A DNA stretch of 64,000 nucleotides. Origin: Cellulophaga sp. RHA19 (GTDB taxonomy: Bacteria > Bacteroidota > Bacteroidia > Flavobacteriales > Flavobacteriaceae). Below, in pieces: positions 1 to 64,000 of the stretch (positions within the stretch are counted from its first letter, which is position 1; each line of letters opens with the position of its first letter). The notes beneath the pieces were generated by a model. That model searched no databases. It saw only the letters and a list, made by a program, of their open reading frames with translations, and was not told where the DNA came from. A program made the position numbers and the translations under genes. Where the stretch lies: NCBI RefSeq assembly GCF_002813425.1, contig NZ_PHUL01000001.1, forward strand, positions 3,773,001 through 3,837,000, read 5' to 3'.

Positions 1-199
1 AATTAGTTGCTATATAGTCTGTTTTACTTTTAAATATATTTTTAACTTCTTGCTCTTTGCTTACTATAGGCACAACCTGCTCTTTTACTTGCTCATGTTT
101 TAGCTTGTTCTGTTCTTGTTTTTCTTGACCTTTAGAAAAAGTACAAGCAGCGCATAGTAGTAATAGTAGTGTGTATTTTAGAAGTCTATAATTTATCAT
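1..199 (-). CDS. N-terminal part of a small secreted or lipoprotein-like protein (cut by window edge)
   Basis: A minus-strand frame opens with ATG at 199-197 and stays open for 66 codons to the window edge, so the 3' end is missing. The N-terminus has a hydrophobic leucine-rich stretch (residues 6-16) ending in CAAC, a plausible signal or lipoprotein leader. It is followed by a Lys/Glu/Gln-rich linker typical of exported flavobacterial proteins. The next gene upstream is a MORN-like secreted protein on the same strand 36 bases away. No family was recognised. Confidence 0.5.
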   Translation of the reverse strand, partial: MINYRLLKYTLLLLLCAACTFSKGQEKQEQNKLKHEQVKEQVVPIVSKEQEVKNIFKSKTDYIATN

Positions 200-235
200 A
201 TTAAATTAAGCAAGAGGTTCTTATAGGTTTAAATA

Positions 236-1171
236 TTATTTTACATCCTTAGATTTTATTACCCCATTTATACTTTTATATTTTTTGTATGAGGTAATTT
301 TTCCTGTATCATAAATATATTCATCATAATAATCTTGTGTAATATGATACACAAAATAATGTCCTTGAAACGGTTTATTATTTTTGTATTTACACGTCAC
401 AAATTTACCCGTAAACGGATTTAAACTTTTTTTTAGGGTAAGAACATCATTTACAAATGTATTTTCTGTTATTAATTCACCTTCATAAAATATGCTTTGT
501 ACTCCGTCTTTTTTTTTGTCCTTGTAATGGGTATATGTAACTTGTAACCAACTCTTTTTAATATCTAATCCATTTATAGGTTCATTATCTTTATATATAC
601 CAAATCCTATTTTATTGCCCTTACTAGTGTACCAATACACGCTATCCTTTTCTTTACCATATACTGTTGTAGCTAAAGGGTAAAAATCGTTTGGTGACAA
701 AAATTCTATTCTCTTGGCCGTTACACCATTTTTATACAAATATTTAACTGTTGCAGCCTTATATATACCATTGTATACATCGCCATTTTTATATTCGCTA
801 GTATACTCTATTTCACCGTTTTTTAAATAAACCGTAGTTTTTCCTTCTAATATTCCGTTGATATAGTTAGCTGTATTTGTTTTTCTTCCTTTTATATCAT
901 AAAAGGTAATTTCACCTTCCATAACTTCTTTTTCTAGGTTAGAAAAATGACCGTTCATTTGTAGCACACCATTTATAAAATAGTCTTTTACGTGAAAAAG
1001 AGAATCGTTTTTTTTGGTTACAAGCCTATAAAATTCAGCTTTATCCTTGGTTGTTTGTTTCCAATTTTTATCAAAATAAATTTTTGATTGGCTATAGGTA
1101 TTCTGAAAAAGAAACAAGCATACAAATACCATTACAATTTTTTTTAGACCTCTGGTTTTTACAGTGTTCAT
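236..1171 (-). CDS. Secreted MORN-like (YwqK-type) repeat protein
   Basis: 311 residues with a Sec signal peptide (hydrophobic residues 12-25, cleavage likely after YSQ). The body holds repeated short blocks of the form F.NG...G...Y...G (for example NGVLQMNGHF, GEITFYDIKGR, NGILEGKTTVYLKNG), the pattern of MORN-like repeats in the YwqK family. Such proteins are abundant in Flavobacteriia, and their role outside the cytoplasm is usually unknown. It lies in a same-strand run of exported proteins and is probably co-transcribed with the gene 18 bases upstream. Family call from the repeat pattern; no function inferred. Confidence 0.65.
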   Translation of the reverse strand: MNTVKTRGLKKIVMVFVCLFLFQNTYSQSKIYFDKNWKQTTKDKAEFYRLVTKKNDSLFHVKDYFINGVLQMNGHFSNLEKEVMEGEITFYDIKGRKTNTANYINGILEGKTTVYLKNGEIEYTSEYKNGDVYNGIYKAATVKYLYKNGVTAKRIEFLSPNDFYPLATTVYGKEKDSVYWYTSKGNKIGFGIYKDNEPINGLDIKKSWLQVTYTHYKDKKKDGVQSIFYEGELITENTFVNDVLTLKKSLNPFTGKFVTCKYKNNKPFQGHYFVYHITQDYYDEYIYDTGKITSYKKYKSINGVIKSKDVK

Positions 1172-1189
1172 TATATTTTTTTAAAAAAA

Positions 1190-1687
1190 TTAAGTTGATA
1201 GTCCTTCTAAATTTGCCTCATCTATAAATTTTACTAGCTTATACTTTTTTAGCAAAAAAATTAAATATTTCCCCATTTGTTTAGAACAGCTACTTTTATA
1301 GTTATTTTTATTTTGAACATCTTCTACATCTATATTTCCTGTAATTGAAGAAATACGTACTTGAACTGCTATTTTACCTTTGTAATACATTAGAAACACT
1401 AAATTGTAATGATGCAACAATGCTCTAGATTGATCGTATGATTCTGGCCTTTTCAGCTTTCTTATAAATATATCTTGGTCTTTTTTACTTAAAAAAGCAT
1501 AACCTAATTCTTTTTTGTATTCCTTAACTTTTGTTCCTGGAGTAGACATTTCTTTAGACTGTATATTCCAAATTGAAAACTGAATACTATCTACTGCAAC
1601 GGGTATTAAATTTTGTTTAGGTTTATCTACTTGAGAAAAACAAACTGAAGAAATTAATAACAAACATAAAATTAGTATCTGTTTCAT
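1190..1687 (-). CDS. Hypothetical secreted protein
   Basis: 165 residues with a clear signal peptide (MKQILILCLLL...VCFSQ). The mature part is basic with a central beta-rich segment (NLVFLMYYKGKIAVQVRIS) and a C-terminal motif around CSKQMGKYLIFLLKKYKLVKFID. I do not recognise the family. It is spaced 18 bases from the downstream MORN-like gene and 32 from the upstream lipoprotein, consistent with an operon of exported proteins. Confidence 0.6.
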   Translation of the reverse strand: MKQILILCLLLISSVCFSQVDKPKQNLIPVAVDSIQFSIWNIQSKEMSTPGTKVKEYKKELGYAFLSKKDQDIFIRKLKRPESYDQSRALLHHYNLVFLMYYKGKIAVQVRISSITGNIDVEDVQNKNNYKSSCSKQMGKYLIFLLKKYKLVKFIDEANLEGLST

Positions 1688-1719
1688 ATTTTATAAATTA
1701 GTTAAAAACATCTATTTCT

Positions 1720-2328
1720 TTACTTAAATACCAAACTATCTTGTGGTTTACACTCTTGATATGCTTTAAACATTGTAATATAATTTACAACACCTAATTC
1801 ATTATAAAGAAACAATATTCTAGTTTTTTTTAAACAATATTCCAATGAATAGTTACTTTCACTAATAGGTTTTCCCAGTTTTTCTTTTACTTCTACTATG
1901 TTAGACTTACCTAGTATAATTCCGTTATAAAACTTTGCTTTTGCATTGTCTAATTTTATGTTAGTTAATACCTGCTCTTTAGGTTCTGGTGTACTTTCTA
2001 CCCAGCTTTTATTAAAATTTAATTCTATACCTAAAGTATCATTTTTAATAGTAGTGCTAGAGCTCCACATTGGACTAGAATTTCCGCAACTTAAACTACC
2101 GTGTTTGGTTTCCTTAAAAAAAACTTTATTCTGCTTTTTAAAACCTGAGTAGGTTAAAGAGTCAATTTTTAAATAAGATATTGTAAAATCTTTATTAATA
2201 CGTAAAGTATCTGTCAACTTTGCACTAGAATTAGCTTCTAGCTTTTCTAATTCTTTAATTTCTTGTTTTTCTTTACTACCGCAAGAAATTAGGCAAAAAA
2301 CCATTATACAAAGCAAGCCAATTTTCAT
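1720..2328 (-). CDS. Hypothetical lipoprotein
   Basis: 202 residues. The signal sequence ends in a lipobox (CLISC, Cys at residue 16), followed by GSKEKQE, the acidic/polar start typical of Bacteroidota surface lipoproteins. The C-terminal part (GKSNIVEVKEKLGKP ... NYSLEYC) resembles the pattern of small proteins that compute a scaling of a preceding turn (SmpA/BamE-like GxsxxeVxxxLGxP), so a BamE-like fold is possible. That resemblance is weak and is an inference. Confidence 0.6.
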   Translation of the reverse strand: MKIGLLCIMVFCLISCGSKEKQEIKELEKLEANSSAKLTDTLRINKDFTISYLKIDSLTYSGFKKQNKVFFKETKHGSLSCGNSSPMWSSSTTIKNDTLGIELNFNKSWVESTPEPKEQVLTNIKLDNAKAKFYNGIILGKSNIVEVKEKLGKPISESNYSLEYCLKKTRILFLYNELGVVNYITMFKAYQECKPQDSLVFK

Positions 2329-2383
2329 TTGTTTATCATTTTATTAAAACAATAATACACACAGTTGTATAACTACCAATCCG

Positions 2384-2424
2384 GCAATTAATATTCGTAA
2401 GCGTGTGTTGTATATTTAAACTGG
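2384..2424. repeat. Intergenic direct repeat, copy 1
   Basis: The core CAATTAATATTCGTAAGCGT, then TGTTGTATATTTAAA after a short spacer, recurs nearly unchanged at 4833-4870, each time directly downstream of a minus-strand gene. With AATACACACAGTTGTATAAC at 2349-2368 it forms an imperfect inverted pair. The arrangement resembles the cassette-boundary elements further along the window. Confidence 0.6.
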
Positions 2425-2799
2425 TTATTTAAGTCCTTTTGAGTTTTGCTCCTTTACAACTCCGCCAACCAATACACCAACCACGCCTGCAATTATATAA
2501 AAAGGCAATCCTAAAAGTAAAAACACAGGAAAATCTTGCCAACTACTTACAGAGCATATTATTAAAAATAATAGTGTCGAAAAAAAAGGGTAAAAAAAAA
2601 GTTTTAGTTTAGATCTATATATACCCGTAGTTGCATAACAAACAGGTATTAAACTTATAATAACAGGTGCAACAAAAATGAATATAAAGTTCTCAATAGA
2701 AACATCAAAACTCTCTCTTAAAACTCTTAAAACAACTCCGTAAAGCACAGCTAAAAGTATACCTGAGTAACTTTGTATTTGTATCTTTTTTATAAGCAT
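2425..2799 (-). CDS. Hypothetical small integral membrane protein
   Basis: 124 residues that are almost entirely hydrophobic: about four transmembrane segments (residues 12-25, 36-60, 68-90 and 94-115), with a Gly/Val-rich last helix and a short charged tail. There is no signal peptide with a cleavage site and no catalytic motif. It is flanked on both sides by lipoprotein genes on the same strand, with the direct repeat immediately after its stop codon. Function unknown. Confidence 0.55.
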   Translation of the reverse strand: MLIKKIQIQSYSGILLAVLYGVVLRVLRESFDVSIENFIFIFVAPVIISLIPVCYATTGIYRSKLKLFFYPFFSTLLFLIICSVSSWQDFPVFLLLGLPFYIIAGVVGVLVGGVVKEQNSKGLK

Positions 2800-2839
2800 A
2801 GTTCTAAAATTAACTACTTACTCTGCTATAAACTTATTC

Positions 2840-4759
2840 TTAAAACTGACTAAGCTGCTCCATAAAATACTTTTTTAATGCATACAAACGAGAAGTTAAA
2901 TTAGTATTTACCTCTTCTGTATTTGATATTTCTGTAATGATATACAAATAAAGCTCTAGATCATTTTTATCTAATTTATTGTTAACCTCATCTCCAAAAA
3001 TTAATTTTCTTAAAGCTGCTGTTTTGGTAGAAGTTGTACTCTCTTTGTTATTTCTTTTTATACGCTCTAAATTTTCAATAAGATTTTCAACCATAAGATC
3101 TCCATTTTTAAAATCTTTTATGGCATACGCATTTTTTGCAATAGATGAAATCATAAAACTAATATCTGCGTAAAGGTCTTTTGGATAAAAATTTGTAAAT
3201 GCATCTAGCACCTCTTTACATCTTTTAATATCTCCTGTTTCTTTGTAATGATTAGTGAGGGTTTCAAAAGAAGATGTATAATTTATTAAAACAGAAAGCT
3301 CAGTTTTTGAGCTATTTTTAGTGTTTTTATGATATTGAAAATTATCTACTAAAACAGCATAGGTTTTATCTGCATCTATACCTGCTACATACTTATCATT
3401 TTCTATTTTGTTTTTAGGATTAGCTGTTATTTTATATGCAAAACCAGATTTTTCTAAATAGTTAGATACTACAGGCAACTCATTAAATGTACAGTAAACA
3501 GGTCTTGTTTTTATATTTGCCCCTATAATATCTAACGCAAGTAATTCTCCTTTAACTATATAATTTTTTTTGTACTTAAGTTTTAAGGTATCTTGATTTA
3601 TAGCAATAGCTATTTTATTTGTAGACAATTTAGCATTCTCTTTTGCTTTTTTATAAACTACAGATGAGTCTTTTGCATTTATTAGTTGTAGTGTACTTTT
3701 TAAACCTAAATACTTATTATCATTTTTATCCTTATCGAAAACCACATAAGACAAATTCTCTTTTGTATATGCATCTGGTTTTAGTGTAAGCCTAATTGGT
3801 GATGAAGCCAAAACCATATCATCTCTTAAATGGTTTACATAACTGTTTTGGTTTAGTAAACTCGTATTTACAATAGCAACGTCTTGGCGGTGTTTTAGCT
3901 TTGCTTGTGCGTACATAAACGGAAATGTATCATTATCTCCTGTGGTAAATAAAATAGCATTAGGTTCTAAAGAGTTTAAATAGTTCTTTGCATAATCCAT
4001 AACAAAATCTGTGTACAAACCATCTGGCAAAAATGCTAAAGCCTCTACCTGGTTTTGGTAAATACTAAGGTTTAAATAAGCATCAACATACTCGTTATCT
4101 AATTTATTACAAATGGTACCTACAACTGTTGGATAATCTGGATTTTTTTGACAAAGTATGGTATAATTTTCTATAGCCTTTTCTTCATAATTAATATATG
4201 TTTTAAGCTGCTCTTTTGTAAATTGATTTTTACCAGATTCTAAAAATTTAAATTGTTCTTTAGTATCTCCAAATTCATAACTATTGTTTAATAAATGACT
4301 TGCACTGGCACTGTATGCTCTTCCTAAAGCATAGTATTCTAACTCTGTTAAGTCCTTTTTGTGCTCTAAAAAAGCAATAACATCTTTAGCCCAACCCACA
4401 TAACCATAGTAAGGCAACACATTAAACCTTTCTTTATAATAATACGTTAAATGATAATTAGCATACTCGGCATTTAACGCTTTACCTTTAGGAAAATTTA
4501 ACTCTTGGTATGTATTGTTAGAAGCACTCCAGAACAAAGTTGTTTTTTTATAATCATTAGTATCATAATTATACTCTTGAATATAGTAACCCTCTTGTTT
4601 TTTAACAAATCTAATCTCATCTGTACCCTGCTCCTTCCGTAGATCATAACTTGTAAAGAACGTAGTTACTACATCATCAAAAGAAGGAAATTTATGTTGT
4701 GCGCTCTTGCAGCTAACACAAAAAATGAAACAGAATAAAAGAATGCTTTTTTTAATCAT
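2840..4759 (-). CDS. Lipoprotein with the C-terminal GDNDTFP domain of DUF2723 proteins
   Basis: 639 residues. The lipobox VSC (Cys 17) marks a lipoprotein. Around residue 265 it carries NAILFTTGDNDTFPFMYAQ and then RQDVAIVNTSLLNQNSY. This is the signature that follows the membrane domain in Bacteroidota DUF2723 proteins (protein O-mannosyltransferase-like), where it reads ...GDNDTFP...DVRVVNLSLL.... The polytopic N-terminal half of DUF2723 is absent here, so this looks like a free-standing extracytoplasmic version. The C-terminal third is helical and TPR-like. Role unknown; binding to a glycan or lipid-linked donor is conjecture. Confidence 0.65.
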   Translation of the reverse strand: MIKKSILLFCFIFCVSCKSAQHKFPSFDDVVTTFFTSYDLRKEQGTDEIRFVKKQEGYYIQEYNYDTNDYKKTTLFWSASNNTYQELNFPKGKALNAEYANYHLTYYYKERFNVLPYYGYVGWAKDVIAFLEHKKDLTELEYYALGRAYSASASHLLNNSYEFGDTKEQFKFLESGKNQFTKEQLKTYINYEEKAIENYTILCQKNPDYPTVVGTICNKLDNEYVDAYLNLSIYQNQVEALAFLPDGLYTDFVMDYAKNYLNSLEPNAILFTTGDNDTFPFMYAQAKLKHRQDVAIVNTSLLNQNSYVNHLRDDMVLASSPIRLTLKPDAYTKENLSYVVFDKDKNDNKYLGLKSTLQLINAKDSSVVYKKAKENAKLSTNKIAIAINQDTLKLKYKKNYIVKGELLALDIIGANIKTRPVYCTFNELPVVSNYLEKSGFAYKITANPKNKIENDKYVAGIDADKTYAVLVDNFQYHKNTKNSSKTELSVLINYTSSFETLTNHYKETGDIKRCKEVLDAFTNFYPKDLYADISFMISSIAKNAYAIKDFKNGDLMVENLIENLERIKRNNKESTTSTKTAALRKLIFGDEVNNKLDKNDLELYLYIITEISNTEEVNTNLTSRLYALKKYFMEQLSQF

Positions 4760-4832
4760 TTGAGAAATGTATTTTTTAAATATATTTTTTAACGAATACC
4801 AATACTAACAATAGCAAAGCAATTACCAAAAT

Positions 4833-4870
4833 AGCAATTAATATTCGTAAGCGTCTGTTATATATTTAAA
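4833..4870. repeat. Intergenic direct repeat, copy 2
   Basis: Near-identical to 2384-2424: CAATTAATATTCGTAAGCGT, then CTGTTATATATTTAAA. It lies between the DUF2723-like lipoprotein and the next lipoprotein gene. Two copies at equivalent positions suggest either a mobile cassette boundary or a conserved 3' element. Confidence 0.6.
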
Positions 4871-4889
4871 ATGCTCCTATTAGTTATTT

Positions 4890-5582
4890 TTAATAGTTTA
4901 TCTCCCTAACTTCTAGTTTACCTATATCGTTTTTATTAAAAGAATTTTTAGACAATCTTTTAGTCCAATTACCATTTTTATCAAATGCTAAATACTTGTA
5001 TTTTATATTAGATATAGTATCCTTATTTTTATTTATGGCTACTTTGTTTTTAATAAATTTATCATCTGTATAATAATAAAAATGTGAATCTATTTTATCT
5101 CCGTTTACAAGAGTTACTTTAGAAAACCTATCATTTTGCTTTTCAACTCTAATAGAAAATAATAACTCGCCATTAGTAGCAAAAGATTCCTCTAAAATTA
5201 AAGAATCAGACACGTACTTTATTTTGCTTTTGTTACGCAAAACATTGTCTTTGCTATAATGAAAAGATTCATAGTTTTTATCTTTAGTATACTTAGTTGT
5301 TGTGCTACTAGTTCTGTTATTTTCTGCGTTTAAAGTAATAGATTTTGTAAACCTTCCTAAACTATCAAAACTAACAATTAAGGTATTTAACAGACTAAGT
5401 TCATCTTCTTTAATTACGCTACTACTAAAATTAGCCTTATATGTTTTTTCTTTTAGAGATTTAGCTATACCTGTAAGTTCAAATCTATTCCATTCACTTG
5501 TATTTTCGACTTGGTTTTGCTGATTTACAAAAGCACAACTTAATGGCAAAATTAAAAGTAACGTAATTAGCAACTGCTTCAT
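4890..5582 (-). CDS. Hypothetical lipoprotein with YD/RHS-like beta repeats
   Basis: 230 residues with a lipobox (PLSC, Cys 16). The body has repeated beta units such as FDSLGRFTKSI, YSKDNVLRNKSKIKY and FDKNGNWTKR. These resemble the Y/F-D-x-x-G repeat of wall-associated and RHS-type proteins and are common in Bacteroidota surface lipoproteins. Same strand as its neighbours, 20 bases from the next upstream gene, so probably one transcript. Function unknown. Confidence 0.55.
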   Translation of the reverse strand: MKQLLITLLLILPLSCAFVNQQNQVENTSEWNRFELTGIAKSLKEKTYKANFSSSVIKEDELSLLNTLIVSFDSLGRFTKSITLNAENNRTSSTTTKYTKDKNYESFHYSKDNVLRNKSKIKYVSDSLILEESFATNGELLFSIRVEKQNDRFSKVTLVNGDKIDSHFYYYTDDKFIKNKVAINKNKDTISNIKYKYLAFDKNGNWTKRLSKNSFNKNDIGKLEVREINY

Positions 5583-5602
5583 TATTTGTTTTTAATGTTA
5601 TA

Positions 5603-6451
5603 TTACTTCTTTTTAAAATGAATGTATTTTTCTCCGCAATCATTTAACTTCACATAATAATTCATTGCATTACCGTAATTCTGAATTGTTAATTCTCCTG
5701 GACTATATTGGCCCTCTACACCAAGTGTACGCTTGCCTATTTTTTTTAGCGCTGCATACTCTTTTTCTTTTTCGGTATCCTCTTCAGGCAAAGCAACATC
5801 AAAATAATCTTCAGCGTATTCAATCTCTGTTAGGTTGATATATAAACCTTCATCCCTATAAAAATTAAGCTTCCCTTTTAAATTTCGTTCTTTAGATTTA
5901 TAGCTGTAGTAGTACTCGCCTTTAGACTTTGTAAACGTAAGAGTTAGGTTGCAAACTTCATTGTAATATTCACCCAGTATATCTACTGGTAAAGGAGTTA
6001 CTTTTTTAGCTGCTTGTGTTAAAACTAAAGGGTATTCTTTTTTGTTTTCTGCATTTACCCAAACCCCTTTTATGCCAGAATCTTCAATTTTTCCTTTTAA
6101 AATAGCCAGTGTATCATTTTTATAATTTAGCTCGTATGCAAGTAAGCTATCTGCTACAACTGTACCTACTACTTTTATATCTACACCTATTTTTTTGTAA
6201 TAATAAAACCCATTTATATGGCCTTCCTTATTATCTAAGTCAAAGGCTACCTCTAAATTGTTGTTTATTTTTCCGGTGTAGCTTCCTAAACTTATTTCTT
6301 TATTTAGAGGTTTAGATGGTTCTTGTTTTGCATTGGTCTCTTCCGTTTTATTAGAAGTAACTTCTGTAGTTTTAGTGTCTTCAGTTTTTGCTTTTTTGTC
6401 TGCACAAGAAACTAAAAATATTGTAAGTGCTGTAAGTAGGATTTTTTTCAT
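5603..6451 (-). CDS. Hypothetical lipoprotein with beta-rich repeats
   Basis: 282 residues. The lipobox FLVSC (Cys 16) is followed by a long Lys/Glu/Thr linker (residues 18-50), then about 230 residues of alternating beta strands. The pattern GSYTGKINNNLEVAFDL..GHINGFYYYKK suggests a lipocalin-like or repeat beta structure with two similar halves (residues about 55-150 and 160-280). Probably surface or periplasm exposed. No family recognised beyond that. Confidence 0.55.
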   Translation of the reverse strand: MKKILLTALTIFLVSCADKKAKTEDTKTTEVTSNKTEETNAKQEPSKPLNKEISLGSYTGKINNNLEVAFDLDNKEGHINGFYYYKKIGVDIKVVGTVVADSLLAYELNYKNDTLAILKGKIEDSGIKGVWVNAENKKEYPLVLTQAAKKVTPLPVDILGEYYNEVCNLTLTFTKSKGEYYYSYKSKERNLKGKLNFYRDEGLYINLTEIEYAEDYFDVALPEEDTEKEKEYAALKKIGKRTLGVEGQYSPGELTIQNYGNAMNYYVKLNDCGEKYIHFKKK

Positions 6452-6650
6452 TTTAAATAAATATTTAGATTACCGCAATATAAATTATAATTGTATTTAT
6501 ATATTACTATTAATAGTATTTTTTGAGCAAACTTGCCTTTCTATAAAGATCTGTATCGTAAATAAAAGATTTAATAATAAATTAAACTAGTATCAATAAT
6601 AGCATTATTCCTTTATTGTAAATTGCCTTTCATTAAAAAAAGACTGTTAA

Positions 6651-7265
6651 TTACTTTAAAACTCCTCTAACAAATAAAAAAACACCTATAGCAGTTACAC
6701 TAAAAGAAACTATACTATTTCCTGCTTTATATAGCAATAATAGGCCTATAAGTAATAATACTATACCAACAATTCTGTTGGCTTTAGACTTCTTTTCTGC
6801 TTTTTCTACTTTCTCTTTTAATCCTGGTGCAACTTCAAACATATGTTCCTGAAAGTTATTTATCAGATCTACAATGTTATCAGAACTATTTGCAAGTTTA
6901 TCCTGAAACTCTTTATCGTTTTTTTCTTTTTCATTTAAAGCATCTGTTAATTCGTTTTGCAAACCTCTTATTACGGCTTCATCCTTAAAAACAGTTAACT
7001 CTTCTTCTGCAAATCTATCCATATTGTAAAGTATTATGCTAAACAAATCTTCCTTAGATAATTGTTTAACTGAGTCTATTACACTTCCCTTTCTTGCATT
7101 ATTAGCTTCTATTGCATCAGCTAATTGCTCCTCTAGACCTCTTTTATGTATTTCTTCTGTATAGGCTCTGCGCTCAGCATTACACAAGTCTCTATGCAAT
7201 AAGCTACCAAAAAGTACTTCATTAGAAGTTTTTTTAGAAATACTTTTAAAATCATTATAGTTCAT
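6651..7265 (-). CDS. Hypothetical C-tail membrane protein with internal duplication
   Basis: 204 residues. Two related helical blocks occur at about residues 35-62 (EEIHKRGLEEQLADAIEANN) and 88-115 (DEAVIRGLQNELTDALNEKE). A charged coiled region follows (130-165), and two transmembrane helices close the protein (168-182, 187-202). There is no signal peptide, so the helical part is probably cytoplasmic and tethered by the C-terminal hairpin. It overlaps no neighbour and ends 30 bases from the next gene's coordinates. Function unknown. Confidence 0.55.
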   Translation of the reverse strand: MNYNDFKSISKKTSNEVLFGSLLHRDLCNAERRAYTEEIHKRGLEEQLADAIEANNARKGSVIDSVKQLSKEDLFSIILYNMDRFAEEELTVFKDEAVIRGLQNELTDALNEKEKNDKEFQDKLANSSDNIVDLINNFQEHMFEVAPGLKEKVEKAEKKSKANRIVGIVLLLIGLLLLYKAGNSIVSFSVTAIGVFLFVRGVLK

Positions 7266-7295
7266 ATGTAAGAATTGGTTTAGAAAAGTATAAGT

Positions 7296-8159
7296 CTACT
7301 TTACAGATGTAGAATAATACTTTCTAATTTGCGATAATCTAAAGATGCAAAAAACATAAAGAGAAAAGACCCCTAAAACAATTAAAATTGCAATACTATT
7401 TAAACTGTTAGAATCATTAAGTATGTATGTAAAAAAAGAAGCAAATACAATGGCATTTATATAGCCAACAGGCTCTAGATACTCTATTATTTTTTTATCG
7501 TAAAATTTAGTCTTAACCACTTTTTTTAACATTACTAAATAAACGTAATATGATATTCCACTTAAGAATAATAAAATAACAATTGCCTTAATTGATACAT
7601 CTTCATATATACTAAAAAGCTTTTCTTTACCCGCCGAAACTGCAATAACAAATGAAGCTGCTGTTAGTAACCTGGTTGTAAAATAAAGAATAAACCATTT
7701 TTTTGGTTTATGGCTAAATTTTAAATATTCATTTTTATTCATAGTCCCATTTAGTAATTCACTGTAATGATGCATTAACATATCGTTTGTTAATTTCATT
7801 TCATAAATACCTTCCTTGTAGGCGCTACTATTAGCATCATTATAATCAGAAACCCACTTTGTTAAGCTACTATCATCAATTTTTAAAAAGGATTGAGCTT
7901 GCTTCTCTTTAAGTTCTAGAAAATCTGACTTTTCTTTAAAATAAAATATAAGACTAATGTTTATAAACGAATAAGAGTCATTAAAATTTAAGCAGATAAT
8001 TAATGAACTATTTTCTAGATATACACAAGTATCATTAGAATTGTCTATTTTTTTTGCTAGGTTTTGATTAACTGAAAACTTGTACTTTTTAATTACTTCT
8101 TTAAAATTTATTTTTACATTTTCAACCAATTTTTTTTTATTGTATTCTATTACCTGCAT
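7296..8159 (-). CDS. Hypothetical membrane protein
   Basis: 287 residues. The first 150 are soluble and basic (KKLVENVKINFKEVIKKYKF). Four hydrophobic segments follow at about residues 155-175, 188-208, 228-246 and 255-272. No enzyme motif is seen. The promoter region contains the short form of a dispersed box (ATTTTCCTACAATATAAAAC at 8185-8204), shared with five other loci in the window, so regulation may be shared. Function unknown. Confidence 0.55.
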   Translation of the reverse strand: MQVIEYNKKKLVENVKINFKEVIKKYKFSVNQNLAKKIDNSNDTCVYLENSSLIICLNFNDSYSFINISLIFYFKEKSDFLELKEKQAQSFLKIDDSSLTKWVSDYNDANSSAYKEGIYEMKLTNDMLMHHYSELLNGTMNKNEYLKFSHKPKKWFILYFTTRLLTAASFVIAVSAGKEKLFSIYEDVSIKAIVILLFLSGISYYVYLVMLKKVVKTKFYDKKIIEYLEPVGYINAIVFASFFTYILNDSNSLNSIAILIVLGVFSLYVFCIFRLSQIRKYYSTSVK

Positions 8160-8184
8160 ATATTCTATCCTTAAAAACTAATTA

Positions 8185-8204
8185 ATTTTCCTACAATATA
8201 AAAC
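8185..8204 (-). promoter_or_regulatory. Core copy of the dispersed promoter box
   Basis: ATTTTCCTACAATATAAAAC reads on the minus strand as GTTTTATATTGTAGGAAAAT and contains TATATTG, a variant of the Bacteroidota -7 element. It lies 26 bases upstream of the membrane-protein start codon. The palindrome present in the full copies is not recognisable here. Confidence 0.4.
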
Positions 8205-8419
8205 AATTTCTATAGTGTTTTTAGTAAGGTGAAGTTTTTAGATAAAATGCACCAAATCTTTTTATAAAAAAATAGTTCTAATTTTATTTTTAATCCGTTG
8301 TATTGGTTGAAAGCAAAAACCAAAAGTTTGTTTTACTAAATAGTCAATGTTAATTTTATCTAGTTTTATTTTTTGATTTTATATTAAAAAATAAAATAGG
8401 GTTTGTGAATAAATATAAT

Positions 8420-9586
8420 TTATTTGGCTACAGATTTTAACTCTGCTATATCACTCTTATTAAAAAAGGTTTTAATTTTTTTAATAAAACCCATTTTCAG
8501 GTTTAAATTAAGCTCTTTTTTACTACGTATTTCTATGTTGTATTTCTCTGATAATTCACTTAAGTATTTATGATAAGTTCTGTTTAAAACTAGAGAATTA
8601 GCACCATCTTCATTAGACATAATTATATCTAAATGATTTTGTTTAAAGTGAAAATTACTTAAATCTATATCTTGGATAATGTTAGCTAATAAAAAACGGT
8701 TTTTTACCAGTTTAATTCCTTCATCAGTTTCTTGTAACCTTACAATTATTCCTTTTTTTAGTTTACCAATTTTAGTATTAGTTAAAACCAAAATTGATAA
8801 GTTTTTCCCGTCTGTTAACTTTGTTTCTTTGCTTTTAAATATATTTAGTATAGGATAAACAATTAAATATTTTGTTTTATTAATTAGCCTTATTGATCGT
8901 TTATAAAAAAATAAAGAAATTAAAAACATTACAACTGCTATAATAACCGAAGTTATAGGACTAACAATACTAATAATTATAAAAATTGCTGCAATAGCAA
9001 TTTTTGCAATCTCTAAAACAGCATCTATAAATGGTATTGGTGATAAAAAAATTAGAATATCTATAAAAAACTTAAACGCCATTACAACTACTAAAAAATA
9101 TAAAGAGACACCTAAAATTAATAACGTTTTAAAACTAATTGATAAAAACCCTGCCTGGTAAACAACTTCATTATGTACTGGGTCATTAGAAATAAATGTT
9201 GGAGCTAAAATAACTATTGCATTAATTATTAAAGCTGCTTTGTTTGAAAGGTATGTGTCTGCTAAACCAATAGTAGCAGTAGCTTTATTGGTTTTAAAAA
9301 CTGTACCTACTAATGATGTAAAGAAAAATAGTATACCAAATAAGCATAAAACTATCCAACTGCTAAAAAAAGGATTTGTTCCTACATAATCGTTATGAAA
9401 ACCTACTTTAGAGCAAACCGATGTTAAAAAAACGGTTAAATAAGGGTTAACACCCATTGGTGCTAATTGTGCAAACTGCTCTACCAAAGCTGTATTTTGA
9501 CTTAATGTTTCTTGCGCATCTAAACTTTCTGTTTGAGCCTGTAGCAACAAAGGAAGCATAATTAAAACTAGTATAATTTTTTTCAT
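8420..9586 (-). CDS. Hypothetical polytopic membrane protein with cytosolic tail
   Basis: 388 residues. The signal peptide (MKKIILVLIMLPLLLQAQ) is followed by an acidic/polar stretch, then transmembrane segments at about 76-98, 115-135, 148-172, 175-190 and a double segment 194-232. A soluble C-terminal domain of about 130 residues (LSILVLTNTKIGKLKKGIIVRL ...) closes the protein. No family recognised. It stands alone, with 260 bases of AT-rich DNA after it that hold only the promoter box of the next gene. Confidence 0.5.
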   Translation of the reverse strand: MKKIILVLIMLPLLLQAQTESLDAQETLSQNTALVEQFAQLAPMGVNPYLTVFLTSVCSKVGFHNDYVGTNPFFSSWIVLCLFGILFFFTSLVGTVFKTNKATATIGLADTYLSNKAALIINAIVILAPTFISNDPVHNEVVYQAGFLSISFKTLLILGVSLYFLVVVMAFKFFIDILIFLSPIPFIDAVLEIAKIAIAAIFIIISIVSPITSVIIAVVMFLISLFFYKRSIRLINKTKYLIVYPILNIFKSKETKLTDGKNLSILVLTNTKIGKLKKGIIVRLQETDEGIKLVKNRFLLANIIQDIDLSNFHFKQNHLDIIMSNEDGANSLVLNRTYHKYLSELSEKYNIEIRSKKELNLNLKMGFIKKIKTFFNKSDIAELKSVAK

Positions 9587-9667
9587 ATTAATTATCTATT
9601 ATATCTGTTATATTTTTTTATCGCTTTTTGTATTAAAAAGCACTTTACTTACTCTTATTTTTAGAAT

Positions 9668-10387
9668 TTAAAATATTCCTAATATCTTTTTTCTTTTAGC
9701 GGTGTTAGGCCTATCCACACTAACAATATCATTTACTTTAAATTTATCAAACCCATCAAATAATGCTTCAGTTCCTTTTTTAAGCTTGAGGCTTACCTCT
9801 TCTTGGTATAAAGGAATTAGTGCATAAAAGTTAATTGATTTATTTTTTAATTTTAATGTAAAAAAGTCATCTCCAAAAATTACAGAAGGCAATAAAATAG
9901 TTGTATTCAATTTAGTATTTTCTGCGAAAGGTTTAGCTGGGTTTCCATTAGGAATTGTATGTCCGTAACCTAACCAAGTACTATATTCATGCGGAAATCT
10001 TGCTAAATATTTTAGTAGTCTTATTGGCCAATAATTTTTTTCATCTTTAAAGTCTTCCTCTGAAATTTTCCACTCTTGAGGTAAACATATACTCAACTCT
10101 GCATATTCACAGTTAGTAACACCCTCCGGAGTTTCCATAGGTTTATCACTCATTCCTGATGTTACTAATGTATGGTAAGGAAACTCTTTTGTTGGCTTAA
10201 CCCAATGAACATCTATGTGAACTTGGTCTGAAACTAATTCATGAAAAACCATATCTATTTTTCCTATGTGTTTTTCTATGTGGTCAGATATTTCATTTAT
10301 TGAAGATTCTCCGGAAGCTATTTCAAATTCTTTTTTTTGAGATTCATTATACCTATAAATTGGTTGTCCAGATTCTGATTTTTCCAT
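9668..10387 (-). CDS. Suppressor-of-fused (SUFU) domain protein
   Basis: 239 residues. The region 30-200 matches the SUFU family layout: HIDVHWVKPTKEFPYHTLVTSGMSDKPM, then YAELSICLPQEW and RLLKYLARFPHEYSTWLGYGHTIPNG..PFA, ending in Y.LIPLY.EE. In bacteria SUFU-like proteins are often immunity factors for polymorphic toxins (established for the family in general); no toxin is visible next door. The upstream region carries a core copy of the dispersed promoter box at 10425-10444. Family call is confident, role is inference. Confidence 0.8.
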   Translation of the reverse strand: MEKSESGQPIYRYNESQKKEFEIASGESSINEISDHIEKHIGKIDMVFHELVSDQVHIDVHWVKPTKEFPYHTLVTSGMSDKPMETPEGVTNCEYAELSICLPQEWKISEEDFKDEKNYWPIRLLKYLARFPHEYSTWLGYGHTIPNGNPAKPFAENTKLNTTILLPSVIFGDDFFTLKLKNKSINFYALIPLYQEEVSLKLKKGTEALFDGFDKFKVNDIVSVDRPNTAKRKKILGIF

Positions 10388-10696
10388 TTCTATTAATTAT
10401 ATATACAAGGCAAATTACAAACTAATTTTCCTACAATATATAACTTTTTTTATAGTACGGATATTCGCTACTGCGTTCTAGGTAAAATTGTAAGAATTAT
10501 AAAACCCCATAAACAAATATGTTTTTGGGGCTTATGATTTTTAATTAATTATTACTTTAATCTTTTGGTTTTTAGATTCTTATTTTAGTTATTTTTTACG
10601 CATTTATATTCGTTTTATATAAACCTAAAAGACAAAAACCGTAACTATCCAAAATGTTAACTTTTAAGATATACACACTCTAATACATTTTTTGCT
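10388..10696. other. 309 bp intergenic region with promoter box and terminator
   Basis: Holds the core promoter box for the SUFU gene (ATTTTCCTACAATATATAAC, 10425-10444), and a hairpin of CCCC..AAACA/TGTTT..GGGG type at 10500-10531. The hairpin is followed on the minus strand by T-rich sequence and probably ends transcription of the FAD/NAD(P)-binding gene. The remaining 160 bases are AT-rich with nothing recognised. Confidence 0.5.
10500..10531 (-). terminator. Probable intrinsic terminator
   Basis: AACCCCATAAAC.AAATAT.GTTTTTGGGGCTT forms a stem of about 11 pairs. On the minus strand it is followed by TTTTATAATT. It lies downstream of the 10697-12427 gene. Confidence 0.6.
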
Positions 10697-12427
10697 TTAT
10701 TTTTTTTTAACAGCTGCTTTTGCCCATTCTATAGGTCTATCTCCAAAGCATTCTAATATAGCATCTACGCCTATAACAGTTCCCTTGGCTAACCTACCAA
10801 GTAAGGCTATTGGTAATATATTATCTGTGGTTTTTTCTACAAGATAGCCTTCTTTAGTTGTGTGTACTCCAAGATTATCGTTTACTATTTTTATAGACTC
10901 GTTATGAAGCAAACTTTTAACTAAGTCAGATTTAACTGCTGTAATATCTGGAGCATCTAATACCGAATTTACCATTATATTGGCAACTATACTTTTATCT
11001 TTGGATTTTAAAACCCACCCATTATTAGACAACTCAATTTCGGGATTATTCACAAAATCTAAATTTAAAATACCAGCTTTAACCAACGCCAACATTTGCT
11101 GTATACTTTCTACCGGCGGACCATAGGAGTATCTTTTAATTTCTTCATCTAACTTTATAATTTTTGCAAAAACACTATTGCTGCAATTATTATAAGATAA
11201 CTGCTTATATATTGATGGCTGACAATGCCTCCAAACCTGTCCAACACAAAAGTCTAAACTTATTGCATTTGTAGCTGTAGCCATACCTATATAACTATTA
11301 AGCAAGGCCACAATTGGTGTTGCTGTAGGTAATAGTAAGCTATGCTTGTAATTCTGATTCGTTATCCATTTAAATGCGGCTTCTTCAACCTGTTTAAGCG
11401 TGTAGTTTTGAGCTTCTAATGTATGTGGTAATGAGACATAAATACTTGCAACAATAGGCGCTATAGCAGATACTAAAAAATCTACTCCTGTAGCATTACT
11501 TTGCGCTGTTTTATCTCCTATCTCTTTTTCAAAATTATAAATCTGCTCATCAGATGGTTTATATAAATCATCAATGTTTTTATTTAATGGCTTAGGAACT
11601 GGAGGCAAACCATCTAAAGAAAAAGGTACTATTACAGTATTTACATTTTTACCTGTATTAAACTGACACTTTTGGGTACGTTCTTCTGTAATTTTAAAAG
11701 TACCTTGCTTGGCAACTGCTGCCCTCATCACATCTAACATAGCTAAACCAAAACCTCTAACTCCTACTGTTGTTTTATTTTTTGTATTGGTAACGTCTAT
11801 ATAATTTTTAACAGGGTAAGGATCTAAAAAAAGCTTTACATTGGTATTGCTTTTAAAGTTACTATGCCATTTAACCAATTGTTGTGTAACATAAGTTGGT
11901 TGGTGACCTATGGTAAGTAATACCTCATCTAAATTAGTATAGGTTTTATTAGGAGTAGTTATACTAACTTTAGCATTATTTTCTATTTGTATATTGGTTA
12001 CTTTTTGCTGATATAAAAAAGCCATTTTATGAAGTAACAGTGGTGTAATAAATGATGTAAAACGTTGCTTTAAGTACGCTCCTATTTTTGCTCTTGGCGG
12101 ATATGTATCTGCTTCGGCACCATCTATTTCATCATAGTTTAAATTTGCCCATTGGTGGTAACAAGAAAAACCTGGAATAGTAATACCATTGTATACTACC
12201 TCTTCTCTTTTAGGTAACGTAAGTATACGCTCTGTTATATTTATCCAGTTAGATTTTACTTGCTCTGTATTGTATACTTGTCCGTTTCCAAAATCTCCTG
12301 TTTCTTCAAACAGTAAAAGTTCTACTAAAGTTGAGCTTTCTGTAATACTTAATTGCGTTATAAAATTTTCTGCAGCATACAACCCTCTAGGACCTACACC
12401 AATTATTGCTAATTTTTTCTTATTCAC
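10697..12427 (-). CDS. FAD/NAD(P)-binding protein
   Basis: 576 residues. The N-terminus KKLAIIGVGPRGLYAAENF is the Rossmann GxGxxG..E dinucleotide-binding motif. The long insertions, the YPPRAKIGAYL region, TIGHQPTYV (about residue 170) and VGVRGFGLAMLDVMRA (about 220) are typical of the FAD-NAD(P)-binding family (PF13454-type, related to hydroxyacylglutathione and ornithine-hydroxylase-like oxidoreductases). The substrate is unknown. It starts 137 bases from the divergent-free upstream gene. The family is sure, the reaction is not. Confidence 0.75.
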   Translation of the reverse strand: MNKKKLAIIGVGPRGLYAAENFITQLSITESSTLVELLLFEETGDFGNGQVYNTEQVKSNWINITERILTLPKREEVVYNGITIPGFSCYHQWANLNYDEIDGAEADTYPPRAKIGAYLKQRFTSFITPLLLHKMAFLYQQKVTNIQIENNAKVSITTPNKTYTNLDEVLLTIGHQPTYVTQQLVKWHSNFKSNTNVKLFLDPYPVKNYIDVTNTKNKTTVGVRGFGLAMLDVMRAAVAKQGTFKITEERTQKCQFNTGKNVNTVIVPFSLDGLPPVPKPLNKNIDDLYKPSDEQIYNFEKEIGDKTAQSNATGVDFLVSAIAPIVASIYVSLPHTLEAQNYTLKQVEEAAFKWITNQNYKHSLLLPTATPIVALLNSYIGMATATNAISLDFCVGQVWRHCQPSIYKQLSYNNCSNSVFAKIIKLDEEIKRYSYGPPVESIQQMLALVKAGILNLDFVNNPEIELSNNGWVLKSKDKSIVANIMVNSVLDAPDITAVKSDLVKSLLHNESIKIVNDNLGVHTTKEGYLVEKTTDNILPIALLGRLAKGTVIGVDAILECFGDRPIEWAKAAVKKK

Positions 12428-12564
12428 CTTTAACTGTTTACTTGTAGTTGCGTTATTATTTTTTAGTAAGATATCTATAAAAACACTTACATCCTTACTT
12501 CTAATAATTTATAACTATTAAATTTAACTCATAAAAAACCAACTAAAGGTAACAATAGAAGAAA

Positions 12565-13293
12565 CTAATTTTCACTTTCAAAAATAATATTTCGCTCAGT
12601 GCTTTTCTTGTACATATCTTTAATAATAAGCTTATTGCCTGTAGTTAAATTGTAGTTTTTACTACTAGGGTTTAGCATATAATCTAATTGATGCGCTATC
12701 ATTTTTTCAAAAGGAATAAGAAAACCATCAGTATTACATTCTTCTAAACCACCTTGTTTAAGCAAATTTAAAACGGTGTAGACAGACTCAATAGTACTAA
12801 GACAAAGAGATTCTGGCTGCTGTTTAATAATAAATTTTGATTTAATTTTGTTATCAAAACTTACCCTTTTTAGCTCTTGCAAATTTTTACTTAGTTTAAG
12901 CATTTTACGGGCACAAGGCCAAGTACCATCTAAAATAAAAATGTATGGGGTATTACCCATAAATGTACTCACTTCAGCACTTTTTCTTGTAGATAGGTTA
13001 AAACTATCTTTACCCGGATACAGTAAATAAGAAGCACTATTTTCTATGTTTAGTATTTCATTTACACGTGCATTTGTAGTAAAATCTACACCTACTATAA
13101 TCTCAGAATTTTTAAGCTGAAGACTAGTCATTAGTCCTGTTCCGTTTTTTTCTTTTTTATACTCCTTAGGGTGCATAAGAATAACAAAACGAGTATTGGT
13201 TTGCAATGGGCTAATGTGTGTACAAATACAAGTGCTTTTGGGGTTCATGCACTTGTAACATTGTACTCTTGTTTTTTTTGTTTCTATATGCAA
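12565..13293 (-). CDS. DTW-domain tRNA-uridine aminocarboxypropyltransferase-like protein
   Basis: 242 residues. An N-terminal zinc-ribbon-like CYKC...CICTHISPL is followed by FVILMHPKEYKKEKNGTG. At about residue 120 comes ILDGTWPCARKML, the family's D-G-T-W variant of the DTW motif. KSKFIIKQQPESLCLSTIESV then matches the conserved P..xxLSTxEs block. DTW proteins (TapT/TuaA) transfer the aminocarboxypropyl group of SAM to tRNA uridine, known for E. coli members. Length and motif order are normal. Cytoplasmic. Confidence 0.85.
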   Translation of the reverse strand: MHIETKKTRVQCYKCMNPKSTCICTHISPLQTNTRFVILMHPKEYKKEKNGTGLMTSLQLKNSEIIVGVDFTTNARVNEILNIENSASYLLYPGKDSFNLSTRKSAEVSTFMGNTPYIFILDGTWPCARKMLKLSKNLQELKRVSFDNKIKSKFIIKQQPESLCLSTIESVYTVLNLLKQGGLEECNTDGFLIPFEKMIAHQLDYMLNPSSKNYNLTTGNKLIIKDMYKKSTERNIIFESEN

Positions 13294-13363
13294 ATTGGTT
13301 GCTTATTTTTTTAATTTTTGACAAACATTATTAGTTAAACCAAATTTTAACTAACTACTAATG

Positions 13364-14224
13364 CTACTTTGTAATAGCCTTTTGTACTTCCAATGCTCTA
13401 TCAGCAGCAAAAATATCAATTCCAAGTTTAGCCCATTCTTTATAAAGATGATCTCCTTTTGATGCGGCTTGTTTATCTAAGTTACCTAAAGTACCTAACA
13501 TACACATAACACCTTTTTCATGTAGTTTTTTATATAACAAAGGGTCAGATAACCTTGTTCCTGTAAAAGCAACCATATTTTTCCATGGTATACCAGAATT
13601 AGCTGCTCTGTTAAACTCTTCCATATTTCTAATACTAACAGATAGTACTACCTTAGGATTTAGTTTATATAGTTTTTGAGCTGTTTCCATTGAGTAGGTA
13701 ATTATGACCGACTGATTTAAAGCATTGTTTTCTTCTATAAAATGCAATACCTCTTCAGGGTCTACACTTCGTTTAATATCTACAGTAAGTATGGCATTAT
13801 CTTTTTTTGCCCAGTCTAGTACATCTTTAAATAACGGAATTTTAAAATCTACAATAGAGTCAAAATTATCTTTTAGTTTAAGTTTAGATAGCGCTTCCCA
13901 ATTGTTTTGGTCTACCCTACCAGATCCTGTAGATGTTCTATCTAACGCATTATCATGCATTAATAACAAAACTCCATCTTTACTTTTAGCCACATCAATT
14001 TCAAATAATGCATTAGGTATGTACTTTTTAATGTACTGCATTGTTTCTAAACAATTTTCTGGATAACCCACATAACCTTTTCCTCCACGGTGAGCACTAA
14101 CTAATAGCTCACGATTCTCTGCATAACTAAAGTAAGTTTGTAACGTTTTCTCCTGTATATTTTTTACTTTACACCCAATTAATAGAAATGAAATTAATAG
14201 AATAGGAATTAATAGTTTTTTCAT
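13364..14224 (-). CDS. Glycerophosphodiester phosphodiesterase, lipoprotein form
   Basis: 286 residues. The lipobox LIGC (Cys 18) is followed by the GDPD catalytic signature: SAHRGGKGYVGYPENCLETM (about residues 43-62), FEIDVAKSKDGVLLLMHD and LDRTSTGSG. The HRG, PEN, E-x-D and MHD..LDRT residues that bind the metal and phosphate are all present. A second conserved block is LTVDIKR near residue 148. It hydrolyses glycerophosphodiesters to glycerol-3-phosphate and an alcohol, here in the periplasm or at a membrane surface. Confidence 0.85.
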   Translation of the reverse strand: MKKLLIPILLISFLLIGCKVKNIQEKTLQTYFSYAENRELLVSAHRGGKGYVGYPENCLETMQYIKKYIPNALFEIDVAKSKDGVLLLMHDNALDRTSTGSGRVDQNNWEALSKLKLKDNFDSIVDFKIPLFKDVLDWAKKDNAILTVDIKRSVDPEEVLHFIEENNALNQSVIITYSMETAQKLYKLNPKVVLSVSIRNMEEFNRAANSGIPWKNMVAFTGTRLSDPLLYKKLHEKGVMCMLGTLGNLDKQAASKGDHLYKEWAKLGIDIFAADRALEVQKAITK

Positions 14225-14338
14225 CTTTTTTTTAAATAGTATTAGATTATCTGCCTGTAACAGGTTTTTATTTTTATGCTTGTATTAGAAAAGCATGACT
14301 AGTTGTAAACAATACACTTTTAGTGCTACCCTAAAAAA

Positions 14339-14935
14339 CTAATCTTTAACTTTAATAACTATAAAAATATTTTTTTTTTCATCTTTTATAATTTTGTTTT
14401 TTGAAAAACGACCAATAATTTCAACCATAGTATTATTTTTAAATAATTCTTCTGTATGTTTTTTTCCTTCTCTAAATTTCACTTTTGATTTTGATAAAGC
14501 CAAAACTGTAATATTTTCATTAGAAATATTCACCTCACCAGTTTCATCTTTTAAAATAAAGGGATTACAAATAAATTGATTAGATAAAGTTACATATCTT
14601 GGTCTAAAACCACTCATATTACGTTTTAATTTTTCTACTTTATGGTAATAACCAATACATTTTTTTTCTTTTAAGGTAGAATATATAGGTTCTATATATA
14701 ATGCTTCTCCTTTAACTTTAACCAAACCTTCTTTAAGTTCGTTTATTTTAGAATAATCTAATTGATTACGTATTTTATCTAATTTTATATTTTTAATTAA
14801 GAGAAACATAACTAAGTAAATTAGAATAATAAAAAAAGTAGCTATAAAACCAATAATAAAACCAAAATAATCTGTTAGCGAAACTATAAGAACTATTATT
14901 AGTATTGAAGATAATATGTTTTTGACATTATTCAT
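14339..14935 (-). CDS. Membrane protein with GIDE-like domain
   Basis: 198 residues. Two N-terminal transmembrane helices (7-25, 28-50) precede a domain with the order LVKVKGEA...STLKEKKCIGYYHKVE, then NPFILKDETGEVNIS. This follows the GIDE (PF12483) pattern KG.....SP..G..C..Y...V....PF.L.DxTG.V known from MULAN-type E3 ligases and many bacterial membrane proteins of unknown role. The bacterial forms have no RING domain, and none is present here. The family call is a by-eye inference. Confidence 0.5.
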   Translation of the reverse strand: MNNVKNILSSILIIVLIVSLTDYFGFIIGFIATFFIILIYLVMFLLIKNIKLDKIRNQLDYSKINELKEGLVKVKGEALYIEPIYSTLKEKKCIGYYHKVEKLKRNMSGFRPRYVTLSNQFICNPFILKDETGEVNISNENITVLALSKSKVKFREGKKHTEELFKNNTMVEIIGRFSKNKIIKDEKKNIFIVIKVKD

Positions 14936-15002
14936 AAAGTTAACATTATATATATTATGTTAAAAAAAAAAAATCTAAAAATGCTTTTTTAGAATAACTC
15001 AG

Positions 15003-15122
15003 CGTAAATTTTTCTATTGGTTTATTCTTTTTCTCCAAAGCTACCCCAGAGCATCGGTATAAATATATACACACCTTTGGGTTAAGTCCTAATGTCCTCA
15101 TTACGTTTAGGCCTTGTTAGCA
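15003..15122. repeat. Cassette-boundary element A
   Basis: AT-rich intergenic element ending in GCCTTGTTAGCA four bases before the stop codon of the next minus-strand gene. Read on the minus strand the gene's stop is followed by TGCTAACAAGGC, equivalent to the right-hand box of a cassette attachment site. It contains the inner inverted pair ACACCTTTGGGTTAAGTCCTAATG. No similarity in length to a coding region. Confidence 0.4.
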
Positions 15123-15126
15123 TTAG

Positions 15127-15492
15127 TTATTTTTTATACGCAATCAATTGTTTTTCTGTCAAATATGTTAAACTTTCATCCACATAGATTTCTCTAATTC
15201 CAATTCCAGAGAATAATTCCTGTAAAATTCTTTTTTCCACTTGGGAAAGCCCACCTTCTGACATTTCCATTTGTTGGATAATTCCAACCGAGTTTTTGGT
15301 AGAAAGTGCATTCTTTTTAAATACGCTACTTATAAATTTTTCAGCAGTATCAAAGTCCGCAATCAAGAGCCGCAGATTATTAAAATCCATTTGCGATTTA
15401 TCAGAAATAGATTTTTTATTTACTAAATCCCTGATTTCGATTCGATTTGTATATAATCTGATGTAGTATTTATTTTTACTAAATATTTTCAA
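15127..15492 (-). CDS. Hypothetical protein in a cassette-like unit
   Basis: 121 residues, no signal peptide or membrane segment. Notable stretches are IRLYTNRIEIRDLVNKKSIS, NNLRLLIADFDTAEKFI, IIQQMEMSEGGLSQVEKRILQELF and IREIYVDE. The order is reminiscent of actin-like/MreB-associated fragments, but I would not assign it. The unit is tightly bracketed: TGCTAAC lies directly after the stop (minus strand) and GTTAGTAC (15508-15515) sits 16 bases before the start. It could have been acquired as a single-gene cassette. Confidence 0.5.
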   Translation of the reverse strand: MKIFSKNKYYIRLYTNRIEIRDLVNKKSISDKSQMDFNNLRLLIADFDTAEKFISSVFKKNALSTKNSVGIIQQMEMSEGGLSQVEKRILQELFSGIGIREIYVDESLTYLTEKQLIAYKK

Positions 15493-15507
15493 TCTATTGT
15501 ATAATTG

Positions 15508-15650
15508 GTACTAACAGTCTCGTATTACCGTCAGTTACAGGTTTATATGCGTTAATATTCGGTTAGACACTGACTTTAGCAATTCCGAGTGGATTTAGAC
15601 ATAGTCTCCCAAATTGTAGGGATGCCGTAATTGAGGTTATACAGTGCTGG
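15508..15650. repeat. Cassette-boundary element B
   Basis: About 140 bp. It starts GTACTAACAGTCTCG and ends GGTTATACAGTGCTGG, with internal ACCGTCAGTTACAGG, TTAATATTCGG, TTTAGCAATTCCGAG and a weak TCTCCCAAATTGTAGGGA hairpin. It is about 85% identical by eye to element C (16315-16459). The outer ends are imperfect inverted repeats (GTATTACC / GGTTATAC). This is the form expected of an attC-like recombination site or another mobile intergenic element. Confidence 0.7.
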
Positions 15651-15678
15651 TATTTTGTTAATTGGATATTTCAGATGA

Positions 15679-16284
15679 TTATTGACTTTTTATCTTGTTT
15701 AGTTTCTCTTTTGTAAACTTAAAATCTTCACGACCATTGATGTGATTCAAGACCATTATAAATTGACTTTCATTCATTCTTCCTGCTTTATATTCTTTAG
15801 TAATTAATGGTTTTATTTCATTCCAATATTGATCTGGCGCATGCCTTAAAATCATAGCTGGAAATTGAGGTCCAACACAATTAGTAATGTCATTTGGAAA
15901 GCCTCTTTTTTTAATAATATCAATTAATAATTTCGTGTTTTTAATATCTAGTCCTTTTTGCAATTCCATAATAGAATCTTCTTGCTTTTCAGTAAAATTC
16001 TTTTTTTGCTTATTAGCAATGGCTCTCGCAATTTTTCCATATTTCAATTGTTTTTCCTCGGTAAAAGTTGCGTATTCTTTATCAGAAATACCATCTGCTT
16101 TTTTAATAGAATCTAAAATGTCAAAAAATGGATCAGCCATCATTTGCCTGTACTTTTGGTCATCCTCATAACTTTTTAAGACTAATTGACACAATTTGTC
16201 TTCATCCTTGTAATTCTCTTCTTTCCTATTACAATTAATTAAAATAAAGCTTAGAACTATAATTACTATTTTACCTAGTTTCAT
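15679..16284 (-). CDS. DUF6624-like lipoprotein
   Basis: 201 residues with an N-terminal lipobox (FILINC, Cys 18). The second half, KNTKLLIDIIKKRGFPN, then VGPQFPAMILRHAP and QFIMVLNHINGRED, follows the DUF6624 pattern (NT..L..II...G.P...VG......L..QHAD......L.DRI...G). Another DUF6624-like protein lies at 18382-19245. The gene is bracketed by elements B and C on the same strand as its neighbours, so it behaves as a cassette. Molecular function unknown. Confidence 0.6.
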   Translation of the reverse strand: MKLGKIVIIVLSFILINCNRKEENYKDEDKLCQLVLKSYEDDQKYRQMMADPFFDILDSIKKADGISDKEYATFTEEKQLKYGKIARAIANKQKKNFTEKQEDSIMELQKGLDIKNTKLLIDIIKKRGFPNDITNCVGPQFPAMILRHAPDQYWNEIKPLITKEYKAGRMNESQFIMVLNHINGREDFKFTKEKLNKIKSQ

Positions 16285-16314
16285 GTTTTTTTATGGTGTT
16301 CTTGAATTCAATGA

Positions 16315-16459
16315 ATGCCAACGGTCTCGTATAACCGTCAGTTAAAGGTTTATATGCGTTAATATTCGGTTTGGCACTGGCTTTAGCAATTCCGAGTGAA
16401 TTTGGAAATAGTCTCCCGAACTGTCGGGATGCCGTAATTGAGGTTATACATTGTTGTGT
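16315..16459. repeat. Cassette-boundary element C
   Basis: About 145 bp. It starts ATGCCAACGGTCTCGTATAACC and ends GGTTATACATTGTTGTGT. The termini pair as CAAC...GTATAACC / GGTTATAC...GTTG, and an internal perfect stem TCTCCCGA-ACTG-TCGGGA sits at about 16420-16437. Strongly similar to element B. The closing GTTGTGT is one base off the GTTRRRY consensus of integron attachment sites. Confidence 0.7.
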
Positions 16460-16467
16460 ATAGTTTT

Positions 16468-17031
16468 TTATCCATATTCAAACCAAATTGTTTCTGAATT
16501 TCGGTCAATTGCATAGTCAATAAATCTTTTGAAATTCCGCAAGTCTTGTCCAAAATTATTTCCAATATAACCTTCTCCTTTGTCTTTATTGAAGTCCGAA
16601 AAATAGTATTTAGAGTTCATTGAGTCAAAATCCGTTTTTATTAATCTTTCGTATAGATTATCAATGTTTTTCAGTTTATTGATTAAATTTTCTACAAGAA
16701 CTTTTACTTGGTTTATATTTCCATTTAAATCTTCTTTTCTCTTTTCTAAATCAGACTTTAAACGTTCCTTTTCTTCTTCATTTTCCGCAAACTCAATCAT
16801 ATCCACTTCTTCCTCTTCGCTTGGGTATTCTGTCATTTTGTACAAATGAGATATATTGATATTCGTTATTTCTCCAATTTGGTCAAATTCAGGTGTGTGT
16901 TCAACTACTCCTGGTCTGCACATTAGATTACAAAATTCCCTACTCAGAGAATAGAGATTGCTATTTTCAAAGTATTCTGACGTGATTACTTCACTATCAT
17001 TATTTACCCTTAAACTAATGTCTAATCCCAT
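16468..17031 (-). CDS. Hypothetical coiled-coil protein in a cassette-like unit
   Basis: 187 residues beginning MGLDISLRV, a start seen in a set of short uncharacterised bacterial proteins. Residues 75-125 are highly charged and helical (EFAENEEEKERLKSDLEKRK), probably a coiled coil. A C-terminal block follows, DFNKDKGEGYIGNNFGQDL ... ETIWFEYG. No signal peptide. It is bracketed by element C downstream (ACACAAC right after the stop on the minus strand) and element D upstream (GCACAAT). Unknown function. Confidence 0.5.
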   Translation of the reverse strand: MGLDISLRVNNDSEVITSEYFENSNLYSLSREFCNLMCRPGVVEHTPEFDQIGEITNINISHLYKMTEYPSEEEEVDMIEFAENEEEKERLKSDLEKRKEDLNGNINQVKVLVENLINKLKNIDNLYERLIKTDFDSMNSKYYFSDFNKDKGEGYIGNNFGQDLRNFKRFIDYAIDRNSETIWFEYG

Positions 17032-17044
17032 TTTCTCAAATTAT

Positions 17045-17241
17045 GCACAATGTCTCGGCTATGGTTAGTACGGGAATTAAAAAACGATTAATTTCCGATT
17101 TAGCACTTAGCCAAAACTTTTTATTTTGTTTTATCTTTTCTTTTTTAAAGCCAAATCAAAAGATTTGGCGGACTTGGTTAAAAGCACTATACTTTGGGTT
17201 AAGAACAAACGCCCTATGTTTTTTTTTATATATTGTTGTGT
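17045..17241. repeat. Cassette-boundary element D
   Basis: About 197 bp between two single genes. It starts GCACAATGTCTCGG and ends TATATTGTTGTGT, so its ends are inverted (CACAAT / ATTGTTGTG), and it shares the TCTCG near-end motif with B and C. It contains GCCAAATCAAAAGATTTGGC (a perfect hairpin with loop) and GGACTTGGTTAAAAGCACT. Both motifs recur in element F at 19264-19340. Short frames inside it look spurious. Confidence 0.6.
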
Positions 17242-17271
17242 GTTTTCGTATTTTTATGACAAATTAATATT

Positions 17272-17634
17272 CTATAAGTCACATTCAAAATTTTCAGGCT
17301 TCCAGATAATTGTTCCGTTTTGAAGAATATTAAATGGGATGTTTTCTTGATCTTTTCCTATAATCCCTATATTTTTTCCAGTACAATCTTTGACAGGAAT
17401 TACAGAGTTAATCCTAGGATTACAATTATTGAATATAAAGATAGTTTTATTTTCATATGTATTTTGAACAACTGACTCATATTTTCCAAGTGATTCAATT
17501 TCAGATTTTAGCCAATCTAAATCTTCAATAGGGTTTTCAGTAGAGCAAATTAATTCAGTGCTTTTATCATCATCACTATTTGAACAAGAGATGAATAATA
17601 TTAAACAAAATGATAAATAAATCAATGATTTCAT
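17272..17634 (-). CDS. Small lipoprotein
   Basis: 120 residues. The lipobox FISC (Cys 17) is followed by SNSDDDKS, the usual Asp/Ser-rich export signal of Bacteroidota surface lipoproteins. The mature part starts NPIEDLDWLKSEIESL, a motif frequent in small flavobacterial lipoproteins, and contains conserved-looking NNCNPRIN and DCTGKNIG (possible disulfide pair). Flanked by element D and by ACACAACTAGTTAG upstream, so probably another cassette gene. Function unknown. Confidence 0.55.
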   Translation of the reverse strand: MKSLIYLSFCLILFISCSNSDDDKSTELICSTENPIEDLDWLKSEIESLGKYESVVQNTYENKTIFIFNNCNPRINSVIPVKDCTGKNIGIIGKDQENIPFNILQNGTIIWKPENFECDL

Positions 17635-17687
17635 AAATATATAGTTTTCTTTAAGATGTTATTTTTTAAAATGGTTGCGCTAATGAA

Positions 17688-17805
17688 ACACAACTAGTTA
17701 GTAACAGCAATTAACTGCATTTATTCAGCCATATTGGAGGTATAAACACATAAAAAAAACTATGAACATATTTGCTTATGGGTTTAGTTCTCTTACTTGC
17801 TAAGG
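17688..17805. repeat. Cassette-boundary element E
   Basis: Begins with CACAACTAGTTAGTAAC (17689-17705), which recurs exactly at 19923-19939. It continues with GCATTTATTCAGCCATATTGG and GTATAAACACATA, closely similar to element H upstream of the second HEPN gene (38513-38550), where the two halves form a GCGTTTAT/ATAAACGC stem. Confidence 0.5.
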
Positions 17806-17811
17806 TTTAAA

Positions 17812-18360
17812 TTAGGTACTAGCTTTCTCATTTATATATTCTAAATAATCTTCTTCTAGCTTATCTATTTCTGCAATTAAAAAATCGTATATGTTACCTT
17901 CAAATATTTCAATATCAGTTTCGTCATATTTGTCGTGTTCTATGGTTATAACCCCATTATTTGTGTAAGCTCTATAGCCATTTCCTGTTTTCTTAAAAAA
18001 CATCTGCCCAAGGGTTTTCTCTTTACACTCTAATGCCTCTTGGTTTTTCTCTTCATAAGTCATCCAAGCTGGGGTATCTTCATCCATAGATAAACCGTAA
18101 ACAAAAAAGCCATACCCAAATTTCCAAGCAGGCATAACGTCATACATTTTTGGCCTTCTCCACACCTCTTCTTTCACTTCAAAAAGTAAGGTTCCAAATG
18201 TTATTAAAAAATCTTTTACATCTTCACTAAATACATAACCACTACTTTTTTCGTAAGCTAAAATTTGAGCTAAAGTTGAGGGGTTCTCTACAGAACCAAG
18301 TACTACAAAATCATCATTTAGTTTATTTTTACGCTCCCAAAAAGTTTCTTTAGTTGTCAT
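17812..18360 (-). CDS. SMI1/KNR4 (SUKH) family protein
   Basis: 182 residues, cytoplasmic. The order TLAQILAYEKSSGYVFSEDVKDFLITFGTL ... FVYGLSMDEDTPAWMTYEE ... GQMFFKKTGNGYRAYTNNGVITIEHD and a C-terminal IYDFLIAEIDKLEED fits the SUKH fold: an N-terminal helix that ends in a disordered-substrate clamp, then a beta sheet. In bacteria this superfamily is typically immunity to polymorphic or contact-dependent toxins (established for the superfamily). No toxin is adjacent, so an orphan immunity gene is the inference. It starts 21 bases after the next gene and may be co-transcribed with it. Confidence 0.65.
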   Translation of the reverse strand: MTTKETFWERKNKLNDDFVVLGSVENPSTLAQILAYEKSSGYVFSEDVKDFLITFGTLLFEVKEEVWRRPKMYDVMPAWKFGYGFFVYGLSMDEDTPAWMTYEEKNQEALECKEKTLGQMFFKKTGNGYRAYTNNGVITIEHDKYDETDIEIFEGNIYDFLIAEIDKLEEDYLEYINEKAST

Positions 18361-18381
18361 ATATTAATTTTACTTTGTTGC

Positions 18382-19245
18382 CTATAGTTTTATATAATTG
18401 GTTGGTAATTTAACTCCATAAACTTTTTCCATATACCATAACGGTGTAAGTCCATTTTCAGTTCTTCTTTTGTCGACATATTCTATATCTTTAATTGGAT
18501 ATTGGTCAAAGTAATTAAAATAAAGTCCATAAATCTGCTCTTTATTTTTAATTATAGATTGTTCTTCTTCAAACATTGTCCAAAAACTCTTTTTTATTTT
18601 ACCTTTTTGTATTTGTTCATTTATGTACGGTTTAAAAAAGTTCCAGACATAGTTATCTTGCCCATAAGTTCCTCGCTGATGCCAAAGTATTAGCCAGCCT
18701 TTACTCTGCCAGCCATATTGTTTCGTAATTTCAATTAAGCGTTTAACATTAGACGAATCAATTTGCATAATTTTGTATCTATCAGAGTCATTTTTTCTAA
18801 CTTTTTGGTCTATTTTAATCAAGCTGTCAATTTCTCGATAAATTTTAGGATGCTCTAATTCTTTATAGAAAATAGAAATATGCTTTTCATAATCTTTTTC
18901 AATTTCTGCGAACATACTCTGATCACGAAAATTGTTGAATTCTTCAAAATTCAGAAAGTAACTTTTAGAAGCATTTGTTTTGTGAATTGATGCAATTATT
19001 AATTCTTTGGCTTTTTCCAATTTACCAATATTTAATGCAGCTGCAACTGCATAAAAGTAAATTGTTACGTTTTCACTTGGTTTTAAATTAATTGCATTTT
19101 GGAAATTTAACAAAGCTTTTTCATATTCTTTGTCTTTAAATTGCAACATTGCTTTTTGCTCAAATTCATTATATATTTCAAATTCATTTTTGCTTTGGGC
19201 AAAACTTATAATTGTGAATAAAAAAAGTATGTATGTAATTCTCAT
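18382..19245 (-). CDS. Secreted TPR plus DUF6624-like protein
   Basis: 287 residues with a signal peptide (residues 1-17, ...SFAQS). Residues 25-110 form tetratricopeptide repeats (EQKAMLQFKDKEYEKALLNFQNAI, then AAALNIGKLEKAKELI). The C-terminal part (QIDSSNVKRLIEITKQYGW, then GWLILWHQRG, KPYINEQIQKG, YGLYFN, DIEYVDKRRTENGL) matches the DUF6624 order. It is the second DUF6624-like gene within 3 kb. TPRs suggest a protein partner outside the cytoplasm. Function unknown. Confidence 0.6.
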   Translation of the reverse strand: MRITYILFLFTIISFAQSKNEFEIYNEFEQKAMLQFKDKEYEKALLNFQNAINLKPSENVTIYFYAVAAALNIGKLEKAKELIIASIHKTNASKSYFLNFEEFNNFRDQSMFAEIEKDYEKHISIFYKELEHPKIYREIDSLIKIDQKVRKNDSDRYKIMQIDSSNVKRLIEITKQYGWQSKGWLILWHQRGTYGQDNYVWNFFKPYINEQIQKGKIKKSFWTMFEEEQSIIKNKEQIYGLYFNYFDQYPIKDIEYVDKRRTENGLTPLWYMEKVYGVKLPTNYIKL

Positions 19246-19263
19246 TGTTTTGTTTTTCTTTAT

Positions 19264-19340
19264 AAAGCCAAATCAATAAGATTTTGTGGGCTTGGTTAAA
19301 TGCACTAAAGTCCGTATTAAGTTTAGCTAGTGTTGTGGTA
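19264..19340. repeat. Cassette-boundary element F
   Basis: AAAGCCAAATCA-ATAAGATTTTG-GGCTTGGTTAAATGCACTAAAG repeats the inner part of element D. It ends with GTTGTGGTAG three bases before the next minus-strand gene's stop codon. That end pairs with GTAGCACAAC at 19919-19928 on the other side of the gene. Confidence 0.5.
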
Positions 19341-19342
19341 GG

Positions 19343-19906
19343 TTATTTTTTAAATGAATCAATAATTTCATTAGTATCTTTGAATTCCATTTCAATAAAA
19401 AAATTATCCATTAGTGAGTGAATCATACTTGTATAATCATAAAATACATTTTTTAATATATCGAATTCTACTTTTGTTGCAATTATTATGTCTTTTGAGT
19501 TTTTTGGGTGAATAAGTTTATCTCGTTTTCCTTTTATTTTTTTTAAGTTTCCATATTTTGAATCAAGATATTTTTTAAAGATTTCATCTTTGCCCCATGT
19601 CTTACATATTTGTTTGAATGTTTTTTTGAATTTATCCTGAAAACAATCATTATCTTTATAATCTTTGTATTTGTCAATTTCATTTAATCCGAAAATGCCA
19701 GACTCAATAAGTGATAAGATTCCTTTTAAAGACGCTCTGTATAGGGTGTTAAATTTTTCAGAATCATTAATATTTTCTTCTGTAATTTTGAGAAGTAATT
19801 CAAAATCTTTTCGAATAATATTATGCCTTTTTTGATATTCTCTAAAAGAAAACGAAGCTTTTTTAAATTCAGCTATATCATTAAATTCCTTAGAATGTTC
19901 TTTCAT
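19343..19906 (-). CDS. HEPN-like putative RNase in a cassette-like unit
   Basis: About 187 residues from the ATG at 19906; the frame could extend with a TTG to 19927, but that lies inside the flanking GTAGCACAAC box. The protein is all-helical, basic and has no signal peptide. Residues 128-133 (in KGKRDKLIHPKN) form an R-x4-H motif, the catalytic signature of HEPN ribonucleases, placed as usual near the end of a helix in the C-terminal half. HEPN proteins frequently act as toxins or anti-phage effectors. No antitoxin partner is adjacent. The family call is inference from motif and helix content. Confidence 0.5.
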   Translation of the reverse strand: MKEHSKEFNDIAEFKKASFSFREYQKRHNIIRKDFELLLKITEENINDSEKFNTLYRASLKGILSLIESGIFGLNEIDKYKDYKDNDCFQDKFKKTFKQICKTWGKDEIFKKYLDSKYGNLKKIKGKRDKLIHPKNSKDIIIATKVEFDILKNVFYDYTSMIHSLMDNFFIEMEFKDTNEIIDSFKK

Positions 19907-19952
19907 CTTGATTTTTTTGTAGCACAACTAGTTAGTAACCGCACCAATTACA

Positions 19953-20008
19953 TTTTTCCTACAATATAAAACCATTTTTCATAGTACAATTACGTAAATG
20001 TGTAATTG
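19953..20008 (-). promoter_or_regulatory. Palindrome-controlled promoter, copy 1
   Basis: Reading on the minus strand: palindrome CAATTACAC-N4-ACGTAATTG (20008-19987) whose final TTG serves as the -33, an 18-base spacer TACTATGAAAAATGGTTT, then TATATTG as -7. The start codon of the HEPN-like gene is about 50 bases downstream. Same architecture as at 21535-21590, 38570-38625 and 38833-38889. Confidence 0.6.
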
Positions 20009-20033
20009 GATTAAAAGTGAGTATAAATGACAC

Positions 20034-20062
20034 AAAAAAACCCATAACATACAGTTATGGGT
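20034..20062 (-). terminator. Intrinsic terminator
   Basis: Stem ACCCATAAC / GTTATGGGT with loop ATACA, followed on the minus strand by TTTTTTTGTGTC. It ends the transcript of the 20141-20914 gene and directly precedes the palindromic promoter. Confidence 0.8.
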
Positions 20063-20140
20063 CTTGTTAGTATGTCCATACTAATAAAATATTAAGCTAT
20101 TTTATAGGGTTAATCTGTTTCACTTAAAGATAAATATTTT

Positions 20141-20914
20141 CTATTCCACAGAAAAGTCAAAAATTGATTGATTATTATAACCTCCCATTGGTATTGTTCC
20201 TTGGTAAAAAAAGCAATATTCACCCGGCTCTAAATTATTTTTTGGTTTTACCTCATATCGCCCATCTCCTAAATCTGTGATAAGCAATTCAATGGAATTC
20301 TTAGAATCAACACCCATTTGATTTGAGAAAGTTATACCACCGACTTTTCCTGTTATTAATTCTCTTCTGTTTTTTCTTTGCTTCAATTTAGTCAATGCAA
20401 ATTCATTTGGAGATGATGCTGTTTTAAACCACCAATTATTATTCCCTAAATCATTTTTCTTTTTATCATCAAACTGAAAAATAAAGGTTGAATTTTTAGA
20501 ATCAATTACATTAGATGATGATTTTTTATTAATATAAGATTTTATTTTTGTGGATGCTATCCCATAAGAAAATGCTGCTCCAAGCGCATTAGTCTTTGTT
20601 CCTGAAAAAACTGAAGGTTCTATCTTTAACAGTTTATCATTCTTTTTGTAAAATACACCACTTTCAATCTCCACCTTTGACTTATTTATCATTAATGCCA
20701 AAATTTCGGAGTCAACACCTTTGCTTTTAAGCATTTTTAATTTTTCAATCGATGTATCAAAATCTACTTCTGAAGAATTAATTTTTGCTTTAATAATTTC
20801 TTTTTCAAACCCTAAATCTATCAAATCTAATATAGATTCATTTGTCAATTTATTTTGGGAATTTACTTGAATACTGAAAATTAAAAATAATACTAATAGA
20901 ATTTTGTTACTCAT
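20141..20914 (-). CDS. Hypothetical secreted protein
   Basis: 257 residues with a signal peptide (residues 1-19, ...QVNSQN). Residues 22-70 (LTNESILDLIDLGFEKEIIKAKINSS, then LKMLKSKGVDSEILALMI) form a short helical domain that recurs in flavobacterial proteins sensing or binding small ligands, but I cannot name it. Residues 140-257 are a beta domain that ends LEPGEYCFFYQG. The intrinsic terminator follows. It may be transcribed with the upstream outer-membrane-like gene 59 bases away. Confidence 0.5.
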   Translation of the reverse strand: MSNKILLVLFLIFSIQVNSQNKLTNESILDLIDLGFEKEIIKAKINSSEVDFDTSIEKLKMLKSKGVDSEILALMINKSKVEIESGVFYKKNDKLLKIEPSVFSGTKTNALGAAFSYGIASTKIKSYINKKSSSNVIDSKNSTFIFQFDDKKKNDLGNNNWWFKTASSPNEFALTKLKQRKNRRELITGKVGGITFSNQMGVDSKNSIELLITDLGDGRYEVKPKNNLEPGEYCFFYQGTIPMGGYNNQSIFDFSVE

Positions 20915-20973
20915 AATAATTAATTTTGAAATTTGTATGTTTAATTGATATAATTGGGTATTATTATTATTTA

Positions 20974-21480
20974 TTATAGTGAATATCTAATACCAAAATT
21001 TAGTTTTTTCAAAGAATTAAACCCTAAAAATGGTTCTAAACCATCACTTATAAAGTATCCAATATTTAAACCAAAGCCAACAAGTGTTTCTTTACTATTT
21101 ATTAAAGAGTAACCTCCATCATTGAATCTTTCATCTCTATAATTAGTAAAATCAGTTAACTTCCCCAAAGACAACTCTGGATTTACAGTTAACTTATTAG
21201 TTATCAACCTACTATACCCAATATCTATCATCCATAAATAATCTCCATCTTCAATTTTTGATTGACCGTAATTGGACTCTCTTGACTTAACTATTTCATT
21301 CATTTGATTACTAAACTGATAACCATAACCTATATGAAATCTATTTTTTTCTTTAACTAAGAATAAATCAAATCCAATAACATTCTCCGTGGAATATCCT
21401 AAAGATGCACCAAAATTATATTGTGCATTACAAAATGTAATTCCTAATAATGTTACGACCAAAAACAACTCTTTTTTCAT
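20974..21480 (-). CDS. Outer-membrane beta-barrel-like protein
   Basis: 168 residues. The signal peptide (residues 1-19, ...FCNAQ) is followed by alternating amphipathic beta strands: YNFGASLGYSTENVIGFDLF, HIGYGYQFSN, LWMIDIGYSRLI, VNPELSLGKL, VGFGLNIGYFIS. The C-terminus ends KLNFGIRYSL, with an aromatic/leucine end typical of outer-membrane barrels. Probably an eight-stranded barrel. Its promoter region is a full copy of the palindromic promoter (21535-21590). Specific function unknown. Confidence 0.6.
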   Translation of the reverse strand: MKKELFLVVTLLGITFCNAQYNFGASLGYSTENVIGFDLFLVKEKNRFHIGYGYQFSNQMNEIVKSRESNYGQSKIEDGDYLWMIDIGYSRLITNKLTVNPELSLGKLTDFTNYRDERFNDGGYSLINSKETLVGFGLNIGYFISDGLEPFLGFNSLKKLNFGIRYSL

Positions 21481-21534
21481 ATTTTCTAAGACTTTTCAAA
21501 TTACACTTCCAAATTGCTTTAAATAGTTTTATTA

Positions 21535-21590
21535 ATTTTCTCACAATGTAAAACCAATTTTAGTAGTACAATTACGGGAATCCGTAATTG
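21535..21590 (-). promoter_or_regulatory. Palindrome-controlled promoter, copy 2
   Basis: The best palindrome of the set, CAATTACGG-N4-CCGTAATTG (21569-21590). On the minus strand its last TTG is followed by 18 bases (TACTACTAAAATTGGTTT) and TACATTG. The predicted start point is about 55 bases upstream of the outer-membrane-like gene. Confidence 0.65.
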
Positions 21591-21614
21591 GGTTAAAAAA
21601 GAGTATAAATGGCA

Positions 21615-21647
21615 CAAAAAAACCCGTAACATACAGTTACGGGTTTT
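21615..21647 (-). terminator. Intrinsic terminator
   Basis: Stem AAACCCGTAAC / GTTACGGGTTT with loop ATACA and T-runs on both strands. It ends the PepSY reductase transcript. Confidence 0.85.
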
Positions 21648-21656
21648 AATTTGTTT

Positions 21657-23858
21657 TTAATAGCAGTCCATTAAAATATGGCCTTTGTTTTGGTAGTAAC
21701 TTAATGGCTTTTTTAGGTGGTTTTTACAAATGGTATCTAAAATCGTAGTAACTTCTTTTTGCATACTTATAGAGCCGCAAATTAAAATATAGCCTTTATT
21801 TTTAATAAGTTGGGCAACTTCTTTACCATTTGCCTCTAACAGGTTTTGTACATATACTTTTTGGGCTTGTTCTCTAGACAATGCCAAATGTAAAGAGGTT
21901 AGTTTGCCTGCCTGCTGTTGTTCTTCTAATTGGTTTTTGTACAGCTCAAAAGATGCTGCTGTACGCCCACCCCAATACAGGTGTAATTTTTTGTGTGCTG
22001 TGTTTTGGCGTATCATCCCTAAATAAGGACCAATACCTGTACCAGTTGCTATTAACAGGGCTTTTTTTGCTTTTTTAGGCAAATGAAACGCTTTGTTTTT
22101 TACTATTCCACAGCTTATTTTGTTACCCACAGCAAGGTTTTGTAACCTATTAGATACACTGCCTTTTTGGTGACGTTTAACGCTTATAACAAGCTCGTTT
22201 TTATCCCATTTACCAATAGAGTACAATCGTTCTCTTTGGTCTTTTTCGCCCAAAATAGAGAGTAAATCTCCAGAGGTAAACTTCACTTTTTCTACTGGTT
22301 TTAAGTATATACAAAAAGTATCGTCCGGATTATTTTCTGCCTTGGTGTGTTTGGTTACGGTAAAAGTATAGGTTTTACGTTTCTTTTTACCACCAATGGC
22401 TTTAGGTAAACTTATATTTAAATTTTCTTGCTTACTCCACGCTAACAACCACTGATTAAAAGACTCTAAACTTTGGTTGTTTATGGTAAACACATCTGCC
22501 AAACGGTTATTGTTGGGGTGTGCTTGCAACATAGTATCTACATCATAAGCAAATTTGCAATAGTCTGGGTATGCTAAAGAGCCAAAACCTACAACCGAGT
22601 AGTTAAACTTTGCACCTTGCTGGTGTGTGTTTAAAAGTGCTTTAAACTTTTTGGCATTTGTTGGCGCTTCTCCTGTACCGTAGGTAGATGTCATGACCAC
22701 CAAATGCTGCATATTTTTATAGCTCTTGTAGCTGTTTAGTTCTGCTAAATATGCTTTTTTACCCAAACGCAGTAACTCCGAGTATAATGCGTTGGCAAAA
22801 TAAAAGGTGTTTCCGTTTTCAGATCCTATAAGAATAACATAATCACAGTCGTCCTTTTTGTATTTGTTTTTAATTCTAGATTTTCTACGTTGCAACGTTA
22901 TGCTAAAGCCCGAATACATAAAAAACAAAATACCAATAGAAGCCAATAACAAAACTATACTCCATACTATACTCCCCTGCCCTGTATGAAAAAGTGTGCT
23001 GTAATACGTTAATATTACATAAAACGGATAGTTAACCTGACTAACAATATCACCATTAAATTGGTTTACTAAATACTCCTTGTCTGTTAATTGTAGTAAA
23101 AAGTAACTTTCTGGAAAAGGCGCAAAAGGATATTCTATTTTACGAACCTGGGATAATTTAGTGTCTTTAAAAACTTTAAAATCTGCTACAGGAATAACTG
23201 GTTCTTCTGCAAACAAGGTATCTTCTTGGTGTACTATTTTGGCAGATGGCAGTACAGAAAATTGTTCTAGAGATAAATACACGCCTGTTAGCGTTATAAC
23301 TAAAATAGGAATTAGCAACCATTTACCAAAAAGAGTATGGTAATACGGATTAAAGTTTTCTTTAACTATAGGTTTAAAAAAGCCTTTAACACCACCTTGC
23401 TTTTTTAAAATTAGAAAAATACCGCTAATGCTTATTAAACATAGTAAAAATGAAGATAAACCTACAAAAAACCTACCTATCCCTTTTAAAAATAAGGAAC
23501 GATGTAATGTGGTTGCGAACTTAAAAACTGCGCTAGACTCTTTAGGTATGCCTAAACTATCTCCTGTTTTTGGGTTAACGTAAATAATTTTATCGGTACC
23601 ATCTTTGTCTATTACTGATGCAGTAACCCAATCATTTTTATCAATTTCTACAGAAATAACCTCTGCATACTTTTGCTGTAATGTGCTTGTAAATTCTGCA
23701 ACGGTAACTTGGTCTAAATCTCCCGTAGTATATGGCTGTATGCGATTGCTAATTGGCTCTAACGCTAATACAGAACCCGTTACAGCTGCCAATAAAATAA
23801 AAATAGAAGAAGATACAGCCAACACAAGGTGACTGTATCTCCAAACTGATAATGTCAT
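21657..23858 (-). CDS. PepSY-type membrane protein fused to flavodoxin and FAD/NADPH reductase domains
   Basis: 733 residues. Residues 1-330 form a PepSY-TM unit with helices near 12-35, 128-152, 175-196 and 298-320, and a PepSY segment between. Residues 338-480 are a flavodoxin domain (LIGSENGNTFYFANAL; MTSTYGTGEAPTNA; VGFGSLAYPDYC). Residues 500-733 are a cytochrome-P450-reductase/FNR-like FAD and NADPH module (RLYSIGK; LIATGTGIGPYLG; LYWGGRT; YILICGS; end GHILMDCY). Expected role: pass electrons from cytosolic NADPH across the inner membrane to a periplasmic acceptor such as the flavinylated DUF2271 protein encoded 7 bases upstream, possibly for ferric-siderophore reduction. Confidence 0.85.
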   Translation of the reverse strand: MTLSVWRYSHLVLAVSSSIFILLAAVTGSVLALEPISNRIQPYTTGDLDQVTVAEFTSTLQQKYAEVISVEIDKNDWVTASVIDKDGTDKIIYVNPKTGDSLGIPKESSAVFKFATTLHRSLFLKGIGRFFVGLSSFLLCLISISGIFLILKKQGGVKGFFKPIVKENFNPYYHTLFGKWLLIPILVITLTGVYLSLEQFSVLPSAKIVHQEDTLFAEEPVIPVADFKVFKDTKLSQVRKIEYPFAPFPESYFLLQLTDKEYLVNQFNGDIVSQVNYPFYVILTYYSTLFHTGQGSIVWSIVLLLASIGILFFMYSGFSITLQRRKSRIKNKYKKDDCDYVILIGSENGNTFYFANALYSELLRLGKKAYLAELNSYKSYKNMQHLVVMTSTYGTGEAPTNAKKFKALLNTHQQGAKFNYSVVGFGSLAYPDYCKFAYDVDTMLQAHPNNNRLADVFTINNQSLESFNQWLLAWSKQENLNISLPKAIGGKKKRKTYTFTVTKHTKAENNPDDTFCIYLKPVEKVKFTSGDLLSILGEKDQRERLYSIGKWDKNELVISVKRHQKGSVSNRLQNLAVGNKISCGIVKNKAFHLPKKAKKALLIATGTGIGPYLGMIRQNTAHKKLHLYWGGRTAASFELYKNQLEEQQQAGKLTSLHLALSREQAQKVYVQNLLEANGKEVAQLIKNKGYILICGSISMQKEVTTILDTICKNHLKKPLSYYQNKGHILMDCY

Positions 23859-23865
23859 AAATTAA

Positions 23866-24351
23866 TTATTTCTGTGGTAACATACGTATGTAACGGATGT
23901 AACCTGTACCATCTACTTTGCTGTTTACACTGGCAGAAGTAAGCTCAAAAGTTACATCGTCCTCCACATATTTTTGATCCTCAACAGCAGTTTCAAAACG
24001 TATTTTGTAACCATTGTTTATTTTATCGTCATCAATTTTAATAACCTTAATAGCACGTTCTCCGCCGCTAATTGTTGCTCCTGTAATGGCATCTATACTT
24101 GATTTCTTTTTTTCAAAAAAGTTGTACCATTTGGTTAAATCATGGTACCACTCAGGATCATCTCCCAATACATTTAAAGTCTCTACGTATTTACCTTCTG
24201 CATCTAATAAAGAAACTACAACGTAAGCACCCTCACCCTCGTAATTTTTTAACTGAATCATACATTTATATTGGCTAGTTTTAGGTGCCGCTGTAAAAGC
24301 TGCCATAACAAACAAACCTAGTACTGCTATAATTGCTACTTTAAATTTCAT
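23866..24351 (-). CDS. DUF2271 protein with a covalent-FMN (flavinylation) motif
   Basis: 161 residues with a signal peptide (residues 1-22). The DUF2271 pattern is evident (MIQLKNYEGEGAYVVVSLLDAEGKYVETLNVLGDD..WYHDLTKWY; ending GYIRYIRMLPQK). Residues 87-93, DAITGAT, match Dxx(S/T)GAT, the site at which ApbE transferases attach FMN in RnfG/NqrC-type domains. From memory, DUF2271 is one of the families linked to extracytosolic flavinylation. No ApbE gene is in this window. It is 7 bases from the PepSY reductase and 6 from the ankyrin gene, so all three form one operon. Confidence 0.8.
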   Translation of the reverse strand: MKFKVAIIAVLGLFVMAAFTAAPKTSQYKCMIQLKNYEGEGAYVVVSLLDAEGKYVETLNVLGDDPEWYHDLTKWYNFFEKKKSSIDAITGATISGGERAIKVIKIDDDKINNGYKIRFETAVEDQKYVEDDVTFELTSASVNSKVDGTGYIRYIRMLPQK

Positions 24352-24357
24352 TACTTA

Positions 24358-25833
24358 TTATTTTAAAAATTCAATTTTGTTTTTGTTCAATAATTCGTTC
24401 TCAGAAGCTAAGTCGTACACTGTTTCTTCAAACTCTGTTACAGCATCTTTTTTGGCTCCAACACTAATTAAATACTTAATTAAGTCTACATTATTAGTTG
24501 TCATAGCTGCCAAATGTAAAGGAGTAAGTCCGTTTGCATTTTTAGCATTAACATCAATCTTTAATGGTGTAATTTTAGCTAGTAAATCTTTATTATTTTT
24601 AGCAACAGCCAAGTGCAAAATATTGTTTTTACCTTCTTGTACGTGAGCCATATTTAAGCCTTTAGCACTTAATAAATTCCACTTTTCTGTAAACGCCTTT
24701 TTATTTCTTTTAGAGTAAGAGTTTACCAAGTAGTATGCCAAATTGTTTCCTTTTTCATCTACTACATTAACAGCAGCGCCTTTATCTATTAAATAAGTAA
24801 CTACATCTGCACCATTATAAGCAACAGCATTAGTTAATGCCGTTTTACCATCTTTATTTTTAGCGTCTAAATTTTTAACTCCAAAAAACTTAACTACATC
24901 TAAACTATTACGTCCAGCTGCATACATTAGCGGAGTATTACCTTTTGTATCTGCTTTGGTAGTGCTAACTCCTTTAGCTATAAAGTAATTAAAAATAGCA
25001 ACATCTTTGTTACGACCAGCTAAGTTGTGTATTGGTGTAACACCATTGTTATCTGTAACATTTGGGTTAATACCTAAGCTTTCTAAATACTTATAAAACG
25101 CTAAACTATTACCAGGACCTCTACCGCCTTCTGTAGCTACTAAAATAGCATTACTACCGTCTGCATTAGTATCTTTATAAGCAATTCCTTTTTTAATTAA
25201 CTGCTCTATAATTGCTTTGTTACCTGTACGTGCAGCATAATCTACAGCGTTATGCCCTTCTTTATCTGTATGGTTTAGGTCTAATCCTTTTTCTAAAAAG
25301 TAATTTAAATCTTTAAGATCTTTAGCACCACCAATTAATTTTAAAATAGCATTTGCACCTTTAGGAGAAGTCTCTGTTATTTTAGCGCCATTTGCTAGTA
25401 ATAAATCATATAATTCAGGATTAGTTTGTCCGCCACCGGCAGCAAAAAGCAATACAGTACTACCTTTATCATCTATAACATCTGTTTTTGCACCAAGTTT
25501 AATTAGCTTTTTCATTAACGGCAAATTGCCTTTCATAGCTGTCCAAAATAAGTAAGTACGCCCGTCATGTGTAATTTTATTTACATCATTACCTTTTACA
25601 CTTAATAGGTAATCTACAACCTCTGCAGATGCACCAGCTAAAATAGCATTTGTAGTAGCATCAAAATTATTAGAGCTTAATGCCGTAGCACTGTTACCTG
25701 CAGCCTCTTTTTCTTGCACATCTTTAACTGTAGTATTTGGCGTAAAAAAACCACGAGACCAAAAAACATTTGCGTCTTGTGCGGCAATAGTACCTACAAA
25801 CAGTAGTAAAACAAGTGTTGTAATTTTTTTCAT
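24358..25833 (-). CDS. Secreted ankyrin-repeat protein
   Basis: 491 residues with a signal peptide (residues 1-18, ...GTIAAQ). About twelve ankyrin repeats follow from residue 60 to the C-terminus (DGRTYLFWTAMKGNLPLMKKL; DKGSTVLLFAAGGG; DKEGHNAVDYAARTGNKAII; TKGNTPLMYAAGRNSLDVV; NANGLTPLHLAAMTTNNVDL). Exported ankyrin proteins are unusual, but this type is repeatedly found beside PepSY/DUF2271/TonB genes in Flavobacteriia, where it may act as a periplasmic scaffold (inference). It is first gene of the three-gene operon, with a TATATTTG promoter element upstream. Confidence 0.85.
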   Translation of the reverse strand: MKKITTLVLLLFVGTIAAQDANVFWSRGFFTPNTTVKDVQEKEAAGNSATALSSNNFDATTNAILAGASAEVVDYLLSVKGNDVNKITHDGRTYLFWTAMKGNLPLMKKLIKLGAKTDVIDDKGSTVLLFAAGGGQTNPELYDLLLANGAKITETSPKGANAILKLIGGAKDLKDLNYFLEKGLDLNHTDKEGHNAVDYAARTGNKAIIEQLIKKGIAYKDTNADGSNAILVATEGGRGPGNSLAFYKYLESLGINPNVTDNNGVTPIHNLAGRNKDVAIFNYFIAKGVSTTKADTKGNTPLMYAAGRNSLDVVKFFGVKNLDAKNKDGKTALTNAVAYNGADVVTYLIDKGAAVNVVDEKGNNLAYYLVNSYSKRNKKAFTEKWNLLSAKGLNMAHVQEGKNNILHLAVAKNNKDLLAKITPLKIDVNAKNANGLTPLHLAAMTTNNVDLIKYLISVGAKKDAVTEFEETVYDLASENELLNKNKIEFLK

Positions 25834-25894
25834 TTTGATTGTATTTAGATAAATAAAGCTTATTTGTTTATTTAGATTTAGTATTGATAAGGCG

Positions 25895-25930
25895 CAAATA
25901 TAAGAACTATTTTTATTTAGAATGATTAAA
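25895..25930 (-). promoter_or_regulatory. Promoter and candidate metal-regulator box of the ankyrin-DUF2271-PepSY operon
   Basis: On the minus strand TATATTTG (25902-25895) fits the Bacteroidota -7 consensus. TTTAGAATGATTAAA (25916-25930) lies just upstream of it, where it would block polymerase. Its TTTAGA half-site recurs in the palindrome at 27475-27491 before the TonB receptor. No good -33 TTG was found. Confidence 0.4.
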
Positions 25931-26039
25931 AATAGATTTTTTATTCAACAATTTTGCAAGGAAGATTACTGTTGTAAAATATGATATTACTTTTAAGTGT
26001 TTACATTTGTATACAAACAATAGCTTACGGTAAAGCTAA

Positions 26040-26411
<372 letters not shown>

Positions 26412-26414
26412 TGG

Positions 26415-27392
26415 TTACTTAATTAACTTACTTGGTAAATAACCTATTGTTTTTTTAAAAGCTGCCGTAAAATGTTGTGGATTAGAGTAACCAACCTCGT
26501 AAGATACCTCTGCAATAGACATACCTTCTTCTTGTATCAATTGTCTGGCTTTGTCCATACGTAATTGGGTAATGTGCTTAAAAATGGTGGTTTTGTATAC
26601 TTTTTTAAAATCGCTTTTTAGTTTTGTGGTATTAAAACCCGCTATTTGAGATAAGCCAATTATAGTTAATTTGCTTTTTAAATTTAACCTACAATATTCT
26701 TCTACCTTTACAATTGCTAAGTAATCTGCTTCTGGTAGTTTTTTGCTTTCTACAACTGGTTTGGTCTTATCCATTAAAAAATCTACAATTAAAATGGCAA
26801 GTCTACTTTGTATATAGTTATGTTTTAAATCTCCTACATACGTACAGTTTATAATTTCGTTTATTTGGTTTCTTAATTTTAAAGGTATTCGCTTGCTCTT
26901 TTTAAAGTAGCTAAAAAAATGATCTATATTTAATTTGGTATGCAAACCGTCTATATTAGTTTGGTCTGCTTTACCTATTAACTTCTCTAAAGTATTTTTA
27001 GTAAAATAAACCTCTAAAGTTTTAGTTTCTCCTTTTGTAAAAATTTCTGATCCGCTAAGCACAGGAGCATAAAATAAATTACAATAGCCTTGTTGTATTT
27101 CTACAGGTGCGTACACACTAGTTGTTGGCATATACACGTAACTACCCTTTAAAGAAAAATGTATTTTAAATAATGGAAAATCACAAAAAACACTATGCTC
27201 TATACGTTTTTTAATAGTAGTGTTTTTTGTAAACGCAATAAAGTAATTAGAGTTTAGGCTAATACCTTTGTTTTCTTCATTTACAAAAGTACTAAGGCAA
27301 TTTTCTTCTAATACATCTGTCAACGCATCATCTACAACAATATGCATACTGCTTGTATTAGAATATGTAAAACTTTTTAATCCTAGACTCAT
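26415..27392 (-). CDS. AraC-family transcriptional regulator
   Basis: 325 residues. The C-terminal 100 residues hold the two helix-turn-helix units: KLTIIGLSQIAGFNTTKLKSDFKKVY, and MSIAEVSYEVGYSNPQHFTAAFKKTIGYLPSKL, the signature AraC/XylS ending. The N-terminal 200 residues are a divergent ligand-binding domain. It is transcribed divergently from the TonB receptor across a 124-bp intergenic region that carries the receptor promoter. This is the classic arrangement of PchR/YbtA-like siderophore-responsive activators. The metal or siderophore as ligand is inference. Confidence 0.9.
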   Translation of the reverse strand: MSLGLKSFTYSNTSSMHIVVDDALTDVLEENCLSTFVNEENKGISLNSNYFIAFTKNTTIKKRIEHSVFCDFPLFKIHFSLKGSYVYMPTTSVYAPVEIQQGYCNLFYAPVLSGSEIFTKGETKTLEVYFTKNTLEKLIGKADQTNIDGLHTKLNIDHFFSYFKKSKRIPLKLRNQINEIINCTYVGDLKHNYIQSRLAILIVDFLMDKTKPVVESKKLPEADYLAIVKVEEYCRLNLKSKLTIIGLSQIAGFNTTKLKSDFKKVYKTTIFKHITQLRMDKARQLIQEEGMSIAEVSYEVGYSNPQHFTAAFKKTIGYLPSKLIK

Positions 27393-27430
27393 TATTTCTT
27401 AATACGTTATTAAAACTTCCGTTTGCGTTA

Positions 27431-27491
27431 TTTGTATCAACAGTTCAAAACTTAGATTTGCAAAACTAAATTAATTTAGACTAAGTCTTAA
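27431..27491 (+). promoter_or_regulatory. TonB-receptor promoter with palindromic operator
   Basis: TTTG (27431-27434), an 18-base spacer, then TAGATTTG (27453-27460), a perfect match to the Bacteroidota -33/-7 consensus. TTTAGACT-A-AGTCTTAA at 27475-27491 is a 17-bp near-palindrome overlapping or just after the predicted start point. That is a position suited to a Fur/DtxR-like metal repressor. Confidence 0.65.
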
Positions 27492-27516
27492 TAAATATAA
27501 ATATTTTTTTAATTGT

Positions 27517-29943
27517 ATGTTAAAAATAGTGTCGGTTTTAAGCCTGTTATTTACTTTTTCTGTGTTCTCGCAAGCTGCCTATGAGACTAAAACAGGTACT
27601 GTTACTGGAGTTATTTCTTTTAAAAATGGAAACCCTGTTGCAGAGGCCACTGTTTTTACAAAAAAACCTATAACACACACATATACTAATGCTAAAGGCT
27701 TTTTTACGTTGCAAAATTTACCCTATGGCAGCCACACCATTGCCATAAAATACTATGGCAAGGAAATAGAAAAAGTGACTATTGTAGTTAATAAACAAAA
27801 CACAAAAATTAAGCATACACTTAGCTACAACCAAGATAATGAGCTAAATGAGGTTTTGGTAAACGGAAAAACTAAAGAAACCGAAATTGAGACTCAAGGT
27901 TTTGCCGTTAACGTAGTTAAAACAGAGGAAGCTAGCATCAGAAACATACAAACTAACGAGTTGCTTAACACTACTGTAGGTGTAAAAATTAGACAAAATG
28001 GTGGTTTGGGGTCAGATGTTAGTTATAGCCTTAACGGATTATCTGGTAGTGCTGTACGTATTTTTATAGACGGTATTCCTAGTTCTATGTATGGCTCATC
28101 ATTTAACTTAAACAGCATACCTCCTTCAATGATAAAAAATATTGAGGTGTATAAAGGTGTTGTTCCTGGTCATTTAGCAGATGATGCCTTAGGCGGAGCC
28201 ATTAATATTGTATTACATAATAATGCTAAAACAAATTTAAACGCTTCTGTTTCTTACGGTTCATTTAACACTTTACAAGCAAGCGTTAATGGTTTGTATA
28301 GGTTTAATGATACTGGTTTTACCGTAAAAACATCGCTTTTTCACAACTATTCAGATAATGATTATAAAGTATCTGGCAGAAGTGTTGTAGTTACCGGTTT
28401 GGGCGGTGTACAAACCCCAATAACTGCACGCAGATTTAACGATGCTTACAGGTCTACTGGTGGTATGTTACAAATAGGTTATACAGATGTAAAGTGGGCA
28501 GATCAGTTTTTTGTAGGTGTTACTGGATCTGATGATTACAAAGAGGTGCAACACGGAGCTTTTATGACTATTACGCCATACAAAGACAGATTTTTAAAAT
28601 CTAACGCACTACTTGCAAATTTAACATACCAAAAAAAGGATTTATTTACTAAAGGTTTAGATGTAACTGTTAACGGAATTTATGGTAAAAGAAACCGTAC
28701 TGTTAATGATACTGTTTCTTGGGCTTACAGCTGGAACGGAGAAAGAGCAATAGACTTTAGAGGTGATGAGTACCAATACACCTGGAGGTCTCAGCAAGAA
28801 GGCGGACCAACTTTAGCTGCCATAAACAGAAAAGTAGGATCTATTAGAACAGGAGTTTCTTATGCCTTTAATAACAATCATAAAATTTTAGCCAACCACG
28901 TATATAGCGGAATTGACCGTGAGGATAGTGATGAGTTACAATCTGTTTTAGAAAACACATTTAAAGGATCTAGAGACTTACATAAAAATATTTTTGCTTT
29001 AAGTTATGAGTTGTCTGCTATAGAAAACAGACTAAAAACTAGTGTTTTTGGTAAATTATACCAACAAAAGACTGTAAACATAGATCCAGAAATTGCAGAA
29101 GATGAAAATGGCAATTCTGTTATTATTGATGACATAATTAGCAGCAATAAAAAGTTTAATGGTTACGGTTTTGCTGCTTCTTATGCCTTTTCTCCAAACT
29201 TTACTCTTTTAACTTCTGCAGAAAAAGCCATAAGATTACCTAATGAAACTGAAGTTTTTGGTAACGATGGTGACAATGTAGTTGCTAACCCAAGTATTAA
29301 CCCAGAGCAAAGTAATAATTACAATCTAGGTTTTAGGCTTGGAGCATTATCTATTAAAAAACACAAATTTACAATTGGCGCTAATTTATTTACCAGAAAT
29401 ATAAAAGACCGTATTGGTTTGCCTATAGAAACGTCTTTAAATATTGATGACGAACTAATAGTTTATGTAAACCAAGGTAGTGGGACATCTAAAGGTATAG
29501 ATGCACAATTAAATTACACGTTTAACAACAACTTTAATTTAAACTTTAATGCTTCACGTTTTAGCTTAAACATTGTAAATAACGGTGTAGATATAGCTGT
29601 ACCAAACACACCATTTTTTACTATGAATGGTAATATACGCTACTCTTTTAAAAATGTGATACAACAAAAATCTAGGTTAAACCTTTTTTATACAATGTAC
29701 TTTACAGATGAGTTCTCTTACCTACCACCACAAGGAAAAAATACTGTTGGTGATGAGTTTTTTAAAGTACCTACACAACTAGTACAAGATTTTGGATTAA
29801 GCTACGCTTTTCCTAACAAAAAACTAGTTGCCAGCTTTGATATTAAAAACATTTTTGATGAACCTGTGTACGACAATTTATCGGTACAAAAACCAGGGAG
29901 AGCCTTTTACCTAAAACTTAATTATACAATAAATAAATTTTAA
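27517..29943 (+). CDS. TonB-dependent outer-membrane receptor
   Basis: 808 residues. Signal peptide (1-19), CarboxypepD_reg-like domain (residues 25-100: GTVTGVISFKNGNPVAEATVFTKK), plug (about 115-225: RQNGGLGSDVSYSLNGLSGSAVRIFIDGIP; IEVYKGVVPGHLADDALGGAINIVL) and a beta barrel to the C-terminus (PGRAFYLKLNYTINKF, an aromatic-ended last strand). The plug Gly-Gly-Ala-Ile-Asn-Ile motif is typical. It is predicted to import a siderophore or other metal complex, based on the adjacent AraC regulator, PepSY reductase and DUF4374 partner rather than on ligand residues. Confidence 0.9.
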   Translation: MLKIVSVLSLLFTFSVFSQAAYETKTGTVTGVISFKNGNPVAEATVFTKKPITHTYTNAKGFFTLQNLPYGSHTIAIKYYGKEIEKVTIVVNKQNTKIKHTLSYNQDNELNEVLVNGKTKETEIETQGFAVNVVKTEEASIRNIQTNELLNTTVGVKIRQNGGLGSDVSYSLNGLSGSAVRIFIDGIPSSMYGSSFNLNSIPPSMIKNIEVYKGVVPGHLADDALGGAINIVLHNNAKTNLNASVSYGSFNTLQASVNGLYRFNDTGFTVKTSLFHNYSDNDYKVSGRSVVVTGLGGVQTPITARRFNDAYRSTGGMLQIGYTDVKWADQFFVGVTGSDDYKEVQHGAFMTITPYKDRFLKSNALLANLTYQKKDLFTKGLDVTVNGIYGKRNRTVNDTVSWAYSWNGERAIDFRGDEYQYTWRSQQEGGPTLAAINRKVGSIRTGVSYAFNNNHKILANHVYSGIDREDSDELQSVLENTFKGSRDLHKNIFALSYELSAIENRLKTSVFGKLYQQKTVNIDPEIAEDENGNSVIIDDIISSNKKFNGYGFAASYAFSPNFTLLTSAEKAIRLPNETEVFGNDGDNVVANPSINPEQSNNYNLGFRLGALSIKKHKFTIGANLFTRNIKDRIGLPIETSLNIDDELIVYVNQGSGTSKGIDAQLNYTFNNNFNLNFNASRFSLNIVNNGVDIAVPNTPFFTMNGNIRYSFKNVIQQKSRLNLFYTMYFTDEFSYLPPQGKNTVGDEFFKVPTQLVQDFGLSYAFPNKKLVASFDIKNIFDEPVYDNLSVQKPGRAFYLKLNYTINKF

Positions 29944-29963
29944 TTTTTTAAATATTATATAAA

Positions 29964-31334
29964 ATGAAAAGTAACTTAACACATATTAAATCTTTTGCAG
30001 TAGCATTTGCTACTTTAGGGTTATTAGCTTCTTGTAGTAGTGATGACAATGGTGGTGACACACCAACAACTCCAGAGCAACCTACCGAAGGCAGATGGAT
30101 AACTGTTGCTGCTGCTAAAATGGGAGACAATCCTGGAGATGGTAATGGTGGTACTTTAATTTATTCTTTAACTAGTGAAGATGCTAAAGACCCAACTGTA
30201 TCTATAGCTCCTTTTGATAACGGATTTATTGTACCGTCTAACAGAACAGCAAGGTTACAATCATCTGAAGATGGTAGCACTGTATTTAATATTAGTTATG
30301 CTGGTGACACTGGCGGTAATTACACAAAATATACTGTAAACGGCGGACAAGATTTTACGCCAACTGGTTCTGAAGTTAGTATTGCTCCTTACGTTGGTAC
30401 TGCTCCAAGATGGATTAAACTTTTTGATGGTGACAACACTGGCTCTGCAGTTTATGTATCTACAGAACACCAAGTAGACGATAACGGCACACCTAATGAC
30501 GTTACAGATGATAGCTACATACGCACAAGCCAGACTATTGGTATTGTTACCTTAGACTTAGTAGACTCTAAAATTAATGCATTTGAAGAGCACGAAATAG
30601 GATTAAGTACAGAAGAGGAAGCTTTAGGATATTACATTTCTAGAATTGATATGCCTACATTAAATGCTGCCGGAGATAAATTATATATTGGAGCACGTGT
30701 TAGCAAAATAAACCCAGCTACTTTAGAATCTGACAGTGATTATGAAATTTTAGGATCTAAAACTATTGTATTAGATTACCCTTCTTTATTAAACCCTACT
30801 GTTATTACATCTACTGTTGGATTTGGAAATACAAACGGTTACCGTAGTATAAACTCTTTTGAATATAATGGTAGTGTTTACCAAGCTAACCAAAGCGATC
30901 CTGATGGTTCTCACATCTTAAAAATTGGAGCGGATAATTTATATGATAACTCTTATGACTTTAACTTAGATGATGCTTTAGGTGTAACAGGTGCTTACGT
31001 TTTAGCTTGGAGACCAGCAGCAAACGGAAAAGCAGTATTAGCTTACCGCCATGATGGATCTGCAGAAGGTATTTCTGGTAGAGGAGAAAGCTTTTTTGCT
31101 TTGGTTGATTTAAATGCTAAAACAGCAACAAAAATAAATGACATTCCTTACAACGTTAATTTTGAGTTGTTTCAATACCAAGGATATGCTGTAGATGGAA
31201 ACGAAATTTACCTTACACAAGCTCCTGTAGGTGAAAACGGAAATATTTACATTGTAGATACAGAAACTGGTGCCGTAACTAAAGGTGCAGAATTGGTTAA
31301 CACAACTGGTAGTCACTTTATTGGTGCTTTCTAG
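29964..31334 (+). CDS. DUF4374 lipoprotein
   Basis: 456 residues. The lipobox LLASC (Cys 24) is followed by SSDDNGGD, a Bacteroidota surface-export signal. The beta-rich body, with repeats such as NGGTLIYSLTSED, RTSQTIGIVTLDLVDSKINAFEEHEIG and GYAVDGNEIYLTQAPVGENGNIYIVDTETG, is a propeller-like DUF4374 protein. Members commonly follow TonB receptors of siderophore loci. The spacing of 20 bases from the receptor stop indicates one operon, ended by the hairpin at 31351-31393. A partner that captures ligand at the surface is inferred. Confidence 0.8.
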   Translation: MKSNLTHIKSFAVAFATLGLLASCSSDDNGGDTPTTPEQPTEGRWITVAAAKMGDNPGDGNGGTLIYSLTSEDAKDPTVSIAPFDNGFIVPSNRTARLQSSEDGSTVFNISYAGDTGGNYTKYTVNGGQDFTPTGSEVSIAPYVGTAPRWIKLFDGDNTGSAVYVSTEHQVDDNGTPNDVTDDSYIRTSQTIGIVTLDLVDSKINAFEEHEIGLSTEEEALGYYISRIDMPTLNAAGDKLYIGARVSKINPATLESDSDYEILGSKTIVLDYPSLLNPTVITSTVGFGNTNGYRSINSFEYNGSVYQANQSDPDGSHILKIGADNLYDNSYDFNLDDALGVTGAYVLAWRPAANGKAVLAYRHDGSAEGISGRGESFFALVDLNAKTATKINDIPYNVNFELFQYQGYAVDGNEIYLTQAPVGENGNIYIVDTETGAVTKGAELVNTTGSHFIGAF

Positions 31335-31350
31335 TAATAATACAAGCGCA

Positions 31351-31393
31351 AAAAAAAGTCCCTTGTCTTTAATTAGATAAGGGACTTTTTTTT
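31351..31393. terminator. Bidirectional intrinsic terminator
   Basis: AAAGTCCCTT-GTCT/AGAT-AAGGGACTTT with A-runs on the left and T-runs on the right. It terminates the DUF4374 transcript and the convergent lipoprotein gene. Confidence 0.85.
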
Positions 31394-31412
31394 GCTAGTT
31401 AACACAAGCTTA

Positions 31413-32105
31413 TTATATTTTTTTACTGATACCACATTCATTTATAATTTTAAAGTCAACTCTTAAATTAACTTTTTCTTTTGTACTAACTCTTAATAAC
31501 AGCACTTCTAAATTCCCTTTTAGTAATTGTTTGCCCATTTTATAAAACTCACCATCTTCCTCGTCTGTAAGATTACCTGAAGACTCTATAATTAATTTAT
31601 TTGCTCCTTCTGGCAGAATAACAAAGTTATCTTCCAGATCATCTAAAATATTAGCGTCAATGGCATTTTGGTAAGATTCCATATCAACTACATTTCCAAT
31701 AATATCAAAATAAGAAACTAAACCTTCATCAGGAGCCATTAGACCTTTTATAGGGTAAGTTCCTGTATTTAATTTTGGTGAATTAGATTTATTATGCATC
31801 ATAAGCTCAATATCTAAAGGAGTATTATTATACATTTCCTCCGCTAAACTTATACTAAAAGTGGTTGTAATAAAGCCTTTTTTAAGTGTATTAGAGCTTT
31901 TTAGGTCATAACTTAAGGCTTCCTTCTCTGTACTACCTATCTGTACTTTACAATATAAATCTGATTGGTCTAAGTTTAAATTTTCTTTTGCTGATGCATC
32001 AACAATTTCTTGAGTATCGTTATAACTCTCAGAAGTTTTATTCTCTTTGCAAGAAGTTAAAATAGTAAATATTAATATCAGGAAAGCAATACTTTTTTTA
32101 GTCAT
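31413..32105 (-). CDS. Hypothetical lipoprotein
   Basis: 230 residues. The lipobox LTSC (Cys 19) is followed by KENKTSESY and an acidic linker. The mature part is beta-rich (YCKVQIGSTEKEALSYDL; PLDIELMMHNKSNSPKLNTGTYPIKG; KLIIESSGNLTDEEDGEF) and ends FKIINECGISKKI. It is convergent with DUF4374 and shares its terminator. No family recognised; probably a periplasmic or surface binding domain. Confidence 0.55.
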   Translation of the reverse strand: MTKKSIAFLILIFTILTSCKENKTSESYNDTQEIVDASAKENLNLDQSDLYCKVQIGSTEKEALSYDLKSSNTLKKGFITTTFSISLAEEMYNNTPLDIELMMHNKSNSPKLNTGTYPIKGLMAPDEGLVSYFDIIGNVVDMESYQNAIDANILDDLEDNFVILPEGANKLIIESSGNLTDEEDGEFYKMGKQLLKGNLEVLLLRVSTKEKVNLRVDFKIINECGISKKI

Positions 32106-32216
32106 GATTGTTGATTTAATTAAAACTTAATATACTTATATAGTGATGATTATAATAAATATATTTAAAATATACATCAGAAACAAAATTAAGCAGTTAT
32201 TAGAGAGTAAACTTTG

Positions 32217-32549
32217 TTAGCGCTCTTCAAAATACAAACCTTCCGTATCATCTTCAAGTATACCTGCTCCTAAAATGTAATTTTTTCCAGCTTCAACAGA
32301 TATATGTATTTGTGTAGTTTTGGTCTGGTATGTTGCGCCATGAGCAAAAACCTCATAGCCTCCTTCTTCTAGATAAATAATTTCTAATTTACCCGCAAAT
32401 AAACCCTTTCTCTGTTTGCTATATTCCCAAAAAAAAGTCTCCAGAGGTTTTCCGTTTATTGCATCAATTTTTATGTAATTAAGTACTCTAGCGTACCTTT
32501 CTTTATCTGCAGGTACATTTTCTTTTTTCTTTTTGCCAAATAAGCCCAT
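32217..32549 (-). CDS. Hypothetical small cytoplasmic protein
   Basis: 110 residues with the N-terminus MGLFGKKKKE, a start found in several phage-shock-like or cytoplasmic small proteins, followed by a compact beta domain (GKLEIIYLEEGGYEVFAHGATYQTKTTQIHISVEAGKNYILGAGIL). No membrane segment. The next 450 bases upstream hold only the small frame at 32772-32930. Function unknown. Confidence 0.55.
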   Translation of the reverse strand: MGLFGKKKKENVPADKERYARVLNYIKIDAINGKPLETFFWEYSKQRKGLFAGKLEIIYLEEGGYEVFAHGATYQTKTTQIHISVEAGKNYILGAGILEDDTEGLYFEER

Positions 32550-33001
32550 TTTTATTTTTTAAATAGATTTCACTTAAACTGATAACTATAATTAATCAAC
32601 ATCCTTAACATTAAAATTAACAAATAAATTCTTAATAAAAACACAAACTATACTAATATTTAACCTAAGTATAAGTGCATTCTTTTTGGGCTGTAGAATA
32701 ATCTTAAAAATGTATTAGTAAGTTCAATTATAAACTGATTGAAACTACATATGTAACTTTTGTAATTTCCCTCATAAAAACCACTCGCTATTTTTTTTTG
32801 ATAAACATCTTTGACTAATTTGCTGCTCAAACGTTATTTTCTTATCACAAGAAACAATTATAAGAAAGAAAAGAATAACTGATAGTGAGTGGTTTGTATT
32901 TTTGATATTTAAATTTGATGACTTGGTCACAATAATCCCTGTACAACAAATAAAAACAAATACAATTATGAAGGCTAATACTAAAATTTAAAACATAATT
33001 T
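32550..33001. other. 450 bp AT-rich gap
   Basis: AT-rich sequence between the small cytoplasmic protein and folE. The only coding signal is a 52-codon lipoprotein-like frame at 32772-32930 on the minus strand, listed separately. CCACTCGCTA (32780s) and TAGTGAGTGG (32884-32893) form a near-perfect inverted pair around that frame. Nothing else was recognised. Confidence 0.5.
32772..32930 (-). CDS. Short lipoprotein-like frame, possibly a remnant
   Basis: 52 codons from a GTG at 32930 to TGA at 32772. It codes ...NTNHSLSVILFFLIIVSCDKK..., a textbook lipobox (IVSC) with a following DKK, then a short polar tail ending SEWFL. No ATG is present where one is expected (ATC AAA AAT in place of ATG AAA AAT), so the original start may be lost. 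It could be a real micro-lipoprotein or the surviving 5' end of a decayed gene. Confidence 0.4.
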   Translation of the reverse strand: MTKSSNLNIKNTNHSLSVILFFLIIVSCDKKITFEQQISQRCLSKKNSEWFL

Positions 33002-33664
33002 TTATAAAGTAGTTTTTTCTATAATTGATAAAAAATCGTTTCTGGTTTGTTCATTTGCAAAGCAGCCACCATACTCTAGTGTTGTAGTGTAACTACTTTT
33101 GTCTTTTATTCCTCTAGATGACACACACAAATGTTTGGCGCTAATCATTACAATAACATCTTCTGTTTCTAATGTATTTTGCAAGTCTTTTAATATTTGT
33201 AAAGATAGCCTTTCTTGTACCTGTGGCCTGTGCGAATAATAATCTACCAAACGATTAATTTTAGACAATCCTATAACCTTATCCTTTGGTACATATGCAA
33301 TATGTGCAAAACCTGTTATTGGTAAAAAATGATGCTCACAAGAGGAGTCTATAGTTATGTTTTGCTCTACCAACATTTTTTTATAGGCATACTTGTTTTC
33401 AAAAACCGATAATTTTGGCTTATTCTTAGGGTCTAAACCATAAAAAAGCTCTTTTACATACATTTTAGCAAACCTATACGGTGTACCAGATAAACTATCA
33501 TCTGTTAGATCTAAACCTAGCTCTTCCATTATTTTTTTAAAATGATGCTGAATAACTTCTATTTTTTCATCAGCTGTCTTATTAAAAGCATCTGCACGTA
33601 AAGGAGTATCTACGCTTGTAGCTATATGGTTGTCTCCTAGTATTTCTTTTTTAGTATTATCCAT
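33002..33664 (-). CDS. folE: GTP cyclohydrolase I (type IA)
   Basis: 220 residues. It converts GTP to 7,8-dihydroneopterin triphosphate, the first step of folate and pterin synthesis. Zinc ligands C109, H112 (in CEHHFLP) and C180 (in HLCVSSRG) are present and aligned one residue off the E. coli numbering. Further conserved blocks are GTPYRFAKMY, YVPKDKVIGLSKINRLVDYYSHRPQVQERL and YTTTLEYGGCF. Its ATG overlaps the merC-like gene's 3' end by 8 bases, so the two are translationally linked and share a metal-type operator. Confidence 0.95.
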   Translation of the reverse strand: MDNTKKEILGDNHIATSVDTPLRADAFNKTADEKIEVIQHHFKKIMEELGLDLTDDSLSGTPYRFAKMYVKELFYGLDPKNKPKLSVFENKYAYKKMLVEQNITIDSSCEHHFLPITGFAHIAYVPKDKVIGLSKINRLVDYYSHRPQVQERLSLQILKDLQNTLETEDVIVMISAKHLCVSSRGIKDKSSYTTTLEYGGCFANEQTRNDFLSIIEKTTL

Positions 33665-34061
33665 TATTCACACAACATTTATCGGTTTTACACTGGCAAA
33701 ATTTTAAATTATAAATATGTAATGCTGCAAGTACAAGCGCAACAACATAGGTTACTGTTTCTGGTAAAGAAAGTAACTGTATTTTTTCGTTTACAATTAA
33801 AAAAAACAGGCTAAACCAACTTAACCACAACAAGGGTTTCATAAAACTTTTAGATGTATTTTTTGTAGATTGTAATACCGCAAAAAACGAAACAATTAAA
33901 AAGATATAATCTAAGCTTTTCCACCACACAGGACTGGTTTCACAGCCACCTGCAGCACAAGTATGGGCTATAAAAATAAAAGGTGTGGCAACGCAATGAA
34001 TTACACACAACGTACTGGCAACTGCACCAAAAGTATCTGGTTTAATTAAAGTTAATTTCAA
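33657..34061 (-). CDS. MerC-domain membrane protein (metal transport)
   Basis: About 134 residues when started at the TTG at 34061, giving a protein beginning LKLTLIKPDTFGAVAS. The longer ATG at 34106 lies upstream of the predicted -7 box, so it is unlikely to be in the mRNA. Four transmembrane helices are predicted. Cysteines are in TLCVIHCVATPF and HTCAAGGC, with a C-terminal CQCKTDKCC that could bind thiophilic metal or zinc. MerC family members carry Hg(II) or other metals across the inner membrane. Located first in the merC-folE operon; zinc as substrate is inferred from the operator. Confidence 0.75.
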   Translation of the reverse strand: MKLTLIKPDTFGAVASTLCVIHCVATPFIFIAHTCAAGGCETSPVWWKSLDYIFLIVSFFAVLQSTKNTSKSFMKPLLWLSWFSLFFLIVNEKIQLLSLPETVTYVVALVLAALHIYNLKFCQCKTDKCCVNNG

Positions 34062-34076
34062 TATATATTTATTTAA

Positions 34077-34129
34077 TGCGACTAAGTTGCAAATATAAAC
34101 ATACATTTTACTAATGCAACATAGTTGTA
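34077..34129 (-). promoter_or_regulatory. Promoter and paired palindromic operators of merC-folE
   Basis: Minus strand: TTG (in the left palindrome), 19 bases, TATATTTG (34097-34090), an exact Bacteroidota promoter. Two 15-bp near-palindromes, TGCAAC-ATA-GTTGTA (34115-34129) and TGCGAC-TAA-GTTGCA (34077-34091), each with one mismatch, cover the -33 and the -7. Repressor binding would exclude polymerase. A Zur/Fur-type regulator is the natural candidate. Confidence 0.65.
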
Positions 34130-34222
34130 ATAAATTTCTGTGGTACTAAAAAAACAATATTTGTACGTTTATTCTGTAATTGATGCTATTACTTGTAGCG
34201 TGTGATAACAATTAGTTAGTTT

Positions 34223-34672
34223 TTATTTTTTTTTAAGATAGAACAATAAATTTTGTCGAAATAACAAAACCAACTTATACAGCATAAAGGATGAGAACAA
34301 CAACAGTATTGGTGATAAAAAATCCCAAGCACCATATTTAGAGCCTTTTTTAATTCCATTAACCTCAAATATAGTATTACCTCCAGTTCCTCTGTAATTA
34401 ACTTTCACTTTATCTCCTATATCATATCTAGTTAAACTTCCGCCATAAATGGTATCGGTTCTAACATCTGTGAGTATGGTATTTAAATATGTACCTCTTT
34501 CTGCGTCAGATTCGGACCCTTTTCTGTAATCTGTATCTATTATGATGCCGGATTTAGTTTCTCCAAAGTGTTTTAAATTTAGATAAATCACTTTTATACT
34601 TGACAACCATAAAATCAATAAAAGAATTATAAAAATAAAGCCCGTGAATATATTAAAGATTTTATGTAGCAT
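34223..34672 (-). CDS. DUF3592-like membrane protein
   Basis: 149 residues. One N-terminal transmembrane helix (8-32), a soluble beta domain (GETKSGIIIDTDYRKGSESDAERGTYLNTILTDVRTDTIYGGS..RYDIGDKVKVNYR), then a C-terminal helix (118-138). The layout follows DUF3592 (TM - G..v.G.vv....G.....P.v.f....G....G...g....GdkV.VlY.P - TM). A decayed gene of the same kind lies at 35104-35387. Function unknown. Confidence 0.5.
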   Translation of the reverse strand: MLHKIFNIFTGFIFIILLLILWLSSIKVIYLNLKHFGETKSGIIIDTDYRKGSESDAERGTYLNTILTDVRTDTIYGGSLTRYDIGDKVKVNYRGTGGNTIFEVNGIKKGSKYGAWDFLSPILLLFSSFMLYKLVLLFRQNLLFYLKKK

Positions 34673-34677
34673 TTTTT

Positions 34678-35106
34678 TTATTTACCTATTAATATCAAAG
34701 GAATAGTGAAAGAGGTTGCTCTTTTTATATTATTTTGTTTATTCGGAATCATTTGAGGAAACTTTTTAAAAGATTTTTTAATTTTTCTATCAATTTTCTT
34801 GTGTTCAGAATCCGTAATTGTTTCTGAAATATTACCTTCTCTATCAATTTTAATAGTAACTTTAATTTTATATTTACCCTTTATTCCCTCTTTTATAGCT
34901 AATTTACTATCGATATTTTTACCTATATATTCATAGATCTTTTGGTACGTGCATTTTTCTCTTGCAGTTTTTCCACCTATTTTTTCACAACCAAAAAAAA
35001 TTGCCTGTTCTTCCTTAACCACAAAAATAGTTTCTTCTGATTTTTTTTCCTGTCCAAAGACAGTAAGACAACATATTAACAAAGTAGTTGTGAGTAGTTT
35101 TTCCAT
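34678..35106 (-). CDS. TonB C-terminal-like secreted protein
   Basis: 142 residues with a signal peptide (1-18, ...TVFGQ). The mature region IFFGCEKIGGKTAREKCTYQKIYEYIGKNID, then GIKGKYKIKVTIKIDREGNISETITD and SFKKFPQMIPNKQNN..KRATSFTIPLIL, matches the TonB_C-like motif (G.v.V.F.ID..G.v....v......l......a....P...G......f.iPi.F). A cysteine pair follows the signal. Small TonB_C-only proteins of this kind are common in Flavobacteriia. Role unknown. Confidence 0.6.
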   Translation of the reverse strand: MEKLLTTTLLICCLTVFGQEKKSEETIFVVKEEQAIFFGCEKIGGKTAREKCTYQKIYEYIGKNIDSKLAIKEGIKGKYKIKVTIKIDREGNISETITDSEHKKIDRKIKKSFKKFPQMIPNKQNNIKRATSFTIPLILIGK

Positions 35107-35387
35107 ATTTGTTTATTTTTAATAATCCAGATTTATTATAGTTGCTACTTTTTTCAGCTATTTGTTTAAAAAGTTTTGCATCTGGTTTTAAATTCAATTG
35201 CAGGTATTATATACCCTTCTTTATCAGTCTCATAGAATAGTATTTTGTCTATATATTCAATTCCGCTTTTTTTTAATACCCTTTATAACAGCTCAAGATT
35301 TAATTCCTATTAGTACAAATAAAGAACCTAGAATTAAAAAACAAGTACAATTAGTATTGTATATTGTTTATTCTGTATAAATTCCAT
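35104..35387 (-). pseudogene. Decayed DUF3592-like gene
   Basis: Read through the minus strand, the frames give MEFIQNKQYTILIVLV, then (shift) CFLILGSLFVLIGIKS-stop-AVIKGIKKK, then (shift) IEYIDKILFYETDKEGYIIP, AIEFKT, then (shift) DAKLFKQIAEKSSNYNKSGLLK. Together these are an N-terminal membrane helix and a beta domain of a DUF3592-like protein, broken by three frameshifts and one in-frame stop. The 3' end runs into the start of the next gene. Without reading the frames together the 306-bp gap looks empty. Confidence 0.55.
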
Positions 35388-35412
35388 TTGTTACTCTTGT
35401 ACTTAATTATGA

Positions 35413-36357
35413 TTAAGATAAATCTAGATCTGTATCTATTTTAAAAAGCATTATCCTATTTTTTGTAGGTAAACAAATTATATTTAAATACCTATCTCCT
35501 TTACTAGTTTTCACAAATAACCTTATCTCCATATTAGCCTCATATCTGTATTGTTTTTTGTGCCATCTAACCTGTGTTTTTTCAGGTATAATTGACTCTA
35601 AAATTTCTAACTTATATAAACCCTTATTTAATTTAGCCTTATTTTCCCGTAAATAATTAGGAAGTTCTCTTACTGACCACATTGGAGCATCTAATAAATC
35701 ATATTCTTTTTCCTGAGGGTATTCTTTACTTAATTTTTTGAAATCTTTATTCTTAATTAGATTAAAAATTTTGACGCCATAAGTATAAAAGTCTTCATTT
35801 AACTCATTAATAAAGTACGTTTTTTGAGAAGAAATTTTACTAAGTTTATAATTTTCTAATTCTAATTTATTTTTAGAAACCCACTGGTTATTATATCTAT
35901 GCAATTTATAGTAATAGGGAGAAATGGTAATCAATAAAGAATCTTTTAAGAAATTAAAACTTACGCTAGCTGTTCTCTCATCTGGTTCATTATTTGCATT
36001 TGGTTTTATATAATATTTAAATGTATTATAATATTGATTATCAAGTTTTAGATTATACTTTTTTATAGTATCTCTTATATCCCTGTAATTCTTTGCTATT
36101 ATCTTTTCTTGATTATCTACATAAAGAATAAAATTCTCAAGCATTTTACTTCCTTTTTGTGTTTTCTTCAAGTGGTCAATCCTTTTTAATTCACTAGAGT
36201 CAAACTGTCTTCTAAATTTTTTAAAATCATTATTTTCTACAGCACTAAAAATACTATCTATATAACTTGAGGGAGTTACAAATGTTTGCTGAGATTTTAC
36301 AATATAACTTTGTAACATTAGAATAATAAAAAGGAGAAGGAATGTTTGTTTTTTCAT
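35413..36357 (-). CDS. Hypothetical secreted protein
   Basis: 314 residues from the ATG at 36357, chosen because it begins the signal peptide KKQTFLLLFIILMLQSYIVKSQ; the frame also has two upstream Met codons. The mature part is lysine-rich with alternating helices, with tracts such as SSYIDSIFSAVENNDFKKFRRQF, ISPYYYKLHRYNNQWVSKNKLELE and RYLNIICLPTKNRIMLFKID. No motif recognised. Same strand as its neighbours, likely periplasmic. Confidence 0.5.
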   Translation of the reverse strand: MKKQTFLLLFIILMLQSYIVKSQQTFVTPSSYIDSIFSAVENNDFKKFRRQFDSSELKRIDHLKKTQKGSKMLENFILYVDNQEKIIAKNYRDIRDTIKKYNLKLDNQYYNTFKYYIKPNANNEPDERTASVSFNFLKDSLLITISPYYYKLHRYNNQWVSKNKLELENYKLSKISSQKTYFINELNEDFYTYGVKIFNLIKNKDFKKLSKEYPQEKEYDLLDAPMWSVRELPNYLRENKAKLNKGLYKLEILESIIPEKTQVRWHKKQYRYEANMEIRLFVKTSKGDRYLNIICLPTKNRIMLFKIDTDLDLS

Positions 36358-36413
36358 CAGTTTTTTTTGAATAATCATTGCTTGCATAATAAGCTAATTT
36401 GCCTTAATTATAG

Positions 36414-36905
36414 TTATAAACCAGTTTGTTCTATCTCTTTTAATTTCACTATCAATTCCTTAATCTGAACTGTTGGTATTTTAATAGCTGATTCTATTTT
36501 TTTACTTTCATCCCCTATAACCAATGTTCCTATTTTTTCTTCTGCGTATCCTATTTTATTTATAAAAAAATCTATCTTATTAAATTTTATAGTTTTGGTT
36601 TGATCCTTAAACCATCCATAATTTGCTTCGTATTTTAATGTTGATGAATTCCAGATAATAGTCTCTTTACCATAAGTATTCCAAAGAGCTATTTTTAAAA
36701 GTCTAAACCCTATAAGTCCAAATAAGAATAAACCAATAAAGTACCCTATCTGTAATCCTTTTCCAATTGCAATTGACATAATAGTAGCTACTAATGGTAT
36801 AAGAAATGATGTAAAAGCAAAAAAGAACATAACAACTCTAATAAAGAGTGGGCTTTTTTTTGCCTTAAGTACTATTATCTTTTCATTTAAACTGTACTGT
36901 TTCAT
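36414..36905 (-). CDS. Hypothetical membrane protein with PH-like C-terminal domain
   Basis: 163 residues. There are two transmembrane helices (about 20-45 and 50-70) after a short KxKKSPLF signal-anchor, then a soluble domain of about 90 residues (TIIWNSSTLKYEANYGWFKDQTKTIKFNKIDFFINKIGYAEEKIGTLVIGDESKKI), consistent with a bacterial PH-like fold found after TM pairs. This is an inference from layout. The next gene downstream is 26 bases from its end; a small ACP-like remnant precedes it. Confidence 0.45.
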   Translation of the reverse strand: MKQYSLNEKIIVLKAKKSPLFIRVVMFFFAFTSFLIPLVATIMSIAIGKGLQIGYFIGLFLFGLIGFRLLKIALWNTYGKETIIWNSSTLKYEANYGWFKDQTKTIKFNKIDFFINKIGYAEEKIGTLVIGDESKKIESAIKIPTVQIKELIVKLKEIEQTGL

Positions 36906-36918
36906 TTAACTGTAGTAT

Positions 36919-37026
36919 TTATTTCCCTACGAATCCTAACTCATTTTTTATGTCTGTCCGTTCCAATAGTTTTGTTGGATTAACACTACATTTTTCTGCT
37001 ATACTCATCACTAACTTTTCTTCCAT
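36919..37026 (-). pseudogene. Truncated acyl-carrier-protein-like fragment
   Basis: 35 codons: EEKLVMSIAEKCSVNPTKL then LLERTDIKNELGFVGK and a stop. The order (helix 1, IAEK..VN, then T-D-I-x-x-E-L-G-F) is the N-terminal half of an acyl carrier protein, in particular the DUF1493-like type (ELGFxGDD). The gene stops right at the position where the phosphopantetheine serine segment should follow. Probably a deletion remnant; translation as a micro-protein cannot be excluded. Confidence 0.45.
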
Positions 37027-37059
37027 CAAATAATAACTTTAATATAATGCTTAAATGAT

Positions 37060-37205
37060 GTACAACGTATTTGTATATAGTTAGTGCGTGGTTAAGCACC
37101 TAATTTAGCAAATACAAACCGAATGGAAAATCCGCTATTCCCAAAGCTTAAGAATTCGTAAGTAAGCTATAACTAGCAATAAATTATATGCGTTGTTAGC
37201 ACAAG
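37060..37205. repeat. Cassette-boundary element G
   Basis: About 145 bp downstream of the second HEPN gene (3' side). It starts GTACAACGTATTTGTATATAG and ends TATATGCGTTGTTAGCACAAG; the ends pair as ACAACG / CGTTGT. Its closing GTTAGCACAA (37195-37204) is the inverted partner of TTGTGCTAAC at 38483-38492 on the other side of the gene. The CDS stop lies 4 bases further. Confidence 0.65.
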
Positions 37206-37209
37206 TTTT

Positions 37210-38466
37210 TTAGTCCTTAAAAGTTTTAATTAGTCTTTTATTTATCTCATCTTTTTCTCTTACAAAATCAAAAATTGGCCATTCTAAATAAGAATCAATA
37301 ATTAATTTATCAACGATTATTGCTTGAGTAAAAAGTTCTTCTAAATCATCGTATTTATCGCTCAAAATATTGTGAGCAATTTTAAAAATAGGTGTTGCAG
37401 TTCCGACTTTTATTTTCTTTAAAACTTTCTTTACCTCGATATCTTTATTTTGCTTTTTAAGTGAAATGGCATTATTAACCTTAATTCGAAGAATATAATC
37501 TTCTTGGTCTTCATTCTTTGGCTCGATTTGTTCGGAATATTTACAAGTTTTACAGACAAGATCATAATTTTTTGCATTTAAGTCCGCGAAAGTTTGAATC
37601 ATTATCTCATATATTGCATTATCAATGTTGTCCTTGTCCCAATTTCCCCAACAGTTAAAAATTAATAGTTGTCCTGCAAGTTTAAATTGGGACCAAGATT
37701 TAAAAAAATAGTCCTTATCAATATGAACTAAATCTCCAATTTTATAATTAAAAGGGTTTTTTGTTCTTGAAATGTATTTTTTGTTTACAACAGAAGAATT
37801 GTGAACTATTAAATGTCTTCGTTCCCTGATTTCAATTATTTCATCCCATTTTATTAATTCTTTTTCGAGCGAAATAGAGAGTTTATCTTCAAAATGTTCA
37901 AGAATTTCATTAAACGATTTATCGATAATCAAACTTTCTACTTCTTTTACAATTAAATCTTTAGTTGCTTCTTCAATACTATCATATTCATTAAGCTCTT
38001 TGAGTGTGAATTTAAATTCCTTTTCGTTAAGAGAGTTTTTAAATTTATTGTAATAGTAACTAAGAAGGTCAGCGATTAAATATTCGAAATAATTATTAAG
38101 CATTAGGAAAGAACTTCGAGAAAGTATTTCGTAGTTCCTTGGTGATATTCTTGGCTGTTTTTTTATTTTTCTTGCGAATTTAGTTAGATAAGTTTCAACT
38201 TGCTCTTTTGATAAAGTGTTATCCTCTTTATTTTCAACAAATTTCAATTCTTCCTTTATTTCAGATAGTGCTTGGTCAAAAAATTCTTTAGACTTTTCTT
38301 TTATAGATTCGTCTTCGCCAGATGCTAAATTTCCAAACTTATTAAAGTATAGTTTGACACTATTAAGATTTTCAAAATAAGTTTCATAAATAGACTCAAC
38401 ATTATAAACTTTTTCTTTCTTTTCTTCCTTTGATGTTGAAACTTTAGAATCTTTTTCTTCTTTCAT
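37210..38466 (-). CDS. HEPN-domain protein (RiboL-PSP/MAE_28990-like) in a cassette-like unit
   Basis: 418 residues with no signal peptide or TM. The N-terminal 20 residues are a lysine/glutamate-rich low-complexity tail. Residues 110-240 are helical and contain FLMLNNYFEYLIADLLSYYY and EIIEIRERRHLIVHNSSVVNKKYI. Here R217 and H222 form the R-x4-H catalytic motif of HEPN nucleases, in the same surroundings as the RiboL-PSP/MAE_28990 HEPN group. The C-terminal 170 residues are helical repeats (KYSEQIEPKNEDQEDYILRIK). Likely an RNase effector of a defence or toxin system (inference); no partner gene is adjacent. Confidence 0.65.
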   Translation of the reverse strand: MKEEKDSKVSTSKEEKKEKVYNVESIYETYFENLNSVKLYFNKFGNLASGEDESIKEKSKEFFDQALSEIKEELKFVENKEDNTLSKEQVETYLTKFARKIKKQPRISPRNYEILSRSSFLMLNNYFEYLIADLLSYYYNKFKNSLNEKEFKFTLKELNEYDSIEEATKDLIVKEVESLIIDKSFNEILEHFEDKLSISLEKELIKWDEIIEIRERRHLIVHNSSVVNKKYISRTKNPFNYKIGDLVHIDKDYFFKSWSQFKLAGQLLIFNCWGNWDKDNIDNAIYEIMIQTFADLNAKNYDLVCKTCKYSEQIEPKNEDQEDYILRIKVNNAISLKKQNKDIEVKKVLKKIKVGTATPIFKIAHNILSDKYDDLEELFTQAIIVDKLIIDSYLEWPIFDFVREKDEINKRLIKTFKD

Positions 38467-38484
38467 AAGGTGTTTTTCAAATTT

Positions 38485-38558
38485 GTGCTAACTACATATA
38501 AACTCAAATCATTGCGTTTATTCCGCCAATATGGTTGTATAAACGCACATATTACACT
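38485..38558. repeat. Cassette-boundary element H
   Basis: GTGCTAAC (38485-38492) begins 18 bases before the HEPN start codon on the coding strand. GCGTTTAT (38514-38521) and ATAAACGC (38539-38546) form a stem enclosing TCCGCCAATATGGTTGT. Similar to element E at 17688-17805. Confidence 0.6.
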
Positions 38559-38569
38559 TATAGCTGTTA

Positions 38570-38625
38570 TTTTTCTTACAATATAAAAACATTTTTTATA
38601 CCTTAATTACGGATATGTGTAATTG
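38570..38625 (-). promoter_or_regulatory. Palindrome-controlled promoter, copy 3
   Basis: Minus strand: TAATTACGG...GTAATTG half-palindrome with -33 TTA, 18 bases (AGGTATAAAAAATGTTTT), then TATATTG. It drives the HEPN gene 37210-38466 with an untranslated leader of about 110 bases that contains element H. Confidence 0.55.
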
Positions 38626-38675
38626 CCCTAAAATAGTTTACCTGTGGTATATTTTTAATAGTAAGTTGCTAAAAA

Positions 38676-38830
38676 CAAAAAAGCAACACTAAAAATAGTG
38701 CTGCTCTTTTTAAAAGAGAGGTTCTCTTGGGGAACAGTCTCGACTCTTACAATAAGTTTTAATATCTATAAAATAGGTTAATTGTGTTTATACATTGCAT
38801 AACTATGTTTAATAAACAAATTAACGTTTA
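38676..38830 (-). ncRNA. Candidate short RNA between orphan promoter and terminator
   Basis: The promoter at 38833-38889 has no coding frame within 150 bases before the hairpin at 38677-38709, so it would produce an RNA of roughly 150 nt. The interval contains remnants of the duplicated 3' end of the neighbouring gene. Inference from promoter and terminator placement only. Confidence 0.3.
38677..38709 (-). terminator. Terminator hairpin, duplicate copy
   Basis: GCAACACTA / TAGTGCTGC with a four-base AAAA loop and one G-T pair, with A-rich sequence on the left and a T-run on the right. It lies in the tandem duplication and would end a short transcript from the orphan promoter at 38833-38889. 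Confidence 0.55.
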
Positions 38831-38832
38831 GT

Positions 38833-38889
38833 AATTTTCTTACAATTTATAACTATTTTTTTTACCCCAATTACGGATATGTGTAATTG
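38833..38889 (-). promoter_or_regulatory. Palindrome-controlled promoter, copy 4 (orphan)
   Basis: Minus strand: CAATTACAC...CCGTAATTG, its TTG as -33, 18 bases (GGGTAAAAAAAATAGTTA), TAAATTG. It is not followed by any coding region. Confidence 0.55.
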
Positions 38890-38964
38890 TCTTAAAATAA
38901 TTTATAAATGGTTTGTTTTTAGGTGTAATTTACATTTTGCTGTTATTAACAAACTGTATTATAC

Positions 38965-38999
38965 AAAAAAGCAACACCATAATAGTGTTGCTTTTTTTT
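38965..38999. terminator. Bidirectional terminator
   Basis: GCAACAC / GTGTTGC stem with A-run and T-run on the two sides. It terminates the 39026-39343 gene. Confidence 0.75.
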
Positions 39000-39025
39000 A
39001 CTGTGGGGTTGTATTGGGGACAGTC

Positions 39026-39343
39026 TTAACTTTTATAATTTTGTTTAGGTATATCTTTAAAAAACTCTGCCGCGTTTAAATTACCTGTTGGGCCATAACC
39101 AATTAAGGCTGTACCTTTATTGTTGTCTTTTGTTTCTATAACGTATAGTATAGACATATCAGACGGGTTACTCATACCCTCGTACCTGTGCTCTTGTACC
39201 ACAAAAACTTCTTGTGGCGTATATTTGGTTTTCTCTTCTAGATCTACCAATTTGCCATTTACCACGCTAAAGTTACTTTTGTACCCTTGGCTTTGGTATT
39301 TTTCTATGTTGTCTCTTTCGTTTTTTGCATATTCATTACTCAT
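39026..39343 (-). CDS. Hypothetical small protein
   Basis: 105 residues, soluble. The sequence reads VVNGKLVDLEEKTKYTPQEVFVVQEHRYEGMSNPSDMSILYVIETKDNNKGTALIGYGP..NLNAAEFFKDIP, a pattern I recognise as a widespread unassigned flavobacterial small protein. It precedes the three-gene stress membrane module on the same strand by 41 bases and may be part of it. Function unknown. Confidence 0.6.
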   Translation of the reverse strand: MSNEYAKNERDNIEKYQSQGYKSNFSVVNGKLVDLEEKTKYTPQEVFVVQEHRYEGMSNPSDMSILYVIETKDNNKGTALIGYGPTGNLNAAEFFKDIPKQNYKS

Positions 39344-39383
39344 AGTCTCTGTTTTTTTTGTGTTACAAGTCCAGTAATACTTA

Positions 39384-39581
39384 CTATTTAAATAGTTTTT
39401 TTACCAAAAGTAGTGCACCGTATTTACGGGCTAATTTATACGCCCAGTTTACCCAGTTGTAAGGTTTTAAATCTTCTGCAACTTGGTGTTTTTGTGCTTT
39501 TAATTCTTCTACTAAAATTTGTCGTTCTAAACTAAGCCTTTTTAAATCTACCTCTATTTGTCTAAATGATGTGTATTGCAT
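39384..39581 (-). CDS. DUF6327-like small protein
   Basis: 65 residues when started at the second Met (39581, MQYTSFRQIEVDL), the start of similar proteins. A helical first half (RQIEVDLKRLSLERQILVEELKAQKHQV) is followed by NWVNWAYKLARKYGALLLVKKLF. It matches the DUF6327 order (short helix, then a hydrophobic C-terminal helix). It overlaps the stop of the next gene by a few bases in the full frame and is in one operon with the holin-like and YtxH genes. Confidence 0.55.
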   Translation of the reverse strand: MQYTSFRQIEVDLKRLSLERQILVEELKAQKHQVAEDLKPYNWVNWAYKLARKYGALLLVKKLFK

Positions 39582-39591
39582 AGTCTGTGGT

Positions 39592-39939
39592 TTAATCAAA
39601 ATAAGTCTTAGACATATTTTTAATTAATATTTTATCTATAAACGTTCTTCTGCTATATACCAACAGGCCAAACAGTATAAAAATTCCTCCTACTGCCAAA
39701 TACCCTAGTGGTACGCTGTTAAACAATTCTCCTAAAGCTATTGCAGCGGATATTGCCATAAACAAAAATGCTAACAATAATAAGCCTCCTATTATAACTG
39801 TTTTTACAACATAGGATGATGTACTTGTTAACTGCTGAAAAACTTTTAACTCGTAGTATTTTTTAGTTACATCTACGTATTTTTTTCCAGTCGCTGCAGC
39901 TTCAGTTGCCGTTTTGTCTATGGAGTTTATTACACTCAT
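39592..39939 (-). CDS. Phage holin superfamily 6-like membrane protein
   Basis: 115 residues. Cytoplasmic helix (MSVINSIDKTATEAAATGKKYVDVTKKYYELKVFQQLTSTSSYVVKT), then two transmembrane helices (about 48-68 and 76-96), then a basic tail ending MSKTYFD. The KKYYELKVFQQ segment and the helix pair match the Phage_holin_3_6 family. In Bacteroidota these sit beside YtxH and DUF6327 genes and are expressed under stress. The start codon overlaps the next gene by one base (ATGA). Confidence 0.7.
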   Translation of the reverse strand: MSVINSIDKTATEAAATGKKYVDVTKKYYELKVFQQLTSTSSYVVKTVIIGGLLLLAFLFMAISAAIALGELFNSVPLGYLAVGGIFILFGLLVYSRRTFIDKILIKNMSKTYFD

Positions 39940-40268
39940 TATGACTTCTGTAATTTTTTGTTCTTAGCTTTTAGCTCTTTTAATTTACCTTCTAATTGGT
40001 TAATTACATCGTCTGCTTTGTAACTGGCATCAGAAACTAAGTTTTCTATTTTAGTATCTAATGTTTCTTTATTTGTTGCTACAGTTGCAGCTACTGTGTT
40101 TCTTAAGTCTAAAGCACTATCTGCAATAGATTCTTTTGTTGCTACCGCTTCATCTACAAGTTTTCTTCTTGTGTTTATACCTTTATCTGGTGCAAACAAA
40201 ATTCCTAATGTTGCTCCTACTGCGGTTCCGGCTAATACTCCTAATAATGTGTTGCTATTGTTACTCAT
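39939..40268 (-). CDS. YtxH-domain protein
   Basis: 109 residues. The N-terminal glycine-rich hydrophobic segment (NTLLGVLAGTAVGATLGILFAPDKGINTRRKLVDEA) is the YtxH signature G.l.G...Ga..GlL.AP..G...R..l, followed by a long coiled-coil helix (SYKADDVINQLEGKLKELKAKN). YtxH proteins are general-stress proteins. First gene of the module; its ATGA overlap with the holin-like gene indicates coupling. Confidence 0.85.
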   Translation of the reverse strand: MSNNSNTLLGVLAGTAVGATLGILFAPDKGINTRRKLVDEAVATKESIADSALDLRNTVAATVATNKETLDTKIENLVSDASYKADDVINQLEGKLKELKAKNKKLQKS

Positions 40269-40449
40269 GTCTTTATGTTTTTATTTGTTTGTTATACAAA
40301 TGTCCTATTTCTTTTACGCTTGTATTGACGTAATTAAACAAAAACTTAACTCATTTAATACAAAGCTTTTGCGCTATTTTTTAAATGATTAGCGCTAATA
40401 ATTGACTCTAAAATCTTGTATAATTGTGTACAAACTAAAAACAAGAACA

Positions 40450-40626
40450 ATGAAGAAAGATGTAAAACAAGGAGAAGAAGATATTAAGTTTATTAAGGAT
40501 AAAGAGAAGAAAACAAGTAATTACTTTTTTCAAAACAACAAAATAACTATTGCCGCTTTTGCAATTGTAACTATTATACTTATACTATTACTAATAGCAG
40601 TATTTAGTACTAGTACAGCTATTTAA
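40450..40626 (+). CDS. Small single-helix membrane protein
   Basis: 58 residues from the ATG at 40450 (the frame continues upstream to 40402 but that part is unlikely coding). A charged N-terminal half (KKDVKQGEEDIKFIKDKEKK) is followed by one transmembrane helix after NNKITIAAFAIVTIILILLL. The neighbouring frame at 40720-40851 has the same layout (NNGKIMIAIFALVCVILVAI). Function unknown; bitopic stress proteins next to YtxH/holin genes are plausible. Confidence 0.55.
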   Translation: MKKDVKQGEEDIKFIKDKEKKTSNYFFQNNKITIAAFAIVTIILILLLIAVFSTSTAI

Positions 40627-40719
40627 GTTGTACTTTTTTTGTAACCTGATAAATATCATATTATAATTTGTACATAGCTAATACCTTTACAGTATTAAAC
40701 TTAAATACAACACCAGACT

Positions 40720-40851
40720 ATGAATTTATCTATAATATTATCAAACTTAAATAATGGTAAAATAATGATTGCCATTTTTGCTTTAGTATGTGTTATACTA
40801 GTTGCAATAGTTGTAGGTTTTTTAATGAATAGCAATAAGAAGAAACAATGA
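40720..40851 (+). CDS. Small single-helix membrane protein, paralogous pair member
   Basis: 43 residues, ATG at 40720. NLSIILSNLNNGKIMIAIFA..., then one transmembrane helix and a C-terminal NSNKKKQ. It shares the N-N-x-K-I-x-I-A-x-F-A pattern with the preceding gene 94 bases upstream, so the two may be paralogues. Too short for most gene callers. A strong terminator follows at 40880-40911. Confidence 0.5.
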   Translation: MNLSIILSNLNNGKIMIAIFALVCVILVAIVVGFLMNSNKKKQ

Positions 40852-40879
40852 TTAGTGGTTAATGATTGGTTAAAAATTG

Positions 40880-40911
40880 AAAAAGCAGGTTTTTTACAAC
40901 CTGCTTTTTTT
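40880..40911. terminator. Bidirectional intrinsic terminator
   Basis: AAAAAGCAGGTT / AACCTGCTTTTTTT with a short T/AC loop. It separates the plus-strand small genes from the convergent universal stress protein gene. Confidence 0.85.
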
Positions 40912-40915
40912 ATGC

Positions 40916-41734
40916 TTATATTTTAAATGTTACTACGGGTACACTTGCGTGGTTGGCAATATCTTCTCCTATACTGCCCATAAAAAAGTGAGATAATCCT
41001 TTTCTGCCATGTGTTGCCATTGCAATTAAATCTGCGTTGGTAGTACTGCTGTAATTAAGAATTCCTTTTTCTACCGTATAGTCATTATAAATTTCTACTT
41101 CTACTGCTGCGTTGGCTGTAGATATAAACTCTGCTATTCTTGTATATGTATCTTCTGTACTTAAAAAGTTATCTCCTGGTGTGTTTATATACACATAATT
41201 AACCTGTGCTTTTAAAAGATCTGCAAAGGCTTTTACCTTGTGAAAAGCTTTAACACCTTCTACTTCAAAATTAGATGCGTATACTATAGACTGTACATCA
41301 AAATCTTTTATCTGCTCTTTTATAATTAATACAGGTATGTTTGCATTACGTACCACACGTTCTGTGTTGCTACCTATAAAAATTTCTTCTAAACCATCTA
41401 CTCCGTGAGAACCCATAACAATTAAATCTGCTTTGTGGTCTTCTGCAACCTCATTAACCTCACTAAAAACCTTGTAATGTTTTATAATAGGTGTTACGGT
41501 TATATCTTTTAAAAATGGTTTGTCTAAAAATTCGTTTAACCTTTTTTCTGTTAACTTTAGTAAAAATACAACTTGCTCTTGCGGCATACCTTCAGAAGAA
41601 ATCATAACAGAGTTAAGCTCTAGCATATGCAAAATAATAATTTCTGCACTATGCGTTTTAGCTAAAGATGCTGCTACTTCTAGCGCATAACTAGATTGAT
41701 CTGAAAAGTCTACTGGTACAATAATTTTTTTCAT
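40916..41734 (-). CDS. Tandem-domain universal stress protein (UspA family)
   Basis: 272 residues with two Usp domains (1-145 and 146-272). Each has the nucleotide-binding motif: MGSHGVDGLEEIFIGSNTERVVRNANIPVLII (first, about residues 107-138) and MATHGRKGLSHFFMGSIGEDIANHASVPVVTF (second). The G-x2-G-x8-9-G(S/T) pattern suggests ATP binding. It sits 22 bases downstream of hemN and is probably co-transcribed with it, in line with the anaerobic/stress setting of these proteins. Confidence 0.9.
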   Translation of the reverse strand: MKKIIVPVDFSDQSSYALEVAASLAKTHSAEIIILHMLELNSVMISSEGMPQEQVVFLLKLTEKRLNEFLDKPFLKDITVTPIIKHYKVFSEVNEVAEDHKADLIVMGSHGVDGLEEIFIGSNTERVVRNANIPVLIIKEQIKDFDVQSIVYASNFEVEGVKAFHKVKAFADLLKAQVNYVYINTPGDNFLSTEDTYTRIAEFISTANAAVEVEIYNDYTVEKGILNYSSTTNADLIAMATHGRKGLSHFFMGSIGEDIANHASVPVVTFKI

Positions 41735-41756
41735 AGTTTACATTTATAGGTTATAA

Positions 41757-43118
41757 TTATATTGTCATTGAAAATAGTCTTGTTTGGGGCGCTTTTTTAT
41801 GCATTAAAACATCAAAAGCCATACATATATTTCTAATAAAGGGTCTACCCTTATCTAATACTGTAAGTTTTGTAGCAGAAATTTCTATAAGACCATCATG
41901 TTCCATTTCTTCTAATTTTTCTAAAGTACTTGGCAACAGCTCAAATTCTTCATCATTAGTACTCCAAGAAGTCTCTAGCCTACACATCAAATTTAAAATA
42001 TGTTTTCTAATTACACGATCTTCTTGTGTTAAAATATGCCCTCTATAAATAGGAATTATATTATTAAATACTAAATGATTGTATTCTTCTAAACTTTTTA
42101 CATTTTGAGCAAAACTATACCAGCTATCGCTAATACTAGATACACCCAAACCTATCATTACTTGGGTTTTAGATGCTGTATAGCCCATAAAGTTTCTATG
42201 TAAATTATTGTTTTCCATAGATGCATATAAGCTATCGGTTTTTAAAGCAAAATGGTCCATACCAATTTCCTTATACCCTACTTTGGCAAGTAAGTCTTTT
42301 CCTTTTTCATACTGTTCTCTTTTTTCTGTAGCAGTTGGCAAATCTTCATCTCTATAACCACGTTGTCCATTACCTTTTAACCACGGCACGTGTGCGTAAC
42401 TGTAAAAAGCCAACCTGTCTGGTAACAACTCTTTTGTTTTTAAAATGGTTTCTTCTACGTGTTCTAATGTTTGGTGTGGCAATCCAAAAATAATATCGTG
42501 CCCAATAGAGGTATACCCAATTTCTCTAGCCCACTCTGTTACATTTTTTACATTCTCAAAAGACTGTACTCTGTTTATTGCTTTTTGTACCGTACTGTTA
42601 TAATCTTGCACGCCATAACTTACACGTCTAAAACCTACGTTATATAATGCTTGTAAATGTTCTTTTGTAGTGTTGTTTGGATGTCCTTCAAAACTAAACT
42701 CGTACTCCGCCGCTTTGTCTGCTTTTCTAAAAATACCTTTTATAAGTGCTTGTAAATTTTCTGGAGTAAAAAATGTTGGTGTACCACCACCCAAATGCAA
42801 TTCTTTTACAATTGGTTTTTCTGGCAACATAGCACAATACAACTGCCATTCTTTTAGCACTGCTTGTATATAAGGTGTTTCTACTTCATGACGTTTGGTA
42901 ATACGCTTATGACAACCACAAAACGTACAAAGGCTTTCACAAAAAGGTAAGTGTATGTATAAACTTATACCCTCTGTAGCGTTACTTTCTTTAAAAGATT
43001 TAATTAAAGTGTTCTCCCACTCCTTACCAGAGAACGTATTTATATCCCAATACGGAACTGTTGGGTAACTAGTATATCTTGGACCTGGAATATTGTATTT
43101 CTGAACTAAATTGCACAT
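41757..43118 (-). CDS. hemN: Oxygen-independent coproporphyrinogen III oxidase
   Basis: About 453 residues from the ATG at 43118, since MCNLVQKYNIPGPRYTSYPTVPYW is the normal start; the 16-codon upstream extension (43119-43166) is unsupported. A radical-SAM cluster motif C60-x3-C64-x2-C67-G-C69 (PFCESLCTFCGCHKR) is present, plus GGGTPTF and the glycine-rich SAM-binding region. HemN catalyses oxygen-independent conversion of coproporphyrinogen III to protoporphyrinogen IX for haem. Regulation by the FNR-like box upstream fits anaerobic use. Confidence 0.95.
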   Translation of the reverse strand: MCNLVQKYNIPGPRYTSYPTVPYWDINTFSGKEWENTLIKSFKESNATEGISLYIHLPFCESLCTFCGCHKRITKRHEVETPYIQAVLKEWQLYCAMLPEKPIVKELHLGGGTPTFFTPENLQALIKGIFRKADKAAEYEFSFEGHPNNTTKEHLQALYNVGFRRVSYGVQDYNSTVQKAINRVQSFENVKNVTEWAREIGYTSIGHDIIFGLPHQTLEHVEETILKTKELLPDRLAFYSYAHVPWLKGNGQRGYRDEDLPTATEKREQYEKGKDLLAKVGYKEIGMDHFALKTDSLYASMENNNLHRNFMGYTASKTQVMIGLGVSSISDSWYSFAQNVKSLEEYNHLVFNNIIPIYRGHILTQEDRVIRKHILNLMCRLETSWSTNDEEFELLPSTLEKLEEMEHDGLIEISATKLTVLDKGRPFIRNICMAFDVLMHKKAPQTRLFSMTI

Positions 43119-43138
43119 GTATATAGCGTATTTTAGGG

Positions 43139-43183
43139 TAAAAATACTGGCTATTTTAAGCAACAACTATGACAAATGTCATA
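43139..43183 (-). promoter_or_regulatory. CRP/FNR-like operator and promoter of hemN-uspA
   Basis: TATGACA-AA-TGTCATA (43168-43183) is a perfect 16-bp palindrome with TGAC-N4-GTCA, the CRP/FNR half-site class. TATTTTTA (43146-43139, minus strand) fits the -7. The palindrome centre would be about 41 bases before the predicted start point, the position of a class II activator. Confidence 0.5.
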
Positions 43184-43204
43184 CTACAAAAAAACAACTT
43201 TTAA

Positions 43205-44254
43205 CTAAGCCTTATGCCAAAGTACGCAAGTAGGCGTGTTTAGTTCTTTTATTTTGTGTGATAGTGATAGGGTTCCTAAATCCTCATTACGCTTAAAAAC
43301 AGTAACATCGTCAGAACTTTGCCCTGCTACCAACAACCATTTTTCAGACGGAGATAAGTTAAAATCTCTTGGTACTTTTCCGCCTGCATCTACACGCTCT
43401 ACCAGTGTTAATTCTCCTGTTTTTTTATCAATTTTAAAAACAATAATTTGACTAGTGGTTCTTTCTGATGCGTATAAAAATTTTCCGTTATCTGTTATTC
43501 TGATGGCTGCCGCACCTGGTAAATCTGTAAACGATTCTGGCAATAATTTTATGGTTTGCAACAAACTACTGTCCTTGGTAGAAAACACACTTACAGTACC
43601 AAACATTTCGGTTAATACATACACAAAATCTTTTTTAGGATGAAAAACACAATGTCTGGCTCCGCTACCAGCTGCTACTTTAAAGTCTAAGTTAGCTCTG
43701 TTCATGAAACCTGTATTACTACCTTTTTCATAGGTTTTAACAGCATCTAAACCTAAATCTGTTACATACATTCTGTTTTTATGGTACAAACACATATGCG
43801 CATGCGGACCTTCTTGTCTGCCTGGGTTTACACCTTTGCCGGTATGCTGTAAAATTTGTGCATTTTGCACAAAGCCGTTTTTTTGTATGGCATAGATCTC
43901 TGCGTTTCCTGTACCGTAATTGGCAACAGCAACCTCTTTACCGTTTGGTGATATGGCTATATGGCAAGGGTATGCACCGTGAATGTATTTTTCATCTATA
44001 TTGGTATAACTACCATTACCGTTGTGTTTAAATACTTTTAGTTTTGGAGTATCTTCATATGCTATTTCTTCAATAACATACAAACAATCATTTTTAGTAT
44101 TGTACGTAAAATAACTAGGATTTTTTAGTGGTAAGTGCCCTATTTGGGTAGTAGTTCCTTCGTCTTCATTCCAATTTAAAATGTAAATACCTTTACTTTT
44201 ACCTATTAGGGTTTCAGACATTTTTTCTGTGTAACCACCAACCAATACTATCAT
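43205..44254 (-). CDS. Lactonase/YVTN-propeller protein (6-phosphogluconolactonase-like)
   Basis: 349 residues with a seven-bladed propeller pattern (NPSYFTYNTKNDCLYVIEE; YPCHIAISPNGKEVAVANYGTGNAEIY; EGPHAHMCLYHKNRMYVTDLGLDAVKTYE; GSGARHCVFHPKKDFVYVLTEM; RDFNLSPSEKWLLVAGQSSDDV). The PHAHM and the N-x-x-x-G-T-G pattern are those of the Pgl lactonase family (PF10282). Members hydrolyse sugar-acid lactones. There is no signal peptide, so cytoplasmic. A sugar transporter gene lies upstream on the same strand. Confidence 0.8.
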   Translation of the reverse strand: MIVLVGGYTEKMSETLIGKSKGIYILNWNEDEGTTTQIGHLPLKNPSYFTYNTKNDCLYVIEEIAYEDTPKLKVFKHNGNGSYTNIDEKYIHGAYPCHIAISPNGKEVAVANYGTGNAEIYAIQKNGFVQNAQILQHTGKGVNPGRQEGPHAHMCLYHKNRMYVTDLGLDAVKTYEKGSNTGFMNRANLDFKVAAGSGARHCVFHPKKDFVYVLTEMFGTVSVFSTKDSSLLQTIKLLPESFTDLPGAAAIRITDNGKFLYASERTTSQIIVFKIDKKTGELTLVERVDAGGKVPRDFNLSPSEKWLLVAGQSSDDVTVFKRNEDLGTLSLSHKIKELNTPTCVLWHKA

Positions 44255-44356
44255 AGTTTAAATGCTAATTATTTAAAACCCAAATTACAAATAAAAGAGA
44301 AACATTACTTTATATGTAACTTTAAATTTACAACATCACTAAAAATGTTTGTGTAA

Positions 44357-45727
44357 TTAAACAGTTGTTGCCACTTTATTTTCGTGCTTTTTGTACACTA
44401 AATACCCATACCAAGCTATGTAGACAAAGCATATTAATGGTAGTACAAAAGAGAAATTAATTTCTGACACACCAGCTATTGTGGTATCTGATACTCCTGT
44501 ACCTCCCATATCTATAATTAAACCCTGTAAAGGTGGCATTAAAGCACCGCCTACAATTGCCATAATTAAACCTGCAGAACCAACTTTAGACTGGTCTTCT
44601 GTTAAACCTTCTAAAGCAATACCATAAATTGTTGGGAACATTAAAGACAAACAAAATGATATACCCACTAAGCTATACAAACCAAACATACCATCTATAA
44701 AAATAGTACCTAAAACAAATGCAATTGCCAATACTGCAAAGCCAGATAGTAGTTTACCTGCACTCATAAAACGCAACATTGCTGTACCAATAGCTCTACC
44801 AACTACAAAAAGTAAAAAAGCTATAATTTGATAATAGAATCCGTCTTTTAAAATTTCTGTTCCAAATATGGTAATGTAACTTTCTTTAAAAACACCAGTG
44901 TTTACCAAACCTTCTACGTATTGATAAATATACGTCCAACACATAATTTGTGCACCTACGTATAGTATTTGCGCTAAAACACCCAATGCATATTTTTTAT
45001 TTTTAGCTAAGTCTTTAAATGTGTCTTTTATACTTGGCATTGTACCTTCTGTAGTATTTTGGGGCATTTTACTAACCAAAAACAAGATAAAAAAGCCAAT
45101 TAAAACTAGTCCTAAAATTACATACGGATCTCTAATTACAGCTAAATCTGATGCTGTTATGGCTGCTTTTTTTACGGAGTCTAATGCTGCAAAATTATCA
45201 AAATCGTCTGACTGTAATTTTTCGGCAACAAAAAACTTAGCTATTAAAATACCTGCAATTAAACCAACAGGATTAAATGCTTGTGCTAAATTTAAACGCT
45301 GTGTAGCTGTTTCCTTGGCTCCCATTGCTAATGCATATGGGTTTGCAGCTGTTTCTAAAAAAGCCAAACCAAAAGTTAAAATATACAAGCCCAAACAAAA
45401 AAACCAAAACTGCTCTGTTACTGCTGCCGGGTAAAACAACAAGGCACCTGTAGCAAACAAACCTAGACCAATTAATACCCCTACTTTATATGAGTATTTA
45501 CGCATAAACATTGCTGCTGGCAATGCCATACAAAAGTAACCACCATAAAAAGCCATTTGCACCATAGATGCTTGCGTATTACTTAACTCTAACACTTTTT
45601 TAAACGCAGAAACCATAGGATCTGTAACTGCATTTGCAAAACCCCACAAGGCAAATAAAGAAGTAATTAAAATAAACGGAAGCAACATTTTTTTGGTTAC
45701 AACAGGTATTTTCTCGGTAGTTTTCAT
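44357..45727 (-). CDS. FucP-type sugar:proton symporter
   Basis: 456 residues with twelve predicted helices and N-terminal residues LFALWGFANAVTDPMVSAFKKVLELSNTQASMVQMAFYGGYFCMALPAAMFMRKYSYKVG, typical of FucP/GluP sugar MFS transporters. The FLETAANPYALAMG and FPTIYGIALEGL blocks are also characteristic. Substrate glucose/galactose or fucose cannot be separated by eye. The lactonase gene 102 bases downstream on the same strand suggests sugar uptake plus lactone processing. Confidence 0.85.
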   Translation of the reverse strand: MKTTEKIPVVTKKMLLPFILITSLFALWGFANAVTDPMVSAFKKVLELSNTQASMVQMAFYGGYFCMALPAAMFMRKYSYKVGVLIGLGLFATGALLFYPAAVTEQFWFFCLGLYILTFGLAFLETAANPYALAMGAKETATQRLNLAQAFNPVGLIAGILIAKFFVAEKLQSDDFDNFAALDSVKKAAITASDLAVIRDPYVILGLVLIGFFILFLVSKMPQNTTEGTMPSIKDTFKDLAKNKKYALGVLAQILYVGAQIMCWTYIYQYVEGLVNTGVFKESYITIFGTEILKDGFYYQIIAFLLFVVGRAIGTAMLRFMSAGKLLSGFAVLAIAFVLGTIFIDGMFGLYSLVGISFCLSLMFPTIYGIALEGLTEDQSKVGSAGLIMAIVGGALMPPLQGLIIDMGGTGVSDTTIAGVSEINFSFVLPLICFVYIAWYGYLVYKKHENKVATTV

Positions 45728-45851
45728 TTAATAGTTTGTTTGTTTGTTGTTAATATACTGTACAATGTATTTAAAACACTTTAACTACGCTATTTTTTTT
45801 CGACTAACAGATACTTTTGGGGCAATTATGACGTAGCAACTAATAAAAACA

Positions 45852-45899
45852 AAAAAGGCTAAAACAACTTGGAAAGTACCAAACTGTTTTAACCTTTTG
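45852..45899 (-). terminator. Intrinsic terminator
   Basis: An imperfect long hairpin: AAAAGGTTAAAACA.TTTGG / CCAAGT.TGTTTTAGCCTTTT, followed on the minus strand by TTTTTTGTTTTTATTAG. It ends the MBL-rhodanese gene. Confidence 0.75.
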
Positions 45900-45919
45900 T
45901 AAATTATGTTATTGTACTA

Positions 45920-47329
45920 CTATAATGTAGACGGACAAACGTATTTTGTAATATTCATATCTGCATTACGCATAGCAGCAAAACCACCAGCAATATCTAC
46001 CAAGTTATGAATTCCTCTACTTTTTAAAATAGATGCAGCAATTACAGATCTGTAACCACCTGCACAGTGTATATAAAAAGGTGTTTCTTTAGGAAACTCT
46101 GCCAAGTGACTATTTAACATACTAAGTGGTGTGCTTTTAGCATCTACTAAATGCTCTGACTGGTACTCGCCTACTTTACGAACATCAAAAACCTCAGCAC
46201 TTTTTTCTTTAATCTCTACTTTAGCTTCATCTGCAGATATAGAACGTAAACTATCTATTTCTTTACCTGCCGCTTTCCAAGCTTCTATACCTCCTTTTAA
46301 AAAGCCAATAGTATTATCAAAACCAACACGAGATAAACGTGTAATTGCTTCTTTTTCTAAACCTTCTGGTACAACCAAAACAATAGGCTGTTTAACATCT
46401 GCAATTAAAGCACCAACCCAAGGAGCAAAACTACCGTTAAGACCAATAAAAATAGATCTTGGTATGTGTTCCTTTACATATTCATTTTGGTGCCTAACAT
46501 CTAAAACAATTGCACTAGTTTCATTAGCTATAACCTCTAATTCGTCTGGTGATAATGGTCTTGTACCTCTTTCTTGTACAACAGCTATATCATCATACCC
46601 TTCTTTATTCATTTTTACATTAAGCGGAAAGTATTTTGGAGGTGGTGCTAAACCATCTGTTACCTCTTTAATAAATTCTTCTTTGGTCATATCTGCACGT
46701 AACGCATAGTTCATACCTTTTTGGTTGCCCAACGTATCAACAGTTTCCTTCATCATATTTTTACCACAAGCAGAACCTGCACCGTGAGCTGGGTATACAA
46801 TAACATCATCTGCTAAAGGCATAATTTTAGTGCGTAAGCTATCAAACAAAAAGCCAGCTAAATCTTTTTCTGTAATTTCACCTGCCTTTTGTGCTAAATC
46901 TGGTCTACCAACATCGCCTAAAAACAACGTATCTCCAGAAAAAATTGCATGATCTTTACCGTTTTCATCACGTAGTAAATACGTAGTACTCTCCATTGTA
47001 TGTCCTGGTGTATGCAACACAACTATAGTTACATTACCAACTTTAAACTCTTGTAAATCTTTAGCTATAAGAGCGTCAAACCCAGTAACAGCATTAGGTC
47101 CAAAAACTATTGGTGCTCCTGTTGCTTTAGATAAAGAAACGTGCCCACTAACAAAATCTGCATGAAAATGAGTTTCAAAAATATACTTTATAGTTGCATT
47201 GTCTGCTGTTGCTCTTTTAATATAAGGATCTATTTCTCTTAAAGGATCTATAATTGCAACCTCACCGTTACTCTCTATATAATAGGCGCCCTGTGCCAAG
47301 CATCCTGTATAAATTTGTTCTATATTCAT
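45920..47329 (-). CDS. MBL-fold hydrolase with two rhodanese domains (persulfide dioxygenase-like)
   Basis: About 469 residues from the ATG at 47329 (the frame also has earlier ATG codons). Residues 1-230: metallo-beta-lactamase domain, THFHADFVSGH, HTPGHT, SGDTLFLGDVGRPDL and PAHGAGSACG. First rhodanese (about 262-345): LDVRHQNEYVKEHIPRS but no catalytic Cys in its active loop (VLVVPEG). Second (about 378-469): HCAGGYRS supplies the active-site cysteine. This combination resembles CstB/ETHE1-like enzymes that oxidise glutathione or coenzyme persulfides. A sulfate-family transporter is next upstream. Confidence 0.85.
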   Translation of the reverse strand: MNIEQIYTGCLAQGAYYIESNGEVAIIDPLREIDPYIKRATADNATIKYIFETHFHADFVSGHVSLSKATGAPIVFGPNAVTGFDALIAKDLQEFKVGNVTIVVLHTPGHTMESTTYLLRDENGKDHAIFSGDTLFLGDVGRPDLAQKAGEITEKDLAGFLFDSLRTKIMPLADDVIVYPAHGAGSACGKNMMKETVDTLGNQKGMNYALRADMTKEEFIKEVTDGLAPPPKYFPLNVKMNKEGYDDIAVVQERGTRPLSPDELEVIANETSAIVLDVRHQNEYVKEHIPRSIFIGLNGSFAPWVGALIADVKQPIVLVVPEGLEKEAITRLSRVGFDNTIGFLKGGIEAWKAAGKEIDSLRSISADEAKVEIKEKSAEVFDVRKVGEYQSEHLVDAKSTPLSMLNSHLAEFPKETPFYIHCAGGYRSVIAASILKSRGIHNLVDIAGGFAAMRNADMNITKYVCPSTL

Positions 47330-47354
47330 AATCATTTTCAATTTTGTAAACGCG

Positions 47355-47399
47355 TAAAACTACGTTAATTATTTTTTTTAGATACTGATATTTATCAGT
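47355..47399 (-). promoter_or_regulatory. CRP/FNR-like operator and promoter of the MBL-rhodanese gene
   Basis: CTGAT-ATTT-ATCAG within ACTGATA-TT-TATCAGT (47384-47399) differs by one symmetric base from TTGAT-N4-ATCAA. TAGTTTTA (47362-47355, minus) is a near-consensus -7. The palindrome centre falls about 41 bases before the predicted start point. It overlaps the TGA stop of the SulP gene. Confidence 0.5.
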
Positions 47400-49119
47400 T
47401 AAAGTTTTTTTGGTGTGCTACCTTTGCTCTTAATATTGATATTTCCTTGGGTTCATCAAAATAAGTAACCGCTTCGGAAGTTTTTACAAATAAAAACTCT
47501 CTATGCAGCTCCGTTATAATTCCGCTTGTAAAAATAATATCTCTTGCAGGGCCAATAGCACCAGCTACATAAAACTGTATGTTTTTTTCGTGAATTTCTC
47601 TTATTACTTTTTCTAACATTTGTGCAGCACTAGAATCTATATAGTTAATAGCCTCTGCATTTAAAATTACACCTTTTAGAGCAGGTCCTTTTTTTTCTAT
47701 ATGCTTGTATAATTCTGACTTAAAAAAACTAGAGTTACCAAAATACAATTGGGCATCAAACCTAACAATTAATAAATCTTTTCTTGTAATAACTTCTGAT
47801 CCAAACCTGCTTACATTTTTGTAATAATCTGAGTCTTTTACATTACCTAACACGGCAAAATGTGGTTTAGATGTTCTGTACACCATTAACAATAAAGAAA
47901 ATAAAACACCTACTAATATACCTTCTTTTATACCTATAAAAACAGTACAAATAAATGTGGCTAGTAAAACTAATAGTTCATCTTTACGGTGTTTCCATAA
48001 TTCTTTTGGATAAGCTACATCTATTAATCCAAATACAGAAACCATTATTATAGACGCTAATATTGCTTTAGGTAGATAGAAAAATAATGGCGTTAAAAAG
48101 AGTAATACTACCACCACCATTATAACACTAAATAAAGATGCTAAATTTGTTTTTGCACCAGCTTCATAATTTATAGCAGACCTAGAAAAACTTGCTGTAA
48201 CAGGAAAAGAACTAAAAAAAGACCCTACCATATTAGCAGACCCAATAGCCTTTAATTCCTGATTTGGATTTATGGTTTCTTCACCACTTTTTTCTTCTAG
48301 CGCCTTACCTATAGATATAGCTTCTAAATACCCAACAAATGCTAGTGTTACTGCAATTGGCCAAATATCTAATATATTTTTAATAGTTATGTTTGGTACT
48401 CCAAAAGAAGGTAAACCATCTGGAATAGCACCTACTATTTTTACTCCATACTGATCTAACTTAAAAAAGTACACAGACAATATACCTAGCACTACCACAA
48501 ATAAAATTGTGGGTAATTTTTTATTTACCTTTTTAAATACTACTATTAAAATTATGCCCACCAAACCAATTGCAAAGTCGTACATATTGGTTTCTCCTAT
48601 TTTAGAAAATACATTTTTTAGTAACTGTATAAATTTACTACTCCCCTCTATATTTGCACCAAGTAAGTGTTTAAGCTGACTAAACATTATTATAATTGCC
48701 GCACCAGAAGTAAAGCCACTAATTACAGGTTTAGACATAAAATTAACCAAAAACCCCATTCTAAAAAGTCCTAGCAGAAACTGAGTAGCACCAACCAAAA
48801 AAGCAAGTACAATTGCCATAGCAATATAGTCTTCTGTAGTAGCAAGTGATAATGCTCCTAACCCAGCAGCAACAAGTAAAGAATCCATAGCAACAGGACC
48901 AACAGCCAATTGCCTAGATGTACCTAAAAACACATACATAAAAGTAGGAAACAAAGCTGCATACAAACCATATACGGGTGGTAAACCCGCAATCATAGCA
49001 TACGCCATACCCTGAGGAATTAAAATAATACCAACTGTAAAACCAGCTAGTAAATCTTTTATAAAATCTCCTTTTTTATAGGTTTTAAGCCACGCAAGTA
49101 TGGGAAAGAAATTCTGCAT
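47395..49119 (-). CDS. SulP-family anion transporter with STAS domain
   Basis: 574 residues. Residues 1-430 have ten to twelve helices including FIKDLLAGFTVGIILIPQGMAYAMIAGLPPVYGLYAALFPTFMYVFLGTSRQLAVGPVA (the SulP signature), TAPVISGFTSG and ITIKNIL. Residues 440-560 form a cytoplasmic STAS domain (VRFDAQLYFGNSSFFKSELY; AINYIDSSAAQMLEKVI). It imports sulfate, bicarbonate or a dicarboxylate; which one cannot be told from sequence. The adjacent MBL-rhodanese gene favours a sulfur link. Its stop codon overlaps the FNR-like box of that gene. Confidence 0.9.
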   Translation of the reverse strand: MQNFFPILAWLKTYKKGDFIKDLLAGFTVGIILIPQGMAYAMIAGLPPVYGLYAALFPTFMYVFLGTSRQLAVGPVAMDSLLVAAGLGALSLATTEDYIAMAIVLAFLVGATQFLLGLFRMGFLVNFMSKPVISGFTSGAAIIIMFSQLKHLLGANIEGSSKFIQLLKNVFSKIGETNMYDFAIGLVGIILIVVFKKVNKKLPTILFVVVLGILSVYFFKLDQYGVKIVGAIPDGLPSFGVPNITIKNILDIWPIAVTLAFVGYLEAISIGKALEEKSGEETINPNQELKAIGSANMVGSFFSSFPVTASFSRSAINYEAGAKTNLASLFSVIMVVVVLLFLTPLFFYLPKAILASIIMVSVFGLIDVAYPKELWKHRKDELLVLLATFICTVFIGIKEGILVGVLFSLLLMVYRTSKPHFAVLGNVKDSDYYKNVSRFGSEVITRKDLLIVRFDAQLYFGNSSFFKSELYKHIEKKGPALKGVILNAEAINYIDSSAAQMLEKVIREIHEKNIQFYVAGAIGPARDIIFTSGIITELHREFLFVKTSEAVTYFDEPKEISILRAKVAHQKNFN

Positions 49120-49191
49120 TAAACAAATTTACTATTATTGTTAATAGTAGCAATAAAAAAATTAAAATTGGGTCAAAAACATCTTATTAAA

Positions 49192-49977
49192 TTACAAATT
49201 ACTAGGCTTTAAAAACACTTTATATTCTGCTGGCACTTTGCCCATATTGCTATATCCTTTAAACAATTTGTCTTGGGCAACATCATAAGGGTAAAATGTA
49301 ATAGGCTCTACACACAACATAGTATCTACCTCTGTCCATAACATTAACTCTTTAAAACCTTGGGTTTCTATAGTAATGGCATTTGTATTTTGTAATTCTG
49401 CCTTAGTCATATCTCTTAAAGGATAAGCTACACTACCTGCAGCTTTAATGTCTTTTACAGCAGCTTTAGCATTTTCTCCGTAACTAACTTCTGTAACGTT
49501 ACTTTCTGTTTTAAAAGCTGGGTGATAGCCTAACATATACGGCATACCTTCTTCTGCAGTAATTAAAAAAGTAATTTCTACACCTGTGGTAGTTAATTCA
49601 AACTTTTTTTGAAATTTAAAATCATACGGCCAGTACAATTCACTTACGGTAGATTTATTTGGATATTTAGAATTGGCTACGTTATTATTTGCCTTGTATT
49701 CCTTTTGAAAAACTGCAGCAGTACTATCTGCACTTAACAACGTATAAGTTAACTCTCTTAACAAACCGTGTTGGTCTTGTATAGCATCACCTTTTGGTGT
49801 CCAAACCTTAAAACCTGCTTCTGCAGTTGGGCCAATAAGCGGAAACATTTCTGTGTCTGCATTACGCCATCCTGGATCTCCTTTTTGGTGTATATATTCA
49901 ACCTTATCTACAAGGTAATTTACAAGTTCACCTTTATCAATCTTAACAATTTGGTTTGCTAATTCTAGTATTATCAT
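49192..49977 (-). CDS. Aldose 1-epimerase family protein
   Basis: 261 residues, cytoplasmic. Matches the galactose-mutarotase-like family: GDPGWRNADTEMFPLIGP, QDQHGLLREL (the catalytic-histidine region), PYMLGYHPAFK (second conserved histidine block) and VDTMLCVEPITFYPY near the end. It interconverts alpha and beta anomers of aldoses. Located between sugar O-acetyltransferase and SulP genes. Confidence 0.8.
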   Translation of the reverse strand: MIILELANQIVKIDKGELVNYLVDKVEYIHQKGDPGWRNADTEMFPLIGPTAEAGFKVWTPKGDAIQDQHGLLRELTYTLLSADSTAAVFQKEYKANNNVANSKYPNKSTVSELYWPYDFKFQKKFELTTTGVEITFLITAEEGMPYMLGYHPAFKTESNVTEVSYGENAKAAVKDIKAAGSVAYPLRDMTKAELQNTNAITIETQGFKELMLWTEVDTMLCVEPITFYPYDVAQDKLFKGYSNMGKVPAEYKVFLKPSNL

Positions 49978-50003
49978 GCTAAAAAATTATAACACACAAG
50001 TTA

Positions 50004-50591
50004 CTATTTTATATCAAAATAGACTTTATCTTCTTGGGTAATTTGTCTTTTAACCACACAAGGATTTCCTACGGCTACTACATTACTTGTAATATCTTTA
50101 GTAACCACACTACCAGAACCAATAACCGTATTATCTCCAATAGTTACCCCTGGATTAATAACCACGTTACCACCAATCCAAACATTATTGCCAATAGTTA
50201 TTGGCAAAGCGTGCTCATACAATCTATTTCTAATGCTATGGTGTATTGGGTGGGCTGCGGTATACAATGCTACGTTAGGCCCCAACATTACATTGTCTCC
50301 TATAGTTACCTTGGCACAGTCTAGTATAACAAGGTTATAGTTAGAAAAGAAGTTAGCACCAATTTCTATGTTATAACCATAATCGCACCTAAAAGGCGGC
50401 TCTATATAGAACCGCTTAGGTGTTTTATTTAAAAGCTGAATTATATCTTGCTTTTTTTCTTTTTCTTCTAGCGGAGAGCGAGTGTTAAATTTAAAAACAA
50501 TTTCCTTTGCTTTAAACCGATCTTCAGCCAATTGTTTATCATAAGGCGAATATGGTTTACCAGAAAGCATTTTGTCTTTTTCACTCTGCAT
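50004..50591 (-). CDS. Sugar O-acetyltransferase (maltose/galactoside type, Maa/LacA)
   Basis: About 195 residues from the ATG at 50591 (MQSEKDKMLSGKPYSPYDKQL is the expected start; the longer frame overlaps the cysteine synthase gene). The N-terminal Mac domain (DKMLSGKPYSPYDKQLAEDR) is followed by PPFRCDYGYNIEIGANFFSNYNLVILD, then a left-handed beta-helix of hexapeptide repeats (TIGDNVMLGPNV; ITIGNNVWIGGNVVINPGVTIGDNTVIGSGSVVT). HPIHHSIRN holds the catalytic histidine. It transfers acetyl from CoA to a sugar. Spaced 11 bases from the cysteine synthase start, probably one operon. Confidence 0.85.
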   Translation of the reverse strand: MQSEKDKMLSGKPYSPYDKQLAEDRFKAKEIVFKFNTRSPLEEKEKKQDIIQLLNKTPKRFYIEPPFRCDYGYNIEIGANFFSNYNLVILDCAKVTIGDNVMLGPNVALYTAAHPIHHSIRNRLYEHALPITIGNNVWIGGNVVINPGVTIGDNTVIGSGSVVTKDITSNVVAVGNPCVVKRQITQEDKVYFDIK

Positions 50592-50602
50592 AGGCTTTAT
50601 TT

Positions 50603-51583
50603 TTATTCGATAAAATTTTGTTCTCTCATCCAATCATCATTAAACATTTTACCCACATACCTACTTCCGTGGTCGTGAAAAAGAACCACTACTACATCGT
50701 CTTTTGTAAAATGTTCTTTTAACTGCAATACACCTTTTATGGCTGCACCAGCACTGTTTCCTAAAAACATACCTTCTTCTTTAGCCAAGCGTTGTGTATA
50801 AACAGCAGCATCTTTATCGGTTACTTTTGTAAAACCATCAATAATACTAAAGTCAACATTTTTAGGTAAAATATCTTCACCAATACCCTCTGTTATGTAT
50901 GGGTAAATCTCGTTTTCATCAAACTCACCTGTCTCATGATATTTTTTAAATACAGAACCATAGGTGTCTACACCCCAAACTTTTACATTAGGATTTTTAG
51001 ACTTTAAGTATTTACCAACACCAGATATAGTACCACCTGTACCAACACCAACAACAAAGTGTGTTATTTTGCCTTCTGTCTGTTCCCAAATTTCTGGACC
51101 AGTACTTAAAAAGTGTGCTTTAGCGTTAGACGGATTATCGTATTGGTTTACATACCAAGAGTTAGGTGTTTCTTCTCCTAGTCTTTTAGAAACTGAGTAG
51201 TATGATCTTGGATCGTCTGGTTCTACTGCAGTAGGACAAACAACAACCTCTGCTCCTACAGCTTTTAATATATCTACTTTTTCTTTAGACTGTTTGTCTG
51301 CCATTACAAAAATACATTTGTATCCTTTTATAATAGCCGCCAATGCCAAGCCCATTCCTGTATTACCAGAAGTACCTTCAATAATAGTTCCGCCTGGTTT
51401 TAATCTTCCGTCTGCTTCTGCATCTTCAATCATCTGTAAAGCCATACGGTCTTTTACAGAATTTCCAGGGTTAAAAGTTTCGTATTTAGACAATACCAAA
51501 CAAGGTAATTCTTCTGTTAGTTTATTTAATTTAACTAATGGTGTATTACCAATAGTCTCTAAAATATTCTCTGCGTAATTCAT
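50603..51583 (-). CDS. Cysteine synthase / cystathionine beta-synthase-type PLP enzyme
   Basis: 326 residues. The PLP lysine sits in NPGNSVKDRMALQMIEDAE (K44 region). EGTSGNTGMGLALAA and VGVGTGGTISGVGKYLK are the phosphate-binding and glycine-rich loops of the type II fold. The GLAALL and GNSAGAAIKGVLQL regions are in family order. It catalyses beta-replacement of O-acetylserine (or serine) with sulfide or homocysteine. By sequence alone cysteine synthase and CBS-like roles cannot be separated; there is no C-terminal CBS domain. Confidence 0.85.
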   Translation of the reverse strand: MNYAENILETIGNTPLVKLNKLTEELPCLVLSKYETFNPGNSVKDRMALQMIEDAEADGRLKPGGTIIEGTSGNTGMGLALAAIIKGYKCIFVMADKQSKEKVDILKAVGAEVVVCPTAVEPDDPRSYYSVSKRLGEETPNSWYVNQYDNPSNAKAHFLSTGPEIWEQTEGKITHFVVGVGTGGTISGVGKYLKSKNPNVKVWGVDTYGSVFKKYHETGEFDENEIYPYITEGIGEDILPKNVDFSIIDGFTKVTDKDAAVYTQRLAKEEGMFLGNSAGAAIKGVLQLKEHFTKDDVVVVLFHDHGSRYVGKMFNDDWMREQNFIE

Positions 51584-51675
51584 TTAAATAATTTCTATTT
51601 AAGTGCAAAGATAAATTAATGATATAGAAAAATAACTAAACCTGTTGTTATTGTTAGATTATGTAAGTTGTTAGT

Positions 51676-52917
51676 CTACTCAAACTTAATAGACTTAACA
51701 GGGCTTATTCTTGTAATTATGTATGATGGTAGTAACAACATAAGCAAGCAAAGCAGCATTACACCTATGTTTAACACCAGTACTGTTACAAAACTTATAT
51801 GCACAGGTATATACTCTATGTAATATTCTTTTGGATCTGCAAATTTTAAAAATTTAAACTTGTCTTGTAACCACAGTAAGCCCAAGCCTATTAAATTACC
51901 CCAAAAAAGGCCAATTGCAATTAGGTAAACAGCATTGTATAAAAATACTTTACGCACGCTCCAATTTGCAGCACCAAGGGCTTTTAAAATGCCTATCATT
52001 TGGGTACGCTCTAGAATTAAAACTAAAAGTGCAGTAATCATATTAATACCACCAACAATTATCATTATTCCTATAATAAGCGTCACATTAAAATCAAACA
52101 AACCAATCCACTCAAAAATGCTACGGTATTTATCTTTTATATTGCTAGAATCTAATGTAGAAACCGTAGTACCGTAAATTTCTTTACTTTTTTGGTCTAT
52201 AGCATCAAAACTATTTAAAAAGACTTCAAAACTACCTACTTGGTCTTTGTTCCATTTATTAATACGTTGTATATGGCGTATGTCTACAAAAACATACGTA
52301 CCATCAAATTCTTCAAAACCGCTATCGTACAAACCAATAATAGTAAAGTTTCTTCGGTTTGGTGTTTGTGACGGATTATTATCTTTTAAGAAAAAAGTAG
52401 AAAAAGTATCACCTACCTTTAAATTTAACCTATTTGCAATTAAAGAAGAAATCAAAACTTCTTCATTTAATTTATCTTTATAATTAGGTAATTTACCAGC
52501 AACCAAATACTCTTTAAAAACATCCCAATTATAATCTTTACCAACTCCTTTGGCTATTACACCTTCAAAAGTATCATCTGTAATAATTATACCTCCTTTA
52601 TTAGCAATAGCTTGCACGTGTGTAATGCCATCTACATTTTTAAACTCTGGGTAAAACTCTTGATTTATGGATACTGGTACAACAGAAACATCTGACGTAT
52701 TATTATCGTAATTAAAAATTTGAATGTGACCATTAAAAGCAGCAACTTTTTCTCTTACCTTCTCTTTAAGTCCTTCTCCTGTGGCAATAGCAAAAAGCAT
52801 CATAATAACGCTCAACGCAATTGCTACAATGGCAATTTTTATAATTGGAGCAGATATACTACTTTTATTCTCTTTACCTTTAATTAGGCGTTTAGTAATA
52901 AAAAATTCTAAGTTCAA
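51676..52917 (-). CDS. FtsX/LolCE-type ABC transporter permease
   Basis: 413 residues. MNLEFFITKRLIKG.. starts a typical LolC/E N-terminal helix (NKSSISAPIIKIAIVAIALSVIMMLFAIATGEGL). A large periplasmic MacB_PCD domain follows (residues 45-270). The last third has three FtsX helices with the LILERTQMIGILKALGAANWSVRKVFLYNAVYLI motif. It probably moves lipoproteins or other lipidated substrates from the inner membrane, working with an ATPase not in this window. Its start codon lies 3 bases from the start of the divergent NamZ-like gene. Confidence 0.8.
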   Translation of the reverse strand: MNLEFFITKRLIKGKENKSSISAPIIKIAIVAIALSVIMMLFAIATGEGLKEKVREKVAAFNGHIQIFNYDNNTSDVSVVPVSINQEFYPEFKNVDGITHVQAIANKGGIIITDDTFEGVIAKGVGKDYNWDVFKEYLVAGKLPNYKDKLNEEVLISSLIANRLNLKVGDTFSTFFLKDNNPSQTPNRRNFTIIGLYDSGFEEFDGTYVFVDIRHIQRINKWNKDQVGSFEVFLNSFDAIDQKSKEIYGTTVSTLDSSNIKDKYRSIFEWIGLFDFNVTLIIGIMIIVGGINMITALLVLILERTQMIGILKALGAANWSVRKVFLYNAVYLIAIGLFWGNLIGLGLLWLQDKFKFLKFADPKEYYIEYIPVHISFVTVLVLNIGVMLLCLLMLLLPSYIITRISPVKSIKFE

Positions 52918-52920
52918 TTT

Positions 52921-54156
52921 ATGGCTATTTTATCCGGTTTCAAAAGTACAGTTTTATTATGGTTTTTAATACTTTCTGCGTGCGGAAACGCCCCAAAAGC
53001 TAATTTTACAGCCAATATAGAAGAAAAAGCAAAAGCTATTACTCCTAAAAAAATTGTAGTTGCGGCTAATAAAACTAACGACTATTTGCCGTTATTAAAA
53101 GGTGAAAAAGTTGCTATTGTTGCCAACCAAACCAGTGTTATATTTAAGACTGATGATACGTATACCCATATAGTAGACTCTCTACAAACACTAAATGTAG
53201 ATATTAAAAAAGTTTTTGCTCCAGAACACGGTTTTAGAGGTAAGGTTGATGCTGGTGAACACGTAAAAGATGGTGTAGACACTAAAACTGGTTTGCCTTT
53301 AATATCACTATACGGTAAAAATAGAAAGCCAGATAACGCACAATTAAAAGATATTGATGTGGTGCTTTTTGATATACAAGATGTTGGTGTGCGTTTTTAC
53401 ACTTACATAGCTACATTGCAGCTGGTAATGGAAGCTTGTGCAGAAAACAATATTAAAGTTGTTGTGCTAGACAGGCCAAACCCAAACGGACATTATGTAG
53501 ACGGACCAACTATGGAAACTGAACATAGAGGTTTTTTAGGAATGACAAATATTCCGTTAGTATACGGAATGACTATTGCAGAATATGCAACAATGATAAA
53601 TGAAGAAGGCTGGTTAAATGGTGATAAAAAAACAGATTTAACTGTGGTAAAACTTGATAATTATGAGCATAACAGCGATTACAACTTACCTATTAGACCT
53701 TCTCCTAACCTGCCAAACAATACCGCAATTACATTATACCCAAGTTTAGGGTTGTTTGAGGGAATGGATATTAACGCTGGTCGAGGCACAGAATTTCAGT
53801 TTCAGCGTTATGGAGCACCTTTTTTAGACAGCACAAAATATAGTTTTACATACACACCACAACCAAACTTTGGTTCTAAATACCCAAAACACAAAGGAAA
53901 AATTTGTTATGGTAACGATTTGTCTAGCATAGAAAGAATGAATAGTATGACATTAAAATGGATTATTGATGCATATACAAACAGTACAGATAAAAGCAAA
54001 GTGTTTTTAACAAGTGGTTTTACAAAACACGCTGGTACTAGTAAGTTACAAAAACAGATAGTAGAAGGTATGTCTGAAGCTGAAATTAAAAAAACGTGGC
54101 AACCAGCTATTGAAGAGTTTAAAAAAATAAGAGCAAAATATCTTATGTATAACTAA
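52921..54156 (+). CDS. NamZ-like exo-beta-N-acetylmuramidase (DUF1343), lipoprotein
   Basis: 411 residues with a signal and lipobox (ILSACG, Cys 21). The DUF1343 block holds GEKVAIVANQTSVIF, FAPEHGFRGKVDAGEHV, TGLPLISLYGKNRKP, VVLFDIQDVGVRFYTYIATLQLVMEAC, LDRPNPNGHYVDGP, YGMTIAEYA and RPSPNLPNNTAITLYPSLGLFEGMDINAGRGTEF. NamZ enzymes release terminal N-acetylmuramic acid in peptidoglycan recycling, known for Tannerella and Bacillus members. Its end overlaps the convergent sterol desaturase stop codon. Confidence 0.85.
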   Translation: MAILSGFKSTVLLWFLILSACGNAPKANFTANIEEKAKAITPKKIVVAANKTNDYLPLLKGEKVAIVANQTSVIFKTDDTYTHIVDSLQTLNVDIKKVFAPEHGFRGKVDAGEHVKDGVDTKTGLPLISLYGKNRKPDNAQLKDIDVVLFDIQDVGVRFYTYIATLQLVMEACAENNIKVVVLDRPNPNGHYVDGPTMETEHRGFLGMTNIPLVYGMTIAEYATMINEEGWLNGDKKTDLTVVKLDNYEHNSDYNLPIRPSPNLPNNTAITLYPSLGLFEGMDINAGRGTEFQFQRYGAPFLDSTKYSFTYTPQPNFGSKYPKHKGKICYGNDLSSIERMNSMTLKWIIDAYTNSTDKSKVFLTSGFTKHAGTSKLQKQIVEGMSEAEIKKTWQPAIEEFKKIRAKYLMYN

Positions 54157-54983
54157 ACTTCTGTTGTAGGTTTTCTGTACTTATGAAAAGGTTGTTTTAG
54201 CAATCCTTTTATACTTGCATTTTCTACCTCATCAGGAAAAGTGTCTACACCGTACACAATACTATCACGATCTAGTTTCATAAACGTACCAAACAACCTA
54301 TCCCATACCGAGAAAATATTTCCGTAGTTAGAGTCTGTGTAAGGTAACACATAATGGTGGTGTACTTTGTGCATATCTGGAGACACTAAAAAATAACTTA
54401 TAACCTCATCTACTTTTTTAGGTAATTTAATATTTGCGTGTCCAAATTGGGTTGCTACCAAAGATAAAGACTGGTATAACATAACCACTCCCATTGGTGC
54501 CCCAACTATAAAAACACCAGCCAAAGTAAACACAAAGCGTATAACACTCTCTAACGGATGATGCCTGTTTGCAGTAGTTGTATCTACATTATGGTCTGTA
54601 TGATGAACCAAATGCACCATCCATAAAGGCTTTACTTTATGCTCTGTAAAATGAGCCAGGTAAGCTCCAAAAAAATCTAATAGCATAACACCTATTGTCA
54701 CATACAACCATAGCGGCATTTGCGGTAGCCAGTTTATTATTCCATAATTATGTACAACTGTCCAGTCACTAGTTTTTAGTAATAAAAAAGCGAGTAAAAA
54801 GTTAATTACAATAGTAGTAAACGTAAAAAATAAATTAGGCAGTGCGTGTCGCCATTTTTTATACGTAAAACGTTGTAATGGTAAAACACCTTCTAAAAGC
54901 CAAAAAAACGTTATACCGCCAATTAAAATTAAACTCCTATGTGCAGACGGTATGGTTTCAAAATATGTAATAATACTTTCCAT
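54153..54983 (-). CDS. Fatty-acid hydroxylase / sterol desaturase family protein
   Basis: 276 residues with four or more helices and the three histidine clusters that bind the di-iron centre: HFTEH; WMVHLVHHTDHNVDTTTANRHHPLE; PDMHKVHHHYVLPYTDSNYG. It hydroxylates or desaturates lipid substrates, and many bacterial members act on unusual lipids. It starts 63 bases from the YkgJ gene on the same strand with a terminator between, so it is separately transcribed. Confidence 0.85.
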   Translation of the reverse strand: MESIITYFETIPSAHRSLILIGGITFFWLLEGVLPLQRFTYKKWRHALPNLFFTFTTIVINFLLAFLLLKTSDWTVVHNYGIINWLPQMPLWLYVTIGVMLLDFFGAYLAHFTEHKVKPLWMVHLVHHTDHNVDTTTANRHHPLESVIRFVFTLAGVFIVGAPMGVVMLYQSLSLVATQFGHANIKLPKKVDEVISYFLVSPDMHKVHHHYVLPYTDSNYGNIFSVWDRLFGTFMKLDRDSIVYGVDTFPDEVENASIKGLLKQPFHKYRKPTTEV

Positions 54984-54993
54984 CTTCTAAATA

Positions 54994-55028
54994 TAAAAAA
55001 AACCGTTAACTTTTTGGTTAACGGTTTA
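54994..55028 (-). terminator. Intrinsic terminator
   Basis: AAACCGTTAAC / GTTAACGGTTT with a TTTTTG-like loop and T-run on the minus strand. It ends the DUF2059-ykgJ transcript. Confidence 0.85.
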
Positions 55029-55046
55029 TATATAAAAATAGAAATA

Positions 55047-55541
55047 CTATACTTTAATTCTCTTTTTCATTTCTTCAACAATGTTGTAAGCAGCCGGACA
55101 AATAGCTACATTTTTCATTGTTAAATTACTTATCTGCTGAAACTTTTTACGATCTGTATGCGGAAACTCTCTACACGCCTTTGGCCTTACATCATATATA
55201 GAGCAATAATTATCTGGCCCTAAAAAAGTACACGGTACACTTTGCAGAACATAATCGTTTTCATCATCTACACGTAAATAGTTTTTTATAAACTGCTGTG
55301 GTTTTTGCCTAAAAGATTTTGCTATACGCTCTACATCTGCATTTGTAAATAATGGTCCTGTTGTTTTACAGCAATTGGCACACGTTAAACAATCAGTTTT
55401 TTTAAACTCATCTTCGTGTAACTCTTGCATTACGTAATCTAAATTCTTGGGTGGCTTCTTTTTTAATTTGGTAAAAAACTTTTTGTTTTCGTTTTGTTTT
55501 TCTTTTGCCTTTTTTGGCAATTCCTTTAAAATCTCTTTCAT
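55047..55541 (-). CDS. YkgJ-type cysteine-cluster protein
   Basis: 164 residues. The N-terminal 40 residues are lysine-rich. The cluster CLTCANCCKTTGPLFTNADVERIAK then C-T-F-L-G-P-D-N-Y-C-SIYDVRPKACREFPHT matches the CxxCxxCC ... Cx6-8C...RPxxCRxFP layout of YkgJ/Fe-S or zinc-binding proteins (UPF0153-type). Function unclear, possibly metal-cluster handling. Its ATG overlaps the DUF2059 stop (TAATG). Confidence 0.85.
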   Translation of the reverse strand: MKEILKELPKKAKEKQNENKKFFTKLKKKPPKNLDYVMQELHEDEFKKTDCLTCANCCKTTGPLFTNADVERIAKSFRQKPQQFIKNYLRVDDENDYVLQSVPCTFLGPDNYCSIYDVRPKACREFPHTDRKKFQQISNLTMKNVAICPAAYNIVEEMKKRIKV

Positions 55542-56056
55542 TACTTTAACAAGCTCATAGCTGTTTCATACAAATCTCTGCTCCAAGCTTCAGAAGCAGA
55601 TCCTATCTCTTTACTAAGAACTTGTTGCTTAGATATTATCTTTTTACCAACTTCAGAGTTGTAGTAAGCATTTAACTGTTGCTTTTGCTCTTCAGTCATT
55701 TTTGTTCTGTCTTTTAGCATTTGCTTTGCAGCCTCGCCTCTATAAAAACCTAACATTTCTTTAATATCATCTTTAGTAAAGTGCTTTGTGTACACAACAC
55801 CTAAAGAATCTAAAATTTCACCTACAGCTTTACTTTTATTATCGTTTAAGTATTTATAAGCGTCTGTATTTGCAGCTGTTTTAGGATGATTTTTATGTAA
55901 CATTGTTAGTAATTGGTCGTATGCATACTCATACTGTGCTGCAGAACCATTTGCTTTTAAATACGTATTAATTAAACTAGTGTCCTTTTTTGTTTGTGCA
56001 ATACCATTTGTTGCAAAAAAAAGAACTAAAACCAATGCAATACCAAGTTGTTTCAT
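55541..56056 (-). CDS. DUF2059 secreted protein
   Basis: 171 residues with a signal peptide (1-20, ...TNGIAQ). The all-helical body matches DUF2059: YTKHFTKDDIKEMLGFYRGEAAKQMLKDRTKMTEEQKQQLNAYYNSEVGKKIISKQQVLSKEI. In this family the C-terminal G-K-K-x-l/i and the FYxs..G-kk.. motif are typical. Periplasmic. In one transcript with ykgJ. Function unknown. Confidence 0.8.
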   Translation of the reverse strand: MKQLGIALVLVLFFATNGIAQTKKDTSLINTYLKANGSAAQYEYAYDQLLTMLHKNHPKTAANTDAYKYLNDNKSKAVGEILDSLGVVYTKHFTKDDIKEMLGFYRGEAAKQMLKDRTKMTEEQKQQLNAYYNSEVGKKIISKQQVLSKEIGSASEAWSRDLYETAMSLLK

Positions 56057-56116
56057 ATAAAATACTTTCTAATGTTGTTAAAAAATGCCACTTTTGTTGG
56101 CTAAAATACAAATAAA

Positions 56117-56833
56117 ATGGGAAGCGATATTTTTGGTGCTGCAATGTTAGACTATCTTAACAAAACCTACAAAGAAGACATTGTTACGCTTTCATCTATT
56201 TCTGAAGATGATACAATTCCTGTGCCATATCTTTTTAGAGACTATACAGAAATGCCAATTATAGAACAAAAAGCACTACAACTAAGCAAAGGAAAAGTTT
56301 TAGATATTGGTTGCGGAGCCGGAAGCCATAGCTTGTATTTGCAAGAAAAAAATATAGATATTACCGCATTAGACTCATCTAAAGGAGCTATTGAAACTTG
56401 CAAAAAAAGAGGTGTAACCAAAACTGTTAACGCTAAAATACTAGAATATAAAGACGTTACTTTTGACACACTTTTACTTTTAATGAACGGTATTGGAATT
56501 GTTGGCAACCTTAACAAACTAGGTGACTATTTACAACATTTAAAATCTCTTTTAAATGCAGACGGACAATTACTTCTAGATTCTAGCGACATTATTTATA
56601 TGTTTGATGAGGATGAAGATGGAGGTTATTGGATTCCTCCAGGAAAAGAATATTACGGTGAAGTAGATTATGTTATGCAATATAAGCAACAAAAAAGCGA
56701 TTCTTTTCCTTGGCTTTATTTAGATTATAATACACTGCAACGTGCTGCAATTTTAAATGGCTTTAATTGTGAGTTGATAGTTGAAGGCGAACATTACGAC
56801 TATTTAGCTAAACTTACACTTGCAAAGCAATAG
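56117..56833 (+). CDS. Class I SAM-dependent methyltransferase
   Basis: 238 residues. The Rossmann SAM-binding motif LDIGCGAGSHSLYLQEKNIDITALDSSKGAIETCKKRG is at residues 59-95, followed by NGIGIVGNLNKLGDYLQHLKSLLNADGQLLLDSSD, the post-motif II/III. Soluble, cytoplasmic; target unknown. It stands between convergent/divergent genes with its own promoter region. Confidence 0.85.
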   Translation: MGSDIFGAAMLDYLNKTYKEDIVTLSSISEDDTIPVPYLFRDYTEMPIIEQKALQLSKGKVLDIGCGAGSHSLYLQEKNIDITALDSSKGAIETCKKRGVTKTVNAKILEYKDVTFDTLLLLMNGIGIVGNLNKLGDYLQHLKSLLNADGQLLLDSSDIIYMFDEDEDGGYWIPPGKEYYGEVDYVMQYKQQKSDSFPWLYLDYNTLQRAAILNGFNCELIVEGEHYDYLAKLTLAKQ

Positions 56834-56906
56834 AGCAGCTACTTTTTACGTTAAATAGTAGGGTTTTGTGACAATCAATTGTTAGTTATAAAAAAGAAAG
56901 AGGTTT

Positions 56907-57710
56907 ATGAAGAATTTTAGCGTTTTATTACTTGCTGCTTTATTTTTAATTGGTTGTTCTAACACAGATGATTCTGATTCATCGGAAAAAGGAGGAAGTA
57001 AAACAGCCAACTTACAAGGCTCTGGAGATTCTGCTAATGATATTTTATCTAATACAAAATTCTCTAAACTAGCATTAGAAATTGCTTATGTTGAAGGTTT
57101 TAGACCCAACGAAGAATCATTATCTGCATTTTCTGATTTTATAAATGATATTAGTTTTAAAGATGAAATAACTGTTACTTATAAGCAGGTTTCCTCTCCT
57201 AATAAAGAAGATTTAACAATTGAAGAAGTAGCAAAATTAGAAACCGAAAACAGAACTGTTTACAACTCTGATGATACTTTAGCTATTTATATTTATTTTG
57301 CAGATGCACCGTCTAACAATGATGACATAGAAAAAAACTCTGTTACACTTGGTGCTGTTTACCGCAACACATCTATGATTATATATGAGTCTACAATTAA
57401 AGATTTAGCTGCTAAAAGTGCTTTAGTATCTGAAAAATCTATAGAAACAGCAACATTACAACATGAGCTTGGCCACTTAATGGGCTTGGTTAATTTAGGG
57501 TCAGAAATGGTTCATCCGCACGAAGGCGAAGCTACAAATGATGACGGAGAAATTATAGGCAGTAACCACTGTAATGTAGACAACTGTTTAATGAACGCCG
57601 AATTAGAGTTTGGAGCCGGAATGAAAAAAATGCTTATTGCAAGTAAAAACGGATTACCTACTTTAGATGCTGAATGTATAGCAGACTTAAAAGCTAATGG
57701 AGGCAGATAG
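56907..57710 (+). CDS. Lipoprotein zinc metalloprotease
   Basis: 267 residues with a lipobox (LIGC, Cys 17) and a serine/aspartate-rich export signal. The zinc site H186-E-x-x-H190 is in LQHELGHLMGLVNLG, followed by MVHPHEG (H203/H205 as possible third ligand). C-terminal cysteines in NHCNVDNCLMN and AECIADL may form disulfides. The family is the Bacteroidota group of extracytosolic HExxH lipoproteases with the GLxNLG extension. Substrate unknown. Confidence 0.75.
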   Translation: MKNFSVLLLAALFLIGCSNTDDSDSSEKGGSKTANLQGSGDSANDILSNTKFSKLALEIAYVEGFRPNEESLSAFSDFINDISFKDEITVTYKQVSSPNKEDLTIEEVAKLETENRTVYNSDDTLAIYIYFADAPSNNDDIEKNSVTLGAVYRNTSMIIYESTIKDLAAKSALVSEKSIETATLQHELGHLMGLVNLGSEMVHPHEGEATNDDGEIIGSNHCNVDNCLMNAELEFGAGMKKMLIASKNGLPTLDAECIADLKANGGR

Positions 57711-57722
57711 TTAAAAACTACA

Positions 57723-58151
57723 CTACTTAGCAAACAATTGGTGTACATCTTTAAACGCTTTAAACTCTAAAGCATTACCTGCAGGATCTAAAAAAAACAT
57801 AGTTGCTTGCTCTCCTACTTCTCCTTTAAACCTAACATAAGGTTCTATTACAAAATTAACTCCCTTATCTTTTAATTCTTTAGAAAAGGTCTCAAAAGTT
57901 TCCCAAGGCAGTACAACACCATAATGCGGTACTGGTACATTTTTACCATCTACAGAATTGGTGTGTAAATCTTCTGCTGTAGTTTTCTCTTTGTAATGTA
58001 TTACTAACTGATGACCAAATAAGTTAAAATCTACCCAATGGTCACTACTTCTTCCTTCTGGGCAACCTATTACGTCTTTGTAAAATGTTCTACACTCCTC
58101 TAAATTATGAACAGGAATTGCGATATGAAAAGGTGCTATTGGATATTTCAT
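57723..58151 (-). CDS. Glyoxalase/VOC-family protein
   Basis: 142 residues. Two beta-alpha-beta-beta-beta modules: [48 protein letters not shown] and [57 protein letters not shown]. The metal ligands H10, E135 and the DPxGN.iEf ending are in place. Ring-cleavage dioxygenase or glyoxalase activity cannot be decided. First gene of a minus-strand group with the hydrolase and cupin genes. Confidence 0.85.
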
Positions 58152-58161
58152 AGTTGTATTT

Positions 58162-59004
58162 TTAATCTTCTTTTAAAAATGATATTACTGCATTACTAAC
58201 CTCATCTTGGTGTAGTGAATGTCCGTAACCTTTAGTTGTTATTAATTTACTGTTAGTCCAATTTTTATGTACTAACTCTGAGTCGGAACAAGGTGCAATA
58301 AAATCTAACTTATCATGCACAAGTAACCCCTTCTTTTTATTCTTTTTTACATATTCAGATATAGAAAAATCTTCAGCCTTAAAACCAAATTGCTCTATTA
58401 TAAATTTCTTTAACTCATTAAAGACTTTATTATTAAACTTAAGCATATTTTGGTAGTTAAGCAAAATAGTATAAAATTCTGATGGCGCTCCAAGAATTAC
58501 TAGTTTATCTACACTAGGATTACTGTATTTGTAATTGTTATACAAGGTTGTCATTCCCCCAACACTATGCCCTACAATATGTTTTGGCTTATATTTATCT
58601 ATAAGTGTTTGTGCTACTTCTGTGTAAATAGGCACATGCAATACTTGCCCTTTAGAGTTACCATGTGCAGGCGCATCAAAAGCAATAATATTATACCCTT
58701 CTTCTTTTAAAAAAGAAATTAAATTACGCCACCTAAACACATTACTTTCCCAGCCGTGTAAAAGTAAAATAGTTTCTTTTTTGCCAGTCCACTCGTACAC
58801 CTGTAAATCTATATTATTACTATGTACAACCTCTTTCTTTGCACTATTTAAAAATTCTGACTGAAAGGGTAGCACTTTTCCTTTTCTAGGCGTACAAAAA
58901 AGATAAAATGCTTTTTTTGCAGCTTTCTTTTTAGAAAACACAGAAAGCACATTAAAATATGCACCATAAACTTTGGGGATAATTTTACTTAGCATTTTTT
59001 TCAT
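58162..59004 (-). CDS. Alpha/beta hydrolase
   Basis: 280 residues. [41 protein letters not shown], then [15 protein letters not shown] (nucleophile S in GHSVGG), and [16 protein letters not shown] with the catalytic histidine. The acidic member is likely D in the [14 protein letters not shown] block. An N-terminal amphipathic/basic stretch may associate with the membrane. Substrate unknown. Same-strand neighbours are 10 and 33 bases away. Confidence 0.85.
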
Positions 59005-59036
59005 AAAATGAGGTGTAGGATACTATAAAATAAGGG

Positions 59037-59405
59037 TTAATCTTCTTCTCTGTGTACTGTGTCTATAGAAAAAGCTGGTGTACAAATAGATATATACTCA
59101 CAAGGAGCATCAAAAGGGTTTGCATATTGTACACGTGTATTTTTCTCTATGCGTATAGATTGTCCTTGTTCTAAAACAACAACTTCATCATCTATAATAA
59201 ATTGTTTTTTGCCCTTTATTACATAAGTGTACTCTGTAAACTCTGGTGTCTGAAAAGGCTCTGACCAACCCGGAGGTGCAACCATATGAGCTATACTTAA
59301 CTCTTGTTGCTTGTTAGTTGCGCCACCAAAATGTTCTTCTATTAATTTACCATCTGTAGTAGGTACCACAAAAGGTTGTGTTTGTATGGTATACTTCTTT
59401 TTCAT
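59037..59405 (-). CDS. Cupin-domain protein
   Basis: 122 residues with a cupin motif pair: TEYTYVIKGKKQFIIDDEVVVLEQGQSIRIEKNTRVQYANPFDAPCEYISICTPAF. The first G-x5-H-x-H-style motif is weakened, so metal binding is uncertain. Small stand-alone cupins can bind ligands or isomerise them. It overlaps or abuts (1 base) the lipoprotein gene upstream. Confidence 0.75.
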   Translation of the reverse strand: MKKKYTIQTQPFVVPTTDGKLIEEHFGGATNKQQELSIAHMVAPPGWSEPFQTPEFTEYTYVIKGKKQFIIDDEVVVLEQGQSIRIEKNTRVQYANPFDAPCEYISICTPAFSIDTVHREED

Positions 59406-59406
59406 A

Positions 59407-59952
59407 CTACTCCCAATCTATCATTAAATACTTAATTTTAGCAGCATCTGGTATTTGTATTGCTTCAATTTTTGTAGTGTTGCTATAGCGTAAGTTTTCT
59501 GGTAGTTCTTTTTTATCAATTGTAAAATAAACATCACTATCTTTTATAAACAACACAACATTGTTCATAGAAGTTAATACTTTACTAATGGTATAATTAT
59601 CTTTAATATCTTTAAAAGTACTAAGTAAGTTAACACCTTTATCTGTTGTATAACGCGCATCTAAAACCCTAATATTATCTATAATAGAGTCATTACTAAT
59701 ACTTACTGTAAACAAAGGTTTACCTCCTTTTTCGTATATATGCTCTTTACGCATATTAGCACTTAATTGTACTGCATTATCTTTTACTATAGAGTCTGTT
59801 GCGTATATGGTTTCTATATCACTAGCCAGGTTTTCTTTGGTTAGTTTACCAAAACCATTTGCAGAAATTAAAAAATCTGCATCTGTACTTTTTGCACATT
59901 GCGTTAATAATGTTGCAGCTGCAACTATACAGGTAATTGTAATTTTCTTCAT
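59407..59952 (-). CDS. Hypothetical lipoprotein
   Basis: 181 residues with a lipobox (LLTQC, Cys 19). The body is beta-rich (KPLFTVSISNDSIIDNIRVLDARYTTDKGVNLLSTFKDIKDNYTISKVLTSMNNVVLFIKDSDVYFTID), ending KIKYLMIDWE. The pattern resembles the C-terminal domain of small periplasmic DUF4377-like proteins only loosely. Function unknown. Confidence 0.55.
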   Translation of the reverse strand: MKKITITCIVAAATLLTQCAKSTDADFLISANGFGKLTKENLASDIETIYATDSIVKDNAVQLSANMRKEHIYEKGGKPLFTVSISNDSIIDNIRVLDARYTTDKGVNLLSTFKDIKDNYTISKVLTSMNNVVLFIKDSDVYFTIDKKELPENLRYSNTTKIEAIQIPDAAKIKYLMIDWE

Positions 59953-59993
59953 TTAAAATATGTAGTTAGTAAATAGATTTGGTTTTAATTTGT

Positions 59994-61502
59994 TTAGCGT
60001 AGTACTTTTTTAAGTACACCCAACATACCTCTAATAAAAGTAGCACTGGTTAACACTTTTACAATTGGGTTTTGTCTTGTGCTTTTAGAACGACTACTTG
60101 TACGCTTTGCCGCTGGTTTTTCTTTTTCTTTTGCTGCTATTTGCTCTGCCTTTTCAATTTTCTTATTCAGCATTTCATAAGCACTTTCCCTATCTATAAT
60201 ATCATTGTATTTTTTAACTAAAGAAGAAGCGTCTATTACTTCCTTTAATTCTTTATCTGTTAAAATATCCATACGGCTCATAGGTGCACGTAACATAGTA
60301 GCTGCTAAAGGCGTTGGTCTTCCTTTTTCATCTAAAGCAGAAATTAAAGCTTCTCCAATACCCAAAGAAGTTAACACATCTTCTGTGTCATAATACTCAC
60401 TATCTGGGTAATTTTGTGCCGCTAATTTAATAGCTTTTCTATCTTTAGCTGTAAATGCACGTAAAGCGTGTTGCACTTTTAACCCTAATTGAGCCAAAAC
60501 ATCTTCTGGAACATCAGCAGGGTTTTGTGTTACAAAGTATACACCAATACCTTTAGAACGTATTAATTTTACAATACTTTCTATTTGATTTAACAAAGCT
60601 TTAGATGCTTCATCAAAAATTAAGTGAGCTTCATCTATAAACAACACCAACTCTGGCTTGTCACTATCTCCTTGCTCAGGAAAAGTATCATAAATTTCAG
60701 CTAAAAGACTCAACATAAAAGTTGAAAACAATTTAGGTCTGTCTTGTATATCTGTTAACCTTAAAATATTAATGTAGCCTCTTCCGTTTTCATCAATCCT
60801 GGTTAAGTCATCAACATCAAAAGATTTTTCACCAAAAAATAAATCGGCTCCTTGCTGTTCTAGTTCTATTACTTTTCTAAGAATAGTACCTGTAGATGCA
60901 GAAGAAATTCTTCCGTAGCTCTCTTTAAATTCGGCCTTACCTTCATCTGTAGCATATTGCAGTACCTTTTTAAAATCTTTAAGATCTAAAAGCGGTAATT
61001 TATTATCATCGCAATACTTAAAAATAACAGCAACAATACCTTCTTGTGTTACGGTTAAGTCTAAAATTCTAGAAAGTAATACTGGTCCAAATTCTGATAC
61101 TGTAGCTCTTAATTTTACTCCATCTTGCTCAGACAAAGACAAAATTTCTACAGGAAAACTTTTAGCTTCAAAAGGCAAACCAATTTGAGCATGGCGTTCG
61201 TCAATTTTAGGATGTCCTGCACTTGGTTGCGCTATACCACTTAAATCACCTTTTAAATCCATTAGCATTACTGGCACACCTTTATCAGATAAATTCTCTG
61301 CCAATACCTGCAATGTTTTTGTTTTTCCGGTACCTGTTGCACCAGCAATTAAACCGTGACGGTTAAGAGTTTTTAAAGGTATTTTTACAAATGCATTAGT
61401 AACGGTTTCCCCTTCTACTATACCAGCACCCATAGTTATAAAGTCTCCTTTTGTAGTATACCCTTTTTCTATGTCTGCTAAAAATTTTTCCTTGGTGCTC
61501 AT
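59994..61502 (-). CDS. HerA/DUF853-type ATPase
   Basis: 502 residues. Walker A GATGTGKT at residues 54-61 follows NRHGLIA. Further motifs are MDLKGDLSGIAQPSAGHP and the Walker B LVLFIDEAHLIFDEA. The C-terminal Lys-rich tail PAAKRTSSRSKSTRQN is likely unstructured. The family is the HerA-like helicases/YjgR (DUF853). They are AAA-type DNA or RNA pumping ATPases of unclear cellular role. It ends 42 bases from the next gene and is divergent from queE. Confidence 0.85.
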   Translation of the reverse strand: MSTKEKFLADIEKGYTTKGDFITMGAGIVEGETVTNAFVKIPLKTLNRHGLIAGATGTGKTKTLQVLAENLSDKGVPVMLMDLKGDLSGIAQPSAGHPKIDERHAQIGLPFEAKSFPVEILSLSEQDGVKLRATVSEFGPVLLSRILDLTVTQEGIVAVIFKYCDDNKLPLLDLKDFKKVLQYATDEGKAEFKESYGRISSASTGTILRKVIELEQQGADLFFGEKSFDVDDLTRIDENGRGYINILRLTDIQDRPKLFSTFMLSLLAEIYDTFPEQGDSDKPELVLFIDEAHLIFDEASKALLNQIESIVKLIRSKGIGVYFVTQNPADVPEDVLAQLGLKVQHALRAFTAKDRKAIKLAAQNYPDSEYYDTEDVLTSLGIGEALISALDEKGRPTPLAATMLRAPMSRMDILTDKELKEVIDASSLVKKYNDIIDRESAYEMLNKKIEKAEQIAAKEKEKPAAKRTSSRSKSTRQNPIVKVLTSATFIRGMLGVLKKVLR

Positions 61503-61650
61503 TTCTTAAAATTTTGATAAAAATAGCTTAAATTTAAACAACTAAAAAGAGAAGTTTTACTGTAAACACAATAAAACTCTAAGTTATTGATGCTATTTTT
61601 TTATTTTTTTTTGACGAACAAGTTAACCAGCTGCTATCTTTTACTTAAAG

Positions 61651-61682
61651 TTAGATAGTAAAAAACAAAAAATGTATCTTTG
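61651..61682 (+). promoter_or_regulatory. queE promoter
   Basis: TATCTTTG (61675-61682) is an exact -7 element, with a TTA-containing -33 near 61651. The start point would fall at about 61687, exactly at the supported ATG, so the mRNA is probably leaderless. The ATG at 61672 lies inside the promoter and cannot be used. Confidence 0.65.
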
Positions 61683-61686
61683 CATA

Positions 61687-62319
61687 ATGGTTAAAAATGA
61701 GGTATTAGCATTAGTAGACAAAGGAGAAATGCTTCCATTAATGGAAGAATTTTATACCATACAAGGAGAAGGTTTCCATAAAGGAACCGCTGCATATTTT
61801 ATACGTGTAGGTGGTTGCGATGTTGGTTGCCATTGGTGTGATGTTAAGGAGAGTTGGAACGCTGCTACGCACCCACCAACAACTATAGACGCTATTGTAG
61901 ATAACGCTGCAAAATACTCTAACACAATTGTTGTTACTGGTGGCGAGCCTTTAACTTGGAATATGGCTCCGCTTACAGAGGCTTTAAAGGCTAAAAATTT
62001 ACAAACACATATAGAGACATCTGGCGCATACACTTTAACAGGTATTTGGGACTGGATTTGCTTATCTCCTAAAAAAAATAAATTACCACAAGGTATTATT
62101 TATGATAAGGCAGATGAGTTAAAAATGATAATTTACAATAAAAACGATTTTAAATTTGCTGAAGAACAAGCAGCTAAAGTAAATAAAGATTGTATTTTAT
62201 ATTTACAACCAGAATGGAGTGTTAAAGATAAAATGACTCCGTTAATTGTAGACTTTGTAATGAAAAATCCGCAATGGAAAGTATCATTACAAACACACAA
62301 GTATTTAAATATACCATAA
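61687..62319 (+). CDS. queE: 7-carboxy-7-deazaguanine synthase
   Basis: About 210 residues from the ATG at 61687. Radical SAM enzyme of queuosine/7-deazapurine synthesis. It converts 6-carboxy-tetrahydropterin to 7-carboxy-7-deazaguanine. Fe-S ligands C44-x3-C48-x2-C51 are in GCDVGCHWCDVKESW, with the conserved FYTIQGEG start and VVTGGEPLTW. Length is that of the short QueE group. The promoter is leaderless as described. Terminator at 62327-62361 follows. Confidence 0.93.
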   Translation: MVKNEVLALVDKGEMLPLMEEFYTIQGEGFHKGTAAYFIRVGGCDVGCHWCDVKESWNAATHPPTTIDAIVDNAAKYSNTIVVTGGEPLTWNMAPLTEALKAKNLQTHIETSGAYTLTGIWDWICLSPKKNKLPQGIIYDKADELKMIIYNKNDFKFAEEQAAKVNKDCILYLQPEWSVKDKMTPLIVDFVMKNPQWKVSLQTHKYLNIP

Positions 62320-62326
62320 AAACATA

Positions 62327-62361
62327 AAAAAGAAGCTAGTATAAATTATACTAGCTTTTTT
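62327..62361. terminator. Bidirectional intrinsic terminator
   Basis: AAGCTAGTATAA / TTATACTAGCTT, with A-run on the left and T-run on the right. It ends queE and the convergent esterase gene. Confidence 0.85.
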
Positions 62362-62385
62362 AGTTTATAGCTTTTGTATGCGTAG

Positions 62386-63243
62386 CTAATGCTGATGAAA
62401 AGCTGCCGACACAAATTTTAAAACCTCTGGTAAAGACTCCCTCCAGTACGTCCAATTATGTGCCCCATCACGAACTCTGTATTCGTGTGGTATTTTCTTT
62501 TTCATCATAGAAATATGAACTAAGCTATTGCCTTCAAACAAAAAATCTTCATCACCACAATCTATAAACCAACGCACAGATTTTACATCACTTAAAGGTA
62601 TAGTATCTAATAAAGAAATAACCGAGTGTTTCTCAAAATACTTTCGCATTTTATCAATAGACTTATTTTCGCTTTCTGCAAAATCTTTTATTTTTACTGT
62701 GTCTTGTGGCAACATACCTACAGAAGCACTAAGTGGACAAGCAGAAGAAAACAACTCTGGTCTATGCAAAGCATACATAAAAGTACCGCCGCCACCCATA
62801 GATAGTCCAGATATAGCGCGGTATCTTTTTTCACCTTTAATTCTGTATTTACCCTCTACATAAGGCATTAACTCATTAAAAAAGAAATCTTCATAAAGCC
62901 AATTATCAGTATTAAAATACCCACGTTTGCCTGTGTTAGCATCTGGCATTACAATAATCATTGGTGTTGCTTTACCTGCCTTAATGGCTTTGTCTGCTAT
63001 ATGTAAAACCTCTCCAAATTGAACCCATCCAGTATGGTCATCCCCTGCTCCGTGCAGTAAATACAACACAGGGTAATCTCTTTTAGAAGTTTCGTAATCT
63101 GGTGGAAGGTAAATAGAGAAGTTACGATCGCTTTTTAAAATTTCACTAGTAACTTTTAGGTTATCAAAAACCTTACCTGTTTGCGCTTTGGTTATAAAAC
63201 CAAACAACAAACAAAAGCAAATAGTAGGTATTAACTTTTTCAT
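62386..63243 (-). CDS. Secreted esterase (alpha/beta hydrolase, FrsA/XynZ-type)
   Basis: 285 residues with a signal peptide (1-20, ...FITKAQ). VLYLLHGAGDDHTGWVQFGEVLHIADKAI, then ISGLSMGGGGTFMYALHRPELFSSACPLS (nucleophile S in GLSMGG), and DGAHNWTYWRESLPEVL with the catalytic histidine. The D in VMPDANTGKRGYFNTDNW is also typical. This is the carbohydrate-esterase/enterobactin-esterase-like type, often acting on feruloyl or sugar esters. Periplasmic or secreted. Confidence 0.85.
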   Translation of the reverse strand: MKKLIPTICFCLLFGFITKAQTGKVFDNLKVTSEILKSDRNFSIYLPPDYETSKRDYPVLYLLHGAGDDHTGWVQFGEVLHIADKAIKAGKATPMIIVMPDANTGKRGYFNTDNWLYEDFFFNELMPYVEGKYRIKGEKRYRAISGLSMGGGGTFMYALHRPELFSSACPLSASVGMLPQDTVKIKDFAESENKSIDKMRKYFEKHSVISLLDTIPLSDVKSVRWFIDCGDEDFLFEGNSLVHISMMKKKIPHEYRVRDGAHNWTYWRESLPEVLKFVSAAFHQH

Positions 63244-63280
63244 AAAACAATATTTAAGTAGGCTAATGCTTCTTAAATAT

Positions 63281-63314
63281 AAAAAATGTAGTCCTGTTTT
63301 GGACTACATTCTCT
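63281..63314 (-). terminator. Intrinsic terminator
   Basis: AATGTAGTCC / GGACTACATT with loop TGTTTT and T-run on the minus strand (TTTTTATATTT). It ends the 63367-64000 gene. Confidence 0.8.
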
Positions 63315-63366
63315 TTAAAGCTTGTAATATATTGGTTAACCTACCAAGAAGTAACAAACATAAATT

Positions 63367-64000
63367 TTAAAATCTTTCTTTTTTTAGCGATACTAAATCT
63401 TCTTCCGTAACTACTCTAAAAGCAAATTTATATCCTTGAAAAGCAGCAAAACCATAAAATAAAATATCTATAGGACTAAATGATTCCGTCATTAATGAAA
63501 AAACTTCATCTAAGTTAAAAGCCGTTACTACATCTAAATAACCAACACTTGCGTAATCTGCCATAAAGCCTACAATACTAAAATAGTTTCCTAAAACACA
63601 GCTTAAGATTGCAATAATTGCACCTGTAAACCCAAAAATAGGATCTATTCCTTTACCAAAATAACGCATAGCAATACCAACTCCTGCCCCTATAGCTATT
63701 GCCATATACCCTATTTGATACCCGGTAACAACAGTAATTAAACCCCAAAGTAAAGCTCCCAAAAGACCAACTACCAAACCAGCGGTTAAAGCTAATTTAT
63801 AATTTTGATGCGTTCTTAATTTTTCTAATTCTTTTTCTGACACTGCAATAGTGGCTTCCTCCCCACCTATTTCTTCAGTTTTACTAAGACGTTCTTCTGC
63901 TTCTTCATCTAAATTAAAAGTACTACACTTTAAGTTAAAGTCTGCTTTTTGGTTAGTTAAACCGCATAGTAAACCTTCTTGCATATCTAATTTACGATTG
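63367..64000 (-). CDS. Membrane protein with N-terminal cysteine-containing segment (5' end outside window)
   Basis: The frame has no stop between the ATG at 63984 and the window edge and reads ...NRKLD-MQEGLLCGLTNQKADFNLKC upstream. So the start lies beyond 64000 and the 63984 ATG is internal. The region ahead of the TM segments has the pattern NRKxD...G..C.LTN.KADF...C, a short zinc-ribbon-like motif seen at the start of similar flavobacterial proteins. Four transmembrane helices follow (about 65-85, 90-105, 115-140 and a C-terminal one at 170-190). Function unknown. Confidence 0.6.
   Translation of the reverse strand, partial: NRKLDMQEGLLCGLTNQKADFNLKCSTFNLDEEAEERLSKTEEIGGEEATIAVSEKELEKLRTHQNYKLALTAGLVVGLLGALLWGLITVVTGYQIGYMAIAIGAGVGIAMRYFGKGIDPIFGFTGAIIAILSCVLGNYFSIVGFMADYASVGYLDVVTAFNLDEVFSLMTESFSPIDILFYGFAAFQGYKFAFRVVTEEDLVSLKKERF

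Follow-up and report, generated by a model that had tools for sequence, protein, structure and literature searches.

What are the structured elements that separate successive single genes on the minus strand at 14951–19937 of the window (the whole 64,000-nt stretch of the Cellulophaga sp. RHA19 chromosome analysed here), and by what enzyme could such units be moved? A sequence-only reading had proposed an integron-like cassette array without an integrase, and the succession of minus-strand genes and boundary elements that it described is present (Table 1), as are the complementary boxes, the GTATAACC/GGTTATAC arms, the TCTCCCGA hairpin and the inner segment common to D (17045–17240) and F (19249–19337, partial), at 72% identity over 68 nt. 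The strong likeness of B and C also stood, although at 90% over 137 nt (15511–15651 and 16317–16457) and not the estimated 85% or so. The window contains no tyrosine recombinase; all four PF00589 matches found in the genome are elsewhere. Of the elements A to F, profiles made from elements of the genome itself recover A, B, C, D and half of F; they also recover a lone site at 37061–37199, near which no other site was found within the window. Element E and the box at 19919–19928 gave no match to these profiles; they were assigned from their boxes and from a 22-nt direct repeat common to E and 19922–19943. The motif CACAACAAT-N0-4-TATAA occurs twice (0.03 expected in shuffles), which is far more telling than a 16-mer search with three mismatches (4 matches, 1.6 expected). 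Rfam at gathering scores returned no match. This array, in which most cassettes hold a single gene, is a decaying fragment that has become detached from a cassette system, and it has no recombinase.

Table 1. Features of the window. R' denotes the GTT box and R'' the AAC box; pairing is that of R'' with the start box of its own cassette, unless stated otherwise.
Feature	Positions	Strand	Description	Profile match	Pairing
Element A	14951..15125	-	attC-like site, class II, weak; R'' 15116-15125	14951-15121, E 1e-17	7/10
Cassette gene	15127..15492	-	121 aa, TTG start; without Pfam match
Element B	15506..15655	-	attC-like site, class III; R' 15506-15515, R'' 15646-15655 (AAC lost, reads AGC)	15511-15651	7/10
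Cassette gene	15679..16284	-	201 aa; without Pfam match
Element C	16313..16462	-	attC-like site, class III; R' 16313-16322, R'' 16453-16462	16317-16457	8/10
Cassette gene	16468..17031	-	187 aa; without Pfam match
Element D	17042..17244	-	attC-like site, class II; R' 17042-17051 (ATT in place of GTT), R'' 17235-17244	17045-17240, E 5e-44	8/10
Cassette gene	17272..17634	-	120 aa; without Pfam match
Element E	17685..17811	-	probable degenerate site, limits uncertain; R' 17685-17694		R' with R'' of D, 8/10
Gene	17812..18360	-	182 aa; sole one of ten kept between flanks in relative G154, 92% identical
Gene	18382..19245	-	287 aa; weak sub-threshold DUF6624 and TPR matches
Element F	19249..19341	-	class II site, truncated so that its R' side is lacking; R'' 19332-19341	19249-19337, E 7e-9, model 2-112 only	8/10
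Cassette gene	19343..19927	-	194 aa, TTG start; without Pfam match
R' (GTT) box	19919..19928	-	opens cassette of gene 19343-19927
Lone site	37061..37199	-	attC-like site, class I; same site found by whole-genome model search	E 9e-28

Across the stretches of the genome that were examined, 88 sites were found, each array keeping to one strand, and site clusters without an intact recombinase occur in the window and in seven other stretches. A generic inverted-repeat attC detector performed about equally on shuffled sequence and was replaced by the genome-derived profiles; the site model used for finding further stretches was built without structure and scores sequence only. Every cassette lies between the members of an inverted pair, GTTNNNNNNN...NNNNNNNAAC: the partner of the AAC box is the GTT box with which its own cassette starts. 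At least six of the seven variable bases pair in this way in 139 of 177 neighbours, against just 6 of 177 with the downstream box, and mean pairing is 5.84 versus 2.78 of 7. In this unselected test (n=177), the own start box paired better in 153 cases, equally in 10 and worse in 14, as circular cassettes would predict. Brackets of at least 9 bp were formed by 209 of 266 sites with an AAC box, compared with 11.4 when boxes were borrowed, and the five brackets of the window pair at 7, 7, 8, 8 and 8 of 10 bases, versus 5.6 across all 25 combinations. The boxes, which had been read as near to GTTRRRY/RYYYAAC, are attC-like, but their actual core is GTTR/YAAC with a 10-bp pairing rule: GTTRRRY fits 10 of 256 R' and RYYYAAC 12 of 266 R'' boxes, whereas GTTR fits 249 of 256 and YAAC 253 of 266, counts conditioned on the GTT and AAC required when boxes were picked.

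The sites share with integrons the hairpin layout R''-L''...L'-R' with an unpaired central spacer. Their L stems covary, and the bottom strand is more stable than the top in 173 of 184 sites; given that the sites used for covariation and stability were chosen for having a bracket, the R-stem pairs and part of the stability relative to shuffles follow from that choice, while the L stems were unselected. No conserved extra base was found on the L'' arm, which is longer by one in 4 of 98, 0 of 72 and 0 of 14 sites, the opposite arm being so in 27 of 98, 2 of 72 and 8 of 14. The folded bottom strand is probably the substrate of the recombinase.

At the head of the genome's largest array is a tyrosine recombinase gene (C1:728853-729739). 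It is split between two frames; the four closest relatives found have it intact. That the recombinase is broken in this genome counts against the explanation we favour below. The insert of about 42 residues (I2) typical of IntI is missing, with 58–59 residues between the boxes in 20/20 family recombinases versus 100 in 10/10 IntI. Four of the recombinases reach 177–211 bits in two stretches with TIGR02249 (cut-off 265), while an IntI reaches 481 in one. NF040815 (XerA-like) was the top-scoring curated model for each full-length recombinase scanned, and the genome also has XerC-like and XerD-like genes. In a tree built by a quick method from 59 rows, including 9 of the 10 IntI sequences, the IntI rows group in a single clade (SH-aLRT 100), separate from those of Bacteroidota; with its backbone open and long branches flagged, the tree is silent on which came first. 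The system is integron-like in its working, yet by these measures its recombinase is not an IntI.

These data bear on the first interpretation of the window, that of a plain CALIN. A CALIN is recognised when attC models find two or more attC sites in 4 kb and intI is absent. If the window were one, its sites would be canonical attC sites and its arrays the work of a true IntI, elsewhere or in the past. The site layout, the GTT crossover and the array plan are indeed those of integrons, the short Rufibacter sites look close to textbook attC, and integrons or intI genes are reported from Bacteroidota in passages of PMC9668308, PMC8618304 and PMC2426708. We nevertheless consider an ordinary integron improbable, given the rarity of GTTRRRY among R' boxes, the lack of a conserved L'' extra base and an array-adjoining recombinase without the insert; moreover, none of the 149 genomes of the window's family contained an IntI above the cut-off, versus 27/60 in a known host order that served as positive control. 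The earlier interpretation is partly supported. Its array of attC-like sites without an adjoining integrase stands, but a plain CALIN of a canonical integron does not describe it fully: the genome has a matching, though broken, recombinase heading its largest array, in a family without the IntI-specific insert.

The position of the arrays points to the adjoining recombinase as the likely catalyst. In 15 of 20 family loci, sites lie after the recombinase gene and on the same strand; two family loci with enough space behind the gene (L076 and L086) yielded no profile site, and L090 gave one weak upstream match. Motif-free chained brackets numbered 55 downstream versus 0 upstream in 16 family loci, and chained brackets 23 versus 0 in 32 named Bacteroidota loci, 21 of which, many on short contigs, show none. 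In 30 loci of other phyla, none was found on either side. In samples from the window's family and from the phylum, the recombinase is matched in 99 of 149 and in 98 of 296 genomes respectively, counts far exceeding the number of genomes in which array presence was checked. Beside the recombinase gene lies a putative attI-like site, as in integrons: an inverted repeat before a GTT was detected by set criteria in 22 of 31 family loci, but in only 13 of 45 named loci that were testable and not in the other-phyla set, and the first site forms its best bracket with this GTT in 10 of 14 loci. In 12 of 31 family loci the attI GTT is preceded, at 46–56 nt, by TAnnTTTG, which we take to be the Bacteroidota promoter element and which may act as a working promoter. 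Host XerC/XerD could in principle move the cassettes, as they do for Xer-exploiting elements, leaving the adjoining recombinase as a passenger or regulator; both genes are present and the array recombinase is itself Xer-like, but arrays that begin right after that recombinase and nowhere else in the same loci, together with the attI-like site that follows it, make this very unlikely.

Cassettes have been gained or lost between relatives, as in integrons. In both relatives compared across both conserved flanks, the gene content enclosed by these flanks differs, as the sequence-only reading would have it: of ten genes between the flanks, one is kept in G154 and none in G151. Duplicated units contain genes, and of 8 duplicated blocks 3 have a GTT at each end and five do not; between-genome matches end at GTT in only 5 of 24 per side, a modest signal relative to the 1.5% and 2.2% expected by chance. 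Such boundaries are consistent with circular cassettes and a crossover within the GTT of the R' box, again as in integrons. Intergenic repeats that do not recombine (REP, MITE or terminator-like) and spread by transposition would likewise be repeated, structured and intergenic, but this is the least credible reading, contradicted by a bracket rule that joins the ends of the gene-plus-site unit and not of the element, and opposed by the single strand of each array and the genes in duplicated units.

It is therefore very probable that the elements are attC-like sites of a chromosomal integron-like system of Bacteroidota, run by a tyrosine recombinase without I2. In the system we propose, with recombination itself read from sequence, this enzyme would recombine circular, mostly single-gene cassettes. 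The reaction would take place between hairpin sites R''-L''...L'-R' with a 10-bp R stem, an unpaired spacer that is shorter on the R''-L'' side and an L stem whose L'' arm has no conserved extra base, and crossover would fall within the GTT of the R' box. The point of entry for cassettes would be an attI-like site immediately behind the recombinase gene, often a palindrome with a GTT after it. Cassettes would come to lie on the strand of that gene, and the first of them may be driven by a promoter that precedes attI.

No published description of such a system was found in the literature searched. The complete integron that IntegronFinder 2.0 lists for Bacteroidetes is that of Salinibacter ruber M1, according to a passage of PMC9024848. 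In the sections concerned, Escudero et al. (PMC4792948) describe I2 as accommodating extrahelical bases and as not previously seen in other recombinases, and envisage that a Xer-like ancestor acquired it. More tentatively, and less likely than not, these arrays might represent a second kind of integron in Bacteroidota, with an integrase that never had I2 and folded sites without extrahelical bases, as either a present-day survivor of the pre-I2 stage that has been postulated in integron evolution or a separate origin of this gene-capture scheme from a Xer-like enzyme. Given similar arrays in other Bacteroidota and their simpler recombinase, gene capture of this sort may not need an enzyme part long thought essential. 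A working system with neither I2 nor extrahelical bases would make the I2-acquisition step open to experiment, and would give access to a pool of cassettes that may escape attC models based on canonical boxes.

Compared with known systems, the arrays are closest in plan to chromosomal integrons (IntI, attI, attC), with which they share tandem cassettes, most of them with a single gene, paired R and L boxes around a variable middle, the GTT crossover, an insertion site beside the recombinase and a favoured bottom-strand fold. They differ from these in lacking the I2 insert and the conserved L'' extra base, in boxes defined by GTTR/YAAC and 10-bp pairing, not GTTRRRY/RYYYAAC, and in an attI that is often a palindrome. 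Treponema integrons, in the part of PMC3607928 concerned, carry intI genes, whereas the IntI insert is absent here. Like CALINs, the window and the seven other stretches have clusters of sites with no intact recombinase, but CALINs are defined by canonical attC models; here the sites are of their own kind, and the recombinase related to them has been identified as one other than IntI. With XerA and XerC/D, the array recombinase shares the XerA-like NF040815 as top model and the lack of I2. The CTXphi site, as described in a passage of PMC4792948, likewise has a stem without extrahelical bases; CTXphi uses the host XerCD, whereas here a recombinase gene heads long cassette arrays.

Minus-strand genes and candidate attC-like sites (elements A–F) alternate in the window, as the sequence-only reading had described; the similarity that it noted between elements B and C also stands, at 90% identity over 137 nt rather than about 85%. 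Using three profiles built on elements of Cellulophaga sp. RHA19 itself, we detected elements A–D, one half of F and a single isolated site in the window. This copy of the array is a relic. Element D carries ATT in place of GTT, element B carries AGC in place of AAC and element F is truncated. In its five brackets, in which the AAC-bearing R'' box pairs with a GTT box, 7, 7, 8, 8 and 8 of 10 bases are paired; the mean for all 25 box combinations is 5.6. None of ten window genes passed a Pfam cut-off, and one of them gave two weak matches. Outside the cassette array, two copies of a 112-nt repeat (85% identity), carrying a terminator-like hairpin (AACCCGTAAC...GTTACGGG, then T), sit downstream of two neighbouring genes.

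Coordinates of the features discussed (window, positions within the window; C1, the chromosome; L numbers, fetched recombinase loci)
Feature	Reference	Position	Strand
Genes alternating with elements A–F	window	15127-19927	genes minus
Flanking gene, presumably phosphodiesterase-like	window	13364-14224	
Flanking gene, presumably flavoprotein reductase-like	window	21657-23858	
Lone profile site	window	37061-37199	
112-nt repeat	window	19954-20065; 21536-21647	
Arrays	C1	412183-753749	plus
Arrays	C1	1349954-1389765; 3552259-3810199	minus
Lone site	C1	2830797	plus
332-aa transposase gene	L032 (C1)	5062-6330 (731062-732330)	
Second transposase copy	C1	1373425-1374765	
Four-copy cassette	L090	10123-15926	
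Example of a ~375-aa recombinase	L085	8979-10106	

Ten genes lie between the two flanking genes, and, in the synteny comparison that had been proposed, gene content between conserved flanks does differ. One relative (G154), with both flanks 94–95% identical, retains one of the ten at 92% identity, and another (G151) retains none (tblastn, E 1e-5). A third (G150) has the same phosphodiesterase gene at 1655 kb and a recombinase at 1685 kb, with 29 profile matches (one weak) in between; the 38 kb read there did not contain the reductase gene, and the contig of a fourth (G160) is short. The phosphodiesterase gene was detected in 7 of 40 relatives, a count that includes Cellulophaga sp. RHA19.

A single contig (C1) represents the whole genome (3.93 Mb), with the window at C1:3773001-3837000, and relatives of element C occur elsewhere in it, most clearly at 744–746 kb and 1386 kb. 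At 742–754 kb, same-strand genes have downstream elements of the form NNNYAAC-AAT-GTATAA ... TTATAC-GAGACC-GTTRNNN. With the three profiles, 88 sites were found in the stretches examined; some of these stretches were picked by a whole-genome search with a sequence-only model that sites of other classes elsewhere would escape. The sites form eight arrays, each keeping to one strand, and three lone sites. Arrays early in the chromosome all run on the plus strand and every later array on the minus strand, the exception being a lone plus site. A 332-aa transposase gene, which we take to be IS110-like, splits an attC-like site, with R'' before the gene and the remainder after it, and a second copy (98% identical) likewise adjoins a site in another array.

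The 730–754 kb array begins just past a tyrosine recombinase broken into overlapping ORFs of 142 and 162 aa in different frames; its match in the four nearest relatives falls within one open frame of 305 codons. Matches to the recombinase, which are not counts of arrays, were found in all 18 genomes of the genus (Cellulophaga sp. RHA19 included), in 99 of 149 family genomes sampled and in 98 of 296 phylum genomes (66 of 140 genera). Cellulophaga sp. RHA19 has three other PF00589 matches: one XerD-like, one XerC-like and a third at 988 kb. Of 20 fetched family loci, 15 have profile sites downstream of the recombinase and on its strand; of the other five, three have less than 0.9 kb remaining, while L076 and L086 have room yet no profile site. 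One locus (L090) also has a weak upstream match. Single brackets are ubiquitous at a low rate (0.04–0.09 per kb). Chained brackets, sought with no site motif assumed in loci with at least 1 kb downstream, numbered 55 downstream versus 0 upstream across the 16 family loci, 12 of which had any. Among the named loci, the best 80 of the matches listed, 32 from Bacteroidota gave 23 downstream and 0 upstream (11 loci with any), and 30 from other phyla gave none on either side. The recombinase adjoining the arrays would be the catalyst. Many of the recombinases, at about 375 aa, carry roughly 100 additional residues at the N terminus, and this part had no Pfam match in the two proteins of such length scanned (L085 and L093).

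Given that a circular cassette places its start GTT box beside its own site, inserted circles predict that R'' pairs with this box and not with the downstream one. Across 177 neighbouring sites for which the two boxes could be located, 5.84 of the seven variable bases paired with the own start box versus 2.78 with the downstream box; the former was better in 153, equal in 10 and worse in 14, and at least six bases paired in 139 versus 6. In the first site set, a run of at least 9 bp was found in 50 of 77; the downstream box gave 1 of 77, and random pairing 1.2%. An AAC box is present in 266 of 290 sites, 209 of which have a bracket of at least 9 bp, versus 11.4 when boxes of other sites were substituted. 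The median cassette length is 813 bp (n=190). Bracketed cassettes no longer than 2.5 kb have their longest ORF on the array strand in 176 cases and on the opposite strand in 19, and 9 have none; median ORF coverage is 92%, and array-strand ORFs have a median of 195 aa.

Three of eight duplicated blocks have both ends at GTT, to within two shared bases (an identical 849-bp copy in L074 and two pairs of ~475 bp in L090), and in each of them one copy begins just past the recombinase; three have only the right end at GTT, and two neither. A cassette shared by Cellulophaga sp. RHA19 and Algibacter onchidii (L130), with 95% identity over 831 bp, has the same GTT start and unlike upstream sequence. 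Among 24 between-genome matches, five left and five right ends lie near GTT, versus 1.5% and 2.2% by chance.

Just past the recombinase, 22 of 31 family loci carry an attI-like site: an inverted repeat (arms of at least 9, one mismatch allowed, loop of at most 8) with GTT 2–8 nt after it. Among the best 80 matches listed, the testable named loci have it in 13 of 45 that are labelled Bacteroidota or carry no label, and in 2 of 31 with other labels. The symmetry of the repeat is kept between genomes and its sequence varies. In 10 of 14 loci (two with arms of 7–8), the first site finds its best bracket partner in this GTT, with 8–10 of 10 bases paired. TAnnTTTG, presumably the Bacteroidota promoter element, lies 46–56 nt upstream of it in 12 of 31 family loci. 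In L090, a 6-kb stretch contains four near-identical copies of one ~475-bp cassette, reflecting either repeated insertion or duplication; the first copy occupies the attI-like position. Among the matches listed, a contig labelled Deltaproteobacteria (L127) encodes a related recombinase (52% identity over the best segment), followed by an attI-like palindrome and GTT, by either transfer or a binning error.

The L stems of the sites covary, with G-U making up no more than 3% of the cells of any pair in classes I and II, a scarcity that fits DNA pairing better than RNA. Folded with DNA parameters, bottom strands are more stable than top strands in 96/98, 63/72 and 14/14 bracketed sites in circular form, counted by site class. 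The central spacer is mostly 3 versus 5–6 nt in classes I and III and 5 versus 7–8 nt in class II. An extra base lies on the L'' arm in 4/98, 0/72 and 0/14 sites, and on the opposite arm in 27/98, 2/72 and 8/14. We infer that folded single strands would be the substrate.

The curated integron-integrase model (cut-off 265) gave four recombinases 177–211 bits in two stretches, versus 481 bits in one for a true IntI. No genome among 149 of the family passed this cut-off; the same search did detect IntI in a control genome and, within the order of that genome, in 27 of 60. KGxKDR and HxLRH are 58–59 residues apart in all 20 family recombinases, 58–63 in all 14 named Bacteroidota recombinases and 56–65 in eleven measured from other phyla (the latter two sets among the best 80 matches listed), and 100 in all ten IntI (15 loci, five of which yielded no sequence). 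Since the recombinases of other phyla also lack the insert, its absence is the ordinary Xer state.

Judged from its sequence, the array system appears to work like an integron; two criteria, the IntI insert and the consensus of the boxes, place it outside the integron family as defined. The earlier idea of an integron-like array without an integrase is partly supported; a CALIN (attC array lacking an integrase) of canonical type is too simple a description. We recognised no description of such a system in the portions of the open-licence literature covered; integrons or intI in Bacteroidota are reported there in general terms (PMC9668308, PMC8618304, PMC2426708). According to Smyshlyaev et al. 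(PMC8138268), the insert is incompletely conserved in an integron-like subgroup, with which the present recombinases may overlap, yet essential for integron function. Bouvier et al. (PMC2727003) name the spacer and extrahelical bases of the R''-L'' arm as hallmarks of attC, and Escudero et al. (PMC4792948) state that the I2 insert accommodates extrahelical bases. In the present system, the L''-arm bases and the I2 insert are absent together. Treponema integrons have co-directional integrase genes (PMC3607928), and here the sites likewise lie on the recombinase strand.
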